Virus record (IMG/VR): IMGVR_UViG_3300047312_000378 | Location: 1-46,752 of that record | Source of the DNA: a virus | DNA length: 46,752 nt | Reading direction: 5' to 3' (one strand) | Shown: positions 1-46,752 of the stretch, one piece after another | Layout of the letters: each line of letters starts with the position of its first letter | Position numbering within the stretch: the first letter of the stretch is position 1 | The notes under the pieces: model-generated | Told to the model about the DNA's origin: nothing | What the model saw: the letters and a program-made list of their open reading frames with translations, nothing else | Database searches by the model: none | Program-made: the position numbers and the translations under genes

Positions 1-12
1 GGTGTACGCAGG
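1..12. repeat. 12-base terminal direct repeat, left copy (cos candidate)
   Basis: The first 12 bases (GGTGTACGCAGG) are identical to the last 12 of the window. Lambda-type phages have 12-base cohesive ends next to the small terminase gene, and this repeat lies 65 bases upstream of such a gene, beside a GpA-family terminase. The simplest reading is a cos overhang written at both ends, or a circular sequence closed with a short overlap. Confidence 0.6.
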
Positions 13-45
13 CGCGAAATCGCACCAGACATCTGCGGCCTTCAA

Positions 46-71
46 GGGGGTGGGTAGGTGGGGGGTGGGGG
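46..71 (+). other. G-rich tract, possible G-quadruplex
   Basis: Runs of 5, 3, 2, 6 and 5 G separated by one to three bases lie directly before the small terminase start codon. Four runs of three or more G with short loops fit the G-quadruplex pattern. The last G run also sits where a ribosome-binding site would be for the ATG at 78. The tract lies between the cos candidate and the terminase gene. Confidence 0.5.
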
Positions 72-77
72 TAGCCG

Positions 78-668
78 ATGGCGACGCTTTCGCGCAGCGC
101 CTACGCGCAGCACCGTGCGGACAAGGGCCTCACCGGCGGTCGCCTGAGCGCGGTGCAGAAGGCGATCAAGTCCGGACGCATCCACCTTGAGGCCGACGGG
201 CGGATCAACTCCAAGCGGGCCGACAGCGAATGGGCTGATGGAACCGGGCAAGAGGACCGCGCCCACCAGAAGCCCGTTGCGTCACCATCGGATCCGGCAC
301 CGGACCTTCCGCCGCGACAACGACCACCGCCAAAGCCTTCGGCGCCGAACAGCGAAGCAGGCGATCGCGCCTACGTCGGAATGTCGCTGGTCGACGCGAG
401 CGCGATCGAGAAGGTCCACAAGGCGAATCTCGCGGAGCTCGAGTATCGCGAGCAGCTCGGCGAGCTGGTCAGCGCGGCAGCGGTTGCTTCGAAGCTGGCC
501 GGACTCTTCACGCTCTGCCGAACGAAACTTCTCGGGGTGCCGACCCGCGCCCGCCAGGCGCTGCCGCACCTCACGACAAAAGACCTCGCCACGATCGAGC
601 GTCTGCAGCGAGAGGCGCTCGAGGAACTCTCCGGAACAATTCTTGAGGTCGAAAGTGCAAACGGCTGA
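78..668 (+). CDS. Terminase small subunit (Nu1-like)
   Basis: This 196-residue protein is the likely DNA-recognition subunit of the packaging terminase. It sits directly upstream of, and overlaps, a GpA-type large subunit, which is the normal order. Residues 1-50 look like a helical DNA-binding segment with a basic, Ser/Ala-rich start. Residues 60-100 are a Pro-rich linker. From about residue 105 a charged helical region (EKVHKANLAELEYREQLGEL) matches the helix of Nu1-like small terminases. The ATG at 78 follows a G-rich stretch with ribosome-binding spacing. The family call rests on the C-terminal half and gene order. Confidence 0.8.
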   Translation: MATLSRSAYAQHRADKGLTGGRLSAVQKAIKSGRIHLEADGRINSKRADSEWADGTGQEDRAHQKPVASPSDPAPDLPPRQRPPPKPSAPNSEAGDRAYVGMSLVDASAIEKVHKANLAELEYREQLGELVSAAAVASKLAGLFTLCRTKLLGVPTRARQALPHLTTKDLATIERLQREALEELSGTILEVESANG

Positions 669-2661
669 GCTCGAGCCCGACGCCCGCCTCAATGCGATTC
701 TTCAGGAGTCGATGAAGTATTGGCGCCCGCCGCGCCGCATGAAGCTTTCGGAGTGGGCTGACGAGCACTTCTACCTCTCGGCGGAAAGCGCGGCCGAACC
801 CGGGCGCTGGGTCACCATCCCGTATCAGCGTGGGATCATGGATGCGTTCACCGACCCAACGACGACACAGGTCTCGTGGATGAAAGCGGCCCGCGTCGGC
901 GCCACGAAGATGATGGGCGCGGCGATCGGTTTCTACATGCATCAGGACCCGTGCCCGATCATGATCGTGCAGCCGACGATCGAAGACGCCGAGGGGTATT
1001 CGAAGGAAGAGATCGCACCGATGCTCCGCGACTGCCCGGTGCTGGCCGAGCTCGCGCCGGAGGCCGGGGCGAAGAACAGTTCGAACACCCTCCTCCACAA
1101 AGTCTTTCCCGGCGGATCGCTCTCAATGGTCGGGGCGAACTCGGGTCGCGGCTTCCGGCGCGTGAGCCGCAAGGTGGTGATCCTCGACGAGATCGACGGC
1201 TACCCGGCCAGCGCCGGAACCGAAGGCGACCCGGTGAAGCTCGCGATCCGCCGCGGCGACTACTACTGGGACAGAAAGGTCTTCTGCGCGAGCACTCCCG
1301 GGTTGGCCGGCCAAAGCCGAATCGCTGAGCTCTTCGAGGCTGGCGACCAGCGTCGGTACTACGTGCCGTGTCCGCACTGCGGTGCGATGGATTTCCTGGT
1401 CTTCCGGGAGGGCAACGCCGGTCACTCGATGAAGTGGGACAAGGGCAAGCCCGCCACCGCCTGGTTCATGTGCTCTCGCGGCGGGTGCGTCATTGAGCAC
1501 AAGCACAAGCGGGAGATGATCGCCGCCGGTGAGTGGCGCGCCTCGAAGCCATTTACCGGTCACGCTTCGTTCCACCTCTGGACCGCGTACAGCCTCAGCC
1601 CGAACGCGACGTGGGGGCAGCTCGCCGCAGAATTCCTCACCGCGAGCGATGGCGGCCCGGAGCTGCTCAAGGTTTTCGTAAACACCTGGCTCGGGGAAAC
1701 GTGGCAAGACCGCGGCGATGCGCCAGAGTGGCAGCGTCTCTATCAGCGACGCGAGGCCTACGTGATCGGCACCGTTCCCAAAGGAGTCGTGTTCCTGACC
1801 GCCGGCGTCGACGTTCAGCGCGACCGCCTGGTGTGGGAGGTCGTCGGGTGGGGGGCGAACCGCGAAAGCTGGAGCATCGATTCCGGCGTTCTCCCCGGCG
1901 ACACGTCGGCCGAACCGGTGTGGAGATCGCTCGACGGTCTGCTCGCGCACAAATGGGAGAACGCCGAGAAGCTGGAGTTCGGGATTCACAAGCTGGCGAT
2001 CGACTCTGGCTACAACACCCAGACGGTTTACGGCTGGGCGCAACGCCACCCGATGTCACAGGTGATCGCCTGCAAGGGCGTCGCTACCGCCGCGGTGCTG
2101 ATCGGCTCCCCAACAAAGGTCGAGCTCAAGGTGAACGGCAAGAAGCGCGGCCGCGGCGGGAGCGTTTGGCCGATCGGCGTGAACATCGGCAAATCAGAAC
2201 TCTACGGCCAGCTCCGCCAGGAGAGGCCAACCGGAGACGGCGCCGAGCTTGAGCCGTTCCCGCCCGGCTACTGCCACTTCCCAGAGTACGGCGAAGACTT
2301 CTTCAAGCAGCTCACCGCTGAGCAGCTGGTGCCGCGGGTGAAGCGCACCGGGTTCGTTGCCCTCGAGTGGCAGCTGATCGCCGGCCGCGAAAACCACTTC
2401 CTCGATTGTCGAATCCTTGCTCGAGCAGCTGCCTCCCTGTCCGGCCTCGATCGCCTTGCGCGCGCCGCTCATGCCCGGTCGGCGCCGACACCCGCACCGC
2501 TGGCGAGCAGCAAACCGCCCGCCGCGCCGCCTCCTCCGAAGGCACCCGCACCACAAGCACCTCCGTCTCGGGCAGAATCACCACGACCGCGGGAGGACAA
2601 GAGCAGTGGTGCGTGGTTCAGTGGCAAGCGTGATAGTTGGTTGGGCGGAAGACGGAGGTAG
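655..2661 (+). CDS. Terminase large subunit, GpA family
   Basis: The 668-residue packaging ATPase/nuclease cuts at cos and drives DNA into the prohead. A Walker A-like KAARVGATK lies at residues 77-85, and a Walker B strand VVILDEID has Asp178 and Glu179. A CPHCG zinc-like motif follows near residue 238, and the C-terminal half carries the nuclease region. The reading frame stays open upstream to 187, but that stretch overlaps the small subunit and has no terminase character. The GTG at 655 has GAGG six bases upstream and overlaps the small-subunit stop by 14 bases. The last 80 residues are Pro/Ala-rich and probably disordered. Confidence 0.93.
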   Translation: MQTAELEPDARLNAILQESMKYWRPPRRMKLSEWADEHFYLSAESAAEPGRWVTIPYQRGIMDAFTDPTTTQVSWMKAARVGATKMMGAAIGFYMHQDPCPIMIVQPTIEDAEGYSKEEIAPMLRDCPVLAELAPEAGAKNSSNTLLHKVFPGGSLSMVGANSGRGFRRVSRKVVILDEIDGYPASAGTEGDPVKLAIRRGDYYWDRKVFCASTPGLAGQSRIAELFEAGDQRRYYVPCPHCGAMDFLVFREGNAGHSMKWDKGKPATAWFMCSRGGCVIEHKHKREMIAAGEWRASKPFTGHASFHLWTAYSLSPNATWGQLAAEFLTASDGGPELLKVFVNTWLGETWQDRGDAPEWQRLYQRREAYVIGTVPKGVVFLTAGVDVQRDRLVWEVVGWGANRESWSIDSGVLPGDTSAEPVWRSLDGLLAHKWENAEKLEFGIHKLAIDSGYNTQTVYGWAQRHPMSQVIACKGVATAAVLIGSPTKVELKVNGKKRGRGGSVWPIGVNIGKSELYGQLRQERPTGDGAELEPFPPGYCHFPEYGEDFFKQLTAEQLVPRVKRTGFVALEWQLIAGRENHFLDCRILARAAASLSGLDRLARAAHARSAPTPAPLASSKPPAAPPPPKAPAPQAPPSRAESPRPREDKSSGAWFSGKRDSWLGGRRR

Positions 2662-2664
2662 CCA

Positions 2665-2910
2665 ATGGGGATTTGGGTTCAAGCCGACATCGACGTGCTT
2701 CGGGCCGCTGTCGCCGGCGGGGTGCTGACCGTGACTTACGATGGGCCACCGCGGCGATCGATCACCTACCAAAGCCTCGCCGAAATGCGCTCACTCCTGG
2801 CGGCGATGAACAAGGATGTCACCGCGGCGCCATCTGCGCGGCGCGTGCGAACGAGCAAGGGCTTTCGAGGTAACGGTGGCGGTGGAACCAACTGGGGAGA
2901 CGGCCGGTGA
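2665..2910 (+). CDS. gpW-like head-tail joining protein
   Basis: This 81-residue protein lies between terminase and portal, the place of lambda W. The segment with GVLTVTYDG, then ITYQSLAEMRSLLAAM, follows the helix-hairpin-helix pattern of gpW, which plugs the portal after packaging and gives the tail its docking surface. The Gly-rich, basic C-terminal tail is longer than in lambda. Its stop overlaps the portal start. Confidence 0.75.
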   Translation: MGIWVQADIDVLRAAVAGGVLTVTYDGPPRRSITYQSLAEMRSLLAAMNKDVTAAPSARRVRTSKGFRGNGGGGTNWGDGR

Positions 2911-4499
2911 AAAGTAAGCTCGAGACCACGACGCTGGATCGCGTTTTTCTTTCTCTCGCGCCGAAGTGGGGTCTTGAGCGGATTCGAGCCCGCGCCGCCG
3001 CGGTGACGATGCTCCGGCACTTCGAGGCGGCCGCAAGCGGGTACCGAACGGATCCCTGGCAGCGCAGCACCTCTGACGCGAACATGGCGGCATGGGGCGC
3101 ACTCTCGCTTCTTCGGCAGCATGCTCGGGACCTGATTCGGAACAACGCGTGGGCACAGAACGGCCAGCGCGTGATCACCCGCAACACCGTCGGCTGGGGG
3201 CTCACCGCAAAACCGGTCGGCGCCCAGGCAAAGCAGACTCAGGCGCTGTGGGGTCCGTGGGCCGGGACCGATGAGATCTTCTCGACGCAGTGTGATGCAG
3301 ACCGCCGGCTCACCTTCGCCGGGATGCAGACCGCCGTGATCAAGGCCGTGGCCCAGGATGGCGAGGTGTTGATTCGCCGCCGCCCCCGGCGCTCGACGGA
3401 TGGCCACACCGTTCCACTTCAGATTCAACTTCTCGAAGCAGACTTCCTCGACCTCAATCGGTCTGGGTTCGCTGGTCCCGCCGGCGGCCCGACGATCCAA
3501 GGTGTCGAGTTCGACCAGCGCGGCCAGCGCACGGCCTACTGGCTCTTCGATCGTCACCCGGGGTCCGGGCTTCTGGCGCAGGGAGCCAAGTCGGCCCAGC
3601 TGGTCAGCCGTCGAATTCCTGAAGCTGAGATCTTGCACATCTACCGACTCGACCGCCCGGGCCAGGTGCGGGGTATTCCGTGGTTCGCCCCGGTCATCAT
3701 CAAGCTGAAGGACTTCGACGAGTACGACGACGCGACGCTGATGCGGCAAAAGATTGCCGCGTGCTTCACGGCATTCGTCACTGACACCGAGGGTGATGCT
3801 GGGTTGATCGGGCCGGGCAGTGAGCCAGGCCAAGCGCCGCTCCCATCTGGTGCCGACGACGAGCGCCTCGAACCAGGTCTCGTCAACTACCTGCCACCTG
3901 GCAAATCGATCACCTTCTCGAACCCCCCGGGGGTCAACGACCACGCCTCCTACAGCGCCTCGAATCTGCGCCAGGTCGCCGCGGGGCTCGGCGTCACTTA
4001 TGAGGATCTCTCGCTCGATTATTCTCAGGTGAACTTCTCGAGTGCCCGGATGTCGCGGCTGGCTCACTGGGGGAATGTTCACGACTGGCGCTGGCACATG
4101 CTGGTCCCGCAATTCAATGCGCGCGTCTGGGAGTGGTTCATCGAGGCCGCGGTGCTGGCGGGCGAGCTCCCCGAAGGCGCCGCGCCGGGCGCGACCTGGA
4201 CCCCACCCCCGATGCCGATGATCGAACCGGACAAGGAAGGTCTCGCCTACCAGCGGCTCGTGCGGGCCGGCGCGATGACGCCGAGCGAAATGGTTCGCGA
4301 GCAGGGCAACGACCCCGACGCCCACTTCGAGGAGTACGCCGCCGACCTCGCACGCCTCGACAAGCTCAACATCACCCTCGACAGCGACGCTCGGAGGACG
4401 ACTCAGGCGGGCATGGCGCAACTCGAACCCGGCTCCGCCACAGGCGACACCAGCAAGCCCGAGGTCACCCCAGCCGAAGAGAAGGCGGCCGCCGCGTGA
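2907..4499 (+). CDS. Portal protein, lambda gpB family
   Basis: The 530-residue portal forms the dodecameric ring at the capsid vertex through which DNA is packaged and ejected. The N-terminal third, including the region around residues 50-95 (LLRQHARDLIRNNAWAQNG), and the later HIYRLDRPGQVRGIPWF segment are typical of the lambda portal family, and the length is normal. The GTG start at 2907 overlaps the gpW-like stop by four bases. The C-terminus is Ala/Glu-rich and disordered. Confidence 0.92.
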   Translation: MKSKLETTTLDRVFLSLAPKWGLERIRARAAAVTMLRHFEAAASGYRTDPWQRSTSDANMAAWGALSLLRQHARDLIRNNAWAQNGQRVITRNTVGWGLTAKPVGAQAKQTQALWGPWAGTDEIFSTQCDADRRLTFAGMQTAVIKAVAQDGEVLIRRRPRRSTDGHTVPLQIQLLEADFLDLNRSGFAGPAGGPTIQGVEFDQRGQRTAYWLFDRHPGSGLLAQGAKSAQLVSRRIPEAEILHIYRLDRPGQVRGIPWFAPVIIKLKDFDEYDDATLMRQKIAACFTAFVTDTEGDAGLIGPGSEPGQAPLPSGADDERLEPGLVNYLPPGKSITFSNPPGVNDHASYSASNLRQVAAGLGVTYEDLSLDYSQVNFSSARMSRLAHWGNVHDWRWHMLVPQFNARVWEWFIEAAVLAGELPEGAAPGATWTPPPMPMIEPDKEGLAYQRLVRAGAMTPSEMVREQGNDPDAHFEEYAADLARLDKLNITLDSDARRTTQAGMAQLEPGSATGDTSKPEVTPAEEKAAAA

Positions 4500-4684
4500 A
4501 GCCAAAATCTCCGCCGCCCGAAGCGAAGTGCACGGCGATCGTGAACCTGAACAAAAACATGTTCGGGGGTCTCAGGAAGTGCGGACAGCCGGCGACGTGG
4601 ACAAAGGCGAACGGAGATCATCGCTGCAGCCGCCACAACAAGGGCCGGGCGGCAACGATGGCCGCCAGCGCCTCGGGCGGGTGA
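4496..4684 (+). CDS. Small Cys/His protein, possible zinc finger
   Basis: A 62-residue protein starts at a GTG that overlaps the portal stop by four bases, so it is probably translationally coupled. It has two CxxH/C-like pairs: Cys near residues 12 and 34, then a CSRH motif near residues 50-53, suggesting one metal site. No function is recognised. Small zinc-binding proteins of this kind recur across this genome. Confidence 0.6.
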   Translation: MKPKSPPPEAKCTAIVNLNKNMFGGLRKCGQPATWTKANGDHRCSRHNKGRAATMAASASGG

Positions 4685-4727
4685 AGCCTGTTGCCTTCCG
4701 CGCAAATCCATCATTAATCAATTGGGC

Positions 4728-6827
4728 ATGGCGCTGAAGAAGTCGAAAACCGCGAAGCCGAGCGACACCAACACGCGCGACGTTCCTGCCCTCGACCTTC
4801 GAGCGGCGGTGAGCCTCGAGACTTTCAACGCCGAAAAGCGCACCGTCGACGTCGTGTTCGCGACGCCGACGAAGGTGCGCCGCGGAGGCTTCTGGTCGGA
4901 TCCGTTCGATGAAGAACTGTCGATGGATCCCGAGTGCGTTCGAATGGAACGTCTCTCGAGCGGCAAGGCCCCGGTGCTCGATTCGCACAACAGCTACGGC
5001 GGCGTCGCTGGGGTGCTGGGTGTGGTGCAGAAGGCCAGCGTCGACGGCAAGCGCGGTGTCGCGACCCTTCGGTTCTCGAAGGCCGAGGACGATGCGGACG
5101 CGGACCAGATTTTCCGCAAGATTGGCGACGGAATCATCGCCAACGTTTCGGTGGGCTACCGCGTCCACAAGTACGAGAAGCAGCCGCGGAAGGACCCGAA
5201 CAACTTCAACGAAGTCCCGGTCATGCGCGCCATCGACTGGGAGCCGTTCGAGATTTCGCCTGTCGGACTCCCCGCCGATCCGTCGGCCGGATTCCGCTTT
5301 GAATCTCCGAAGCCCGCCACGAATGCCTGTGAGTTTGTCACCCGAAACGCCGACCCAGAGGAACACGACATGGAAAAGACCGCCGCAGAGCTCGCCGCCG
5401 CTGAAGCCACCCGCGCAGGCGAGCTCGCCGCCCGCACTGCGCTCGAGCAGAAAGCGAGCGAGGCAGCCCGCGCCGAGGGAAAGAAGGCCGAGCAAGAGCG
5501 CCAGGCCGCAATCTCCCTCGCCGTCCGGGCTGCGAAGCTTGAGACCGCGTTCGCCACGAAGCTGATCGCCGACGACGTGCCGGCCGACAAGGCGCGGGCG
5601 ATGGTGATCGATGAACTGGCGAAGCGTTCGGAGGCGACGGTGATTGAAGGTCACCACATCGGCCGCGGCGAAGAGGCCAGCGACAAGTTCCGCGGCGGAA
5701 TGCAGGCGTGGCTGATTCAGCGCGCCGGCCTGACCGACCTGTTCACCCGGGCCAAGAAGATGCATCCCGAGCGGTTCGCCGACGTGGTGCTTGACCCCAC
5801 CGCCTTCCGCGGCTTCGGGATGGTCGACGTCGCGCGCGAGTACCTCGAGCGTGTGCCGGGGGCGCCGGTGATCCGCGGGATCGGTCGTGAAGACCTGCTC
5901 GGCCGGGCGCTGACCGAGCGGAGCACCGCTGGCGGGCAGTCCACCAGCGACTTCGCGGTGCTCCTCGAGAACGTCATGAACAAGACGTTGCTCGCGGCGT
6001 ACCTGACCACGCCCGACACCTGGACCCAGTTCTGCATGACCTCCAGCGCGAATGACTTCCGCGCGCAGAACCGCTACCGGCACGGGTCGTTCGGCGTGCT
6101 GGACGCGCTCGGCGAGGACGGCGAGTTCAAGAACAAGGCGATCCCGGACGGGACCAAGCAGTCGATCACCGTCAAGACCAAGGGCAACATCATCGCGATC
6201 AGCCGCCAGGCGCTGATCAACGATGACCTCGACGCCTTCTCTCGACTGGCCGTGATGCTCGGCCGTTCGGCAAAGCTGTCCATCGAGGTCGACGTCTACG
6301 CGCTGCTCGCCCAGAACGCCGGGCTCGGGCCGACGATGGCCGACTCGGTTGCGCTCTTCGACCTGACCGCCCACGGGAACGTCGGTTCGGCCGCCGCAAT
6401 CTCGGTGGTCTCCCTCGACGCCGATCGGGTGCTGATGCTCAGCCAGAAGGACCAGGACGGAAACGAGTTCCTCGAGCTCCGCCCGTCGATCCTGCTCGTG
6501 CCTGCGTCGCTCGGCGCGACCGCGAAGGTCATCAACGACGCGCAGTACGACCCGGACACCTCGAACAAGCTCCAGCGCCCGAACAGCATGCGGGCGGTGT
6601 TCTCGAAGATCGTCGACACCCCGCGAATCACCGGCACCCGCCGGTACCTGTTCGCTGACCCGGGCGTTGCCCCGGTCCTCGACGTCGCCTTCTACCAGGG
6701 CGTTCAGGAGCCCTTCCTCGAGAACCGCCTCGGCTGGCGGGTCGACGGGACCGAGATGAAGGTGCGCCTGGACTACGGCGTCGGTGCCATCGACACCAAG
6801 GGCGCCGTCACCAACGCCGGGGTCTAA
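4728..6827 (+). CDS. Prohead protease / major capsid protein fusion
   Basis: One 699-residue polypeptide carries three head-assembly functions. Residues 20-200 are a U35-type prohead protease, with candidate catalytic His87 in VLDSHNSYGG and Ser141 in IIANVSVGYRV. Residues 210-310 are Ala/Glu/Lys-rich helix like a scaffold (delta) domain. Residues about 320-699 are a Mu gpT-like major capsid domain. Such fusions are a known family. The ATG at 4728 is preferred over the in-frame TTG at 4722, but neither has a clear Shine-Dalgarno: the leader is unusually AT-rich, odd for the most abundant virion protein. A strong hairpin follows the gene. Confidence 0.9.
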   Translation: MALKKSKTAKPSDTNTRDVPALDLRAAVSLETFNAEKRTVDVVFATPTKVRRGGFWSDPFDEELSMDPECVRMERLSSGKAPVLDSHNSYGGVAGVLGVVQKASVDGKRGVATLRFSKAEDDADADQIFRKIGDGIIANVSVGYRVHKYEKQPRKDPNNFNEVPVMRAIDWEPFEISPVGLPADPSAGFRFESPKPATNACEFVTRNADPEEHDMEKTAAELAAAEATRAGELAARTALEQKASEAARAEGKKAEQERQAAISLAVRAAKLETAFATKLIADDVPADKARAMVIDELAKRSEATVIEGHHIGRGEEASDKFRGGMQAWLIQRAGLTDLFTRAKKMHPERFADVVLDPTAFRGFGMVDVAREYLERVPGAPVIRGIGREDLLGRALTERSTAGGQSTSDFAVLLENVMNKTLLAAYLTTPDTWTQFCMTSSANDFRAQNRYRHGSFGVLDALGEDGEFKNKAIPDGTKQSITVKTKGNIIAISRQALINDDLDAFSRLAVMLGRSAKLSIEVDVYALLAQNAGLGPTMADSVALFDLTAHGNVGSAAAISVVSLDADRVLMLSQKDQDGNEFLELRPSILLVPASLGATAKVINDAQYDPDTSNKLQRPNSMRAVFSKIVDTPRITGTRRYLFADPGVAPVLDVAFYQGVQEPFLENRLGWRVDGTEMKVRLDYGVGAIDTKGAVTNAGV

Positions 6828-6846
6828 GCCACCCGGCAGTAACTGG

Positions 6847-6879
6847 CAGCGCCGGCCCCTCACAGACCGGGCGGCGCTG
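6847..6879 (+). terminator. GC-rich hairpin after the capsid gene
   Basis: CAGCGCC at 6847-6853 pairs perfectly with GGCGCTG at 6873-6879, and GCCC at 6855-6858 pairs with GGGC at 6869-6872, leaving one bulged G and a 10-base loop. No T-run follows, so it may be an mRNA stabiliser or attenuator rather than a true terminator. It fills most of the 87-base gap between capsid and cement genes. Confidence 0.45.
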
Positions 6880-6914
6880 TCCTGCAGTCCCTCGCTTCAC
6901 GGAGAATCCAGACA

Positions 6915-7439
6915 ATGAAGAACTACATTCAGCCCGGCGACTCTCTGAACCTCGCAGCTCCGTACGATCGCCTGTCGGGACAGGGCGCCCTGGTCGGTGG
7001 GATCTTCGGGGTCGCGGCGATTGATGTGCTGTCGGGCGTGTCCGCCGACTTCGTCACCCGCGGCGTCTTCAACCTGACGAAGGTCGGCTCCCAGGCATGG
7101 ACGCCCGGCCAGGCCGTTCACTGGGACGACACCAACAAGCGCTGCACCACCGTCGCCAACGTCGGCCCGATGATTGGCGCCGCGACTGAGACTGTCGGCT
7201 CTGGCGCCGGCGTGGTCCTCGGGAAGGTTCTGCTGATGCCGGGCGTCGCTGGCCAGGAAGCGAGCGGGCCGCAGGCGGCAATCGCGAACACCGTCGCCGC
7301 GGCGGCGGCCACCGCTGGTGGTTCTGGTCCAACCGCTGCCCAGGTCGACACGGGCGTTGCGGCCGCAGTTGCGCCGCTGGTGGTCTCGATCAACCTGATC
7401 CTGGCCGAGCTGCGCCTCGCCGGCATCATCGCCCCCTAA
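6915..7439 (+). CDS. DUF2190 capsid cement/decoration protein
   Basis: This 174-residue protein matches the DUF2190 pattern: a short N-terminus (NYIQPGDSLNLAAPYDRLSG), then Gly/Val-rich beta strands with VGGIFGVA and VLLMPG. These proteins bind the outside of the head and stabilise it. Position directly after the capsid gene agrees. The last 60 residues are an Ala-rich extension ending in a predicted helix, longer than the core family. Confidence 0.82.
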   Translation: MKNYIQPGDSLNLAAPYDRLSGQGALVGGIFGVAAIDVLSGVSADFVTRGVFNLTKVGSQAWTPGQAVHWDDTNKRCTTVANVGPMIGAATETVGSGAGVVLGKVLLMPGVAGQEASGPQAAIANTVAAAAATAGGSGPTAAQVDTGVAAAVAPLVVSINLILAELRLAGIIAP

Positions 7440-7442
7440 CGG

Positions 7443-7781
7443 ATGGGCTTCGGGGCGCTGCTCGAGGCCGCCGACCAGCAGACGGTCGGCCGCCTCGGAG
7501 AGCCAATCAGTTACACCCCGCTCGGAGGGTCGACGACCACACCGAGCGGTATTTTCGATGCGTCCTACGCGCCAATCGACAGCGACCACCACGGTGTTGT
7601 CGGCGCTCACCCGGCAGTGTTTTTCAGGCTCACCGACCTGCCCAGCGACCCTGACGTGGTGGCCCCAACCATCGTCATCGCCGCCCCCTTCGAGCAATCA
7701 GTTCGCGGCACCTACTCGGTCGCCGAGGTTCACAAAGACGGATACGGCGGGGTGGTGCTCATCCTGCAAAAGACTTCCTGA
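7443..7781 (+). CDS. Head-tail joining protein (gpFII-like)
   Basis: The 112-residue protein lies between cement and tail-terminator genes. Its GIFDASYAPID segment, mid-protein proline pair and C-terminal strand GGVVLILQK resemble the small beta-rich connectors of the lambda FII/ATP-binding type. It would form a ring joining portal complex and tail. The call rests on size, position and partial pattern. Confidence 0.6.
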   Translation: MGFGALLEAADQQTVGRLGEPISYTPLGGSTTTPSGIFDASYAPIDSDHHGVVGAHPAVFFRLTDLPSDPDVVAPTIVIAAPFEQSVRGTYSVAEVHKDGYGGVVLILQKTS

Positions 7782-8350
7782 TGCACCAGCGCCAGATCAT
7801 CCGAGAGGCGGTGAAAGCGGCGCTGATCGGCGCGGTCGAGGTGTCGCCCGGGGTGTTCACTTACGCCACGCCAGCGCAGAACCGCGTCTCTGAGACACGG
7901 GTGTTCGAGTGGAAGGTATCCGAGCTCCCGGCGATCTCCGTCTACACGCTCGACGAAACCGTTGAGCCAGAAAGCGAGACGACCGCCCCGCGCGAACTGA
8001 CAAGAATCCTACTGCTTGGTGTCGAGTTCTCCGTCGAGGCGGGGACCAACCCAGACGATGCCGTCGACGCGATGTGCCAGCAGGTCGAGCGGGCAATGCA
8101 CAAGGACGAGACCTTCGGAGGCGCGTGCGGTCGCTCGATTCTCCAGAGCACCGAAATTGTCGTTCAGAAATCGACCAAGCTGATCGGCAACGTGCTGCTG
8201 GTCTACCGGGTGAAATACTACACCTACGCCCCCGAGGCCGAAGACACCACGCTCGACGCCTTCGAGAGCGCCGGGGTCGAATACAAGGTCACCGGTCCGA
8301 CGATGCCAGATGCCGACGATATCGAAGATGAGATTGCGCCCGACCAATGA
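7781..8350 (+). CDS. Putative tail terminator / tail completion protein
   Basis: The 189-residue protein begins IIREAVKAAL and has a central strand-rich segment with ELPAISVYT, the pattern of tail-terminator (gpU-like) proteins that cap the tube and bind the connector. It starts at the last base of the preceding stop and precedes the DUF2635 gene. The C-terminal 40 residues are acidic and probably flexible. Confidence 0.6.
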   Translation: MHQRQIIREAVKAALIGAVEVSPGVFTYATPAQNRVSETRVFEWKVSELPAISVYTLDETVEPESETTAPRELTRILLLGVEFSVEAGTNPDDAVDAMCQQVERAMHKDETFGGACGRSILQSTEIVVQKSTKLIGNVLLVYRVKYYTYAPEAEDTTLDAFESAGVEYKVTGPTMPDADDIEDEIAPDQ

Positions 8351-8625
8351 TTAGGGTGGTGACCATGTGGATCGTTCCGAAGGCGGGCCTCCGAGTGCGC
8401 GACCCAGTTTCGATGCAGCTGCTCCCTGAGGCCGGCGCCGAGGTCTCTGAGTTCGACCAGCATTGGAACCGAGCGCTGATGAGCGGTGACGTGGTTCGAG
8501 GCATCGCTCCTGCACCAGAGTCTCCTCCCGCGCCCGCCCCAACGCCGCCCGTTGTCGCCGAGCCACCGCAATCGAAACGCCGATCCGCAGAAGTGAAACC
8601 GCTTTCCAATCAGGACAAGGAGTAA
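8347..8625 (+). CDS. DUF2635 family protein (Mu gp38-like)
   Basis: The 92-residue protein has the compact DUF2635 core: W-I-V-P-K-A-G-L-R-V-R-D-P near the N-terminus, then LLPEAGAEV, a tryptophan and GDVV. In Mu-like phages this gene always sits just before the sheath gene; its exact role in the tail is not known. A Pro/Ala-rich tail of about 40 residues is added here. The ATG overlaps the previous stop by four bases. Confidence 0.8.
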   Translation: MIRVVTMWIVPKAGLRVRDPVSMQLLPEAGAEVSEFDQHWNRALMSGDVVRGIAPAPESPPAPAPTPPVVAEPPQSKRRSAEVKPLSNQDKE

Positions 8626-8630
8626 GGACC

Positions 8631-10166
8631 ATGCTCACCGTTCTCGCGACGCTCGCTGCGATTCTGGCCGCCTCAGTGGTCGGGATCAGTTTCAACTCGA
8701 TTCCGACGAACCTCCGGGTCCCGTTTCTGGCGCTCGAATTTGACGGGTCGGCGGCGCAACAGGGCCCGGCTCTTCTGCCCTATCGGTGCTTGATCATCGG
8801 GCAGAAGATCACTTCCGGCTCGCCGAATGCGGGAACCGGAGTCGCGAACACGCTCTACAAGGTGACCACCGCCGACCAGGTGCGAGTGCTCGGCGGCGCC
8901 GGCTCGTGTCTGCACAACCAGGCCAAGGCGTGGTTCAAGAACAACCAGTTCACCGAGACGTGGATTGGAGTGCTCGACGACAACGGCGCCGGAGTGGCGG
9001 CCACTGGGACCTTGACCTTCACCGGGCCCACCACCGCAGCTGGAACGGTTTCACTCTACCTGGCTGGCCGCCTCGTTTCGGTTGGCGTCGCAAGCGGCCA
9101 GACTGCCACCCAGGTCGCCAGCGCGGTCTCGGCGGCGATCAACCTGGTCGATGGTCTGCCCGCGACGGCGAGCCCCTCGACCGGCGTCGTAACTGTGACC
9201 TACCGCCACAAGGGTGCAATCGGAAACGACTTCGACATGCGCGCCAACTACAACGACGGCGAGAAGCTTCCCGCTGGGCTGACGCTGGCAGTCGCCGCGA
9301 TGAGCGCAGGCGCGACCAACCCGGTGCTGACCACGCTGATCGCCGCGATGGGTGACCGTTGGTTCCACATCACCACCGTCCCGTACACCGACGCGACCAG
9401 CCTGACCGCGCTCGAGACCGAGTTCGATCGGCGCTTCGGCCCGATGACGATGATCGACGGGATCTTCATCACCTCGGCGGTCGGCTCGCAGGCCACGCTC
9501 GGAACCCTCGGCGGCACGCGCAACTCCAAGTACGGCGTGATCGTTCCTCAGCCCGGAACCAATCCGCTCACCCCTCCGATGGAATTCGCAGCGGCCACCG
9601 CGGCGGCGTGCGCCTACTTCGCGAACATCGACCCGGCGCGGCCCCTCCAGACCATTCCGCTAGTCGGAGTTCTTCCCCCGGCGGATGGCGACCTCTTCAC
9701 GCTCACCGAACGGAACCTCAACCTCTTCGAGGGAATCAGCGCCACGAAGGCGGCGGCTGGCGGGGTTGTTCAAATTGAGCGGTTGATCACCACCTACCAA
9801 TTGAGCGCCGCCGGTTCACCGGATACCGCGTACCTCGACGTGACCACGATGCTCACGAACATGTATCTGCGATACAGCTTCCGGAACCAGATCCTCAACC
9901 GGTACCCGCGCCACAAGCTGGCGTCGGATGGAACGTACTTCGGCCCAGGCCAAAAGGTGATCACTCCGCTGATCGGCAAGGCAGAGGCGATCAACTGGTT
10001 CCGGCAAATGGAGCAGCTCGGCCTGGTCGAGAACTTCGACCAGTTCAAGAACGACCTCGTGTGCGCACGCAGCCTGACCGACCCGAACCGGCTCGAGTGG
10101 ATGCTCCCCCCGGACATCATGAACCAGTTCATCGTCGGCGCCGCGGTGATCCAGTTCCGGCTCTGA
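8631..10166 (+). CDS. Contractile tail sheath protein (Mu gpL-like)
   Basis: The 511-residue sheath subunit polymerises around the tail tube and contracts at infection. GISFNSIPTNLRVPFLAL followed by QQGPALLPYRCLIIGQK is the usual N-terminus of the Mu-like sheath family, and the C-terminus (NQFIVGAAVIQFRL) is also typical. The ATG at 8631 has AAGGAG nine bases upstream. It adds about 17 hydrophobic residues (MLTVLATLAAILAASVV) before the normal family start. A GTG at 8676 would give the usual start but lacks a good ribosome-binding site. Confidence 0.92.
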   Translation: MLTVLATLAAILAASVVGISFNSIPTNLRVPFLALEFDGSAAQQGPALLPYRCLIIGQKITSGSPNAGTGVANTLYKVTTADQVRVLGGAGSCLHNQAKAWFKNNQFTETWIGVLDDNGAGVAATGTLTFTGPTTAAGTVSLYLAGRLVSVGVASGQTATQVASAVSAAINLVDGLPATASPSTGVVTVTYRHKGAIGNDFDMRANYNDGEKLPAGLTLAVAAMSAGATNPVLTTLIAAMGDRWFHITTVPYTDATSLTALETEFDRRFGPMTMIDGIFITSAVGSQATLGTLGGTRNSKYGVIVPQPGTNPLTPPMEFAAATAAACAYFANIDPARPLQTIPLVGVLPPADGDLFTLTERNLNLFEGISATKAAAGGVVQIERLITTYQLSAAGSPDTAYLDVTTMLTNMYLRYSFRNQILNRYPRHKLASDGTYFGPGQKVITPLIGKAEAINWFRQMEQLGLVENFDQFKNDLVCARSLTDPNRLEWMLPPDIMNQFIVGAAVIQFRL

Positions 10167-10207
10167 GCTTTCAAACCAACCCGTAGGCGGTAGCAAAGGG
10201 AGCGCAA

Positions 10208-10573
10208 ATGGCGGACCAGAGACGCGGTGGGAAGATCTCGTTCACGATCGACGGCGAGATCTACGATGCCAAGGGCGAGTTCAGCTACGGCCTCGGCACC
10301 GGGAAGAAAACGGCAATCGTCGGCGCCGACCGGACCCACGGCTTCAAGGAAGAGCCGCAGGTCGCTTTCATCGAGGGGAAGATCACCGACCGCACCACGC
10401 TTGACCTGGCGAAGCTGGCGAAGATCACCGGAGCAACGGTGACCCTCGAACTGGCCAACCACAAGGCGATCACCTTGCGCGAGGCCTGGTACGCGGGCGA
10501 TGCGGTCGGCCACAGCGACGAAGGCGAGATCGATGTGCGCTTCGAAGCGAACAGCGGGGACGAAATCTCTTGA
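10208..10573 (+). CDS. Tail tube protein (Mu gpM-like)
   Basis: The 121-residue tube subunit forms the inner channel of the contractile tail. Strands such as GKISFTIDGEIYDAKGEF and the later KITDRTTLDLAKLAKI match Mu-type tube proteins, which have the same length and always follow the sheath gene. A purine-rich site (AAAGGGAG) precedes the ATG. Confidence 0.88.
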   Translation: MADQRRGGKISFTIDGEIYDAKGEFSYGLGTGKKTAIVGADRTHGFKEEPQVAFIEGKITDRTTLDLAKLAKITGATVTLELANHKAITLREAWYAGDAVGHSDEGEIDVRFEANSGDEIS

Positions 10574-10929
10574 GCGAAGAAGAGACCACGGAAGCGGCGG
10601 GAGTGGCGGAGGCCGCAACGGCAGCCGCCATCAACGGGGAGCCGGTCGTTGTCTCACTGCGCGAGCCGGTCAAGCTCGGCGCGGTGACGGTCGATTCGCT
10701 CACGCTCAAACCGAGCGGGCGGGCGTTCCGGAACTTCTCTCTGCCGATGACGGCGGACGGCGGGATCCTGTTCCAGCCGTACGAGCTGGCGGCGGTGGGG
10801 GTCAAGATGGCCGGCCACCCGGCGATCCTGGTCGACAAGCTCCACCCCGCGGACCTGATCGAGGTGGCCCAGGCGGTAATGGGTTTTCTCGGGGGTGGCC
10901 TGAAGATTGGGAGCACTACCTCGCGGTAA
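10570..10929 (+). CDS. Tail assembly chaperone, upstream product (Mu gp41-like)
   Basis: The 119-residue protein starts at a TTG whose last bases form the tube-gene stop (TTGA overlap). After an acidic/Ala-rich N-terminus, SLREPVKLGAVTVDSLTLKP is the start typical of the P2 E / Mu 41 family of chaperones, which coat the tape measure during tail assembly. Near the end, codons ATG GGT TTT carry a -1 slippery heptamer; most ribosomes would read on to the stop at 10929. Confidence 0.82.
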   Translation: MSEEETTEAAGVAEAATAAAINGEPVVVSLREPVKLGAVTVDSLTLKPSGRAFRNFSLPMTADGGILFQPYELAAVGVKMAGHPAILVDKLHPADLIEVAQAVMGFLGGGLKIGSTTSR

Positions 10930-11033
10930 TCGGGGCCTGCTTCCACTTCTCCGCCGCCGAGCTGTGGGAACTGAACCTGGCAGATCTTCTTTTCTGGGCG
11001 AAGCAGGCAGCATGGATCCGCGATGGCAAATGA
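10570..11033 (+). CDS. Tail assembly chaperone, -1 frameshift product (gpE+E'/41-42 type)
   Basis: A -1 slip at 10881-10887 joins 106 codons of the upstream chaperone to a 48-residue extension in the -1 frame, making about 154 residues. The extension has FHFSAAELWELNLADLLFWA, the helical pattern of P2 GpE'. It has no start codon of its own in a suitable place, and the downstream frame runs into the tape measure start. Conserved frameshifting in this gene pair is established for long-tailed phages. Confidence 0.75.
10881..10887 (+). other. -1 ribosomal slippery heptamer G GGT TTT
   Basis: The heptamer GGGTTTT lies in the correct phase (X XXY YYZ) relative to the zero frame of the chaperone gene. 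After slipping, the next -1 codons encode a GpE'-like extension. A following G5 run and GC-rich segment could pause ribosomes, though no clear pseudoknot was seen. Confidence 0.7.
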
Positions 11034-12609
11034 AACAAACCTCTCGCTGATCATTCGGGCCATCGACAAGGCGACGGGCCCGCTTCGAGAGATCACCAAA
11101 AAGATCGAGCACTCGACAGGTCCGGTCAAAAAGTTCGGCAAAGAGATCCACGAGCTCGGCGAGCAGTCGGGATTGTTCAAAGTCGGCGAGGCGTTCAAGG
11201 GCGTCGGCGAGGCGGCCCACAAGGTCGGAGAGAAAGCATTCGAGCTCGGGAAGGAACTGGCGCTGATGGCGCTCGAGGGCGGCTTTGTGCTCTTCGAGTT
11301 CGTGAAGCACTTCGTAGAAATGGGGGACGCCGCAAAGAAGACGGCCGATCGGGTTGGGCTGACCGTCGACCAGTTTTCGTCTCTCCAATTCGCGGCACGA
11401 AAGGCCGGGCTCTCTTCGGAGGAGTTCACCGGCGCGCTCGACAAGTTCAATAAAGAGCTGGGCCTGGCTCACCACGGCACCGGGAAGCTCTACGGGTTCC
11501 TGGCCGGCGCGAGCCCCGTGTTGCTGAAGCAAGTCACCGCCGCAAAGAGCACCGAGGAAGCGCTCAACCTGATGTGGAAGGCGATGGAGAAGTTCAAGAC
11601 GCCAGCCGATCGCGCGGCGTTCGCCACCCAGGTATTCGGGAAGTCGATGGCCAAGATGGGCGGCCTGGTGAAGGGCGGTGTCGAGGGGCTCGAGGAACAG
11701 CGACAGCTCTTCTTCAAGCTCGCCGGAAGCCAGACCAACTTCGCAGAGGGCGCCGAGCAGCTCGACGAAATGCTGATCGACCTGTCGACCGCGTTCAACG
11801 GGGTCGGCGCCTCAATCGCTCACGAGTTCTTCCCGGTGGTGCTCGAGCTGACGAAATCCGTTCGGGACTTCCTGGTCGCGAATCGCGACGGGATCGCCAG
11901 TTGGGCGCGCGACACCGGCAAGGCGATCATGGAGTGGGTCAACGGCGGCGGGATTCAGCGCCTGATCGACGGCTTCAAGAGCTTCATTGCGAGCGTGCAA
12001 CCCATCGTCGACAAGCTCGGCGGCTGGCCCCTGGTGCTCGCCGGGGTGGCCGCGGCGTTCATGGCTGCCCCGCTGCTCGGCGCAATCGCTGGTCTGGTCG
12101 GTTCCTTCTTCAGCCTCGGCGCCGCGCTGGTGACCCTCTGGCCAACGCTCACGCTTCTCGGCCCGATCCTTCTCCCCTTCCTCCCAATCGCTGCTGCGGT
12201 GGCGGCGGCGTGCATTGGAATCGCGTTGGCGGCCAAGTCGATCTACGACAATTGGGACGATCTGAAGCTGATATTCACTGATTGGTGGCGCGAGATTGAA
12301 GACCTGTTCGCCAAGGGGTGGGCGGTCGTTTCCCCGATCATCGACAAGCTTGGCGGGGTGACCTCGATTCTGCAAAACCCGCTCGGGGCAGCTTTCAAAG
12401 GTAGCTCGATGGCGGTGAACGCACTCATGGGCACCGACGAGCCAGCCAGCCAGCGGCCTCCGATTGGGGCTGCTCGACCGCCCCCGGCCACCGCTTCAGC
12501 CGCGACTATCACCGTCGACTTCAACAACGCTCCGAAGGGAACGAAAGCCAAGGCCGAGGGCACACACGCGGCTCTCGATCTCTCGATGGGCTACGCGGGC
12601 GGGGGGTGA
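11023..12609 (+). CDS. Tail tape measure protein
   Basis: The 528-residue protein sets tail length and is ejected through the tube. Features: N-terminal helix with IIRAIDKATGPLREITK, as in Mu-type tape measures, repeated GVGEA/KVGE heptads to residue 85, a TVDQFSSLQFAARKAGLSSE segment, and strongly hydrophobic stretches at about residues 335-410. It is short for the family, implying a short tail. It overlaps the chaperone frameshift product by 11 bases, the normal arrangement. Confidence 0.9.
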   Translation: MANETNLSLIIRAIDKATGPLREITKKIEHSTGPVKKFGKEIHELGEQSGLFKVGEAFKGVGEAAHKVGEKAFELGKELALMALEGGFVLFEFVKHFVEMGDAAKKTADRVGLTVDQFSSLQFAARKAGLSSEEFTGALDKFNKELGLAHHGTGKLYGFLAGASPVLLKQVTAAKSTEEALNLMWKAMEKFKTPADRAAFATQVFGKSMAKMGGLVKGGVEGLEEQRQLFFKLAGSQTNFAEGAEQLDEMLIDLSTAFNGVGASIAHEFFPVVLELTKSVRDFLVANRDGIASWARDTGKAIMEWVNGGGIQRLIDGFKSFIASVQPIVDKLGGWPLVLAGVAAAFMAAPLLGAIAGLVGSFFSLGAALVTLWPTLTLLGPILLPFLPIAAAVAAACIGIALAAKSIYDNWDDLKLIFTDWWREIEDLFAKGWAVVSPIIDKLGGVTSILQNPLGAAFKGSSMAVNALMGTDEPASQRPPIGAARPPPATASAATITVDFNNAPKGTKAKAEGTHAALDLSMGYAGGG

Positions 12610-12613
12610 TGCG

Positions 12614-13831
12614 ATGGGTTGGCGCGATCAAATGGGTCCGGCCTCCTTCCGGAAGATCCCCTTCTTCGTCGAGTCGGCCGAGTTCGCTGGTGGTCGGCGA
12701 TCCGTCAAGCATGAGTTCTTCGGAAAGGACGAGCAATTCGTTGAAGACACCGGCCGGAAGGGTCGCGAGTTTCAGATCGAAGGCTACGTCCTCGGAGAGG
12801 ATTACTTCACCGCGCGCGACGCGCTGATCGACGAGCTGGAAAAGGCGGGACCTGGTGAGCTGATCCACCCGTACCACGGGCAGCGCCAGGTGGTCTGCTC
12901 GAGCTTCAGGGTTCGCTCGAGCGCGAAGGATGGCGGGATCGCGATGTTTACGATCTCATTCGACCAAACGGAAACGACCCCATCGTTCCCGAAGGCGACG
13001 CTCGACAGCAAGTCGGCACTGAAGGCCACCGCGGTCAGCGCTCTTTCGGCGGCCAAGCTCGAACTGCTGGCGCTGGCCAACGTTTCATCCCTGGCGAATG
13101 GCGCGCTGAACAAGCTCACCGGCATGGTCACAGGGGCAAGCCGCCAGCTGTCCTCCCTGCTCGGCCCGCTGGCGAGCACGACGCAGGCGCTCGCCTCCCT
13201 GAAGCAAAGCCTCTCGGACCTCTCCGCCAACGCTGCAGGCGCAGCTCGAGCACCGGGCGACATGTTCGACACGATCGCCGCGACCGTTGGCGCGCTTGGC
13301 GCCGCGGGGGATCCCGTGACGGCGGTGCGATCCCTGTTGGCCGCATACAATTTCGATCCAGGTTCCGCCAGACCAGCAACCGACACGCTCGCCTCACAGG
13401 TCGAGCAGACCTCGCACGACGCCTACGCGCGCGCGATCGCTCGAATCAACCTGATCCAGGCCACGATTGTTTCGCTCGAGGGCGTGGCGAGCCCAGACGT
13501 CGAGGGCGCGTACCGGAGTTACGAAGACGCTCTCGCCACCCGCGACAGCCTTACGGGCGCGCTCGATGAGCAGCTCGAGCTGGCGGGTGACACGCTCTTC
13601 CCGATGCTGATGCAGCTGCGCGCCAACCTGGTCGCGGCGGTGCCAGGGCCAGAATCCGACCTGGCCCACCTGGTCGAGCACACGCTGCTGGTCACCCTTC
13701 CTTCGCTTCTGGTTTCGCATCAGCTGTACGGGAACCTCGACGGCGAAGCCGATCTGATCGCGCGGAACCACATCAAGCACCCGGGGTTCGTGCCGGGGGC
13801 GGTTTCTCTCGCGGTGCTCTCTGAAGTCTGA
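12614..13831 (+). CDS. Mu gpN-like tail/DNA circularization protein
   Basis: The 405-residue protein begins GWRDQMGPASFRKIPFFVE and has the KHEFFGKDEQFVEDTGRKG motif of the DNA circularization N-terminal domain family, which includes Mu gpN, a baseplate/tail component. The frame is open from 12464, but that region lies inside the tape measure gene; the ATG at 12614 gives the normal family start. The C-terminal two thirds are Ala-rich helices. Confidence 0.88.
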   Translation: MGWRDQMGPASFRKIPFFVESAEFAGGRRSVKHEFFGKDEQFVEDTGRKGREFQIEGYVLGEDYFTARDALIDELEKAGPGELIHPYHGQRQVVCSSFRVRSSAKDGGIAMFTISFDQTETTPSFPKATLDSKSALKATAVSALSAAKLELLALANVSSLANGALNKLTGMVTGASRQLSSLLGPLASTTQALASLKQSLSDLSANAAGAARAPGDMFDTIAATVGALGAAGDPVTAVRSLLAAYNFDPGSARPATDTLASQVEQTSHDAYARAIARINLIQATIVSLEGVASPDVEGAYRSYEDALATRDSLTGALDEQLELAGDTLFPMLMQLRANLVAAVPGPESDLAHLVEHTLLVTLPSLLVSHQLYGNLDGEADLIARNHIKHPGFVPGAVSLAVLSEV

Positions 13832-13838
13832 CGATCTC

Positions 13839-14936
13839 GTGCTGCGCGTGAATGGCCGAGAGTATGGCGGCTGGAAGACCATGCGCGTCACCCGGGGGAT
13901 CGAGGCGATCGCCGGGAGCTTCGACGTGTCGGTTTCCGAGAAGTGGAACGGGCAGAGTGACCCGTGGCCGATCATCGAGGAAGACGAGGTGGTGGTAGCG
14001 ATCGGCGGCGAGACGGTGCTGACTGGGTGGGTCGATAAGAGATCGATCACCATCGGCGCCGACGAGCACAGCTTCCAAGTCAGCGGCCGAGACAAGGCCG
14101 GCGCCCTGGTCGATTGCTCTGCCCTCCTCAACGACAACGGTTCGAGCAAGGCAAAGAAGAAACGCAGCTGGGAATTCGCCAACGTTCCGCTGCTGACCCT
14201 GGCAAAGAAGCTCGGCGCCGTGCACGGGGTCGACGTTGTGCTCGATCCGCCCGACCTCTCTTTGCCGGCGCCAGCGAAGAAGCTGTCGGTGGAACCTGGT
14301 GACACGATGTTCGAGGTTCTCGACCGCGCTTGCCGTCTGGTCGGAGTGCTACCGGTCTCCGATGGCACCGGCGGGATCAAGCTGATGCGGCCAGGCACAG
14401 GCCGCGCGCACGATGCGCTGATTGAGGGCCAGAACATCAAGACAGGCTCGGCCGCGTACGACGCCACCGGGCGGTTCAGGACCTACGAAGTGCACGGGCA
14501 ACACCCCGGCACCGATCAGTTCTCTGGCGTGGCGGCCGCTGCGGTCTCCGCCGAGGCCGACGACTTGAACGTTCGCCGCGACACCCGGGTGCTTCTGGTG
14601 CGAGCGGAGAACGCGCTCACCGTCGAATATGCCAAAGCTCGAGCCCAATGGGAGGCCATCGTTCGGGCAGCCAAGGCGAACTCGCTCGAGGTCGTTGTCG
14701 TCGGGTGGCGACAGGGGAACGGCGACCTCTGGCCATTCAATAAACTGGTCTCGATGAAGTCTTCGCGCCTCGGGGTCGACGGCGACATGCTGATCACACA
14801 GGTCGAGTTCTCGGCGGACCCGGGCACCGGCAAGCTCACCCGGCTAAGCCTGAAACCCCCGAACGCCTTCAAGCCAGAGCCGACGTTGAAGTCCGGCGGT
14901 GATAAGACTTGGAAGGAAATCAGGAAGGGCGTGTGA
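13839..14936 (+). CDS. Baseplate hub protein (Mu gpP/gp44-like)
   Basis: The 365-residue protein starts at a GTG and has LRVNGREYGGWKTMRVTRGIEAI-like opening strands, shared with Mu gpP, followed by FQVSGRDKAGALVDCSA, a family hallmark. It forms the baseplate hub that connects to the gp45 spike. Length matches the family, and the order N-P-45-46-47 is that of Mu. Confidence 0.9.
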   Translation: MLRVNGREYGGWKTMRVTRGIEAIAGSFDVSVSEKWNGQSDPWPIIEEDEVVVAIGGETVLTGWVDKRSITIGADEHSFQVSGRDKAGALVDCSALLNDNGSSKAKKKRSWEFANVPLLTLAKKLGAVHGVDVVLDPPDLSLPAPAKKLSVEPGDTMFEVLDRACRLVGVLPVSDGTGGIKLMRPGTGRAHDALIEGQNIKTGSAAYDATGRFRTYEVHGQHPGTDQFSGVAAAAVSAEADDLNVRRDTRVLLVRAENALTVEYAKARAQWEAIVRAAKANSLEVVVVGWRQGNGDLWPFNKLVSMKSSRLGVDGDMLITQVEFSADPGTGKLTRLSLKPPNAFKPEPTLKSGGDKTWKEIRKGV

Positions 14937-15586
14937 GCATCCTCGACGATCTGCAGACCCTGCTTCGACCACTTCGCACCCAGGTCGCGAACCTGGCCGC
15001 GCGCGCATTGGTCACGGCGATCAAAGAGTCGACCATGGTCCAAGAGGCCGAGGTCACGCTGCTCGACGGCGAGACCCGATCGAAGATCGAGCGCTTTCAA
15101 AACTACGGATTCAGCAGCTTCCCTCGAGCGCCAAGCGACGCCGGTTCACCCGAGGCGGTGGTGGTGTTTCCGAACGGGCGCCGCGACCATGGGCTGATCG
15201 TGGTGGTCGATGACCGCCGCTTCCGGCTGACCTCCCTGGTCGAGGGCGAGGTGGCGATCTACACCGACCAGGGCGACAAGATGGTCTTCAAGCGCGGCGG
15301 AACGATCGAGATTACCGCGTCGACGCTGGTGAAGGTGATCGGCAAGCTCGAGGTGACCGGCGACGTGAAGCTCGACGCGAAGCTCGACGTCACCGGCAAG
15401 GGCACGTTCTCGGATGACGTCGCCGTGTCGAAGACGCTCACCGCAACGACAGATGTGGTGGGCGGTGGCAAGAGCCTCAAGAACCACATCCACAGCGTGG
15501 CCGGCGCCACTGTCTCCACCACCGGCACCAGCTCCGCTCAAACCGGCGCAGTCGATGGCGGACAGAACACGGCGGCCCCGTCATGA
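14933..15586 (+). CDS. Baseplate spike protein (Mu gp45 / gpV family)
   Basis: The 217-residue spike has an N-terminal helix, then an OB-like domain (RSKIERFQNYGFSSFP; VVVFPNGRRDHGLIVVVDD) and a C-terminal run of short repeating strands (LEVTGDVKLDAKLDVTGKGT) that should form a beta-helical needle to pierce the outer membrane. AGGAAGGG precedes the GTG at 14933, which overlaps the preceding stop. This start is preferred over TTG at 14909. Confidence 0.88.
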   Translation: MSILDDLQTLLRPLRTQVANLAARALVTAIKESTMVQEAEVTLLDGETRSKIERFQNYGFSSFPRAPSDAGSPEAVVVFPNGRRDHGLIVVVDDRRFRLTSLVEGEVAIYTDQGDKMVFKRGGTIEITASTLVKVIGKLEVTGDVKLDAKLDVTGKGTFSDDVAVSKTLTATTDVVGGGKSLKNHIHSVAGATVSTTGTSSAQTGAVDGGQNTAAPS

Positions 15587-16044
15587 GCGACATCCTTCTC
15601 ACCTGGAGCCAGGGCTCGGCGGACTTCTCGATCACCGACAACGATCTCACTTCGGACGAAGGCCTCGAGACCGCGGTCTTGCTTTCGCTCTTCCTCGACC
15701 GGCGCCTCGAAGATGGCGACACGCCGCCGGATGGTGAGCCCAACCGCGGGTGGTGGGCCGATGCGATCCCATTCTCGGAGGGCGACAAGATCGGCTCGCG
15801 GCTCTGGACGCTGAAGCGGGAGAAGCAATCGGCGCGCGTGGTCGCGCTCGCGAAGGAGTACGCGCTCGAGGCGCTCGAGTGGATGAAGAGCGACGGGGTG
15901 ATCTCCCGCGCCGACGTGTTCACCGGCATCTTGGAGCCCGGGGTGCTCGGCCTCGGGGTGACGCTGATCCGCCCGGCGCTGGCGCCCCTTGCCCTCAGGC
16001 GATACGACTACGCATGGAACGCTCAACTCCTCCGGAGGCCTTGA
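15583..16044 (+). CDS. Baseplate protein gp46 family
   Basis: The 153-residue protein has the gp46 features: an N-terminal D-I-L-L-T-W, LETAVLLSLFLDRR, then GWWADAIPFSEGDKIGSRLW and a C-terminal helix rich in K/R/A (ALAKEYALEALEWM). These proteins form part of the wedge between hub and gp47. ATGA overlap with gp45 supports the start. Confidence 0.9.
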   Translation: MSDILLTWSQGSADFSITDNDLTSDEGLETAVLLSLFLDRRLEDGDTPPDGEPNRGWWADAIPFSEGDKIGSRLWTLKREKQSARVVALAKEYALEALEWMKSDGVISRADVFTGILEPGVLGLGVTLIRPALAPLALRRYDYAWNAQLLRRP

Positions 16045-16048
16045 CCCC

Positions 16049-17104
16049 GTGGCATTTCAAAGACCGACACTCCAAGAGATTGCCGACCGGGTTCAGCAGG
16101 ATTTTGTTTCTCGAATGGCGCTGCTTGGAGCCGTTCTCCGCCGCAGCGTGGTCTTTATTCTCTCCCGGGTGATCGCGGGCGCCGCTCACATGCTGCACGG
16201 GCACCTCGAGTTTCTCGGGTTGCAGCTGTTCCCAGACAAGTCGGAAGGGGCGTTCCTGGTTCGCCAGGCCTCGCTCTTCAATATTTTCCCGAAGGAAGCC
16301 GCGTACGCAATTGGCGCAACCGTTCCGATCACCGGCACCAATGGAACGGTGATCCCGATCCACACGATCCTCCGGCGCTCAGACGGAGCCGAGTACCAGA
16401 CCGACGCGGAAGTTACGATCTCCGGCGGACTCGCCCACCCGACGATCACTGCGCTTGTGGCAGGCGCGATCGGCAACGCCGACGCCGGGGTGGTGCTGAG
16501 CTTCGAATCCCCGATCGCTGGCGCCGATGCTTCGATCACTGTCGGCGGCGAAGGGTTGATTGATGGCAGCGACGAAGAGACGACCGAGGAACTTCGATCC
16601 AGACTGATCGCCAGAATGCGAGCCGCCCCGAATGGCGGGTCGAAGGCAGACTTCGAGGCGTGGTCGCTCGAGGTGGCGGGGGTCACGCGGGCGTGGGTCT
16701 ACCCCCTCGAGCTGGGAGCCGGCACCGTGGTGGTGAGGTTCGTTCGAGACGATGACGTGAGCCTGATCCCGGACTCTGGCGAGGTTGCGATCCTGCAAGC
16801 CCACCTCGACACGGTGAGGCCAGTCACCGCCGCGGTCACCGTTGTCGCACCTTCGGCCGTTGCGCTCGCACTCAGCGTGCACATCAGCCCAGACAACAGC
16901 ACGACCAGGGCGGCGGTAACGGCCGCTCTCGGCTCCGTGATTCTTGAGGACGCCGAACCCGGTAGCACTCTTCTTCTCTCTCACTTGCGCGACGCGGTTG
17001 GCAATGCCGCGGGGGTCGATGACTACACGATGGCCTCACCGGTGGCCGACGTGACCCATTCAACCGGGCAGCTCGCGACGCTTGGCGTGATCACCTTCAC
17101 CTGA
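16049..17104 (+). CDS. Baseplate J-like protein (Mu gp47 family)
   Basis: The 351-residue wedge protein starts FQRPTLQEIADRVQQDFVSR and has GGSKADFEAWSLEVAGVTRAW, a strong baseplate-J motif. The GTG at 16049 follows GGAGG 11 bases upstream and gives the normal family N-terminus; an upstream in-frame extension to 15989 lies inside gp46. In Mu the next gene is gp48, but here three extra genes intervene. Confidence 0.92.
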   Translation: MAFQRPTLQEIADRVQQDFVSRMALLGAVLRRSVVFILSRVIAGAAHMLHGHLEFLGLQLFPDKSEGAFLVRQASLFNIFPKEAAYAIGATVPITGTNGTVIPIHTILRRSDGAEYQTDAEVTISGGLAHPTITALVAGAIGNADAGVVLSFESPIAGADASITVGGEGLIDGSDEETTEELRSRLIARMRAAPNGGSKADFEAWSLEVAGVTRAWVYPLELGAGTVVVRFVRDDDVSLIPDSGEVAILQAHLDTVRPVTAAVTVVAPSAVALALSVHISPDNSTTRAAVTAALGSVILEDAEPGSTLLLSHLRDAVGNAAGVDDYTMASPVADVTHSTGQLATLGVITFT

Positions 17105-17122
17105 TTGGAGTAGAAAAGACCC

Positions 17123-17926
17123 ATGAACAAGCGCACGAACCCAAGGCTGATCGCGTTGTTCGTTCTTCTCGGCCTCGGCGCAGCTGGCATTCTCACCGCA
17201 TGGGCCCAAGGCACCCCAGGCCCGGTGACCGCAATGTCGCAGCGCCTTTCGCGCGACGGCGGGGTCGACTGGCCAACCGAGGCTAAGATCACCCAATCCA
17301 TTTCGCTCACGGTCAAAACAGACGGTGGGTGGCCTGTTCAAATTACGAACCAGCTCGGGATCGGGTTCGACGGCGGCCTGGTGACGGCGAACCAGGGTGG
17401 CGCACCGTGGTCGGTGACGATCCCGATCAACCCTGTAGCCGATGGTGGAATGGTCAACGTCGGAAACTTTCCGGCGAGCCAGGCCTGCACCATCCCGATC
17501 AACCCTGTCGCGGACGGTGGCATGGTGAACGTTGGGAACTTCCCAGCAACCCAGGCGGTCAGCGTACCGATCAACCCTGTCGCCGATGGCGGCATGGTCA
17601 ACATAGGGAACCTCCCAGCGACCCAGGCCGTTTCCTCTGTTCTTCTCCACAAGCTCAACGGGGAGCCGAGCTTCGCCGGTGTGGTCTCGCCGCACGCGGA
17701 CGGCGGCACCGTCGCGTTCATCGACGCTGGCCTCGTGACGCTCCAGGTGAACTGCGAGGACGCGACCTTCCAGGTCGTCGGCGGTTCAGGCGCCGCGGCG
17801 GCTGACAACGGGGTGTTCATCGCCGCTCGTCAATCTTGGTGGTACGACCTGATCGCGATCCCGTTCGTGGCAGTGCGAAACGTCGACGGCGGATCCACCA
17901 ACTGCAAGTCGTGGGTAATGAACTGA
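17123..17926 (+). CDS. Membrane-anchored tail-associated protein with 24-residue repeats
   Basis: The 267-residue protein opens with a basic start and hydrophobic helix (residues 9-27) ending AWAQG, a signal peptide or anchor. Residues 100-171 are three 24-residue repeats built around IPINPVADGGMVNVGNF and PATQAV. The xVGNFPATQxVS pattern is common in phage fibre or decoration proteins. The C-terminal 90 residues are a beta-rich domain with two cysteines and DGG turns. GGAG precedes the ATG. A signal-type N-terminus on a tail-module protein is unusual. Function is unknown; a fibre or tip decoration is likely. Confidence 0.6.
   Translation: MNKRTNPRLIALFVLLGLGAAGILTAWAQGTPGPVTAMSQRLSRDGGVDWPTEAKITQSISLTVKTDGGWPVQITNQLGIGFDGGLVTANQGGAPWSVTIPINPVADGGMVNVGNFPASQACTIPINPVADGGMVNVGNFPATQAVSVPINPVADGGMVNIGNLPATQAVSSVLLHKLNGEPSFAGVVSPHADGGTVAFIDAGLVTLQVNCEDATFQVVGGSGAAAADNGVFIAARQSWWYDLIAIPFVAVRNVDGGSTNCKSWVMN
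17420..17635 (+). repeat. Three tandem 72-base coding repeats
   Basis: Three units begin at 17420, 17492 and 17564, each encoding a 24-residue repeat with NPVADGGMVN and GNFPA/GNLPA. Third-position changes between units show they are older duplications kept by selection on protein sequence. Confidence 0.85.
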
Positions 17927-17928
17927 AG

Positions 17929-19311
17929 ATGGGCGCCGATCGACTCGACCGCGTTGGGCGGTGGATCTGTTTATTCGGCCTCGCCATGCTCGGCGGGTTC
18001 TTGCTGGCCATCGTTCCACAGCACCGACTCTTCCTTCAGCCGAACATGAGGACGCTCGACAACTCGGTTCACATTCCGAAGATCGAGTTCGCTGGCGACG
18101 ACGGGATTGGCATGGGCACCGCGTGCGCTTGCTCGGCGATCACCGGTCTTCGCGGAGAGACCGTGACGTTCGCGCGCGCGAGTGACGGCACCTGCTTTCA
18201 GCATTCAGAACTGACGGGAATTCTTCCTGGTGAGCTGGTCACATGCACCACCGATCAGCCTCGAGTTCAGTACGGCGGAACGGGGGCAGCTCCGCTCGGC
18301 CTTTCTGTCTGGCAGGCGATGACGAACCCGGTGATCCGGAACCAGGAAGTCGACAACGTCGCGTGGCTCAAGGGGACCGGTGTCAACCTGACCACCATCG
18401 AGGCCGACGTTGGGTATGCACCGGACGGCACGCTCACCGCCGATCGGATGCTGAGCAAAACTGGCACCAGCTACATCGAGCAGGTGCTCGTCTCGAGCGC
18501 GACGCCCTACGCGCTCTCTTGGTTTGTCTGTGGGGTGAAGACCGATCCAGATGGCGGCATGGTGACGGACGGCGGACTCGGGGTCGATGGCGGCGACGGC
18601 ACCGGCTCGATCCCGCTTTGCGGCCTGTTCAATGGCAACACCTTCGCCTGCTCGAGCTGCGCTTACTCCGCCTGTCCTTCCTACAACCGGTGCCCGACCT
18701 ACATCACCTCGAACAACAACGCCGCGACCTACCCTTGCATTGGTGGCGGGTGCGCAGCATCACCGAACACGATCACGAACGACGTGATGGTCTGGGGTTC
18801 ACAAATTGATCGCTTCACCGCGGTGGCCAGTGTGGGGCCGTACATTCCGACCGCCGGCACCGCCGTTACCCGGGCCGTTGAAACCGTTTCCGTCGACGCA
18901 GGTTTTCTTGGTGGGTCGACCGAGAGCTTCGCCGCCACGGTGATCTCACCGAACGGGTTCGTCAACGGGTCGGCGCTTTTTGATTGGTACAACTCCGGCG
19001 CAAACTTCATCATGATCCAGGCGCTCGGGACCACCGGAGTCGTGCGCCTCAATCTCACGTCGGGAGGAGTTTCAACGACCCAGGACTCCACCGCACTGCT
19101 CACCCCAAACGCGACGAACCGGGTGTCGGCATTGATTCGTGCGAGCACGGATCTCCGGATTTGCGTCAACGGAACTTGCGACACCACCTCGCTTGCCCAA
19201 ACGATCCCGACGCTGCTGACGATCTTCCCGGCGAATCATCAGACCGGCGGATCTCAATTCAACTCAACGATCAAGAAGTTCTGCGCCGACGATGGCGATT
19301 TCTGCCAATAG
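17929..19311 (+). CDS. Putative tail fibre / receptor-binding protein with N-terminal membrane segment
   Basis: The 460-residue protein has a hydrophobic helix at about residues 12-30 followed by segments seen in many phage fibre proteins: TFARASDGTCFQ with a later PRVQYGG, then VAWLKGTGVNLTTIEADVGY and APDGTLTADRM, a carbohydrate-binding-like module. A Cys-rich insert follows (about 12 Cys in residues 205-270) with many DGG turns, and the C-terminal third looks like a LamG/concanavalin domain. The ATG at 17929 lies three bases after the previous stop with no clear ribosome-binding site, so translation may be coupled. Confidence 0.6.
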   Translation: MGADRLDRVGRWICLFGLAMLGGFLLAIVPQHRLFLQPNMRTLDNSVHIPKIEFAGDDGIGMGTACACSAITGLRGETVTFARASDGTCFQHSELTGILPGELVTCTTDQPRVQYGGTGAAPLGLSVWQAMTNPVIRNQEVDNVAWLKGTGVNLTTIEADVGYAPDGTLTADRMLSKTGTSYIEQVLVSSATPYALSWFVCGVKTDPDGGMVTDGGLGVDGGDGTGSIPLCGLFNGNTFACSSCAYSACPSYNRCPTYITSNNNAATYPCIGGGCAASPNTITNDVMVWGSQIDRFTAVASVGPYIPTAGTAVTRAVETVSVDAGFLGGSTESFAATVISPNGFVNGSALFDWYNSGANFIMIQALGTTGVVRLNLTSGGVSTTQDSTALLTPNATNRVSALIRASTDLRICVNGTCDTTSLAQTIPTLLTIFPANHQTGGSQFNSTIKKFCADDGDFCQ

Positions 19312-19320
19312 AGATCCAAA

Positions 19321-19908
19321 ATGGCCGCGCCTCCGATCACGAAGAACCAGCTCCTCCTGCTCGCCGCGTTCCTGGCGTCGGCCGGCGCCGGCACGATCTT
19401 CTTCGTCAACCTGAACACGGGCGCCGTCGACCGGATGCCCGACAGCTTCGGGAACTTCGAGGTTCTCGATCGAAACCTGTGCACCTCAAGCGCCTGCAAT
19501 GCGGCCGAGTGTCAGCGCGCGCTGAACATCCTCGTCGATGCCGGAAGTCAGTGCACCGTTCGGTTCGTCGACTGCCCGGTGCGGCTCGGCCAGCGCGCCA
19601 GGAATATCGCGGCCGATGCCGGGGTCGTGTTCTCGGCCGCCAAGTACCAGCAGGTTCGGTTCGTGGTCGAACGATGCCCGAGCGGCGGAATGGCAGTGCC
19701 GGTCGATGACAACGGGTTTCCGATCTTCACGACCCAATCGGTTCAGTATCCGTGTGCTTGGAAGAACCCGGACGCGGGCGGAGTCTGCACTCTCACCGAT
19801 GGCGGCGACCCGGGGCTCTTCAACACAATGCAACCCGGCGCGTTCACCGGCGCCGGGTGCCAGCGCAAGTCCTGCTCTGAATTCCAGGGCGACACCTCGG
19901 CCCCCTGA
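19321..19908 (+). CDS. Cys-rich protein with N-terminal membrane anchor
   Basis: The 195-residue protein has a hydrophobic segment at residues 10-29 (LLLLAAFLASAGAGTIFFV) and 11 cysteines after it, enough for several disulfides. DGG and DAGG turns resemble exported myxobacterial proteins. No family is recognised. Its stop overlaps the gp48-fusion start, so it belongs to the tail-tip operon. Confidence 0.55.
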   Translation: MAAPPITKNQLLLLAAFLASAGAGTIFFVNLNTGAVDRMPDSFGNFEVLDRNLCTSSACNAAECQRALNILVDAGSQCTVRFVDCPVRLGQRARNIAADAGVVFSAAKYQQVRFVVERCPSGGMAVPVDDNGFPIFTTQSVQYPCAWKNPDAGGVCTLTDGGDPGLFNTMQPGAFTGAGCQRKSCSEFQGDTSAP

Positions 19909-22049
19909 TGGCTTCCCCACGAGCACTCTGGGCGTATGACCTCGACGGCGCACCGCTGCTCGGCGGAGCTTTCACGATCGCGGCGTTCGTCAACCGGGCC
20001 GGCGGGGTTCGAACTCCACCGGTCGGCGGGGTGGTTGAACTCGGCGACGGGCAGTACGCGTTCCAACCGCTGGCCGCCGATGAGACGGTCGGAACGATCG
20101 CGATCGTCGACTGTGGGGTGCTGGCGGCCCAGCGCTACCAGGTGTTCGCGATCTTCCTCGCCGACAGTTCGAACGCCTTCGCCGCCTACGTTCCGCTCAA
20201 CCCGGACGGCACGCTCGGCGCCGGTGCTCCGACCGTCGGGTCATTCCGCCGGCTCGACGTCGGAACCTCGCGCCCGCCACCCACCATCGTTCAGGCCGGC
20301 GGCTTCGAGATCTACAGCGCCTCCCCAACCCCGACAGATATCTCGATCGGCGTCGGCCTCAGCCTCACCGGGCCGACCGGAATGTATCCCGGCACGCTCA
20401 CCCAAGTCTTCACCGCCGGGTTCGCGATCTCGTCGAGCGTCGCGCCCGCGGTAGGCGGCTTCGTCCCTGCGCTCCCAGGGCCCCTCGCGAACCTCGATCC
20501 ATTCCAGTTCGACGTCACGGTCCCCGATGCCACCCCGCTGGCCAATTGCGACATCCTGCTGCGGTTCCCATCCGGTGCCGTCGAGGTCGTGTACGACGGC
20601 GCGAGCTTCTCGCCGTTCTACATCGACGGATCGAGCGTCTCGGTAATCGCCAATGGCGCACGGTTCGTCGTTTTGCGCCGCGGAGGCTGGCGGCCAATCG
20701 GTGCGCCGACGCTCGAGGTTCGAGCGGTCTCAGTGACGGGCGTCAAGAACGAGGCGCCGATCACCTTCGTTTGGCAGCTCACCACCCCGGCGCCGGTCAC
20801 ACCCCCGGGGGAAACCGCGCTCGGGTTCTCGGCGCTCGCCTACGCGCGCCAGCTCCGGGCGCTGCTGCCCCCCGGCCTCGTGTGGATGCTCGAGGCGAAC
20901 AGCAAGATCAACCTCTCGCTCGAGTCGATGGGGACAGAGCTCGCGCGGGTCGATGCCAGAGCGGTCGACCTGACGGAAGAGTCCGACCCGCGGACCACCG
21001 ACGAATTGCTCGAGGATTGGGAGCGGGTGCTTGGGTTGCCGTCTGGATGCGTGCTCGAACTGGCGACGACGGACGCTGGTCGGCGGCAGGCGATTGTTCA
21101 GGCCTTGGTCAATCGCGGCGGACAGACCCTGGCGTTCTTCATCGAGGTCGCATTGGCGGTCGGAGCCGTCGCCACGATCAAGGAGTTCACCGGCGCGGTG
21201 CTTCGAGCTGGTCGCGCTCGATCTGGCGATCGCTGTTACGGAACGCAGTGGGTTCATATCTGGGACCTCGAGATTCTCAACTCGATCGGCAGCGGCACCG
21301 CGCTTCCGGCCCCCACCGGCCTCGGGTTCGGCGCCGGCGCGACAACCGGTGGAACCATTCCGCACGGAACGGCCTGCAAGTACCGCGTTGTGGCCCGTAA
21401 CGCCTCCGGCACCTCGAACGCCTCGAGCAGCGCGACCCACACCCCGGGCGGAGTGACGAACACGAACCGCAACGATCTCTTCTGGACCGCTGTCGACGGC
21501 GCGACGAGCTACGACATTTTCGCCGACTACACCGGCGGCGATGAGAAGCTGATCGGCACATCGACCACCACCGGCTACGCCGACACAGGTGGAACGCCAA
21601 CCAGCTATCCGCCGATCCTGATCCCGACGATCTCGAGCGTCGCAAACGAAGCAACGACCGGCGGAGTTCTTATCGGTGGGGTCGAGGTCTTCTACCGCGT
21701 GGCGGCGATCAACGCCGCTGGTGAGACATTCGGATCCGCTCCAGCCAGCGTGACTCCTCCGCTCGGCACGAACACGAACACCGCCAGAATCAACTGGACC
21801 CAAGTGGTCGGAGGAACCGGCTACCGGATCTACGGTCGATCAGACGGCGCGGAATTGCTGATCGGTCAGGTCGGCGCCGTTGGGACATTCGTCGACACCG
21901 GAGTCTTCGAGGCTCACGCATTCCCGGCAACCGTGAATCGCGCAAGATCAGATCCGCGCGGCCTCGCCAGCAAGGGCACCGCGCTCGAGTGCGTGATTGC
22001 CCGCGCCGCACCCGCCCATTCTATCGTTCTTTTCGAACTGCTCGAGTAA
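19908..22049 (+). CDS. Enlarged gp48-like (DUF2313) tail protein with fused fibre domains
   Basis: The 713-residue protein contains a split gp48/YmfQ domain. Residues 1-100 resemble a fibre N-terminal beta domain (ALWAYDLDGAPL) and 120-290 look like IPT/Ig-type strands. Residues 302-450 are gp48-like: YARQLRALLPPGLVW, then WERVLGLPSGC and RRQAIVQALVNRGGQ. Two FN3-like repeats follow at about 463-565 and 566-670. The last 40 residues (LECVIARAAPAHSIVLFELL) are the normal gp48 C-terminus. So the FN3-like repeats sit inside the gp48 fold. Mu gp48 is only about 190 residues. Confidence 0.75.
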   Translation: MASPRALWAYDLDGAPLLGGAFTIAAFVNRAGGVRTPPVGGVVELGDGQYAFQPLAADETVGTIAIVDCGVLAAQRYQVFAIFLADSSNAFAAYVPLNPDGTLGAGAPTVGSFRRLDVGTSRPPPTIVQAGGFEIYSASPTPTDISIGVGLSLTGPTGMYPGTLTQVFTAGFAISSSVAPAVGGFVPALPGPLANLDPFQFDVTVPDATPLANCDILLRFPSGAVEVVYDGASFSPFYIDGSSVSVIANGARFVVLRRGGWRPIGAPTLEVRAVSVTGVKNEAPITFVWQLTTPAPVTPPGETALGFSALAYARQLRALLPPGLVWMLEANSKINLSLESMGTELARVDARAVDLTEESDPRTTDELLEDWERVLGLPSGCVLELATTDAGRRQAIVQALVNRGGQTLAFFIEVALAVGAVATIKEFTGAVLRAGRARSGDRCYGTQWVHIWDLEILNSIGSGTALPAPTGLGFGAGATTGGTIPHGTACKYRVVARNASGTSNASSSATHTPGGVTNTNRNDLFWTAVDGATSYDIFADYTGGDEKLIGTSTTTGYADTGGTPTSYPPILIPTISSVANEATTGGVLIGGVEVFYRVAAINAAGETFGSAPASVTPPLGTNTNTARINWTQVVGGTGYRIYGRSDGAELLIGQVGAVGTFVDTGVFEAHAFPATVNRARSDPRGLASKGTALECVIARAAPAHSIVLFELLE

Positions 22050-22058
22050 GGGGAACCC

Positions 22059-23231
22059 ATGCACAGAGTCGACACTGACGGGAACGTTGCAAACGCTTTC
22101 ACCGATGGAACTCCGGGCGTCACCCAGGCGACGGTGGTCGACGCCGCGATCTTGAATGCGATGCAAAACGAAATCGCAAACGCGATCGAATCGGGCGGCG
22201 TGGCGCTGGTGAAGGGAACGAACAACCAGCTCGCGTCGGTGATCGTTCCGCAAAGCGAGTACAGGCCTCAGACGTACCAGGCACAGGCAAGCGAGTTCTT
22301 TTCTCTAGATGACACCTCGTCACTGATCGACGTTATCCGAGAGGTCTTCGTTGATCCGACAGCCAAGATCGTGGTCGCGGTTGGTTCGCTGTCTGGAAAC
22401 ATGGCGACCGTCATCGGCATCGGCACCGTTCCATTCCAAAGCCTCACGGTGCCAAGCACTCCGGCCGGCGACATTTTCGCGATCGCGAGCAACGGTACGA
22501 CGCTCGTCGGGGTTGGTACGACTGGGAAAATAATCACAATGCCGGTGGCTGGATCGTACTCGTGGACAAACAGAACCGGCGCGCTCGGATCGGAATGGCT
22601 GCTCGACGTAAAATGGTGCGCGAGTTCCGGGCTGTTCATCTGTTGCGGAATTACGGGTGGCTTACAGACCTCTCCGGACGGGATCACCTGGACATCCCGA
22701 ACCAACCCCTCGGCCGGAGTCGTGACCGCCGGCATTGCGATCAACGGGCTTACCGTGATCATCGGAACCGTGGCTGGCAGCCCCTCGACGACGAGCGGAA
22801 TTCGTAGTTCGAACGGCGGGATCAGCTGGGCAACTATGACGATGCCGGTCGCTGTTTCCGGAACAGAAAACCCGACCGTGTGCGCCGGACTCTTCAAGTA
22901 TTTTATTTCCGGAGTGACGAACGCCGGTGCCGACTCGAACATCTTCAGCAGCTCTGACGGCGCCACTTGGACGAACGTAAAGGCGCTGATTGGAACTGAT
23001 CCGGCTCGGCCAATTTCGTTGGCCGGATGCGTGCTGGTGATCACAACGGGCGACAGCAATGGGTGCTTTTTTTCGATCGACGGAACCACCTGGATCCCTG
23101 TCAGGCTCCGCCGGCAGCCGCAGGTCAACAGCAAACCGTTCTACTCGGCAGTCGAGGGCAGGCTTTATTTGGTGATGAAGAACCCAACCAACCAGCAGAT
23201 CTTTTCGTCTATCAGCCGCGTCGAGATCTGA
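22059..23231 (+). CDS. Tail fibre with gp48-adjacent N-terminus and BNR-like propeller
   Basis: The 390-residue protein begins with a tail-fibre attachment segment (VDTDGNVANAFTDG, then LNAMQNEIANAIE) common in fibres next to gp48. From residue 100 onward, repeats with S-x-D-G-x-T-W (TSPDGITW, SSDGATW, SIDGTTW) resemble BNR/Ycf48-type beta-propeller blades, often sugar-binding. It is the best receptor-binding candidate. GGGGA precedes the ATG. Confidence 0.72.
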   Translation: MHRVDTDGNVANAFTDGTPGVTQATVVDAAILNAMQNEIANAIESGGVALVKGTNNQLASVIVPQSEYRPQTYQAQASEFFSLDDTSSLIDVIREVFVDPTAKIVVAVGSLSGNMATVIGIGTVPFQSLTVPSTPAGDIFAIASNGTTLVGVGTTGKIITMPVAGSYSWTNRTGALGSEWLLDVKWCASSGLFICCGITGGLQTSPDGITWTSRTNPSAGVVTAGIAINGLTVIIGTVAGSPSTTSGIRSSNGGISWATMTMPVAVSGTENPTVCAGLFKYFISGVTNAGADSNIFSSSDGATWTNVKALIGTDPARPISLAGCVLVITTGDSNGCFFSIDGTTWIPVRLRRQPQVNSKPFYSAVEGRLYLVMKNPTNQQIFSSISRVEI

Positions 23232-23257
23232 TCGAAACCCCCAACCAGGAGCACGCC

Positions 23258-23659
23258 TTGAAGTCATTCCTTGCAGGTCTCTCAGCGCTCGCCGTGGTGC
23301 TCGCTGTCGCCGGTCTCACGCCCCCGGGTACCTCGATCGCTCGAGCCGACGACGAGCCGGCGCTCCTTGACGGTGGGGCGATCGCGACGTCGACCGATGG
23401 CGGTCGGTGCGTGGTGGTCGACACTGGCCCGCGCGGCCCCTGGCACTCCGCGCTGACTTGCGAGGGGGCGCAATCGAGCCGCTACAAGTTCTGCTCCTCG
23501 ACGACGTGCGCGCCCACCGCAATCAACCCGCTGGCGGTCTACAACACCCGAACCGAGATCCCTGTGAACCAGCGAGTCGGACTCACCGCCAAACGGTACC
23601 TCGGGTTCTGCACTGATGACGGCGGGGTGCCCTACTGCTTGGTAGAAGAAATTCGCTGA
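23258..23659 (+). CDS. Secreted small Cys-containing protein
   Basis: The 133-residue protein starts at a TTG with AGGAG six bases upstream. Residues 1-31 form a clear Sec signal peptide ending ARA before DD. The mature part has six Cys and DGG turns. No family is recognised; being last in the fibre operon, it may act at the cell surface or periplasm, or be a late moron. A hairpin follows. Confidence 0.6.
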   Translation: MKSFLAGLSALAVVLAVAGLTPPGTSIARADDEPALLDGGAIATSTDGGRCVVVDTGPRGPWHSALTCEGAQSSRYKFCSSTTCAPTAINPLAVYNTRTEIPVNQRVGLTAKRYLGFCTDDGGVPYCLVEEIR

Positions 23660-23690
23660 TCGGCCTGAAGCGCTCTTGCGCTACGGCCGA
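23660..23690 (+). terminator. Perfect two-part hairpin after the fibre operon
   Basis: TCGGCC at 23660-23665 pairs with GGCCGA at 23685-23690, and AGCGC at 23669-23673 pairs with GCGCT at 23678-23682 around a TCTT loop. It begins one base after a stop codon and lies in the only gap between fibre and lysis modules. There is no T-run, so it may be a factor-dependent terminator or processing site. Confidence 0.5.
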
Positions 23691-23717
23691 ACTGGCATGT
23701 AATAGTTCGTTCAGCCA

Positions 23718-24047
23718 ATGCCCCTCGACGACGACTCGATCAGCAGCAATGGCCACGCATGGGCAGAGGCGAGCGAGATCGCCAGGCTCGACGAGCGGAT
23801 CGATTCCGAAAGCAGGCTGGCGCGCCAGGACGTGAACGAGCTGCTGCACCGGAACAACCGGCTCGAGGCCCTGGTCAACCGGTACGACGGGACCGTGATG
23901 CTGGTCACCGACAAACTCTACCAGCTCGAGCAAAAGCTCGTCGCCCGGTGGAACAAGTCCGAACAGAGGGTGACACGCCTACAGCAAATGGTTGAGCTGC
24001 TGCTGAAGGAGCGCGGCATTCCTCTTCCGCCGCCGATCGCGCCGTGA
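23718..24047 (+). CDS. Small coiled-coil protein
   Basis: The 109-residue protein is acidic at its start and forms a long predicted helix at residues 15-98, with heptads such as LDERIDSESRLARQDV and LLHRNNRLEALV. No family is recognised. It overlaps the next gene by four bases and leads the pre-lysis operon. Confidence 0.55.
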   Translation: MPLDDDSISSNGHAWAEASEIARLDERIDSESRLARQDVNELLHRNNRLEALVNRYDGTVMLVTDKLYQLEQKLVARWNKSEQRVTRLQQMVELLLKERGIPLPPPIAP

Positions 24048-24331
24048 GCAAATACGAGCTGCAGGTCGACCGGGAAAAGGATCCGAGGAAGAAGATTGGG
24101 TTTCGTCGGGAACTGGATCCGATGGCCTCAATGACTGTCGCCGAGGCGCTCGTCTGTTTCGACGTGATGGCGCTGGCGCTGAATAATTTCTCGCTCGAGT
24201 TCTCGAACTCCAAGAACGACGTCGCGCGGTCGATCTTCAACCGGCACGATCTCGACGAACTGCGCATCGAGCTGGCGCGCACGACGTTGAAGCGGGCGCT
24301 TCGGGACCGCGGTATCCAGGTGCCGGGATGA
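24044..24331 (+). CDS. Hypothetical 95-residue helical protein
   Basis: GTG start overlapping the previous stop; the protein is charged, mostly helical, and has no cysteine pairs or membrane segment apart from one Cys in ALVCFDVMALAL. It is not recognised. Tight coupling on both sides supports it as a gene. Confidence 0.5.
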   Translation: MSKYELQVDREKDPRKKIGFRRELDPMASMTVAEALVCFDVMALALNNFSLEFSNSKNDVARSIFNRHDLDELRIELARTTLKRALRDRGIQVPG

Positions 24332-24741
24332 CCCCACCGGTGCAGCCGTCGCCGCAGGTGCCGCGAGATCTGGTCGACGAACCAGAACAGATCACCGGCG
24401 TCTACCCGGCCACCAGGGAGTATGCCCGACACATCGGGTGGCTGAGCGTGGCGAGGGCTGCGGGGCTTTTGCTGCTCTCGGTCGCTGTCAGCGCAATCCT
24501 GGGCTACCGGTGGATCATGGGTGAGGCTCGTGCGCAGGGCGAGACAGCCGTGGCCGTGGTGGCGCAGAAACAAGCCGCCAGTCAGGAACAGCTCGACCGG
24601 TACCAGAAGGACACGAACGAATCGCTCGGCGACGTGAAGACAGAGCTGAAGGAAACCAGAGAGGACCTGAAAGCGCTCTACCAGGCGACGATGAACGGTC
24701 GCCGGCAAGAGCGGCTTGAGTCAACGGACGGTGGTAAATGA
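24328..24741 (+). CDS. Membrane-anchored coiled-coil protein, spanin-like candidate
   Basis: The 137-residue protein has one hydrophobic segment at about residues 39-60, then a long charged helix (QEQLDRYQKDTNESLGDVKT). One membrane anchor followed by a coiled coil, directly before an endolysin, resembles an inner-membrane spanin, but the anchor lies farther from the N-terminus than in Rz. No Rz1-type lipoprotein is seen nested in it. Confidence 0.45.
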   Translation: MTPPVQPSPQVPRDLVDEPEQITGVYPATREYARHIGWLSVARAAGLLLLSVAVSAILGYRWIMGEARAQGETAVAVVAQKQAASQEQLDRYQKDTNESLGDVKTELKETREDLKALYQATMNGRRQERLESTDGGK

Positions 24742-25211
24742 CAACCCTGATTTGCGCCCCCCGCGCCCGCCAGCGGATTCTCGATGTGGTCGCCGAGCTC
24801 GCTCCGGAGACCAACCCCAGATACGTCCGTCGGGACGTCACTGGCGACGGCATCCCGGAGACCTGGTGCAATCTCTTCGTGCGCGAGTTCCTCGCGCTGC
24901 TCGAGGTGGTTACCCCGGCGCTGCTCGCGAACGACCTCTTCGAATGGCTCGGAGCCCCAGCAGGGAAGATCGCCGGCTGGGTGAAGGTCGACGGTGCGGA
25001 AGCTCAGAAGCGCGCTGACCTCGGGTTCCCAACCATCGGAGTCTGGTCGAACACCACCGGGCACGGGCACGTGGTGGCCATTGTGCCGGCCGTCCCACCG
25101 ACCACCCCAGGTATTTTCTCGGCTCAAGCGGGCTTCAAGAACTGGAGTCACGCCCCGATTGAGCGGGCTGGCCTTCGCGCCTCGGCCTACGGCTTCTTCA
25201 CCCACGACTGA
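24738..25211 (+). CDS. Endolysin, cysteine-peptidase (CHAP/NlpC-like)
   Basis: The 157-residue protein likely cleaves peptidoglycan at lysis. DVTGDGIPETWCNLFVREF places the candidate nucleophile at Cys44, and the later GHGHVVAIV gives catalytic His111, the order and spacing of NlpC/P60 and CHAP enzymes. No signal peptide is present, so it would need the holin to reach the cell wall. It overlaps the upstream membrane gene by four bases. Confidence 0.75.
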   Translation: MTTLICAPRARQRILDVVAELAPETNPRYVRRDVTGDGIPETWCNLFVREFLALLEVVTPALLANDLFEWLGAPAGKIAGWVKVDGAEAQKRADLGFPTIGVWSNTTGHGHVVAIVPAVPPTTPGIFSAQAGFKNWSHAPIERAGLRASAYGFFTHD

Positions 25212-25234
25212 AGTTCTGATTAGCCTTGGGGCCC

Positions 25235-25483
25235 ATGACCCCAACCCCACCCGTTGTTGCTGCTGCCCCCGAGACTGAGCTCTCCCCGACCGGCAAGGCG
25301 ATCATCCCGCAGAATCTGGTGAGGTACGCGGTCGCCGCGATCGCGGTCGCCGCCGTTGTTCACCAGCTGCCGGACTTCGGGTTTGTCCTCCCCGCGATTG
25401 TCGTGAAGATCGACAACATGGCGATGGCGATCGGGGTGCTGCTCGGCCTCACTTCGCAGGGCGTCCGGGTGATCGGCAAATGA
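25235..25483 (+). CDS. Small membrane protein, holin candidate
   Basis: The 82-residue protein has two hydrophobic stretches, about residues 28-50 (YAVAAIAVAAVVHQLPDFGF) and 62-75. Position directly after the endolysin suggests a holin. The ATG at 25235 is preferred over a TTG at 25226; neither has a strong ribosome-binding site. Its stop overlaps the next gene. Confidence 0.55.
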   Translation: MTPTPPVVAAAPETELSPTGKAIIPQNLVRYAVAAIAVAAVVHQLPDFGFVLPAIVVKIDNMAMAIGVLLGLTSQGVRVIGK

Positions 25484-25710
25484 ACGACCCCAAGGAAGCC
25501 GCGGTGAAGGGCGTCGGCGACGTGATCGACGCGCTGGGAATCAAGAACGTCCCGCCCGGCGAAGTCGAAGCCATCGCGGCCGCGGTGCTAGGCCTGGTCG
25601 ACGTGCTGGGCAACTCGGCCGCCAAGCGCGCCGAGCTGGCGGGCAAGGCGGCTGCGGACAAGATCGCCACCCCGGCCGACGCTGAAGCCGCCGCATCGGA
25701 GCGCACCTGA
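25480..25710 (+). CDS. Hypothetical Ala-rich small protein
   Basis: The 76-residue helical protein follows the holin candidate with an ATGA overlap. It has no membrane segment or known motif. A role in lysis timing is possible only by position. Confidence 0.45.
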   Translation: MNDPKEAAVKGVGDVIDALGIKNVPPGEVEAIAAAVLGLVDVLGNSAAKRAELAGKAAADKIATPADAEAAASERT

Positions 25711-26141
25711 TGAAAACGTTCGCCCTGGTTCTCGCCCTGCTCTGCTCGACCACCTTCGCCGAGGACCCGGTACCCGGCGCGGCCGGCACGCCCTCCCCGC
25801 CCCCTGGTGCGACCGGGACGAAGACCGACGCGCCGGTGGTGGCGCCAGAGTTCAAGCTGAAGCTCTTGCCCGATGGCACCCCGGAGAAGGGGCGGTCGGT
25901 GCACCTCGAGATGGGGGAGTTCACCCCATTCGCAGGTCAGCTGATCGACGACCAGGAGCACACCCGACGAGAGAAGATCAACGCGCGGAACGCGGCCTCG
26001 CTCGCCGAGTACAAAGACCCAGGGAGCATCGCCCTGAGCAAGGCGCAGCTGATCGCAATCGTCGCCGGCGCCGTCGTCGTTGGTGCAGCTGCAGCAACCG
26101 GGGTGGTGCTCGCGCTGGAGAAGAAACCCAGATCACCGTAG
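25710..26141 (+). CDS. Exported protein with C-terminal membrane segment
   Basis: The 143-residue protein has an N-terminal signal peptide (MKTFALVLALLCSTTFAEDP) with cleavage likely after TFA, a Pro-rich linker, and a hydrophobic helix at about residues 112-135 followed by basic residues. A protein exported and then anchored by its tail at the end of the lysis cassette could be a spanin-type or lysis-regulator component. It starts on the last base of the previous stop. Confidence 0.5.
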   Translation: MKTFALVLALLCSTTFAEDPVPGAAGTPSPPPGATGTKTDAPVVAPEFKLKLLPDGTPEKGRSVHLEMGEFTPFAGQLIDDQEHTRREKINARNAASLAEYKDPGSIALSKAQLIAIVAGAVVVGAAAATGVVLALEKKPRSP

Positions 26142-26147
26142 GACTTA

Positions 26148-26220
26148 TGTGGGGTGGAGGAGTTGGTACCTCGCCGGGCCCATAACCCGGAGACCGCTGG
26201 TTCGAACCCAGCCCCCGCAA
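26148..26220 (+). tRNA. tRNA-Met(CAT), initiator-like
   Basis: A full cloverleaf folds: acceptor TGTGGGG/CCCCGCA (one T-G wobble), D stem GAGG/CCTC with loop AGTTGGTA, anticodon stem CCGGG/CCCGG, loop CCCATAA with anticodon CAT at 26181-26183, T stem GCTGG/CCAGC, loop TTCGAAC. The three consecutive G-C pairs in the anticodon stem and the A11-T24 pair are initiator hallmarks, and the sequence resembles bacterial tRNA-fMet. Odd points: C at position 33 instead of T, a T1-A72 pair instead of the usual mismatch, and no encoded CCA (ACTA follows). Confidence 0.85.
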
Positions 26221-27291
26221 CTACTTTCTGAAGAGCGCTTCCGCCTCGGCCTTCTGCGCTTCCTTGGCCTGTAGCTCTCGGACGGTGCGCTCGATGTCCC
26301 GGTAGTCGAGGCCGTACGCTTTGCAGGTCGCCTTCAGGCGGTGGTTCGCGTCGTCGGCTTCTTCGTCGACCCAGGCCGTCAGCGCGGTCTCTACCAGCAG
26401 CCCCCGCAGTTCGGCCGAGCTCATCTTCTGGGCCCGCGCGGTCAGCTGCTTCCCGGTCTCCAACCCCCGGCGCTCGAGCACCGCCTCCGGAGCACCGCCA
26501 GAGGTCATGGCCGCCACCACCAGGCGGAGATCGTTGGGCTGCAGGTCCTGCCGGCGCTCCACCGCCTCGACGATTCGACCCATTGCGTAGGAGCGAACTC
26601 GGCGAATCATCGTCCGCACCGCCCTCTCCCCCGCCGCCGCGCTGCCCGCCCGCCTGGTCGCCGCTTCCTCGGAAGCATCGAGGCGCTTGAGCTCGGCCGC
26701 CGCTTCTCGAACCGTGGGCCGATCACCCCACCGGTTCTTCACCGTGACCAGGCCAAGGGCCGCCTTCTGTAGGCGATCGCCCTTTCGCCGGGCCACAAGC
26801 ACCGCAACGTCGGCCACCATGTGCCCCTCGACGAAGGCCTTCCGCGCCTCGGGGATGAGGTCGAGCAGCTTCATTCGCGCGTAGACGGTCGAGGCGGTCT
26901 TGCTCACCCGCTCCGCCACCTTCTCCACCGGGTACCCGAATTCATCCCGCAGCCGACCGTAAGCCTCGGCCTCCTCCATCGGGTGGAGGTCCTCCCGTTG
27001 AACGTTTTCAATCAGCTGGATCTCGAGCGCCTCCTCCGCGGTGAGGTCCTGAATCCGAACAGGGACCTCCCCGAGCTTCGCCGCCTTGGCTGCCCGGTAG
27101 CGTCGCGCTCCGGCGACGATCACCAACCCGTCGTCACCCGGCCGCACCAGGAGCGGCTCGAGAACTCCGTGCTCCTTCACGTTGGCGATCAGCTCGGCCA
27201 GGTCGCCGAACGACTTCCGCGGGTTGTTCGGGTCCTCTCGGAGCTCGCTCAGCTTGACGTCACGGGTCTCGACCTTCTTCGCCTTGGCCAT
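26221..27291 (-). CDS. ParB-like nuclease/partition-domain protein
   Basis: The 356-residue protein has the ParB/Srx fold start: KLSELREDPNNPRKSFGD, then VRPGDDGLVIVAGARRYRAA and IQLIENVQREDLHPMEEAEA, followed by an HTH region (KVAERVSKTASTVYARM). No ParA is encoded, so a role as regulator, CTPase switch or nuclease is as likely as partition. The ATG at 27291 gives the normal family start; a GTG at 27333 would add 14 unusual residues. Its stop codon directly abuts the convergent tRNA. It is the last gene of the leftward operon, with its own promoter-like region upstream. Confidence 0.85.
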   Translation of the reverse strand: MAKAKKVETRDVKLSELREDPNNPRKSFGDLAELIANVKEHGVLEPLLVRPGDDGLVIVAGARRYRAAKAAKLGEVPVRIQDLTAEEALEIQLIENVQREDLHPMEEAEAYGRLRDEFGYPVEKVAERVSKTASTVYARMKLLDLIPEARKAFVEGHMVADVAVLVARRKGDRLQKAALGLVTVKNRWGDRPTVREAAAELKRLDASEEAATRRAGSAAAGERAVRTMIRRVRSYAMGRIVEAVERRQDLQPNDLRLVVAAMTSGGAPEAVLERRGLETGKQLTARAQKMSSAELRGLLVETALTAWVDEEADDANHRLKATCKAYGLDYRDIERTVRELQAKEAQKAEAEALFRK

Positions 27292-27366
27292 CGGCAAGAA
27301 GTACCCCGGGCGAGGTCCGCCGCGGAACTGCACGCCGGTTCCGGTGTGCAGACAACCGCAGTGGCC

Positions 27367-27381
27367 ATACGTTTACAGACA
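27367..27381 (-). promoter_or_regulatory. TGTCTGTAA..GTAT motif upstream of the ParB-like gene
   Basis: On the minus strand the motif TGTCTGTAAACGTAT lies 76 bases upstream of the ParB-like start. A very similar motif stands upstream of the gpZ gene at 45881-45894. Around it, TGTCTG also occurs at 27347-27352 and 27388-27393, with CGTCTG at 27405-27410 (minus strand), suggesting an operator or a phage-specific promoter. Confidence 0.4.
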
Positions 27382-27394
27382 ATATTTGCAGACA

Positions 27395-27607
27395 TCAGCG
27401 CCCACAGACGTGGACTGCGAGGTCCGCGACTTCCTCGGTGCAGAGAATGCAAACCGAGCGCCCCGTCCGAGCAGCGTCGACTCCGCGAAACGTGAGCACC
27501 TCAGCCTGAAGCCGCCGCACCTCGGCGATCAGTTCGGCGACCAGTTCGGTGTCGATGTCATCTATCCAGGCCGATTCGATCTCCTTCAGCCGCTTGGGGG
27601 TCATCAT
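27395..27607 (-). CDS. Small helical protein with C-terminal Cys/His site
   Basis: The 70-residue protein has a helical N-terminal half and ends with CILC...HVC, a likely zinc site. The ATG overlaps the upstream stop as ATGA. Not recognised. Confidence 0.55.
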   Translation of the reverse strand: MMTPKRLKEIESAWIDDIDTELVAELIAEVRRLQAEVLTFRGVDAARTGRSVCILCTEEVADLAVHVCGR

Positions 27608-27930
27608 CGGCCCGCCTGGTCATCAGGCTCGAGCGGGGCGGCGGCAATCGAATCCCAGTCGCGCTGCAGCCATGCCGCTTGCGTCGGAACATCGACCGGC
27701 TCGATGCACCACCAAGCGCACTTCGTCGAACAGAACGAGGCCTCACAGTGTTCGCCGCTCGTCGCCGGGTAGCAGGTCTTGGAAAAGAACACCGACGTGC
27801 GCCAACCGCCGTCCCGCTCGTCGAAACTGTAGAGGCTCCACTTTCCGGCGGCGACGGATTCGCAGAACCCAACGCCGTCGGCGAGAAGGTGGCACACGTC
27901 GAACAGCACTGCGAGGACGAGCCATTTCAT
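27604..27930 (-). CDS. Putative exported Cys-rich protein
   Basis: The 108-residue protein begins MKWLVLAVLFDVCHLLADG, a short hydrophobic export-like segment, and contains eight cysteines and several tryptophans (AWWCIEP) later on. It is encoded in an early-type operon of cytosolic proteins, which makes an exported disulfide protein unusual. No family recognised. Confidence 0.5.
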   Translation of the reverse strand: MKWLVLAVLFDVCHLLADGVGFCESVAAGKWSLYSFDERDGGWRTSVFFSKTCYPATSGEHCEASFCSTKCAWWCIEPVDVPTQAAWLQRDWDSIAAAPLEPDDQAGR

Positions 27931-28142
27931 CGCGGGGCCCCGTTCTTAGTCCGGTTCTTCCTCGGCCGCCCGTTGTAGTTGGTTTCGGCTCGGCACCTAC
28001 GGCACCAGGATTGGATCACCTCGACCCCTCGCTTGATCGTTGTTCCAAAGTCAGACCCAACGGTGAGGTTTGGCCTCGAGCAATGCGGGCAGGGCTTGAC
28101 CGCTCCGATGTCGATCGGCATCCGCGCCAGCGACACAGTCAT
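27927..28142 (-). CDS. Zinc-ribbon protein
   Basis: The 71-residue protein has CPHC near residue 18 and CRRC near residue 47, a four-cysteine zinc ribbon, with a basic C-terminus. Such proteins bind nucleic acids or proteins. Start overlaps the upstream stop by four bases. Confidence 0.6.
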   Translation of the reverse strand: MTVSLARMPIDIGAVKPCPHCSRPNLTVGSDFGTTIKRGVEVIQSWCRRCRAETNYNGRPRKNRTKNGAPR

Positions 28143-28405
28143 TCGCCTACCCAGTTCTTTCGGTTTCCATGCACCAGCGCGATGGCAAGTTCGACGTCGC
28201 GGAAGGCGCTGTCTCTCGCAAACTCAGATGAATCGACCGACCACCAATGGACGATCGCCTCGCACGCACCAAGGAGCGTCGCGTTCTCGCGCTCAAGGCG
28301 CCGAATCTTCGCCTGCGGCGGTTCGGTCGCGTCGGGGTGCCGCCTACAGCCGAGGCTCCCGGGCAATGCATCGTTGATACATCCCGAATAGGTGCAGCCG
28401 CTCAC
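28139..28405 (-). CDS. Hypothetical protein with Cys-rich start and coiled coil
   Basis: The 88-residue protein has CTYSGC...GCRRH, a plausible zinc site, followed by a charged helix (AKIRRLERENATLLGAC). Coupled to its neighbours by four-base overlaps. Not recognised. Confidence 0.55.
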   Translation of the reverse strand: MSGCTYSGCINDALPGSLGCRRHPDATEPPQAKIRRLERENATLLGACEAIVHWWSVDSSEFARDSAFRDVELAIALVHGNRKNWVGE

Positions 28406-28539
28406 CGCCCTCCCCTCCCCATACGTCGGGGTGCCTGCAGCTGGGCGCAGTGGCGCCGCCGGCAGAACCAGAGGAACCGATCGTCAGCGTCCTCGGGCTT
28501 CAAATGAAAACCCACCGCACAAAGGAGCCAGCCGATCAC
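28402..28539 (-). CDS. Small 45-residue protein
   Basis: A GTG at 28539 overlaps the upstream stop (GTGA) and gives a 45-residue protein with a hydrophobic start, one Cys, then FLWFCRRRHC, a partial zinc-knuckle pattern. The upstream open frame to 28644 lies inside the ASCH gene and is rejected. Confidence 0.5.
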   Translation of the reverse strand: MIGWLLCAVGFHLKPEDADDRFLWFCRRRHCAQLQAPRRMGRGGR

Positions 28540-29198
28540 GGCGCGATCCTCTTGAACTCGACGACCCAGACCAAAGGGTTCTTGGCCCAGCTGCCGGCGC
28601 CGTTGATCGACTCCCAGAGGCCCCGGTAGTCCTGGATCGCCCATCGTTGCGAGCGCATCACCTCGTCGTCTTCGTCGAGCGCAAGCGGGACGCCTTCAGC
28701 CACCGCGTCAGTCTCGCTGATGTCGTTCAGCCGCTCGACTCGAACGCCGGTCACGTCGAGGGAAATGCGCGAGGCCCACCGCGGCATGAAGATCGAGGGC
28801 GTGGCCTTCAGCTTGAAGTCGTTCGCCGCCTCTCGGTCCGGCGATGTGGCTAGGTACTGCACCAGACGCGGCACACCTTCGCTGTCGGTGTGGGTGCAGA
28901 GGTCCCCATCGTTCCAGTTCTTCGGCGCGATGATCGAGGTCTCGCGCACCCAGAGCCGATCGCCCGGAAGGCAGTACGTAAAGACGGCCCCCGTTTTCGA
29001 ATGTCCAAACGCCGCGCCGGGCGGCATCGTCGTTCCGATCGACGTGGTGATACCCGCACCACCAATCGTCATCGGCTCCCATTCCCCGCGCCTGGTTTTG
29101 GTGGCGGGGAATTTCACGATTCGCCGCGTTTGGGTCTTCGTTCCAGCGAGCAGAGCCCGCACCATCGGCGCACTGAAGAGGATCGGTCGCTCGGTCAT
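28536..29198 (-). CDS. ASCH/PUA-like phage protein
   Basis: The 220-residue protein follows the phage family often labelled morphogenetic or ASCH: RPILFSAPMVRALLAGTKTQ then TRRIV, PGDRLWVRE, IFMPRWASRI, VTGVRVERLNDISETDA and a closing LWESINGAGSW...VVEFKRI. The PUA-like fold suggests binding to RNA or modified DNA bases. It sits among DNA methylation genes, which fits a base-recognition role. Confidence 0.8.
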   Translation of the reverse strand: MTERPILFSAPMVRALLAGTKTQTRRIVKFPATKTRRGEWEPMTIGGAGITTSIGTTMPPGAAFGHSKTGAVFTYCLPGDRLWVRETSIIAPKNWNDGDLCTHTDSEGVPRLVQYLATSPDREAANDFKLKATPSIFMPRWASRISLDVTGVRVERLNDISETDAVAEGVPLALDEDDEVMRSQRWAIQDYRGLWESINGAGSWAKNPLVWVVEFKRIAP

Positions 29199-29297
29199 TC
29201 AGTGACCTTCTGCGAACTGAAGCAGCTCCGCCGCCAAGTGCGGCTGGTCACCAAACACCGCCGTGGGCTTCCGCTGCTCGACCAACCCGGAGCGCAT
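29199..29297 (-). CDS. 32-residue micro-gene between methyltransferase and ASCH genes
   Basis: An ATG at 29297 overlaps the methyltransferase stop (TGATG), and the stop TGA at 29201-29199 is directly followed by the ATG of the ASCH gene. The 32-residue product MRSGLVEQRKPTAVFGDQPH ends LLQFAEGH. Exact fit into the operon on both sides supports translation, although it could instead be only a coupling spacer. Confidence 0.45.
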   Translation of the reverse strand: MRSGLVEQRKPTAVFGDQPHLAAELLQFAEGH

Positions 29298-30661
29298 CAG
29301 GCAGCCTCTCCGCCGTCGGCCTCATCAGGGATCCGCAGCTTCGGCTTCCGTGGCTTCTTCGGCTCAGGCAGCGCTTCGAACTTCTTCAGGCCCTCGGCCA
29401 GACGCGCACCCTCAGCCTCGGACAGGTTGAAGTCTTCAACCTCCGCCCGCCCACGCTTCTTCGGGAGCTCCGCCCCGGTGGTGACCCACCCTTCCCTTTC
29501 AGCTCTCGAGAACATTTCGATCCGCGAAGGTGACGGGCAAAGCTTCTCGACCAAGGCGTAGAAGGCGTCGGGCTTCGTCGAGTGCTCACCGCGGGGCGCC
29601 TGAAAGAGAGTGGATTGGCTCGCGCCCTCAACAACCGGCTTTCCTTTCACCGCGAGAATGCAGTGCTCGGTGACATTTCGAAGCCAATGCCCAGTCCCGA
29701 TCCTCATCTTGTCCCACGTGAGCAGCGTCTTCGGCTCGAAGCCCCAAGCGTTGAGCGCCTTGGTTGCGCTTCCGTCGATCAGGTGAGTGTTCGTCACCCA
29801 AAGCCAAAGCACGCAATCGTCCGCGGCCGGGATCTTCAGGGCGCAGATCTCGGCCAGTTCCATTGGCGGATAGGGGCAGCCGCCGCGCGCCGCGTCGGAG
29901 CCATCGAGCTCGTCTTCGAATTTCCACGGCGGGTCACAGGAAATTACCGCGAACGCGCCCGTCGGTGGCTGGTAAACGCGAACCTGAGCGACCTGCTCAC
30001 GGCGGAGCAGCGATCGGGTCGCGGCCTTCATGGTCTCCCCGGTCTTGGCGACCTGGGTGGCGATCTCTCGTTGCTTCTCAGGCGCCAGCCGCCCAAGTTT
30101 CATGAGCTCGGTAACTCCCGGGCTCTTCGCCGCCGGGATCTCCCGAATTATCATCTTCGCCTCAGTGTCGAGGCCCTTGGCGGCCTGCATGTGCTGGCGA
30201 ACGGATCGATCCGTGGTTCCAGTTTTCTTGGCTGTGTCCTTGGCAAATCCGGAAACGATTTCCGGATCTCCGACCTTCACCTTCTTATTCCGAGGCTTTG
30301 GCCCAGGTCTCGAAGCCTCCTTCGCCTCTGGGTGCATCTGATCCCAGATCTCTCGCCGGTCGTCTGTCGCCTCAATTCTTTCGAGTGCCGTCATCTGGTT
30401 CCGGCAGAGGTTCTCGTCGATGCGCGCCAGCTCGCGGCCCAGGATATCGAGGTCGGAGCGCCGGAACTCGATCACCCGCTCGCCGAGCTTCTTGGTCGCC
30501 TCCAATCGGTGGAGTCCGGCGATCAGGTTGTTCTCGTCGTCGAGGATGATCGGGTTGAGCAGCCCAATCTCTCGGATGCTGTCCACCAGCGCCTCGACCG
30601 CTTCGGGCCGGGCCTTTCGGTTCTTGGCGACCTTCACCTTCGACACTTCGATCTCAGCCAC
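29297..30661 (-). CDS. ParB-like domain fused to MT-A70 DNA adenine methyltransferase
   Basis: The 454-residue protein joins two domains. Residues 1-110 are ParB/Srx-like (ALVDSIREIGLLNPIIL; NLIAGLHRLEATKKLGE; LCRNQMTALER). Residues 230-390 are MT-A70 N6-adenine methyltransferase with catalytic D243-P-P-W and a later CVLWLWVTNTHL. The linker has an HTH-like segment. The lack of a restriction enzyme beside it suggests an anti-restriction or regulatory methyltransferase. GTG start, overlapping the upstream GIY-YIG gene by eight bases. Confidence 0.88.
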   Translation of the reverse strand: MAEIEVSKVKVAKNRKARPEAVEALVDSIREIGLLNPIILDDENNLIAGLHRLEATKKLGERVIEFRRSDLDILGRELARIDENLCRNQMTALERIEATDDRREIWDQMHPEAKEASRPGPKPRNKKVKVGDPEIVSGFAKDTAKKTGTTDRSVRQHMQAAKGLDTEAKMIIREIPAAKSPGVTELMKLGRLAPEKQREIATQVAKTGETMKAATRSLLRREQVAQVRVYQPPTGAFAVISCDPPWKFEDELDGSDAARGGCPYPPMELAEICALKIPAADDCVLWLWVTNTHLIDGSATKALNAWGFEPKTLLTWDKMRIGTGHWLRNVTEHCILAVKGKPVVEGASQSTLFQAPRGEHSTKPDAFYALVEKLCPSPSRIEMFSRAEREGWVTTGAELPKKRGRAEVEDFNLSEAEGARLAEGLKKFEALPEPKKPRKPKLRIPDEADGGEAA

Positions 30662-31130
30662 GGGCCACCTCGATCAGCTTCAGGAGATACGGCGTCGCCC
30701 GGTACCATTCGCCGCGCACGCGACCGTCCCCGATCTTTCGGCGAAGGCGCCGTAGGTCGGCTGGAGTGCCGAGCAATGTGGCGAGCAGGACCAGTTCAGT
30801 CGGGCAGCCCAACTGGAGACGCGTCAGGTGCTCGGCCGGCGCTGACGACAGGCCGATCGTGATCAGTCCAGTCGTCGCTTCTTCGATGAAGAAGATCACG
30901 GGCCGCAATGGAGCGCGCATTTCACGCTCGGCCTGTTTGATCGTCAGCTTCCCGGCTCCCATCTGTCGAATCAGATCGGGCCGCGTTCTCCCGATCGCCT
31001 GCACGCGCTGCACTTGAGGATCCGCATTGAGCCTCGCGATTTCGGCGTTCAGGTCAGCGACAACTTGTTCGTCGGTTCGGGCGGCCAGCTCGCGGCGGAT
31101 CTCGGCTGACGTCTTCAGTTTGGTCTTCAC
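30654..31130 (-). CDS. GIY-YIG-like (T5orf172/MUG113) protein
   Basis: The 158-residue protein has a coiled N-terminal part, then RPVIFFIEEATTGLITIGLS, LTRLQLGCPTELVLLAT and GRVRGEWYRATPYLL, the pattern of T5orf172/MUG113 GIY-YIG domains. The first motif reads IFF and ITIGL instead of GIY and YIG, so catalysis is doubtful. The GTG at 31130 overlaps the C5-methyltransferase stop. Confidence 0.68.
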   Translation of the reverse strand: MKTKLKTSAEIRRELAARTDEQVVADLNAEIARLNADPQVQRVQAIGRTRPDLIRQMGAGKLTIKQAEREMRAPLRPVIFFIEEATTGLITIGLSSAPAEHLTRLQLGCPTELVLLATLLGTPADLRRLRRKIGDGRVRGEWYRATPYLLKLIEVARG

Positions 31131-32764
31131 GCAGTTCTCCTGAGCTTCAGTGGGAGGTTCGCCGCGACGACTGCTTCGGCGACCTCGGGGCAAACGCTGT
31201 TCCCAATCAGCCGCACCTTCGCGGCCTTCGTGGTGGCGGCCGACAGGTCGTAGTCAGCGGCGAAGCGGCCGAACTGGGCGGCGAGCAGCTCGTGCGACTC
31301 GAGCATTCGCATTCCGATGTCGACGATCTGGTAGTCGATGCCGCTGATCGTCACCAGGCCGAGCCGGTGCTTCGAGGTGATCGTCCGCGCCGGCTCGTTC
31401 AGCGACTGCCCGCCAGTGCCGTCGGTTCCGTAGAAGGCGGTGAGGAAGGCGCGAACCTCGGCAACGTGGATGCCGCCCGCGCTGATCGTCGGCACTGGCT
31501 CCTCGACCGACCCAGAAGCGGGCTGGCTCGGGTCGGTACCGCGAAACTTCGCCAGACAAATCGCGGCGAGACTGCTGTGGTCCCGGGTGGTGATCGTGGG
31601 AACTGGCTGCTTGAGCTCCTGGCCGAGCACCACCCCGCCGCCATCGGCTCGCAGCGGGTCGCCGAAATGTTTCACCAAAAAGGCCGACACCAGGCCCTGC
31701 TTCACCCCCTCCGCCATCAGGGTGCCCATTGGGGCGTGAAGGTCGAGGTAGCGCGGGCGCTGGGCGGCGGCGTCTCCGACCGCGGGCCGTTCGCCGTAGC
31801 CGGTCTGAACCAGCGTCGGAGCTATCAACACCCGGTCGTTCTTGGCGGTGATCGTTCCAATCGGGTCCGCTCCGCCAGTCGCCGCCGATTGCCCGGCTCG
31901 GCCGCCAACCCCGGCGATCACCGGCACCACCAGCGCATGGCTTCGGCTGGTCGCGGTGATCGTCGTCAGAGGGTCGTCGATGCTGCTGACGCGTGTGCCG
32001 GTCTTGTGGTCGTCGCCGTGGTTCACCTTCACGATGAACGGGGTGGGGTTCTCCAGGACGAAGCGGCGAATACCCTGGGCGATGCGCCAGAGTGTCTTCT
32101 CAGCCAGCGGCCGCTTCCGCTCGAAGATGCTCGGGCAAGGAAGGCTCCAGTCGATGCACTCCGCCACGGTGTGAACCGGAAGCTTCCCGGGTCCGTGCGT
32201 GGTCTCCGGCCAAACGATCGGCTTCCCGTCGCACCGTGCCACCAGGAACAGCCGCCGCCGCTTCGTGGGTGCGCCGTAAAGGGAGGCGTCGAGGATGCGG
32301 TGGTCGACCTTGTAGCCGAGCAGCTCGAGCGCCCCGCGCCACTGCGCGAAGGTCTCGCCCATCTTCGCCTTGACCGGCTTGCCATCGTTGTCGAGCGGTC
32401 CCCACCCGAGGAACTCGCGAACGTTCTCGAGGCAGATGACGTCGGGCCGCACGTCGCGCGCCCAGTCGACCACCACCCAAGCAAGGCTCCGGTTCCCGCT
32501 CTCGCGCGGCTTGCCGCCCTTCGCCACGCTGAAGTGGGTGCAGTCGGGCGAGGCCCAGAGCAGTTCGACCTTGCGCCGGCCGACAGCGGTCTTCGGGACC
32601 ACCGCCCAGATGTCGGCACTGAGGTGATGGGTGCGCGGGTGATTCGCCTTGTGCACCGCAAGGGCAACCGGCGAGTGGTTGATCGCCAGGTCGACGATGC
32701 GGCCTGTGGCCGCCTCGATGCCGACGGATGCGCCGCCGCCACCCGCGAAGAGGTCGACGATCAA
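31127..32764 (-). CDS. DNA C5-cytosine methyltransferase
   Basis: The 545-residue protein carries SAM motif DLFAGGGGASVGIE at residues 4-17, the catalytic loop as ASPDCTHFS with Cys75, and ENVREF at 113-118. SPDC replaces the usual PCQ, a variant known in phage and prophage enzymes of this group. Motif VIII-like RRRLFLVAR and a closing GNSVCPEVAEA are present. The long middle region (residues 260-450) has repeated DPLTTIT/DPIGTIT/VPTITTR segments, probably the target-recognition part. Confidence 0.92.
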   Translation of the reverse strand: MIVDLFAGGGGASVGIEAATGRIVDLAINHSPVALAVHKANHPRTHHLSADIWAVVPKTAVGRRKVELLWASPDCTHFSVAKGGKPRESGNRSLAWVVVDWARDVRPDVICLENVREFLGWGPLDNDGKPVKAKMGETFAQWRGALELLGYKVDHRILDASLYGAPTKRRRLFLVARCDGKPIVWPETTHGPGKLPVHTVAECIDWSLPCPSIFERKRPLAEKTLWRIAQGIRRFVLENPTPFIVKVNHGDDHKTGTRVSSIDDPLTTITATSRSHALVVPVIAGVGGRAGQSAATGGADPIGTITAKNDRVLIAPTLVQTGYGERPAVGDAAAQRPRYLDLHAPMGTLMAEGVKQGLVSAFLVKHFGDPLRADGGGVVLGQELKQPVPTITTRDHSSLAAICLAKFRGTDPSQPASGSVEEPVPTISAGGIHVAEVRAFLTAFYGTDGTGGQSLNEPARTITSKHRLGLVTISGIDYQIVDIGMRMLESHELLAAQFGRFAADYDLSAATTKAAKVRLIGNSVCPEVAEAVVAANLPLKLRRTA

Positions 32765-33408
32765 GCCGGCACCAGGACCATCGCTCGCTCGGTGAGCTTC
32801 GCGAGGTGCGCCATGGCCTCGGGCCCCTCATCAGCGGCAACCCGTGCGAGTTCTGGCGTGCCCGACCAAATCGACGCGAGAACCTCCGCCCGAGTTGCTG
32901 TTCGTCCCTCGGCGTACCAGCGAACCTCTTTCGGGGTGCCGACCTCGAACAGTAGGCCATCGCGCCCGGCCGGAATCAGCTTGAACCCGGAGGTGATCCA
33001 CACGAGCGCTACGCCGGGGTTCCGTCTGATGGAAAAACCGGCGGGATCCACGGCGTCCTCGGGCATCCCAGCTTCTCGCCGCCGTGCCTTCGGCATCGTG
33101 AGAAACGGGCAAGCCTTGGCGGCGAAGTCTGCGCACTCGATACAGCTGGGCGGCTCCGCTGAGACTCGGTTGATCGCGCACATCGGGCCGATGACGAACG
33201 CGAACTTCTTGGGCCGTCGGCAACCACAGATCCAGCAGAGCCCGAGAGTCAATGCCCGCTCGAAGTAGGTGCTGCTCATCACCCGGAAATCCGGTTTGCC
33301 GTCGATCCACTCGACGAACTTCGGCACCGGGTAGCCGCGATGGTCGACCGGCAGATCGCGCATCTGGACCGGCAACGCCGGGAGGCCCTCCCTGATCGCG
33401 GCGCCCAT
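32761..33408 (-). CDS. Hypothetical Cys-rich phage protein
   Basis: The 215-residue protein has CWIC near residue 58, a Cys at about 77 and CIEC near 89, followed by CPF, which could bind one or two metals. It resembles phage proteins found beside DNA methylases but its function is not known. It overlaps the methyltransferase start by four bases. Confidence 0.6.
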   Translation of the reverse strand: MGAAIREGLPALPVQMRDLPVDHRGYPVPKFVEWIDGKPDFRVMSSTYFERALTLGLCWICGCRRPKKFAFVIGPMCAINRVSAEPPSCIECADFAAKACPFLTMPKARRREAGMPEDAVDPAGFSIRRNPGVALVWITSGFKLIPAGRDGLLFEVGTPKEVRWYAEGRTATRAEVLASIWSGTPELARVAADEGPEAMAHLAKLTERAMVLVPA

Positions 33409-33735
33409 CTACCCAGCCCTCCGCTTCAAACCCGTGCGGAAGCCTTGCTCCGACGTGTGATCGAGGTGGTCGGCCCACAACTCCTCGATCCGAACGTCGT
33501 CCCGCTCCGTCGTGTTGACGGTGCAAGGAGACCAGTCGGCTCCATACTCGGGTACGAACCGCGGCGATCGCCACCCGCAGTCACAGGCGGCGGCAATGAA
33601 TTCCACCGGCCGCACCGCGGTCTCGGGATAGCTGAGTTCGCGGTAAATTCCGGACCCAGGATCGCAATCCTCCCTGGTGACGATTCCGACTGCGTACCCC
33701 TCGTGGCCCGGGTGGCTGTCCCTGAAGTAGCCCAT
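33409..33735 (-). CDS. Hypothetical 108-residue protein
   Basis: The product has AACDCGWRSP in the middle and an acidic/His stretch EELWADHLDHTSEQG. The C-D-C-G-W-R motif is shared by small actinobacterial and phage proteins of unknown role. It lies exactly between neighbours with no gap. Confidence 0.55.
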   Translation of the reverse strand: MGYFRDSHPGHEGYAVGIVTREDCDPGSGIYRELSYPETAVRPVEFIAAACDCGWRSPRFVPEYGADWSPCTVNTTERDDVRIEELWADHLDHTSEQGFRTGLKRRAG

Positions 33736-34227
33736 TCAGGCCGCCCCGCCGTCTTCGATCTCCGTGTGGCCGACGACCTCGACCTTCAGTTCGAAACCCA
33801 TCGCCCGCGCGGCGTTCTGGGCCTTGGCGACGCACGGCTCGCACATCTTCGACGTCTTCCCGGGCCAGTAGGCGATCACCGTCGCGATGGCGTCGTGGCC
33901 TTCGATCTTCTGCTCGCACATCGGCACCCCGAGCCGTCTGGCCACAAGGGTCAGCGGAACAAGGGTCGCCTTCGGTCGCTCGGGGGCGGCAACCGGCGCG
34001 GCGGCGGAATCACGGTCGAATGCTTCGACGATTCCGGCGACCTCGCGTCGAAAGTTTCCGAGGTGCTCGACCTCCGCGGCCAACAACCGGTTCGCCGCGG
34101 TCTGCTGGGCGAGGGCCATTAAGATCCTTTCCAGCGCCTCCGCCCGGGAAGCGATGGTGCCGTTGGGATTGAGCGCCTCGAAGGACCACTCGGAGATCTC
34201 CTCTCGATTCGGATTGAGAATGCTCAA
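33736..34227 (-). CDS. Hypothetical protein with CxxC site
   Basis: A TTG at 34227 overlaps the upstream stop (TTGA), giving 163 residues. The N-terminal half is helical, and the C-terminal half has MCEQ and KMCEPCVAKAQNAARAMGF, a possible zinc site. The longer frame to 34521 lies over the next gene and is rejected. Confidence 0.5.
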   Translation of the reverse strand: MSILNPNREEISEWSFEALNPNGTIASRAEALERILMALAQQTAANRLLAAEVEHLGNFRREVAGIVEAFDRDSAAAPVAAPERPKATLVPLTLVARRLGVPMCEQKIEGHDAIATVIAYWPGKTSKMCEPCVAKAQNAARAMGFELKVEVVGHTEIEDGGAA

Positions 34228-34481
34228 GCGGGCACCCCCGCCGCTTCGATGTCCTGCCCTGGGTCGCGCGGGATCGCCAGCGTCGAGCCGCACGAGCAGT
34301 CGCGGAGCTCGAGCAGCTGTTCCGGTCCCTCTTCGTCGGCCTCGATCTTCTGGCTCCCTAGCAGAGGGAGCGTCGCCCACCGGTCCGCCGTGTGGCTGGT
34401 GCCGCACCGTCCGCATCGGGAAACAAAGAGGACCGTCTTCTTCACCGCCACTCGCTGCCCATTCAGCGCGCCGCTCGACAT
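34224..34481 (-). CDS. Zinc-ribbon protein, first gene of the leftward operon
   Basis: The 85-residue protein has CGRCGTSH and CSCGS, giving a four-ligand metal site. ATG at 34481 has GGAGA eight bases upstream. It is the promoter-proximal gene next to the heptad-repeat operator, so it should be among the first expressed. Confidence 0.6.
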   Translation of the reverse strand: MSSGALNGQRVAVKKTVLFVSRCGRCGTSHTADRWATLPLLGSQKIEADEEGPEQLLELRDCSCGSTLAIPRDPGQDIEAAGVPA

Positions 34482-34513
34482 TTGCGTGTCTCCGTTGGTG
34501 ACCGACGAAACAA

Positions 34514-34542
34514 CTGTACACTGTACGACGAACCGTGTACAG
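34514..34542. promoter_or_regulatory. Heptad-repeat operator with TGTAC half-sites
   Basis: Four adjacent seven-base units start at 34515, 34522, 34529 and 34536; three begin TGTAC (TGTACAC, TGTACGA, TGTACAG). Outer units also form the inverted repeat CTGTACAC/GTGTACAG. The site lies between the leftward operon start (34481) and the rightward gene at 34573, the place expected for a repressor operator. Confidence 0.6.
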
Positions 34543-34572
34543 AGCGACTTGTGTTTCGTAACGGATTGTCTT

Positions 34573-35034
34573 ATGACATCAACTGAACAGAAGAGGCGTA
34601 GCGCAGACAACCCAGGAGGCGCGACGGTGCACGGCTCGAATCACGGTTCGATCGACGAGATGGCAAATGGGTACTTTCAGAAACCGGACGCGCGTCCGCG
34701 GCCGTTGTTTTCCTTCCGGGCGTCGCAGGCCCTGAGGGACAAGATCGACGCGCTCCAGGAGCTGTGGAAAATCCGCGCCGAAGTCGAGGGCGCGGCAGCT
34801 GTCGCGGCGGCGACCGCCGGAAAAGAGCGCGAGAGCGCCGAGAAGGATCTCGCGCACCAGGTTGATGCGATCGACTTCACCTATGTCTGCGCGCGGCTGA
34901 TGAGTCTGGCTGCAGACGAAGCTCTGAGCGAAACGCTGAAGCAGGTCGGGCTCGATGCACCGCCCGCAAACGAGGAAGAGCTGGCGAAGGTCAAAGCCGC
35001 GTTCCTCAAGACGTCGAAGTCGCGCAGTCGGTAG
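34573..35034 (+). CDS. Putative repressor, ribbon-helix-helix-like
   Basis: The 153-residue protein reads rightward from the operator. After a polar N-terminus, PLFSFRASQALRDKIDALQE looks like a beta strand plus helix, and a later IDFTYVCARLMSLAADEAL a second helix pair, as in ribbon-helix-helix proteins with an Ala/Glu-rich insert. RHH proteins often bind short repeated half-sites like the TGTAC heptads. The repressor role is inferred from position. No strong ribosome-binding site is visible at the ATG. Confidence 0.45.
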   Translation: MTSTEQKRRSADNPGGATVHGSNHGSIDEMANGYFQKPDARPRPLFSFRASQALRDKIDALQELWKIRAEVEGAAAVAAATAGKERESAEKDLAHQVDAIDFTYVCARLMSLAADEALSETLKQVGLDAPPANEEELAKVKAAFLKTSKSRSR

Positions 35035-35109
35035 CCGCCGCTACCTCCCGCTCGATTCGATCATCCACGAGGCACTTCCAATGGGGCTCTTCCTTGTATC
35101 TGAACTTGC

Positions 35110-35123
35110 GTACAGTTTCGTCG
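35110..35123 (+). promoter_or_regulatory. Possible extra operator half-site before an HTH gene
   Basis: GTACAGTTTCGTCG here resembles the minus-strand sequence GTACAGTTGTTTCGTCGG at the main operator. It lies in the 159-base gap 35035-35193, which otherwise shows nothing clear, and upstream of the gene at 35194. Confidence 0.3.
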
Positions 35124-35193
35124 CTGGCTGCCGGGCTGATAGGCGGCGCCACCAATTATGCTTGCGTTTTGTTGGTTTGCGGGGTCGTCGGAA

Positions 35194-35445
35194 ATGAGCG
35201 GGAGGCTGGAAAAATCCGTGGGGAAGAGACTTCGAGTGGTAGCGCAAAAGTTGCGACACTGCGCCGGGAAGCCTTTGGTTCTCCCGCTGATGACAGCGGC
35301 GATCGCCATCGGGTGCTCGGTCGCCGAACTCGAGCGTCAAGTGAAGGCCGGACGACTGCAGGTGGGCTGGTCTGGCGGCCACCAGGTTGTATCGGTCTCC
35401 GAGGTCGATCGGTTCCGTCGCGAGCGGGTCTTTCCTCGGAGATAG
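35194..35445 (+). CDS. Small DNA-binding protein, excisionase/HTH-like
   Basis: The 83-residue basic protein has AAIAIGCSVAELERQVKAGR followed by a strand and SVSEVDRFRRE, the winged-helix pattern of AlpA/excisionase-type proteins. ATG at 35194 is chosen over an upstream in-frame start at 35158 because the extra residues (AFCWFAGSSE) look unlike the family. Confidence 0.5.
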   Translation: MSGRLEKSVGKRLRVVAQKLRHCAGKPLVLPLMTAAIAIGCSVAELERQVKAGRLQVGWSGGHQVVSVSEVDRFRRERVFPRR

Positions 35446-35447
35446 AG

Positions 35448-35882
35448 CTACTCCAGGTCGAGGCCTCCAAGCTCGGAGTAGGCGCCAACTTTCTTCCCGT
35501 TCTTTCGGTTGCGAAGGATGAGCACGTAGAACTCCCGCTCCTTTGTCCGACGCACGCCACTGACCCAGACAGTGAAAGCGATCACCTCCTTGTCCTTCAG
35601 ATCGAGTGCGTCGAACCGGTCTCCCACCGTGGCCGTGGCGCCGGTCGGTCGGTATTCGATGTCCCCGATCATTCCAACGTTCAGTTGCTCCTGAATGAAC
35701 TTGTCTCGCCGCGCATCGTCCTTCGGAGTCAGGGCGGCGATCTTTCTGAGAGTCTCGGAGGGCTGCGGCGGTGCTGGTGTGACCGGTGCAGTGGTGGGAG
35801 CGGCGGCCTTGGATGGATCGCAACAGCAACATGCAGCAGAGAAGATGGCGAGCAGAATCCCGAGCGAGAGGAGTTTGGGCAT
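35448..35882 (-). CDS. Lipoprotein, lysogenic-conversion candidate
   Basis: The 144-residue protein has a signal peptide with lipobox FSAAC followed by three more Cys, then a Pro/Ala linker and a charged domain (VGDRFDALDLKDKEVIAFTV). It stands alone on the minus strand inside a rightward lysogeny region. Prophage lipoproteins placed this way often alter the host surface or block superinfection. No family is recognised. Confidence 0.6.
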   Translation of the reverse strand: MPKLLSLGILLAIFSAACCCCDPSKAAAPTTAPVTPAPPQPSETLRKIAALTPKDDARRDKFIQEQLNVGMIGDIEYRPTGATATVGDRFDALDLKDKEVIAFTVWVSGVRRTKEREFYVLILRNRKNGKKVGAYSELGGLDLE

Positions 35883-35923
35883 CGGGTGAGGATAGCGCGA
35901 ATTGAGTTCCAGCGAGGTCCCGC

Positions 35924-36178
35924 GTGAAAGGCGACCACGTGGTGATCAACCTGAGGACGTTCGTGTTTGAGTGCAAGCACTGCGGCCTGTCGTACCCGAT
36001 GGCTGCGCCGGCCCCGATCAACCTCGTGGTGGCAGCCTCGAAGGCATGGCTTAGCGATCATCGGCATTGTTCGGCACCATCCCCCGTGAACCACGCGACA
36101 GCACCACTCGCCGAGCTTCGCGAGATTCTTGAGATCGATCGAAGCCAGTCGCGGCTGCAGCCAAGGGGCACCAAGTGA
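35924..36178 (+). CDS. Small Cys/His protein
   Basis: The 84-residue protein has FECKHCGLSYP and later DHRHC, together a probable zinc site. GTG start at 35924. It overlaps the following HTH gene by four bases. Confidence 0.5.
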   Translation: MKGDHVVINLRTFVFECKHCGLSYPMAAPAPINLVVAASKAWLSDHRHCSAPSPVNHATAPLAELREILEIDRSQSRLQPRGTK

Positions 36179-36510
36179 CCTTCGATCAGGTGGTGCGAGA
36201 GCAGCTGCGCGAGGTGGTGCGGGAGGAGATCCGCGCCGCCTTCAGCGAACACCGCGGCGGTGTGGAAGACGCGCCGTTGACCTACCGCCAGGCGGCGAAG
36301 CTCCTCGGTTGCCACCCCAATACGATCGCCAGCTGGCGCCGTCGCGGGCTCTTGCCAGCAACTGGAACCGGGAGAATGACCCGTGTGCTCCGCGGGGACG
36401 TTCTTCGAGCTCTTGATCAGTTGAAGGCGCCGGCGGTCACGACCGATGAGTCGCCAGAGGAATTCGCCAGGCGGGTGATCTCCAGCAAGAAGCCCAAAGG
36501 GGGGCGCTGA
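36175..36510 (+). CDS. MerR-type HTH protein, likely excisionase
   Basis: The 111-residue protein has a helical N-terminus and a clear helix-turn-helix: LTYRQAAKLLGCHPNTIASW followed by RRRGLLPATGTGR and VLRGDVLRAL. This is the domain used by excisionases and DNA-bending factors, and it lies two bases before the integrase gene, so an Xis or integration-control role is likely. Confidence 0.7.
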   Translation: MTFDQVVREQLREVVREEIRAAFSEHRGGVEDAPLTYRQAAKLLGCHPNTIASWRRRGLLPATGTGRMTRVLRGDVLRALDQLKAPAVTTDESPEEFARRVISSKKPKGGR

Positions 36511-36511
36511 A

Positions 36512-37882
36512 ATGGGTTCGGTCTACAAGCGGGGTGGCATCTGGTGGCTGGCCTACGTCGACGAGACCGGCAAGCGCCAGCTGCGGAGCGCCGAGACTCG
36601 GGACGAAAGGATTGCTCGCCGCCGGCTCGAGGCGCTCGAGAGCAGTTCGGAGCTGATGGCGCGCACCAGCGCCCGCCCGACCACCGTCGACCAGTGGGTG
36701 ACCCAGTGGGCCAAGGGCCGGAAGAACTGGACCGCCGATGGCGAGATGGGGCGGCTCGCGAAGCACGTCCTCCCGGTGCTTGGCCACCGGCGCTTGATTG
36801 ACGTCACCACCGATGACGTCCGGGTGCTGGTCGCGAGCTGGAGCGAGCTCGCGCCGCGGACCATTCGGAACGTCTTCTGGGTGATGAGCAAGGTGTTCAG
36901 CGACGCGGTGGCGAAGAAGCTGATCGACACCACCCCTTGCGTGCTCCTGAAGGGTGACCGGCCGAAAATCTCCGACAAGGACCGGCGCTGGCGCCAGACC
37001 GCGGTCTTTACCCGGCTCGAGGCCGAGCAACTTCTTTCGTCGGAGCTCGTGCCCGCCGACCGGCACGTCCTCTGGGCGCTGGGCTTCGGAGCTGGCCTCC
37101 GCCTGGGCGAGGTGTCGGCGCTGCGCTGGCGCGACTACGAGGCGGATCGCGAGGGCCTGGGGTGCCTGCACATCAGCAGCAGCTACACCCGGATCAACGG
37201 CGAAGAGAAGGCGACCAAGACCGAGACCCCGAGGCAGGTTCCGGTTCACCCCGCCCTCGCCGAGGTGCTGACCGAGTGGAGGCGCACGGGGTGGCAGAAG
37301 CAATTCGGCGCCGCCCCGGTCGACAGCGACCTTGTGCTCCCCAACCGGGTTGGCCGGCACCTCACCGACAACAACGTTCACGCCGGTCGGATGCAGGACT
37401 TCCGGGCGCTCGCGCTCCGCCCCCGGCGATTCCACGATGCCCGGCGAACGTTCATCAGCCTGGCTCAAGCCGGGGGTGCGTCTTCGGGGGTGCTGAAGCT
37501 GGTCACCCACGGCTCGCCCGGGTCGGTGATGGACCTCTACACCACCCTTCCCTGGTCCTCGCTCTGCCAGGCGGTGCTCTGCCTCAAGCTCGAGCGGCGC
37601 GGGACCCGCCCGGCCGGGTTGCTACACAAGCCGCTACAGTCGACCGGAGACCGCGTGCAACTTGCTCAACTACTCAACAATCTGAAATGCCCAAGAAGGG
37701 ATTCGAACCCGCCCAATCAGGCCTCTGGCGGTACCCTTCACGAGCTGTTTCAGAGGGGCGGTGGTCACGATTCGGAAGCCGCGAAACAAGAATCCGATGC
37801 ACTTTGTAGCACTGTAGCAACCGATCAGGGTCGCCGCGCCCAGGTCGTGCTCGCCCGGTACGCGAAGGCGGGCGGCCAGTGA
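36512..37882 (+). CDS. int: Tyrosine-recombinase integrase containing attP
   Basis: The 456-residue integrase has an N-terminal arm-binding part (VYKRGGIWWLAYVDETGKRQ), a SAM-like core-binding domain near 60-150, and a catalytic domain with Arg197 in GLRLGE, His308 and Arg311 in FHDARRTF, His333 in THGSPGS and nucleophile Tyr343 in DLYTTLPW. The last 64 residues, from about 393, include PRRDSNPPN, a translated antisense tRNA end. The attP core lies there, so integration would replace the C-terminus in the prophage. Confidence 0.92.
   Translation: MGSVYKRGGIWWLAYVDETGKRQLRSAETRDERIARRRLEALESSSELMARTSARPTTVDQWVTQWAKGRKNWTADGEMGRLAKHVLPVLGHRRLIDVTTDDVRVLVASWSELAPRTIRNVFWVMSKVFSDAVAKKLIDTTPCVLLKGDRPKISDKDRRWRQTAVFTRLEAEQLLSSELVPADRHVLWALGFGAGLRLGEVSALRWRDYEADREGLGCLHISSSYTRINGEEKATKTETPRQVPVHPALAEVLTEWRRTGWQKQFGAAPVDSDLVLPNRVGRHLTDNNVHAGRMQDFRALALRPRRFHDARRTFISLAQAGGASSGVLKLVTHGSPGSVMDLYTTLPWSSLCQAVLCLKLERRGTRPAGLLHKPLQSTGDRVQLAQLLNNLKCPRRDSNPPNQASGGTLHELFQRGGGHDSEAAKQESDALCSTVATDQGRRAQVVLARYAKAGGQ
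37688..37710 (-). other. attP core: 3' end of a tRNA gene
   Basis: On the minus strand this is GGGTTCGAATCCC followed by TTCTTGGGCA: a T loop, the 3' half of a T stem, and an acceptor 3' strand CTTGGGC with discriminator A. No matching 5' acceptor (GCCCAAG) lies upstream, so only a tRNA 3' end is present, as expected for attP. The predicted host tRNA has acceptor GCCCAAG/CTTGGGC, a form seen in some tRNA-Leu genes. Confidence 0.75.
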
Positions 37883-38148
37883 ACATCGACACCGAAGATC
37901 TGAAGCGGAAGCTCGGCGAGCCGGGCGCTCCAGGATCTCTGACCGTCGACAGACCGGTTCTCGATGCGCTGATTGCCGGCATCGACAAGCTTCAAGCCGA
38001 GCACGAAGGCTGGCAGCGCGACTGCCTCTCCGCCGTGAAGCGCGAGCAGGCGCTACGGAAGATGATCGCCAAGGCGCGCGCCGCGATGCGCTGCGGGTAC
38101 GACAACGACGCCTACGCCGCTCTCGACACTCGGAGGGCCGGGCGATGA
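37879..38148 (+). CDS. Hypothetical 89-residue helical protein
   Basis: GTG start overlapping the integrase stop by four bases. Charged and helical, with a single pattern KREQALRKMIAKARAAMRCG; no family recognised. Confidence 0.5.
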   Translation: MNIDTEDLKRKLGEPGAPGSLTVDRPVLDALIAGIDKLQAEHEGWQRDCLSAVKREQALRKMIAKARAAMRCGYDNDAYAALDTRRAGR

Positions 38149-38420
38149 ACGACGGCTACCAGCCCAGCGCGAGCCCGAGCAATGCCAAGCCGCCGAAGGG
38201 AGCGTCGGCGCTGAAGACGATGCGGCACCAGCGCAATGCCGCGCGGGCGGAGGCCAAGAAGTACCGGGTCGGCCTTGAAACGATCGCCCGGATCACCGCC
38301 TACAACCCGGGCCCGACCTTTCTGCTCGAAGGGCTCGTCGAGCACATCGAAAGCCGGGAGGCCCAGGCCATCGCCGGTGGCGTAGCGCGCCAGATTCTTT
38401 CTCACATGGTGCTGCCTTGA
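38145..38420 (+). CDS. Hypothetical 91-residue protein
   Basis: ATGA overlap with the gene before. A basic N-terminal half (KTMRHQRNAARAEAKKYRV) and an acidic helical end. No family recognised. Confidence 0.5.
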   Translation: MNDGYQPSASPSNAKPPKGASALKTMRHQRNAARAEAKKYRVGLETIARITAYNPGPTFLLEGLVEHIESREAQAIAGGVARQILSHMVLP

Positions 38421-38473
38421 TCCGAGCCCCGGCAGTCGTTCTCCCTGATTTTTTTTGCCCTTACCGTGGCGAT

Positions 38474-38499
38474 ACCTCGCATGTATCGGCACGCGAGGT
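38474..38499. promoter_or_regulatory. Inverted repeat in the gap before the methylation genes
   Basis: ACCTCGC at 38474-38480 pairs perfectly with GCGAGGT at 38493-38499 around 12 bases. The 115-base gap also holds an eight-T run at 38448-38455 and a TTGCCC that could be a -35 element. It looks like an end-of-unit/start-of-unit control region and may be an operator. Confidence 0.4.
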
Positions 38500-38535
38500 C
38501 TGCGCGGACCGGTTTTCCCCCGCAGGAGCTGCGCG

Positions 38536-38802
38536 ATGAGGGGCCCTCCCGACCTCACCGCGGCCGCGGCGAAGCGCTTGCGCCGAGCGGTTGCCGGGCT
38601 CCGAGGTGCGAAGCATTCAATCGGGAAGGCTCGGACCTGGCTCCCGGCTTGTGAGCTCGACCTCGATCTGACATTCGAGGTGAAGAAGATTCGAGAGGTC
38701 GAGATCCGCCTGCTCGCGCTGGTGGCCAAGCTCTACGACACCGAACGCTTTGCCACCCGTGACGCTGAGGCGCCACCGCGGCGCCACCGGAAGGCCGCGT
38801 GA
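38536..38802 (+). CDS. Hypothetical 88-residue basic protein
   Basis: ATG at 38536 has AGGAG eight bases upstream; the open frame before it is non-coding in character. The product is basic, helical, with one Cys. Its stop overlaps the next gene's start. No family recognised. Confidence 0.5.
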   Translation: MRGPPDLTAAAAKRLRRAVAGLRGAKHSIGKARTWLPACELDLDLTFEVKKIREVEIRLLALVAKLYDTERFATRDAEAPPRRHRKAA

Positions 38803-39240
38803 TGACCCTTCGACCGCTCACCATTCGAGCCGCGCGCCTGCTCGTCAAGTCGCTCCACCGCCACCTTCCCAGGGTTCAGGGCGGTTGCTTCGCCACCGCG
38901 GTCTACGACGGCGATCGGCTCTGCGGGGTGGGGATCGCCGGGCTGCCGCGAGCTCGTCTCGCGATGGACGGTAAGACCATCGAGATCCACCGGGTCGCAA
39001 CCGACGGGACGAACAACGCGTGCAGCAAGCTTTACGGCGCCCTGTGCCGAGCTGCGGCCGCCATCGGCTATTCACGCGCGCTGACTTCGACGCTGCCTGG
39101 GGAAAGCGGGATTTCTCCGCGGGCTGCGGGCTTCACGTTGGCCCATCAGACGCAGGGGGGGGGGTTGGTCTCGACCTTCTCGCTCTCGTGGTGCTCCCGT
39201 GATGGGCGGATCGAAGCTGGTCTGGGAGAAGTCGCTGTGA
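38799..39240 (+). CDS. XF1762-like protein, frame broken at a G10 tract
   Basis: RPLTIRAARLLVKSLHRHLP, GGCFATAVYDGDRLCGVGIA and THE later DGTNNACSKLYGALCRAA are hallmarks of the XF1762 phage family. The family should end WSRPSRxR...LVWEK. This ending exists here only in the +1 frame after the G10 run at 39155-39164. With one G fewer, a 146-residue protein ends ...SKLVWEKSL at 39240, and its stop overlaps the methyltransferase GTG (GTGA). As written, the frame instead runs on into the methyltransferase. Either an assembly error or a phase-variable/slippage fusion. Confidence 0.75.
39155..39164 (+). repeat. G10 homopolymer that decides the reading frame
   Basis: Ten G in a row within the XF1762-like gene. 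G9 (or G12) gives the standard family C-terminus and a separate methyltransferase; G10 gives a 492-residue fusion. Such runs are prone to sequencing error, replication slippage and transcriptional slippage. Confidence 0.9.
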
Positions 39241-40277
39241 GCGCCCTGGTGCTCCTCGGCGATTGCGTCGAGCAGATGGCCACGCTCGAGGCGGACTCGG
39301 TTCAGTGCTGCGTCACCTCCCCGCCGTATTGGGGGCTGCGCGACTACGGGCACGCTGGGCAAATCGGGCTCGAAGCGACCCCGGAACTGTTCGTCGAGCG
39401 CATGGTCGAGGTGTTCCGTGCGGTCTGGCGGGTGCTGCGCGGTGATGGCGTTCTCTGGCTGAACCTCGGCGACAGCTTCGCGTCTGGCGGCCGAGGTGCT
39501 CAAGGGAAGCGCGGCCAGATGATGGGGCGCTCGGTTGCGGCCGCGAGGGCGATGGTTGGGCGCGTGGCCAGAACGGCCCCGAAGGGCCTGAAGCCGAAAG
39601 ACCTGATCATGATGCCGGCTCGGGTCGCCCTGGCTCTGCAGGCAGACGGCTGGTTCCTCCGACAGGACATCATCTGGGCCAAGCCGAACCCGATGCCTGA
39701 GGCGGTCACCGACCGACCGACCTCCGCGCACGAGCACATCTTCCTGCTCTCAAAGTCGGGGGACTACTTCTACGACGCCGAGGCAATCAGGGAGCGGGCC
39801 ACCGGCACCGCCCATGCGCGCGGGAGCGGCGTAAATCCGAAGGCTGCGGGGCAATCGAGAGACCGCCAATACGCCGAGGGGACGACCGTCCCCAAAATGG
39901 ATACTTCTTCAGATCGCCGGGTCGCCGGCTTCAACCAACGGTGGAAGACGAAACAGAACGCCTCGTTCTCGGCCTCGGTGACGAAGCTCGTCGAGTGGCG
40001 GAATTCCCGGAACGTCTGGTCGATTCCGAGCCAGCCCTACCGCGGCGCTCACTTCGCGGTGTTCCCAGAGGCGCTGCCGCAACGGTGCATCCTCGCCGGG
40101 AGCCGCCCGGGCGACCTGGTGCTCGACCCGTTCACCGGTAGCGGCACCACCGGCGCGGTCGCGCTGAAGGAAGGTCGGCGGTTCGTCGGGTGCGAAATCA
40201 ACCCCGAGTACCGCGAACTCGCGATGCGCCGAATGCAGGTCACACCGGGGTTTGTTTTCGAGGCCACCAGCCCATGA
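39237..40277 (+). CDS. Site-specific DNA methyltransferase (N4-cytosine/N6-adenine, beta order)
   Basis: The 346-residue enzyme has motif IV TSPPYWGLRDYG with the TSPPY at residues 27-31, and SAM motif DPFTGSGTTG near residue 299, so IV precedes I, the beta class. TSPPY suggests N4-cytosine or N6-adenine methylation. The GTG at 39237 overlaps the predicted stop of the XF1762-like gene; as sequenced it is in frame with it. No restriction endonuclease is nearby. Confidence 0.9.
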   Translation: MSALVLLGDCVEQMATLEADSVQCCVTSPPYWGLRDYGHAGQIGLEATPELFVERMVEVFRAVWRVLRGDGVLWLNLGDSFASGGRGAQGKRGQMMGRSVAAARAMVGRVARTAPKGLKPKDLIMMPARVALALQADGWFLRQDIIWAKPNPMPEAVTDRPTSAHEHIFLLSKSGDYFYDAEAIRERATGTAHARGSGVNPKAAGQSRDRQYAEGTTVPKMDTSSDRRVAGFNQRWKTKQNASFSASVTKLVEWRNSRNVWSIPSQPYRGAHFAVFPEALPQRCILAGSRPGDLVLDPFTGSGTTGAVALKEGRRFVGCEINPEYRELAMRRMQVTPGFVFEATSP

Positions 40278-40561
40278 GCACCACGATCAAGAACCCGAAC
40301 GACTGCCTCAGCTGCGGTGGGTGGACCTGCTCGAAGTGCTCACCGAAAGGCATCGGAGAAATGGCCGATCCTGAGGCCGATGAGCTCGCGGCGCTCCGCC
40401 GACGGGTTCAGGTGGCCGAACTGGCAATCCTCGTCGAGCGAGAGGTCTGCGCGCAGCTGGCCGAGGCCCAATCGTTCGCTCCCGGAACCGTCCTTGGCGT
40501 GAAGCAGCAGTTCGTCAAAGACCAAATCGCTGCCGCGATCAGGGCGAGAGGTGCCCAATGA
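40274..40561 (+). CDS. Small zinc-finger-like protein
   Basis: The 95-residue protein starts at an ATGA overlap with the methyltransferase and has CLSCGGWTCSKC (C-x2-C-x4-C-x2-C) near residues 11-22, a zinc-ribbon pattern, then helices. The longer frame to 40190 lies inside the methyltransferase and is rejected. Confidence 0.6.
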   Translation: MSTTIKNPNDCLSCGGWTCSKCSPKGIGEMADPEADELAALRRRVQVAELAILVEREVCAQLAEAQSFAPGTVLGVKQQFVKDQIAAAIRARGAQ

Positions 40562-40794
40562 CCCCGGCCATCTTCAATGAATTTCAGGCCGGGCTTTCGT
40601 TCGCGTGGACGCTCGTCTTTGGCTTCCTTTCAGTGTTCGCAGCATTGGGCTGGGCCTACGAGACAGGCAGGCGCGATGGGGTTCGCCACTGCCAGCACAT
40701 CCTGAATGAGAGCCACCTCGCGACCGCGCTGCAGATGGCCTCGCTCAAGGAGCAACTCAGACCCTGGATTGGTGACCGGAGGGCTCGCGCGTGA
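40558..40794 (+). CDS. Small membrane protein
   Basis: The 78-residue protein has one hydrophobic segment at about residues 12-32 (LSFAWTLVFGFLSVFAALGW) and a charged C-terminal helix. Start overlaps the previous stop. No family recognised. Confidence 0.55.
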   Translation: MTPAIFNEFQAGLSFAWTLVFGFLSVFAALGWAYETGRRDGVRHCQHILNESHLATALQMASLKEQLRPWIGDRRARA

Positions 40795-41030
40795 CCGACC
40801 CAACGCCGCGTCAACGCGAGGTGCTGGTGGTGATCCACCGGTTCCAGAAAGCGACCGGCTACCCAATCACTCTTCGAGAGATCGGCGATCGGCTCGGAAT
40901 CTCCAGCACCAACGCCGTGGCTGATCACCTTCGGCTGCTCGAGGCGAAGGGGCTGGTCAGTCGAGAGCAGTACCGGGCCAGAACGCTAAAGCTCACAACC
41001 GCGGGGAGGCGGTGGACGAATGGGGACTGA
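40791..41030 (+). CDS. LexA-like winged HTH protein
   Basis: The 79-residue protein is a LexA DNA-binding domain without the peptidase half: PTPRQREVLVVIHRFQKATG, then TLREIGDRLGISSTNAVADH and LRLLEAKGLVSRE. It could regulate the phage or SOS-type promoters but cannot self-cleave. GTG start, overlapping the next gene by 11 bases. Confidence 0.75.
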   Translation: MTDPTPRQREVLVVIHRFQKATGYPITLREIGDRLGISSTNAVADHLRLLEAKGLVSREQYRARTLKLTTAGRRWTNGD

Positions 41031-41844
41031 GACGAAAATCGAGTGGTGCAATCACACATTCAACCCATGGATCGGGTGCACCAAGGTCAGTCCCGGTTGC
41101 AAGAATTGCTACGCCTCGGCGCTCGATCGACGCTGGGGACATGATCGCTGGGGTGCCGGAAAGCCGCGGCAACGGACCTCGGCCGCCAACTGGAAACAGC
41201 CAATCTCCTGGAACAAGGCCGCCGAAAAGGCCAGTGTCCGCCGGAAGGTCTTCTGCGCCTCCCTCGCTGACGTCTTCGACGCTGAGGTTGATCCGGAGTG
41301 GCGCAAGGATCTCTTCCGGCTGATTCGGGCGACCCCGAACCTCGACTGGCTGCTTCTCACCAAGCGCCCGGAGAACATTCGCGAGCTCTGGCCGTTCAGC
41401 ACCGCACCAAGCGCGGCGAGCTGGCCGACCATCTGGCTCGGCACGACGGTCGAGAACCAGCAACAGGCGAACGAGCGCATTCCGAAGCTCGCCTATATCG
41501 ATGCCGCCGTTCGGTTTCTCAGCTGCGAGCCATTGCTCGAGGGGCTCGACCTGACGGAGTGGCTGGACGAAGACAAGACAGGCTTCGTTCACCTCATTGA
41601 CTGGATCATCATTGGAGGTGAGAGCGGCCCGGGCGCGCGACCTTTCCAGCTCAGCTGGGCGCGGAACCTGGTGCACCAGTGCCGCGACGGTGGGCGCGGT
41701 GAGGCGGCCCCATTCGTCAAACAGTTTGGGGCCAAACCTGAGGGGATCGCCGGGCCGCTCAAGCTGGTCGATCGCCACGGCGGCGACTGGAGCGAGTGGC
41801 CCCCCGAGCTTCGCGTGCGCGAGTACCCAGAGGCCCGCACGTGA
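41020..41844 (+). CDS. DUF5131 (phage Gp37/Gp68) family protein
   Basis: The 274-residue protein has IEWCNHTFNPWIGCTKVSPG followed by CKNCYA, giving Cys20, Cys27 and Cys30, and TNPDWLLLTKRPEN-like and IIIGGESGPGARPF segments typical of DUF5131, which looks radical-SAM-like. The substrate is unknown; it is often seen in phage nucleotide-metabolism regions. Confidence 0.88.
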   Translation: MGTETKIEWCNHTFNPWIGCTKVSPGCKNCYASALDRRWGHDRWGAGKPRQRTSAANWKQPISWNKAAEKASVRRKVFCASLADVFDAEVDPEWRKDLFRLIRATPNLDWLLLTKRPENIRELWPFSTAPSAASWPTIWLGTTVENQQQANERIPKLAYIDAAVRFLSCEPLLEGLDLTEWLDEDKTGFVHLIDWIIIGGESGPGARPFQLSWARNLVHQCRDGGRGEAAPFVKQFGAKPEGIAGPLKLVDRHGGDWSEWPPELRVREYPEART

Positions 41845-41915
41845 GCGTCTACCAAGGCCGCACTCCGGGGACGTTGGTCTCCTCAGTTCGCCTGAACCGG
41901 GAGAGCACGCCGTGA
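41841..41915 (+). CDS. 24-residue micro-gene linking DUF5131 and replication genes
   Basis: A GTG at 41841 overlaps the DUF5131 stop, and its own stop at 41913-41915 overlaps the next GTG at 41912. The 24-residue product starts VSVYQGRTPGTLVSS. Coupling on both ends supports translation, but it could be a coupling device rather than a functional protein. Confidence 0.35.
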   Translation: MSVYQGRTPGTLVSSVRLNRESTP

Positions 41916-42754
41916 GGTTGCCCTTCATTCAGCTGAAGCAGGACGCGATCGTAAAGGCCCGGACGATGGCCCGGCTGCTCAAGATCCCCGCCTACGCCGG
42001 CATCGGCCTGGCGGGCGAGCTCTTCGTGTGGGCGCTCGATATGGCCCCGGAAGACGAGTCGGGGAACGTCGATTGGTCAGGTGACCTCGGGAAGGGAAAC
42101 CCGGCCGAGCTTGTGGCGGCGGCGGTGGGCTGGGAGGGCGACCAAGAACAGCTCCTCGCCGCCTTCATCCGGGTCGGATTCGTCCAAGCCGCCGACAGCC
42201 ACTTACGCAAATCGGCCCGGGTGCGTGGTTTGGACTGTTACGAGGCCACCCACGCAAAGGCGCTGAAAGACAGGGACAGGAAACGTGTCCGTAGGATTTC
42301 CACTGGAAGTCGCGAGGACGGCGCGGGTCAGACGCAGACGCAGACGCATAAAAGGCTTTTAGAAACCCCCCAAGCAGACTTCGGATCTGGAGAGCCAGAA
42401 ACCGACTCGAAAGAAGCGCATTGGGGCGACGTCGCTGAGCGGCTGGTCGCGGCGCTCATCATCGACCGAGACATGAGCAGGCCGACCCGCCCGACGTTGC
42501 GCGTCGACATCGACACGGCGAGTCGATGGGCGCTCGACTGGTGTCGAAAGTACGAGCCGGATGGGCTGGCGGTCGCCCAGATGCGCCGGGCATTCAGTGG
42601 GTACCTCGAAGACGACTGGGCAACTGACCGCGGGGCGTCGCTGAGTCTGTGGTGTGCCGAAACCGTGTGGTTGACCAGGTGGGACGCCGAGCGGGCGGAC
42701 GACCGGGAGCGCCACCGGAAAACCTTCAAACCTGAGGTGATTCATGTCGCTTGA
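41912..42754 (+). CDS. Replication-initiation-like protein
   Basis: The 280-residue protein starts VRLPFIQLKQDAIVKARTMA and has GLAGELFVWALDMAPEDESG, LVAAAVGWEGD and LLAAFIRVGFV, the winged-helix pattern of phage replication or DnaD-like initiators. A variable central region links to a C-terminal helical domain (SRWALDWCRKYEPDGLAVAQ). Upstream frame to 41597 is inside DUF5131 and rejected. Confidence 0.6.
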   Translation: MRLPFIQLKQDAIVKARTMARLLKIPAYAGIGLAGELFVWALDMAPEDESGNVDWSGDLGKGNPAELVAAAVGWEGDQEQLLAAFIRVGFVQAADSHLRKSARVRGLDCYEATHAKALKDRDRKRVRRISTGSREDGAGQTQTQTHKRLLETPQADFGSGEPETDSKEAHWGDVAERLVAALIIDRDMSRPTRPTLRVDIDTASRWALDWCRKYEPDGLAVAQMRRAFSGYLEDDWATDRGASLSLWCAETVWLTRWDAERADDRERHRKTFKPEVIHVA

Positions 42755-43259
42755 GGCCGAGAAAAATCAGACGCGTTGGCGGTACGAAACGGAGTGTGGG
42801 GTGAAAGGCGAACTCAGGAGTTCGGCTCCGGAAGGTCGTCGAGAATCCATCGAACATCTGAGCGGACACGCGAGCGTGCGGCACGATCCGATCTGTTCGT
42901 CCAGACAGCCGGTTCCGCTGTACTGCGGCGTTTCTTTTTTTCACATCGAAACCGAGCCATCCGCCACCAGCTTCGAGGCCATCGGGGCGGAGATCGGGCG
43001 ACTGGTGCAAACGAAACAGGCGGCCTACGGCGACTCATTCGGCAAGAGCGGCGCGGTGATGGCCATCCTATACCCGGAAGGAATCCCGGCCGCGAAGCTC
43101 GACGATGCGCTGACGGTGGTGCGGGTGCTCGACAAGCTGTTCAGGATTGCCACCGACCGTGACGCGCTCGGCGAGTCTCCGTGGGGAGATATCACCGGGT
43201 ATGGGCTGCTCGCGGTGAAGCGCGACCAGGACCAGCGAACGGGGGATCGACGCCGATGA
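42744..43259 (+). CDS. Hypothetical phage protein with YGDSF motif
   Basis: The 171-residue protein has a poorly conserved, basic first 60 residues, then a family-like core: LVQTKQAAYGDSFGKSGAVM, ILYPEGIPAAKLDDAL, VVRVLDKLFRIAT and DITGYGLLAVKRD. This core is common in phage proteins possibly linked to nucleotide modification. The true start could be inside the N-terminal region, where a T7 run also occurs (42934-42941 area). Confidence 0.6.
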   Translation: MSLEAEKNQTRWRYETECGVKGELRSSAPEGRRESIEHLSGHASVRHDPICSSRQPVPLYCGVSFFHIETEPSATSFEAIGAEIGRLVQTKQAAYGDSFGKSGAVMAILYPEGIPAAKLDDALTVVRVLDKLFRIATDRDALGESPWGDITGYGLLAVKRDQDQRTGDRRR

Positions 43260-43624
43260 ATTCTTTCGACGAGAGACGCGCCCATCGAATCGAGGTGCTC
43301 CGAGGCACGTGCCTGTGCGCGAGTTGTATGTCGAAGGCCTCGGAAAAACATTCGGAGAAACCAACCATGGCGCCAGAAAACAACCGATCGCCCCGAATCC
43401 CCCGCCTGGCGGCCGTTCGCGCGCCCATCGAATCGCTTGGGGTCAATCGCCTCCCCGGCCCAATCCCGAAGGTCACTTCGAGGCCCGTCGAGCTTCACAG
43501 CGTCGGGCGCAGCGTCCTGGTGTTCTGCCTTGAGGCGCTGACCGGCTCAGAAACTCAACGCCAGGTCGCGGTGCGGATGCTCAAGGAAGAGCTGGCGAGC
43601 GGAATCAGCAGGGGTTCTCGGTGA
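43256..43624 (+). CDS. Hypothetical 122-residue protein
   Basis: ATGA overlap with the preceding gene. CLCASC near residues 19-24 could bind metal; the rest is basic and Pro-rich with a C-terminal helix. Not recognised. Confidence 0.5.
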   Translation: MNSFDERRAHRIEVLRGTCLCASCMSKASEKHSEKPTMAPENNRSPRIPRLAAVRAPIESLGVNRLPGPIPKVTSRPVELHSVGRSVLVFCLEALTGSETQRQVAVRMLKEELASGISRGSR

Positions 43625-43848
43625 GGCGCGATCGGAGACTCTTCGACAGCAACGGCAACGAGGTGTTGATCAACCTCATCTGCACGGCCTGCGGGAAGAG
43701 CAAGCCCTTCTCGGAGTTCGGCGCCCGGCTCGTCAACGGGCAGATGCGCTCAATCCCGCAGTGCACCAGCTGCCGCGGCAGGTACTACCAAGCGCGCCCG
43801 CGCTTCGAGGTTCAGCCTCAGCCGATACCTGACTGCGGCGGCCTTTGA
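43621..43848 (+). CDS. Zinc-finger protein
   Basis: The 75-residue protein has CTACGKSK and CTSCRGRYYQ separated by 23 residues, a four-cysteine zinc finger like those of small phage DNA-binding or HNH-related proteins. GTG start, four-base overlap. Confidence 0.65.
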   Translation: MRRDRRLFDSNGNEVLINLICTACGKSKPFSEFGARLVNGQMRSIPQCTSCRGRYYQARPRFEVQPQPIPDCGGL

Positions 43849-43885
43849 TTTCAAACGACGTTCCAAACCAACAACACGAGACCAA

Positions 43886-44814
<929 letters not shown>

Positions 44815-44818
<4 letters not shown>

Positions 44819-45126
44819 ACGCGACGATTCGCCTGAAGGTGTTTGATCGCGCGAAGGGCTACTGCGAGTGCGGTTGCCGGCGGCCCATCACCTTCGAAAC
44901 CGGTCGGGCCGATCACTTCTTCGGCCGGGCAAAGGTCGAGGAGAAGATCGCCAACGTCTGGGCACTGGCGATTCCCTGCGACGAACTGAAGACGAACAAC
45001 CGCCCGAGCTCAATCTATTGGTTTCGGCTCTTTCGCGATCACTGCCGGAAGCACCGCTACGAGCCAGAATTCGAACGAGCCCAGACCCGGATAATGGTGC
45101 TCAAGCAAAAGGGGCTCGTCTCGTGA
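44815..45126 (+). CDS. HNH-like endonuclease candidate
   Basis: The 103-residue protein has VFDRAKGYCECGCRRPITFE then ADHFFGRAKVE and DHCRKHRYEPEF. The Cys pair with following H-F and H-x3-H segments fit an HNH metal finger, though the core is not fully canonical. GTG overlap with the previous stop. Confidence 0.55.
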
Positions 45127-45614
45127 ACTGGGCCGATCTGTTCATCGTGTTGCCTCTCCCACCGAGCAACAACGACCTGGTGCGACCGTGCCAGGTACGC
45201 GGGAAGGTCAGGCTGGTGTCAACGCAAGAAGCCACAACGTTTCGAACCCAGGCGGTTCACATCCTGAAGAACGCCGCGAAGGTTCATCACCACCCTGCCC
45301 TGCTCACCGGCCCGGTGATGATTCACGCGGTCTTCTACGTGGCGACGCTGGCGAGCGACTGCAACAACCGGTGGAAGGCCCTCGAGGATGCGATCACCGA
45401 ATCGGGGGTCGTTTGGGACGACGACAGACAAGTGAGCCGTGGAGTCTCCGACAAGGAATTCACCGCCCCCGGGGAAGAACCCTGGTGTCAGGTTCGAATC
45501 GAGCCAAGAAACAGCGAAGACCACGCTCGGCGCCTGACCTCGGCCGCTGGTCGCAAACCGGTGAAGCGCCTACCACTCGCGTCTCCGAACTTCATTTCAC
45601 CGAGGACGAGTTGA
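45123..45614 (+). CDS. rusA: RusA Holliday-junction resolvase
   Basis: The 163-residue enzyme cuts Holliday junctions. LPLPPSNNDLVRPC opens the fold, Asp79 lies in ASDCNNRWKALEDAI, and Asp99-101 in WDDDRQV, matching RusA active-site acids. The C-terminal 35 residues are a basic extension. GTG start overlaps the previous stop. Confidence 0.85.
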   Translation: MNWADLFIVLPLPPSNNDLVRPCQVRGKVRLVSTQEATTFRTQAVHILKNAAKVHHHPALLTGPVMIHAVFYVATLASDCNNRWKALEDAITESGVVWDDDRQVSRGVSDKEFTAPGEEPWCQVRIEPRNSEDHARRLTSAAGRKPVKRLPLASPNFISPRTS

Positions 45615-45859
45615 AAACCATCGAACCAGCGAAGTTCAAGGTCTGCGCAAAGTGCGGGCTCTCAAGCACCGACACCATCGGCGACCCGCCGCGCTGCTCG
45701 ATGGTCGCCAAATGCGGAATCGGCAAGCCAGGCCGGCCAGCCACCTTCGGCGGTCCGGTTTGGGGCGGCGGCCGAGAGCCGAAGGTCCCCGATCTCACCG
45801 AGGATGATCACGCGGAAATCAGGCGTGCGATTGAGGCGAGGCGAGCGAAGGCCGAGTAG
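45611..45859 (+). CDS. Small Cys-containing protein after RusA
   Basis: TTG start overlapping the RusA stop. The 82-residue protein has CAKCG and later CSMVAKCG, a plausible zinc site, and a helical acidic end. Longer frame to 45188 lies inside RusA and is rejected. It ends the early-type operon; the gap after it holds a promoter-like motif. Confidence 0.5.
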   Translation: MKTIEPAKFKVCAKCGLSSTDTIGDPPRCSMVAKCGIGKPGRPATFGGPVWGGGREPKVPDLTEDDHAEIRRAIEARRAKAE

Positions 45860-45880
45860 TTGGCCACCGTCTACAATTAG

Positions 45881-45894
45881 TGTCTGTAATGTAT
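45881..45894 (+). promoter_or_regulatory. TGTCTGTAA.GTAT motif before the late-operon start
   Basis: TGTCTGTAATGTAT lies 44 bases upstream of the gpZ start and matches the minus-strand motif before the ParB-like gene except for one inserted base. The flanks (CAATTAG here, CAAATAT there) are also similar. The two sites stand at starts of separate transcription units. Confidence 0.45.
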
Positions 45895-45909
45895 CGTCAC
45901 GAAGTGCTC

Positions 45910-45924
45910 TTGCGGGTGTCCGCA
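45910..45924 (+). repeat. Near-copy of the cos-flank sequence
   Basis: TTGCGGGTGTCCGCA here differs at one base from TTGCGGGTGTACGCA at 46736-46750, which spans the right terminal repeat. It forms a short hairpin (TGCGG/CCGCA). It could be a terminase contact site, a leader hairpin or chance. Confidence 0.5.
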
Positions 45925-45937
45925 AAGGGAGGTTCCG

Positions 45938-46510
45938 GTGGCCGCTGAACTCGTCTTCGAGTTCGATTCAAAGGATCTGGAGGTCTGGCGCGACGCCAGG
46001 CTCGAGCGGGCCGTCCTTCGAGCCGTCTCGATGGCCGGCAACGACGCGATCGGCGCTCTTCGCGTCGCAGCGAGTAGGGGTGTTCGCGAGAAAAAGAAGA
46101 TGAAGCTCGGCAAGGTGAACAAGGCACTCCGGGTGATCATGCCTCGGAGTCGCAGCTCACTGCTGAACCTCGTTTGGCGGCTGAGCATTTCCGGAAGCCC
46201 TGTTCCCGTTTCCGATTATCCGGCGCGCGAAGTGGCGAAGGGGGTCTCGGTCGAGATCAACGTGGGGTCGCGCAAGACCATTGCTTCCGCGTTTATCGCA
46301 GTGCTCAAGAGCGGGCATCGTGGGGTGTTCAAGCGCGTCGGCGATGCGCGTTTGCCTATCCGGCTGCTGTACACGACACGCGTCACCGACGTGTTCAAGG
46401 GTGAAGCCCTCACCCCCGTTGTGATGGCAGAGGCCGACAAGAAGTTCGCGTCGTCGTTTGCTCGCCTGTTGCCCATTCAGCTGGGCAAGCTCAAGCAGGC
46501 AGCGGAGTAA
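45938..46510 (+). CDS. Minor tail/connector protein, lambda gpZ family
   Basis: The 190-residue protein matches gpZ-type structural proteins: AGNDAIGALRVAASRGVREK then MKLGKVNKALRVI, VSDYPAREVAKGVSVEI and HRGVFKR. gpZ completes lambda tails and normally sits in the head-tail connector block; here it lies upstream of cos, far from the connector genes in this linear view. GGGAGG precedes the GTG start. Confidence 0.8.
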   Translation: MAAELVFEFDSKDLEVWRDARLERAVLRAVSMAGNDAIGALRVAASRGVREKKKMKLGKVNKALRVIMPRSRSSLLNLVWRLSISGSPVPVSDYPAREVAKGVSVEINVGSRKTIASAFIAVLKSGHRGVFKRVGDARLPIRLLYTTRVTDVFKGEALTPVVMAEADKKFASSFARLLPIQLGKLKQAAE

Positions 46511-46515
46511 CGCAC

Positions 46516-46677
46516 ATGCACCTCTCAGCCAGTGCGCAGCGCTTCAGGGATCGCAGGCAAGCAATCGAAGATGATCGTGTCCGCGCTGCTCGTCGTGCAC
46601 GTCGAGGTCTCATCGCCGTCGTCGGCCTGTCGTGCGTCGTATGGTTGACCTTGCTGATGTTCCTTTCGCTTCGATGA
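46516..46677 (+). CDS. 53-residue membrane protein
   Basis: ATG at 46516 follows the gpZ stop. A basic N-terminal half is followed by a hydrophobic segment at about residues 32-52 (LIAVVGLSCVVWLTLLMFLS). A single-pass peptide before cos; function unknown. After it, 46678-46740 shows no gene. Confidence 0.5.
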   Translation: MHLSASAQRFRDRRQAIEDDRVRAARRARRGLIAVVGLSCVVWLTLLMFLSLR

Positions 46678-46740
46678 ACATGCTCACCTCGCCCCACCCT
46701 ACCCACCGGCTTAGGTTCTTCCGGGGCGCCCCCCATTGCG

Positions 46741-46752
46741 GGTGTACGCAGG
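46741..46752. repeat. 12-base terminal direct repeat, right copy
   Basis: Identical to positions 1-12. Joining the ends once gives a 46,740-base circle whose terminase promoter side and gpZ gene become neighbours of cos. Confidence 0.6.

Follow-up and report, generated by a model that had tools for sequence, protein, structure and literature searches.

Export-type, cysteine-rich genes with fibre homology interrupt the tail operon of a Mu-like phage and recur in unrelated phages

The stretch of DNA analyzed here (the window) is a 46,752-base viral record from IMG/VR that carries a Mu-like contractile-tail operon, with homologues of the sheath, hub, gp47 and gp48 lying in order, as in a Mu-like myophage. 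A first-pass annotation had stated that gp47 and gp48 are neighbors in Mu-like phages and that three genes intervene between them here, and both statements held. In PBb001, a Mu-like Bordetella phage whose sheath is, among phage records, the closest to that of the window, the two Pfam-confirmed genes directly overlap. In the window this adjacency is broken, and genes A, B and C, and nothing else, are bracketed by the Pfam-assigned gp47 and gp48 (boundaries at 17104 and 19908; Table 1). Gaps of 18, 2 and 9 bases separate gp47 from A, A from B and B from C, and C overlaps gp48 by one base, a tight spacing indicating that the cassette is packed into the late operon. The cassette contained neither a promoter-like site nor a gap for one, although myxobacterial promoters may escape prediction. 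Terminator-like sites occur within B (nine in the region vs. 5.5 ± 2.1 in shuffled sequences). The window gp48 has ~310 extra N-terminal residues ahead of its Gp48 domain, and its C-terminal part is repeat-like, with weak matches to GH85_C and phrog_7440. Elsewhere in the window, a 227-base repeat of GCTGCT/GATGCT-type units (44418–44644) produces a long Ala/Asp run in an ORF at 43886–44818.

Table 1. Features in and around the cassette, in window coordinates
Feature	Position	Strand	Basis
gp47, Baseplate_J baseplate wedge protein, upstream neighbor	16049..17104	+	Pfam PF04865, 1.4e-58
Gene A, 267 aa, Sec-type N-terminus, three 24-residue DGG repeats	17123..17926	+	No family match
72-base tandem repeat (24-aa units) in A	17420..17630	+	Tandem Repeats Finder, 2.9 copies, 81% matches
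Gene B, 460 aa, ATG start, Cys-rich fibre/lectin, hydrophobic signal or signal-anchor	17929..19311	+	phrog_5939 (tail), 7e-8
Gene C, 195 aa, predicted N-terminal membrane anchor and 10-Cys ectodomain	19321..19908	+	Alignment with C genes 3' of B elsewhere
gp48, Phage_Mu_Gp48, downstream neighbor	19908..22049	+	PF10076, 2.2e-21, at residues 315–457
Ordinary short tail fibre protein without export signal, internal control	22059..23231	+	phrog_2617, 1.4e-10; no hydrophobic N-terminus
Gene D, 133 aa, TTG start, Sec-type signal peptide, 6 Cys, 3 DGG; 3' of fibre gene	23258..23659	+	Cleavage site by eye

Hydrophobic export-type N-termini had been proposed for all three intervening genes, and a single hydropathy rule applied to every called gene of the window bears this out. 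At 17110–23700, five of the six genes had such an N-terminus, namely A to D and, marginally, gp48; in the rest of the window, 5 of 61 did (Fisher P = 1.5e-4). Within this interval, gp48 counts as a borderline false positive, and the sheath, whose start was probably called too early, is a probable false positive outside it. By eye, the hydrophobic stretches of A and D end in A-x-A-like sites (possibly AWA/Q and ARA/D, respectively) and look cleavable, and D matches the description of a further signal-peptide protein closing the fibre operon. The long hydrophobic stretches of B and C have no clear cleavage site, and these N-termini may be only anchors. No lipobox was seen by eye in A to D, which, at 133–460 aa, do not combine a lipobox with small size as Llp/Cor proteins do. 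Cysteines number 3, 17, 10 and 6 in A, B, C and D, and DGG motifs 8, 3, 1 and 3, and 15 of the 24 DGG motifs of the window fall in these four proteins, which make up 1,055 of its 14,761 residues. The gene said to have 11 cysteines is C with 10, B being the richest and A having few. The 24-residue repeats ascribed to one gene are present in A, and B matches the tail family phrog_5939 over residues 78–451.

The fibre/lectin family to which B belongs is widespread among phages. The profile match of B, over most of the protein, is that of a phrog_5939-type fibre/lectin, but B departs from the non-exported N-terminus that is usual, though not a defining trait, in such proteins. AlphaFold2 models of B and C were of low confidence (pLDDT 42 and 37), and the viral fold matches of this weak B model were lectins, which locally supports a LamG/galectin-like C-terminal part.

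The cassette was also sought, and found, in other phages. A tblastn search with B led to the GenBank records of two Manatee Spring phages, MW202637 (L002, deposited as Siphoviridae; a second record, MW202789, gave an identical match, 30.6% over 93%) and MW202477 (L003, deposited as Podoviridae; complete genome). Alignment searches of IMG/VR added the B relatives L006–L011, L014 and L015, with the duplicates L009/L016, L010/L013 and L011/L012 each counted once. Querying IMG/VR with the individual A, B, C and gp48 proteins yielded no relatives, and tblastn searches of phage records with A and C gave no match. Of two scans of genome contigs, one produced no relative of B and the other only distant relatives of the sheath, in Pseudomonadota, and neither supplied a prophage context. 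Window B matches ten other phages (E values 2e-43 to 2e-10), and B of L006 matches a phrog_5939-related lectin tail family at 6.5e-27. An export-type N-terminus is present on B in all 11 phages, window included (one at 1.69); several of these signals contain no basic residues. Both Manatee Spring B proteins begin with export signals, that of L002 being lipobox-like, and so do several of their neighbors.

Ten of the phages have a contig that extends past B (that of L007 ends within B and was left out), and in nine of them a membrane-anchored, Cys-rich C gene lies 3' of B; the hydrophobic anchor is present in 8/8 C sequences, and window C and that of L014 match by blastp at 1e-6. L002 is the exception. 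In the place of C it has a lipoprotein-like protein (13281–13793) with a HELFH metallopeptidase-like motif by eye and no Pfam match. B is preceded by a small gene (A'), mostly with a signal, and the A' genes form several families. In L008, B is preceded by another copy of B, and the A'-like gene there has no signal. Homology between window A and the A' genes was considered, but A is alike in place and not clearly in sequence, and matches no A' family clearly. The backgrounds of the cassette are Mu-like, "siphovirus" and "podovirus." Gene finders miss parts of it: C in MW202477 (13170–13961) and the small, signal-bearing A' gene before B in MW202637 (about 11478–11811) are both unannotated in GenBank. 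MW202477 has a further signal-bearing gene (3888–4484) that matches phrog_3484 (6.6e-6), the sole one with a tail-fibre family match among ten genes scanned in this phage.

Ordinary members of the B family provided a control. A search with alignment A7 gave 412 B-domain relatives, of which 80 were kept and 74 were weak (L017–L090). Sixty-eight of the latter were used, leaving out L023 (wrong frame picked) and L063, L080, L086, L089 and L090 (open 5' end); for L039, L044, L046, L052, L066 and L074, the scored ORF is the far end of a two-piece match, and start codons in controls and loci were chosen by a simple script. Three of the 68 passed the hydropathy cut-off (1.7 for controls, 1.69 for the B set), none convincingly, and one of these, L036, was probably called from too early a start. 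Cysteine density did not overlap between the sets (minimum 1.60% in the B set vs. maximum 1.57% in controls, P = 6e-8). Hence, the B domain appears ordinary elsewhere and export-type here. Export-type N-termini were likewise concentrated near B (27 of 37 genes vs. 11 of 153 far from it, P = 5e-16, leaving out genes 1.5 to 5 kb from B), and the median cysteine content of export-type proteins was 2.7%, compared with 0.0% for other + strand proteins of the same loci (42 vs. 66 proteins, P = 2e-14). Ectodomain cysteine counts were even in 8/8 C and 8/10 B proteins; because the sequences are related, these counts are not independent.

Among 50,697 phage records, the window cytosine methylase (31127–32764) is closest to that of Myxococcus phage Mx4 (62%, next 47%) and the integrase to that of Myxococcus phage Mx8 (37%, next 28%). 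These two genes, both of a mobile kind, make a Myxococcota host likely. A published description calls Mx4 Mu-like (PMC8530038). In the Myxococcus phages Mx8 and Mx9, the proteins p64 and p14, respectively, the second of which carries the annotation "putative tail fiber protein," each match phrog_28766 near 4e-5 and consist of a predicted 28-residue signal peptide followed by a fibre domain. The same domain starts at residue 2 in Stenotrophomonas phage BUCT555 and near residue 8 in Bradyrhizobium phage ppBjS10J-1, both without a signal, and the predicted cleavage would leave the Mx8 and Mx9 proteins with nearly the same start as these signal-less fibres. By such predictions, these two phages are an independent example of the arrangement, with a textbook-like signal peptide prepended to a fibre domain. 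Signals are also present on Mx8 p66 and p67 and on Mx9 p15; p67 (38819–39367 of its record) has an SGNH-type esterase look by eye and shares a part with Mx9 p15. No signal is carried by the Mx4 fibre candidate (39730–40536, named by position only, with no family match), which, together with the ordinary window fibre, indicates that export is not required for every fibre of such phages. We dropped the proposition that all Mx8 fibre genes carry signals, since the signal-less p54, whose top match is a virion structural family, has lesser tail-fibre family matches (best 2.4e-10); Mx8 may therefore not depend on exported fibres.

Textbook tailed phages build their tails and fibres in the cytoplasm. 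The comparisons above suggest that A to D, unlike ordinary tail parts built inside, work outside the cell interior. From the observed gene anatomy, recurrence, export-type N-termini and cysteine enrichment we infer actual export, disulfides and docking, with differing confidence. Export itself is very probable, given the hydrophobic start of every B protein, the lipobox-like start in L002, the cysteine enrichment with mostly even counts, and the Mx8 and Mx9 signals. The four proteins would be tail-fibre-like adhesins of the phage that are expressed late, alongside the tail genes, leave through the host Sec pathway, and are folded and disulfide bonded outside the cytoplasm. B would be a fibre/lectin protein whose usual start has been swapped for an export signal, C would be anchored in the inner membrane with its Cys-rich domain in the periplasm, and A and D would be their partners in soluble form in the periplasm. 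Once the holin has opened the membrane, the exported fibres would meet the cytoplasm-built tails and dock, and the virion would be finished outside the cytoplasm. Docking at a late stage is a physical possibility, given that the tailspikes of P22 bind to tails in extracts, and docking is favored by the fibre N-terminal module kept in Mx8 and Mx9 and by the signals on several fibre families. We tentatively prefer this full course, from export through outside folding and disulfides to docking on virions at lysis, over coating of the host envelope, while regarding it as far from secure. Its generalization is more speculative still, i.e., that some Myxococcota tailed phages finish their virions outside the cytoplasm, stockpiling Sec-exported, oxidized fibres in the periplasm for docking at lysis, with signals added to several unrelated fibre families yielding disulfide-bonded fibres that the cytoplasm cannot make. 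The first-pass proposal of exported tip proteins, implying a new assembly route or a host-surface role, thus agrees with the sequence comparisons in its export routing; a virion-tip location and a new route go a step further, and a host-surface role fits about as well.

In that host-surface role, which we consider possible but somewhat doubtful, the proteins would be exported for the host envelope, coating the surface or sitting in the outer membrane or periplasm, and would mask receptors, protecting against superinfection or against progeny being lost to debris. A secreted version of an adhesin fold would in this way occupy the receptor that the phage itself uses. All of the evidence for export applies equally here. 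The lipoprotein-like start of the L002 B homologue, the anchor that C keeps throughout, and the ordinary fibre that the window retains for its virion would also fit, and T5 Llp, an exported exclusion lipoprotein encoded beside a receptor-binding gene, offers a precedent (PMC9586334), although Llp is small, blocks from the periplasm and is not a lectin. Signals on several unrelated fibre families (B, Mx8 p64 and the further MW202477 gene) are more readily explained by a route to the outside for virion fibres, and retention of the fibre N-terminal module in Mx8 and Mx9 also argues against a purely envelope function.

It is unlikely that the proteins are not exported at all and that their hydrophobic N-termini are virion parts, such as a trimerization or anchoring helix or a segment that enters the host membrane during DNA entry. 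The long hydrophobic stretches of B and C in the window, with no clear cleavage site, would suit such a role, as would the podovirus-type cassettes, whose neighbors are large proteins that lack cysteines and are similar to ejection proteins in size and location. However, the resemblance of the A, D and Mx8 p64 N-termini to signal peptides ending in A-x-A, the lipobox-like start in L002, the strong cysteine enrichment beside Cys-free virion proteins, and the absence of such a stretch in ordinary members of the B family argue against it. Least probable is a lysogenic-conversion (moron) cassette that changes the lysogen surface and lies in the tail operon by chance, for although lambda lom adjoins tail genes, the A genes are export-type and fast-changing, and the window has an integrase, the cassette has no promoter-like site or room for one, its gene order is seen again next to late genes in phages whose backgrounds differ, and it shows homology to fibre families.

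A recurring export-type, Cys-rich cassette with fibre homology would mean either a second, extracytoplasmic assembly step, as in the docking reading that we prefer, or a new way to coat or mask the host surface, and it is not confined to one phage. The question is directly testable, because Mx8 and Mx9 are cultured and appear to show the same principle. Searches of titles and abstracts in the open-licence PMC literature returned no report of signal peptides on tail fibres of such phages, and exported fibres are not mentioned in the available parts of PMC10720576, PMC10281127, PMC6070905 and PMC3556154. In podoviruses, fibre genes usually come after the genes for internal virion proteins (PMC10386132). 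Among known systems, the phrog_5939 and related "concanavalin A-like lectin" tail proteins share with B the homologous region, but the 68 ordinary relatives have no convincing export signal and few cysteines. Mx8 p64 and Mx9 p14 resemble window B as fibre proteins with a signal peptide in front, although they belong to another fibre family and to podoviruses, and no sequence similarity to A to D was found. The T5 Llp/Cor superinfection-exclusion lipoproteins are likewise exported phage proteins encoded beside a receptor-binding protein gene, with a disulfide noted (PMC9586334), but are small and lack a lectin or fibre fold, and inspection by eye showed no lipobox in the window proteins. In Bdellovibrio bacteriovorus, the mosaic adhesive trimer (MAT) fibres are tail-fibre-like adhesins with a signal peptide and display outside the cell (PMC10769870). 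MAT fibres, which follow a conserved ~130-residue beta domain, are encoded by the bacterium for predation, whereas the genes described here lie in phage late operons.

Follow-up and report, generated by a model that had tools for sequence, protein, structure and literature searches.

An attP core inside the integrase gene of a contractile-tailed phage, a distant relative of the Myxococcus phage Mx8 module

The integration module and its core

The DNA considered here, called the window throughout, is the whole of a 46,752 nt stretch from a virus (IMG/VR record IMGVR_UViG_3300047312_000378). Genes for terminase, portal, Mu-like head, sheath, tape measure and baseplate proteins lie to the left of its integrase gene, int, and genes for a DNA methyltransferase, replication initiation, RusA and a neck protein lie to its right. 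The features relevant to integration are the following, with the basis of each in brackets.

36175–36510, plus strand: Uoi-like helix-turn-helix gene, candidate excisionase, ending 1 nt before int (HTH_17; phrog excisionase families)
36512–37882, plus strand: tyrosine integrase gene (456 aa), in its phage form (open reading frame; Pfam; phrog_1 integrase; 37% identity to Mx8 Int)
37100–37540, plus strand: stretch encoding the catalytic domain, with R197, H308, R311, H333 and Y343 (invariant alignment columns)
37617–37638, plus strand: candidate left arm-type sites, GGTTGCTACA at 37617–37626 and GCTACA at 37633–37638 (inverted repeat)
37688–37710, minus strand: attP core, antisense to int, codons 393–400 (sequence; counterpart tDNA 3′ ends within the int genes of relatives)
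37712–37879, plus strand: phage-specific Int tail, residues 401–456, which integration would cut off (translation; matching tails in virtually excised relatives; pooled GC dip at codon position 2)
37802–37867, plus strand: predicted C-terminal helix, residues 431–452 (AlphaFold2, pLDDT about 66–75, moderate confidence)
37805–37822, minus strand: candidate right arm-type sites, TGTAGC at 37805–37810 and TGTAGCAACC at 37813–37822 (inverted repeat)
37879–38148, plus strand: 89-aa open reading frame, its start overlapping the stop codon of int in GTGA (ORF list)
1–12 and 46741–46752, no strand assigned: 12-nt terminal identity, GGTGTACGCAGG, a cos-like end (comparison of ends; relative G681)

The integrase (Int) carries the Pfam domains Phage_int_M (residues 60–148) and Phage_integrase (PF00589, residues 187–344), and it is assigned to phrog_1 integrase. 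In two family alignments (A1 and A2), R197, H308, R311, H333 and Y343 are invariant. The last of these is the catalytic tyrosine. None of the conserved R, H/R, H and Y stands beyond residue 343, and the att core occupies codons 393–400, in agreement with the first-pass annotation, which had placed all catalytic residues before the core.

The core itself reads GGGTTCGAATCCCTTCTTGGGCA on the minus strand (37710 to 37688). This 23-mer is composed of a T loop, the 3′ strand of a T stem, the acceptor strand CTTGGGC and the discriminator A, and it is the sole match in the window at up to three mismatches, with 0.00 expected in shuffled sequences. It covers codons 393–400 exactly, is translated within the sequence CPRRDSNPPNQ, and is followed by 56 residues of Int. 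The earlier description of a tRNA 3′ end on the minus strand of a 456-codon integrase, giving the signature PRRDSNPPN, was therefore borne out on each point open to a check. ARAGORN found no complete tRNA at the core, its only call in the window being a phage-encoded tRNA-Met (CAT) gene at 26148–26221.

Around the core, the candidate left and right arms form a perfect 10-bp inverted repeat. The hexamer GCTACA occurs 11 times in the window, four of them around the core and in inverted order on its two sides, an arrangement that is only mildly significant given that 15 of 917 control windows were equally extreme; these repeats are suggestive candidates for arm-type sites. No Pfam family was found for the 89-aa reading frame that begins within the int stop codon, and integration would break this overlap. 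Further to the right, a single open reading frame (38799–40277) joins a Mom-like modification domain (residues 1–122) to a DNA methyltransferase (residues 151–480).

Regarding the ends of the window, the relative G681, whose terminase is 62% identical, has 12 identical nucleotides of its own, GGTGCGTAGAAT, at the homologous ends, the match at the left being offset inward by one base. In both the window and G681 (ends L140 and L141) the identical ends adjoin the terminase gene at homologous places, a comparison that also takes in the starts of L087, L088 and L089. It suggests a 12-nt cos-type end in this group of phages, and we read the window as virion-type DNA with ends of this kind. Because phage genes lie on both sides of int and the ends are cos-like, the site is attP and the present Int tail is encoded by the phage.

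Kinship with the Mx8 module

By far the best phage match of the window Int is the Int of Myxococcus phage Mx8, with 37% identity over residues 1–361 (361 residues, E 8e-56), and the product of 36175–36510 resembles Mx8 Uoi (39% over 36 aa, E 3e-5). The Mx8 record has an annotated recombination site at 2387–2415, inside intP, that reads in antisense as ACGGGTTCAAGTCCCGTACTCCTCGCCAC, a tRNA 3′ end. Four marks of the Mx8 int/uoi/attP module are found in the window: a tyrosine recombinase homologous to Mx8 Int, a Uoi-like helix-turn-helix gene directly upstream, and an attP core that lies inside int, past the catalytic tyrosine and domain, and consists of an antisense tDNA 3′ end. The two modules differ in the target tRNA, the window core ending in CTTGGGCA and that of Mx8 in CTCCTCGCCA, and in the length of the tail, 56 residues in the window Int and about 112 in Mx8. 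Moreover, the window phage has a Mu-like head and contractile tail module whose nearest counterparts are in Bordetella phages. The genome is accordingly mosaic, with a head protein closest to Bordetella phages (47%) in the part from 187 to 23000 and an Mx8-like integration module at 36175–37882; relatives with similar terminases carry integrases that are only distantly related, or none in the contig.

Integration of Mx8 at an attP inside int is reported to exchange a 112-residue tail for 13 residues and to leave the enzyme less active (PMC4701971), while one summary of the literature states that the change alters specificity rather than inactivating the enzyme (PMC6070905). An attP within int has been regarded as a rarity, with Mx8 among a handful of examples (PMC4701971), and the authors of Islander make an exception for the Mx8 and SSV integrases, which extend across attP (PMC4383910). 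The window site had been put forward as possibly related to, and yet distinct from, that of Mx8. The relationship holds, in the 37% identity of Int and in the shared anatomy, but not the distinct kind: the attP in int is real, and the module joins the Mx8 kind as a new, distantly related member.

Other known systems resemble this module in part. In streptococcal ICEs inserted at rumA, attR falls within the integrase gene and the C-terminus is changed upon excision (PMC4701971), but the enzyme is a serine integrase and the target is not a tDNA. The archaeal SSV-type (“suicidal”) integrases also have the recombination site inside the integrase gene (PMC8371274); there, however, integration splits the gene between its N-terminal and catalytic parts and disables the enzyme, whereas the window site makes no such division and leaves all catalytic residues on one side. 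In the integration-dependent immunity of actinobacteriophages the core lies in a coding sequence and integration removes its 3′ end, altering the properties of the protein; the altered gene, however, is that of a repressor, which sheds an ssrA-like degradation tag (PMC9934374). In the window the gene bearing the core is int, and no ssrA-like tag was seen at the end of its product.

The exchange of integrase ends in relatives

Homologues of the window Int were surveyed, at E ≤ 1e-25, in the phylum of a Deltaproteobacteria MAG that bears the relative L003, and were found in 16 of 379 genomes of this phylum. Of the 20 genomic loci, 14 have an int frame that extends, in antisense, across the 3′ end of an intact gene for tmRNA or a tRNA; the genes concerned are those of tmRNA, tRNA-Asp, -Glu, -Ala, -Leu, -Pro and a tRNA predicted to be SeC. 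For five loci a distal copy of the core (18–28 nt) was located and the two copies were joined in silico. Upon this virtual excision, the Int tail changed from 5 to 85, from 12 to 77, from 90 to 56, from about 500 to 74, and from 27 to 68 aa. In addition, the DNA of the loci L061 and L067 is 93% identical along int as far as the core, and the two part just past GGAGGCGGCGGGAGTCGAAC, beyond which L061 continues as a tmRNA, resembling L022, and L067 as phage DNA. By their sequences these two are a natural prophage/phage pair, for which no reconstruction is needed.

Cores resembling tDNA also lie at the equivalent position of int in other viral contigs (L051, L055, L062, L064 and L002), and no recognisable tDNA end was found within int in L014, L017, L021, L026, L052 and L060. 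The locus L016, which has a core, a 28-codon tail and no intact tDNA within the locus, is ambiguous in its state and was counted as integrated. Since many relatives hold the 3′ ends of different tRNA and tmRNA genes at the equivalent position of int and in identical antisense orientation, the core of the window lies beyond chance. Taken with the homology to Mx8, the five virtual excisions and the natural pair give good support to the earlier claim that attP lies inside the integrase gene, and the survey suggests that this is the usual arrangement across the whole integrase family, with tmRNA and no fewer than five different tRNA genes in use.

Two of the surveyed elements have unusual junctions. 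L003 (G001:C90), on a short contig, has two related integrase genes in tandem beside a tmRNA gene, and these are possibly stacked elements. At the distal end of the L020 element (L039–L041, on G176:C1) there are three copies of the tRNA-Glu core, of 16–18 nt and 97 nt apart, as if att had been duplicated repeatedly.

The first-pass annotation had further proposed that integration exchanges the last 60 or so residues of Int for others derived from the host. A change of the C-terminus is indeed what the virtual excisions and the L061/L067 pair display, and 56 residues follow the core in the window. The source and extent of the replacement are different from what was proposed, as what is newly translated is the antisense strand of the very tRNA or tmRNA gene, which often adds few residues. 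Tails of the integrated form range from 3 to 457 codons, with 12 of 19 shorter than 46 codons and many of only 3–14, and the T arm is read in all three frames. Long tails (78–457 codons) persist in some integrated forms, and the loss of length is hence not universal. Integration would thus appear to be mainly the loss of the phage tail, and not the gain of a useful host tail.

A search of host genomes with the 23-base core, also proposed earlier, yielded no host tRNA. The exact core was absent from 331 genomes of the homologues' phylum, no match with up to one mismatch was present in 299 genomes of a second phylum, and none with up to two mismatches was convincing in 141 genomes. When tRNA ends were allowed to match CTTGGGCA degenerately, the 379 genomes of the homologues' phylum returned only tRNA-Phe and one tRNA-Leu(GAG), with differing T stems; either isotype is a plausible target of the window phage. 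The exact 23-mer was present in a single viral contig, L007, which was rejected as a link to the host, for it belongs to an unrelated, tRNA-rich phage with a tRNA-Arg(CCG) and with 26 tRNA and tmRNA genes, a tmRNA among them, in 14 kb.

The phage-specific tail and its meaning

Phage-form tails are uniformly long: all 13 have at least 46 codons (P about 4e-6 under random stops), a threshold picked after the data were seen, and their lengths differ from those of the integrated tails (Mann–Whitney P 0.013, with L016 counted as integrated). Pooled over the phage tails, GC at the three codon positions is 0.74/0.59/0.75, against 0.69/0.49/0.89 in the body of Int; this is a weaker version of the coding pattern of the body, with position 2 depressed as in coding DNA. 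The AlphaFold2 model of the window Int is confident to about residue 360, has a disordered linker from 366 to 436 that includes the core, and ends in the predicted helix listed above. The model of L067 ends in a helical hairpin (residues 449–465 and 469–482) with pLDDT of about 81–91. A common sequence motif of the tails was rejected, as a leave-one-out HMM over the phage-form tails matched the close pair L055/L062 only. Scores for an amphipathic helix exceeded those of shuffled sequences in the window (P 0.03), L027 (P 0.01) and Mx8 (P 0.01), and did not in most others. On these models, the phage tail may be a translated helical appendage, borne on the linker that holds the att core, which integration would remove; what replaces it probably matters less.

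These data bear most directly on the alternative that attP was placed in int for compactness only. On that account the attP is genuine, but the tail is functionless in both forms and integration leaves Int unregulated. The dissimilar sequences of the tails, the crossing of the T arm in all three frames and the end of the folded domains near residue 360 would all be expected if this were so. We nonetheless consider it rather unlikely, as the uniform length of the phage-form tails (with its post hoc threshold), the depressed GC at codon position 2, the confident hairpin of L067 and the diminished activity reported for Mx8 Int in its prophage form (PMC4701971) speak against it. Very unlikely, in our view, is a second account, by which the tRNA-like stretch is a relic or a chance match, the functional attP is at another place and the tail belongs to Int like any other part. 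The unsuccessful search for the host tRNA and the six relatives without a tDNA end in int lean toward it, but it would leave unexplained why many relatives have different tDNAs in the same place and antisense orientation, and why prophage relatives have an intact tDNA together with a distal copy of the core; moreover, the expectation for a chance 23-mer is 0.00. A third, that the window is an integrated prophage or a junction contig with a host-derived tail, was rejected as scarcely credible: such a junction would likewise show a tRNA 3′ end adjoining a phage int, but here no tRNA body follows the core, phage genes from the methyltransferase to the neck protein go on beyond int, and the window ends have 12 nt in common, as in G681.

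The window is thus very probably the genome of a temperate, contractile-tailed phage with the attP core within its own Mx8-type int, and with an integrase that lacks the tail in the lysogen. Recombination by Int would take place between the core and the 3′ terminus of a tRNA gene in the host; this gene would stay in working order because the core restores that terminus. The integrated int would keep the folded domains, read into the antisense strand of the tRNA and usually stop soon after. The free phage would accordingly make an Int with the 56-residue tail, i.e., the end of the linker and the terminal helix, and the lysogen a form without it. We infer that the window phage integrates into a tRNA gene and that its Int then loses activity; by analogy with Mx8, the Int of the lysogen would be less active, and excision would be restrained until a Uoi-like factor acts. 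The “built-in switch” of the earlier description may be understood in this sense, following the Mx8 literature.

While the Mx8 case itself was already known, what is new here is that the arrangement is widespread in the Mx8-like integrase family, together with a structural hypothesis for the part that is removed. The survey also supplies matched sequences of the phage and prophage forms of Int. As a result, the old question of what lowers the activity of Mx8 Int in its prophage form becomes directly testable, the lost part being predicted as a helix or hairpin at the end of a flexible linker. For those who annotate genomes, integrase C-termini that read like RDSNP, TRTR or GVEPG are a warning, since these are translated antisense ends of tRNA or tmRNA genes and mark att sites. 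Finally, and as a tentative proposal about which we keep more doubt than conviction, the Mx8-like family may have in common a C-terminal helical element, borne on a linker and active only in the free phage, for example in bridging Int protomers or in binding an arm site or an accessory protein. Integration would amputate this element by way of the antisense tRNA or tmRNA sequence, and would thereby provide a self-timed switch independent of the gene that is targeted.
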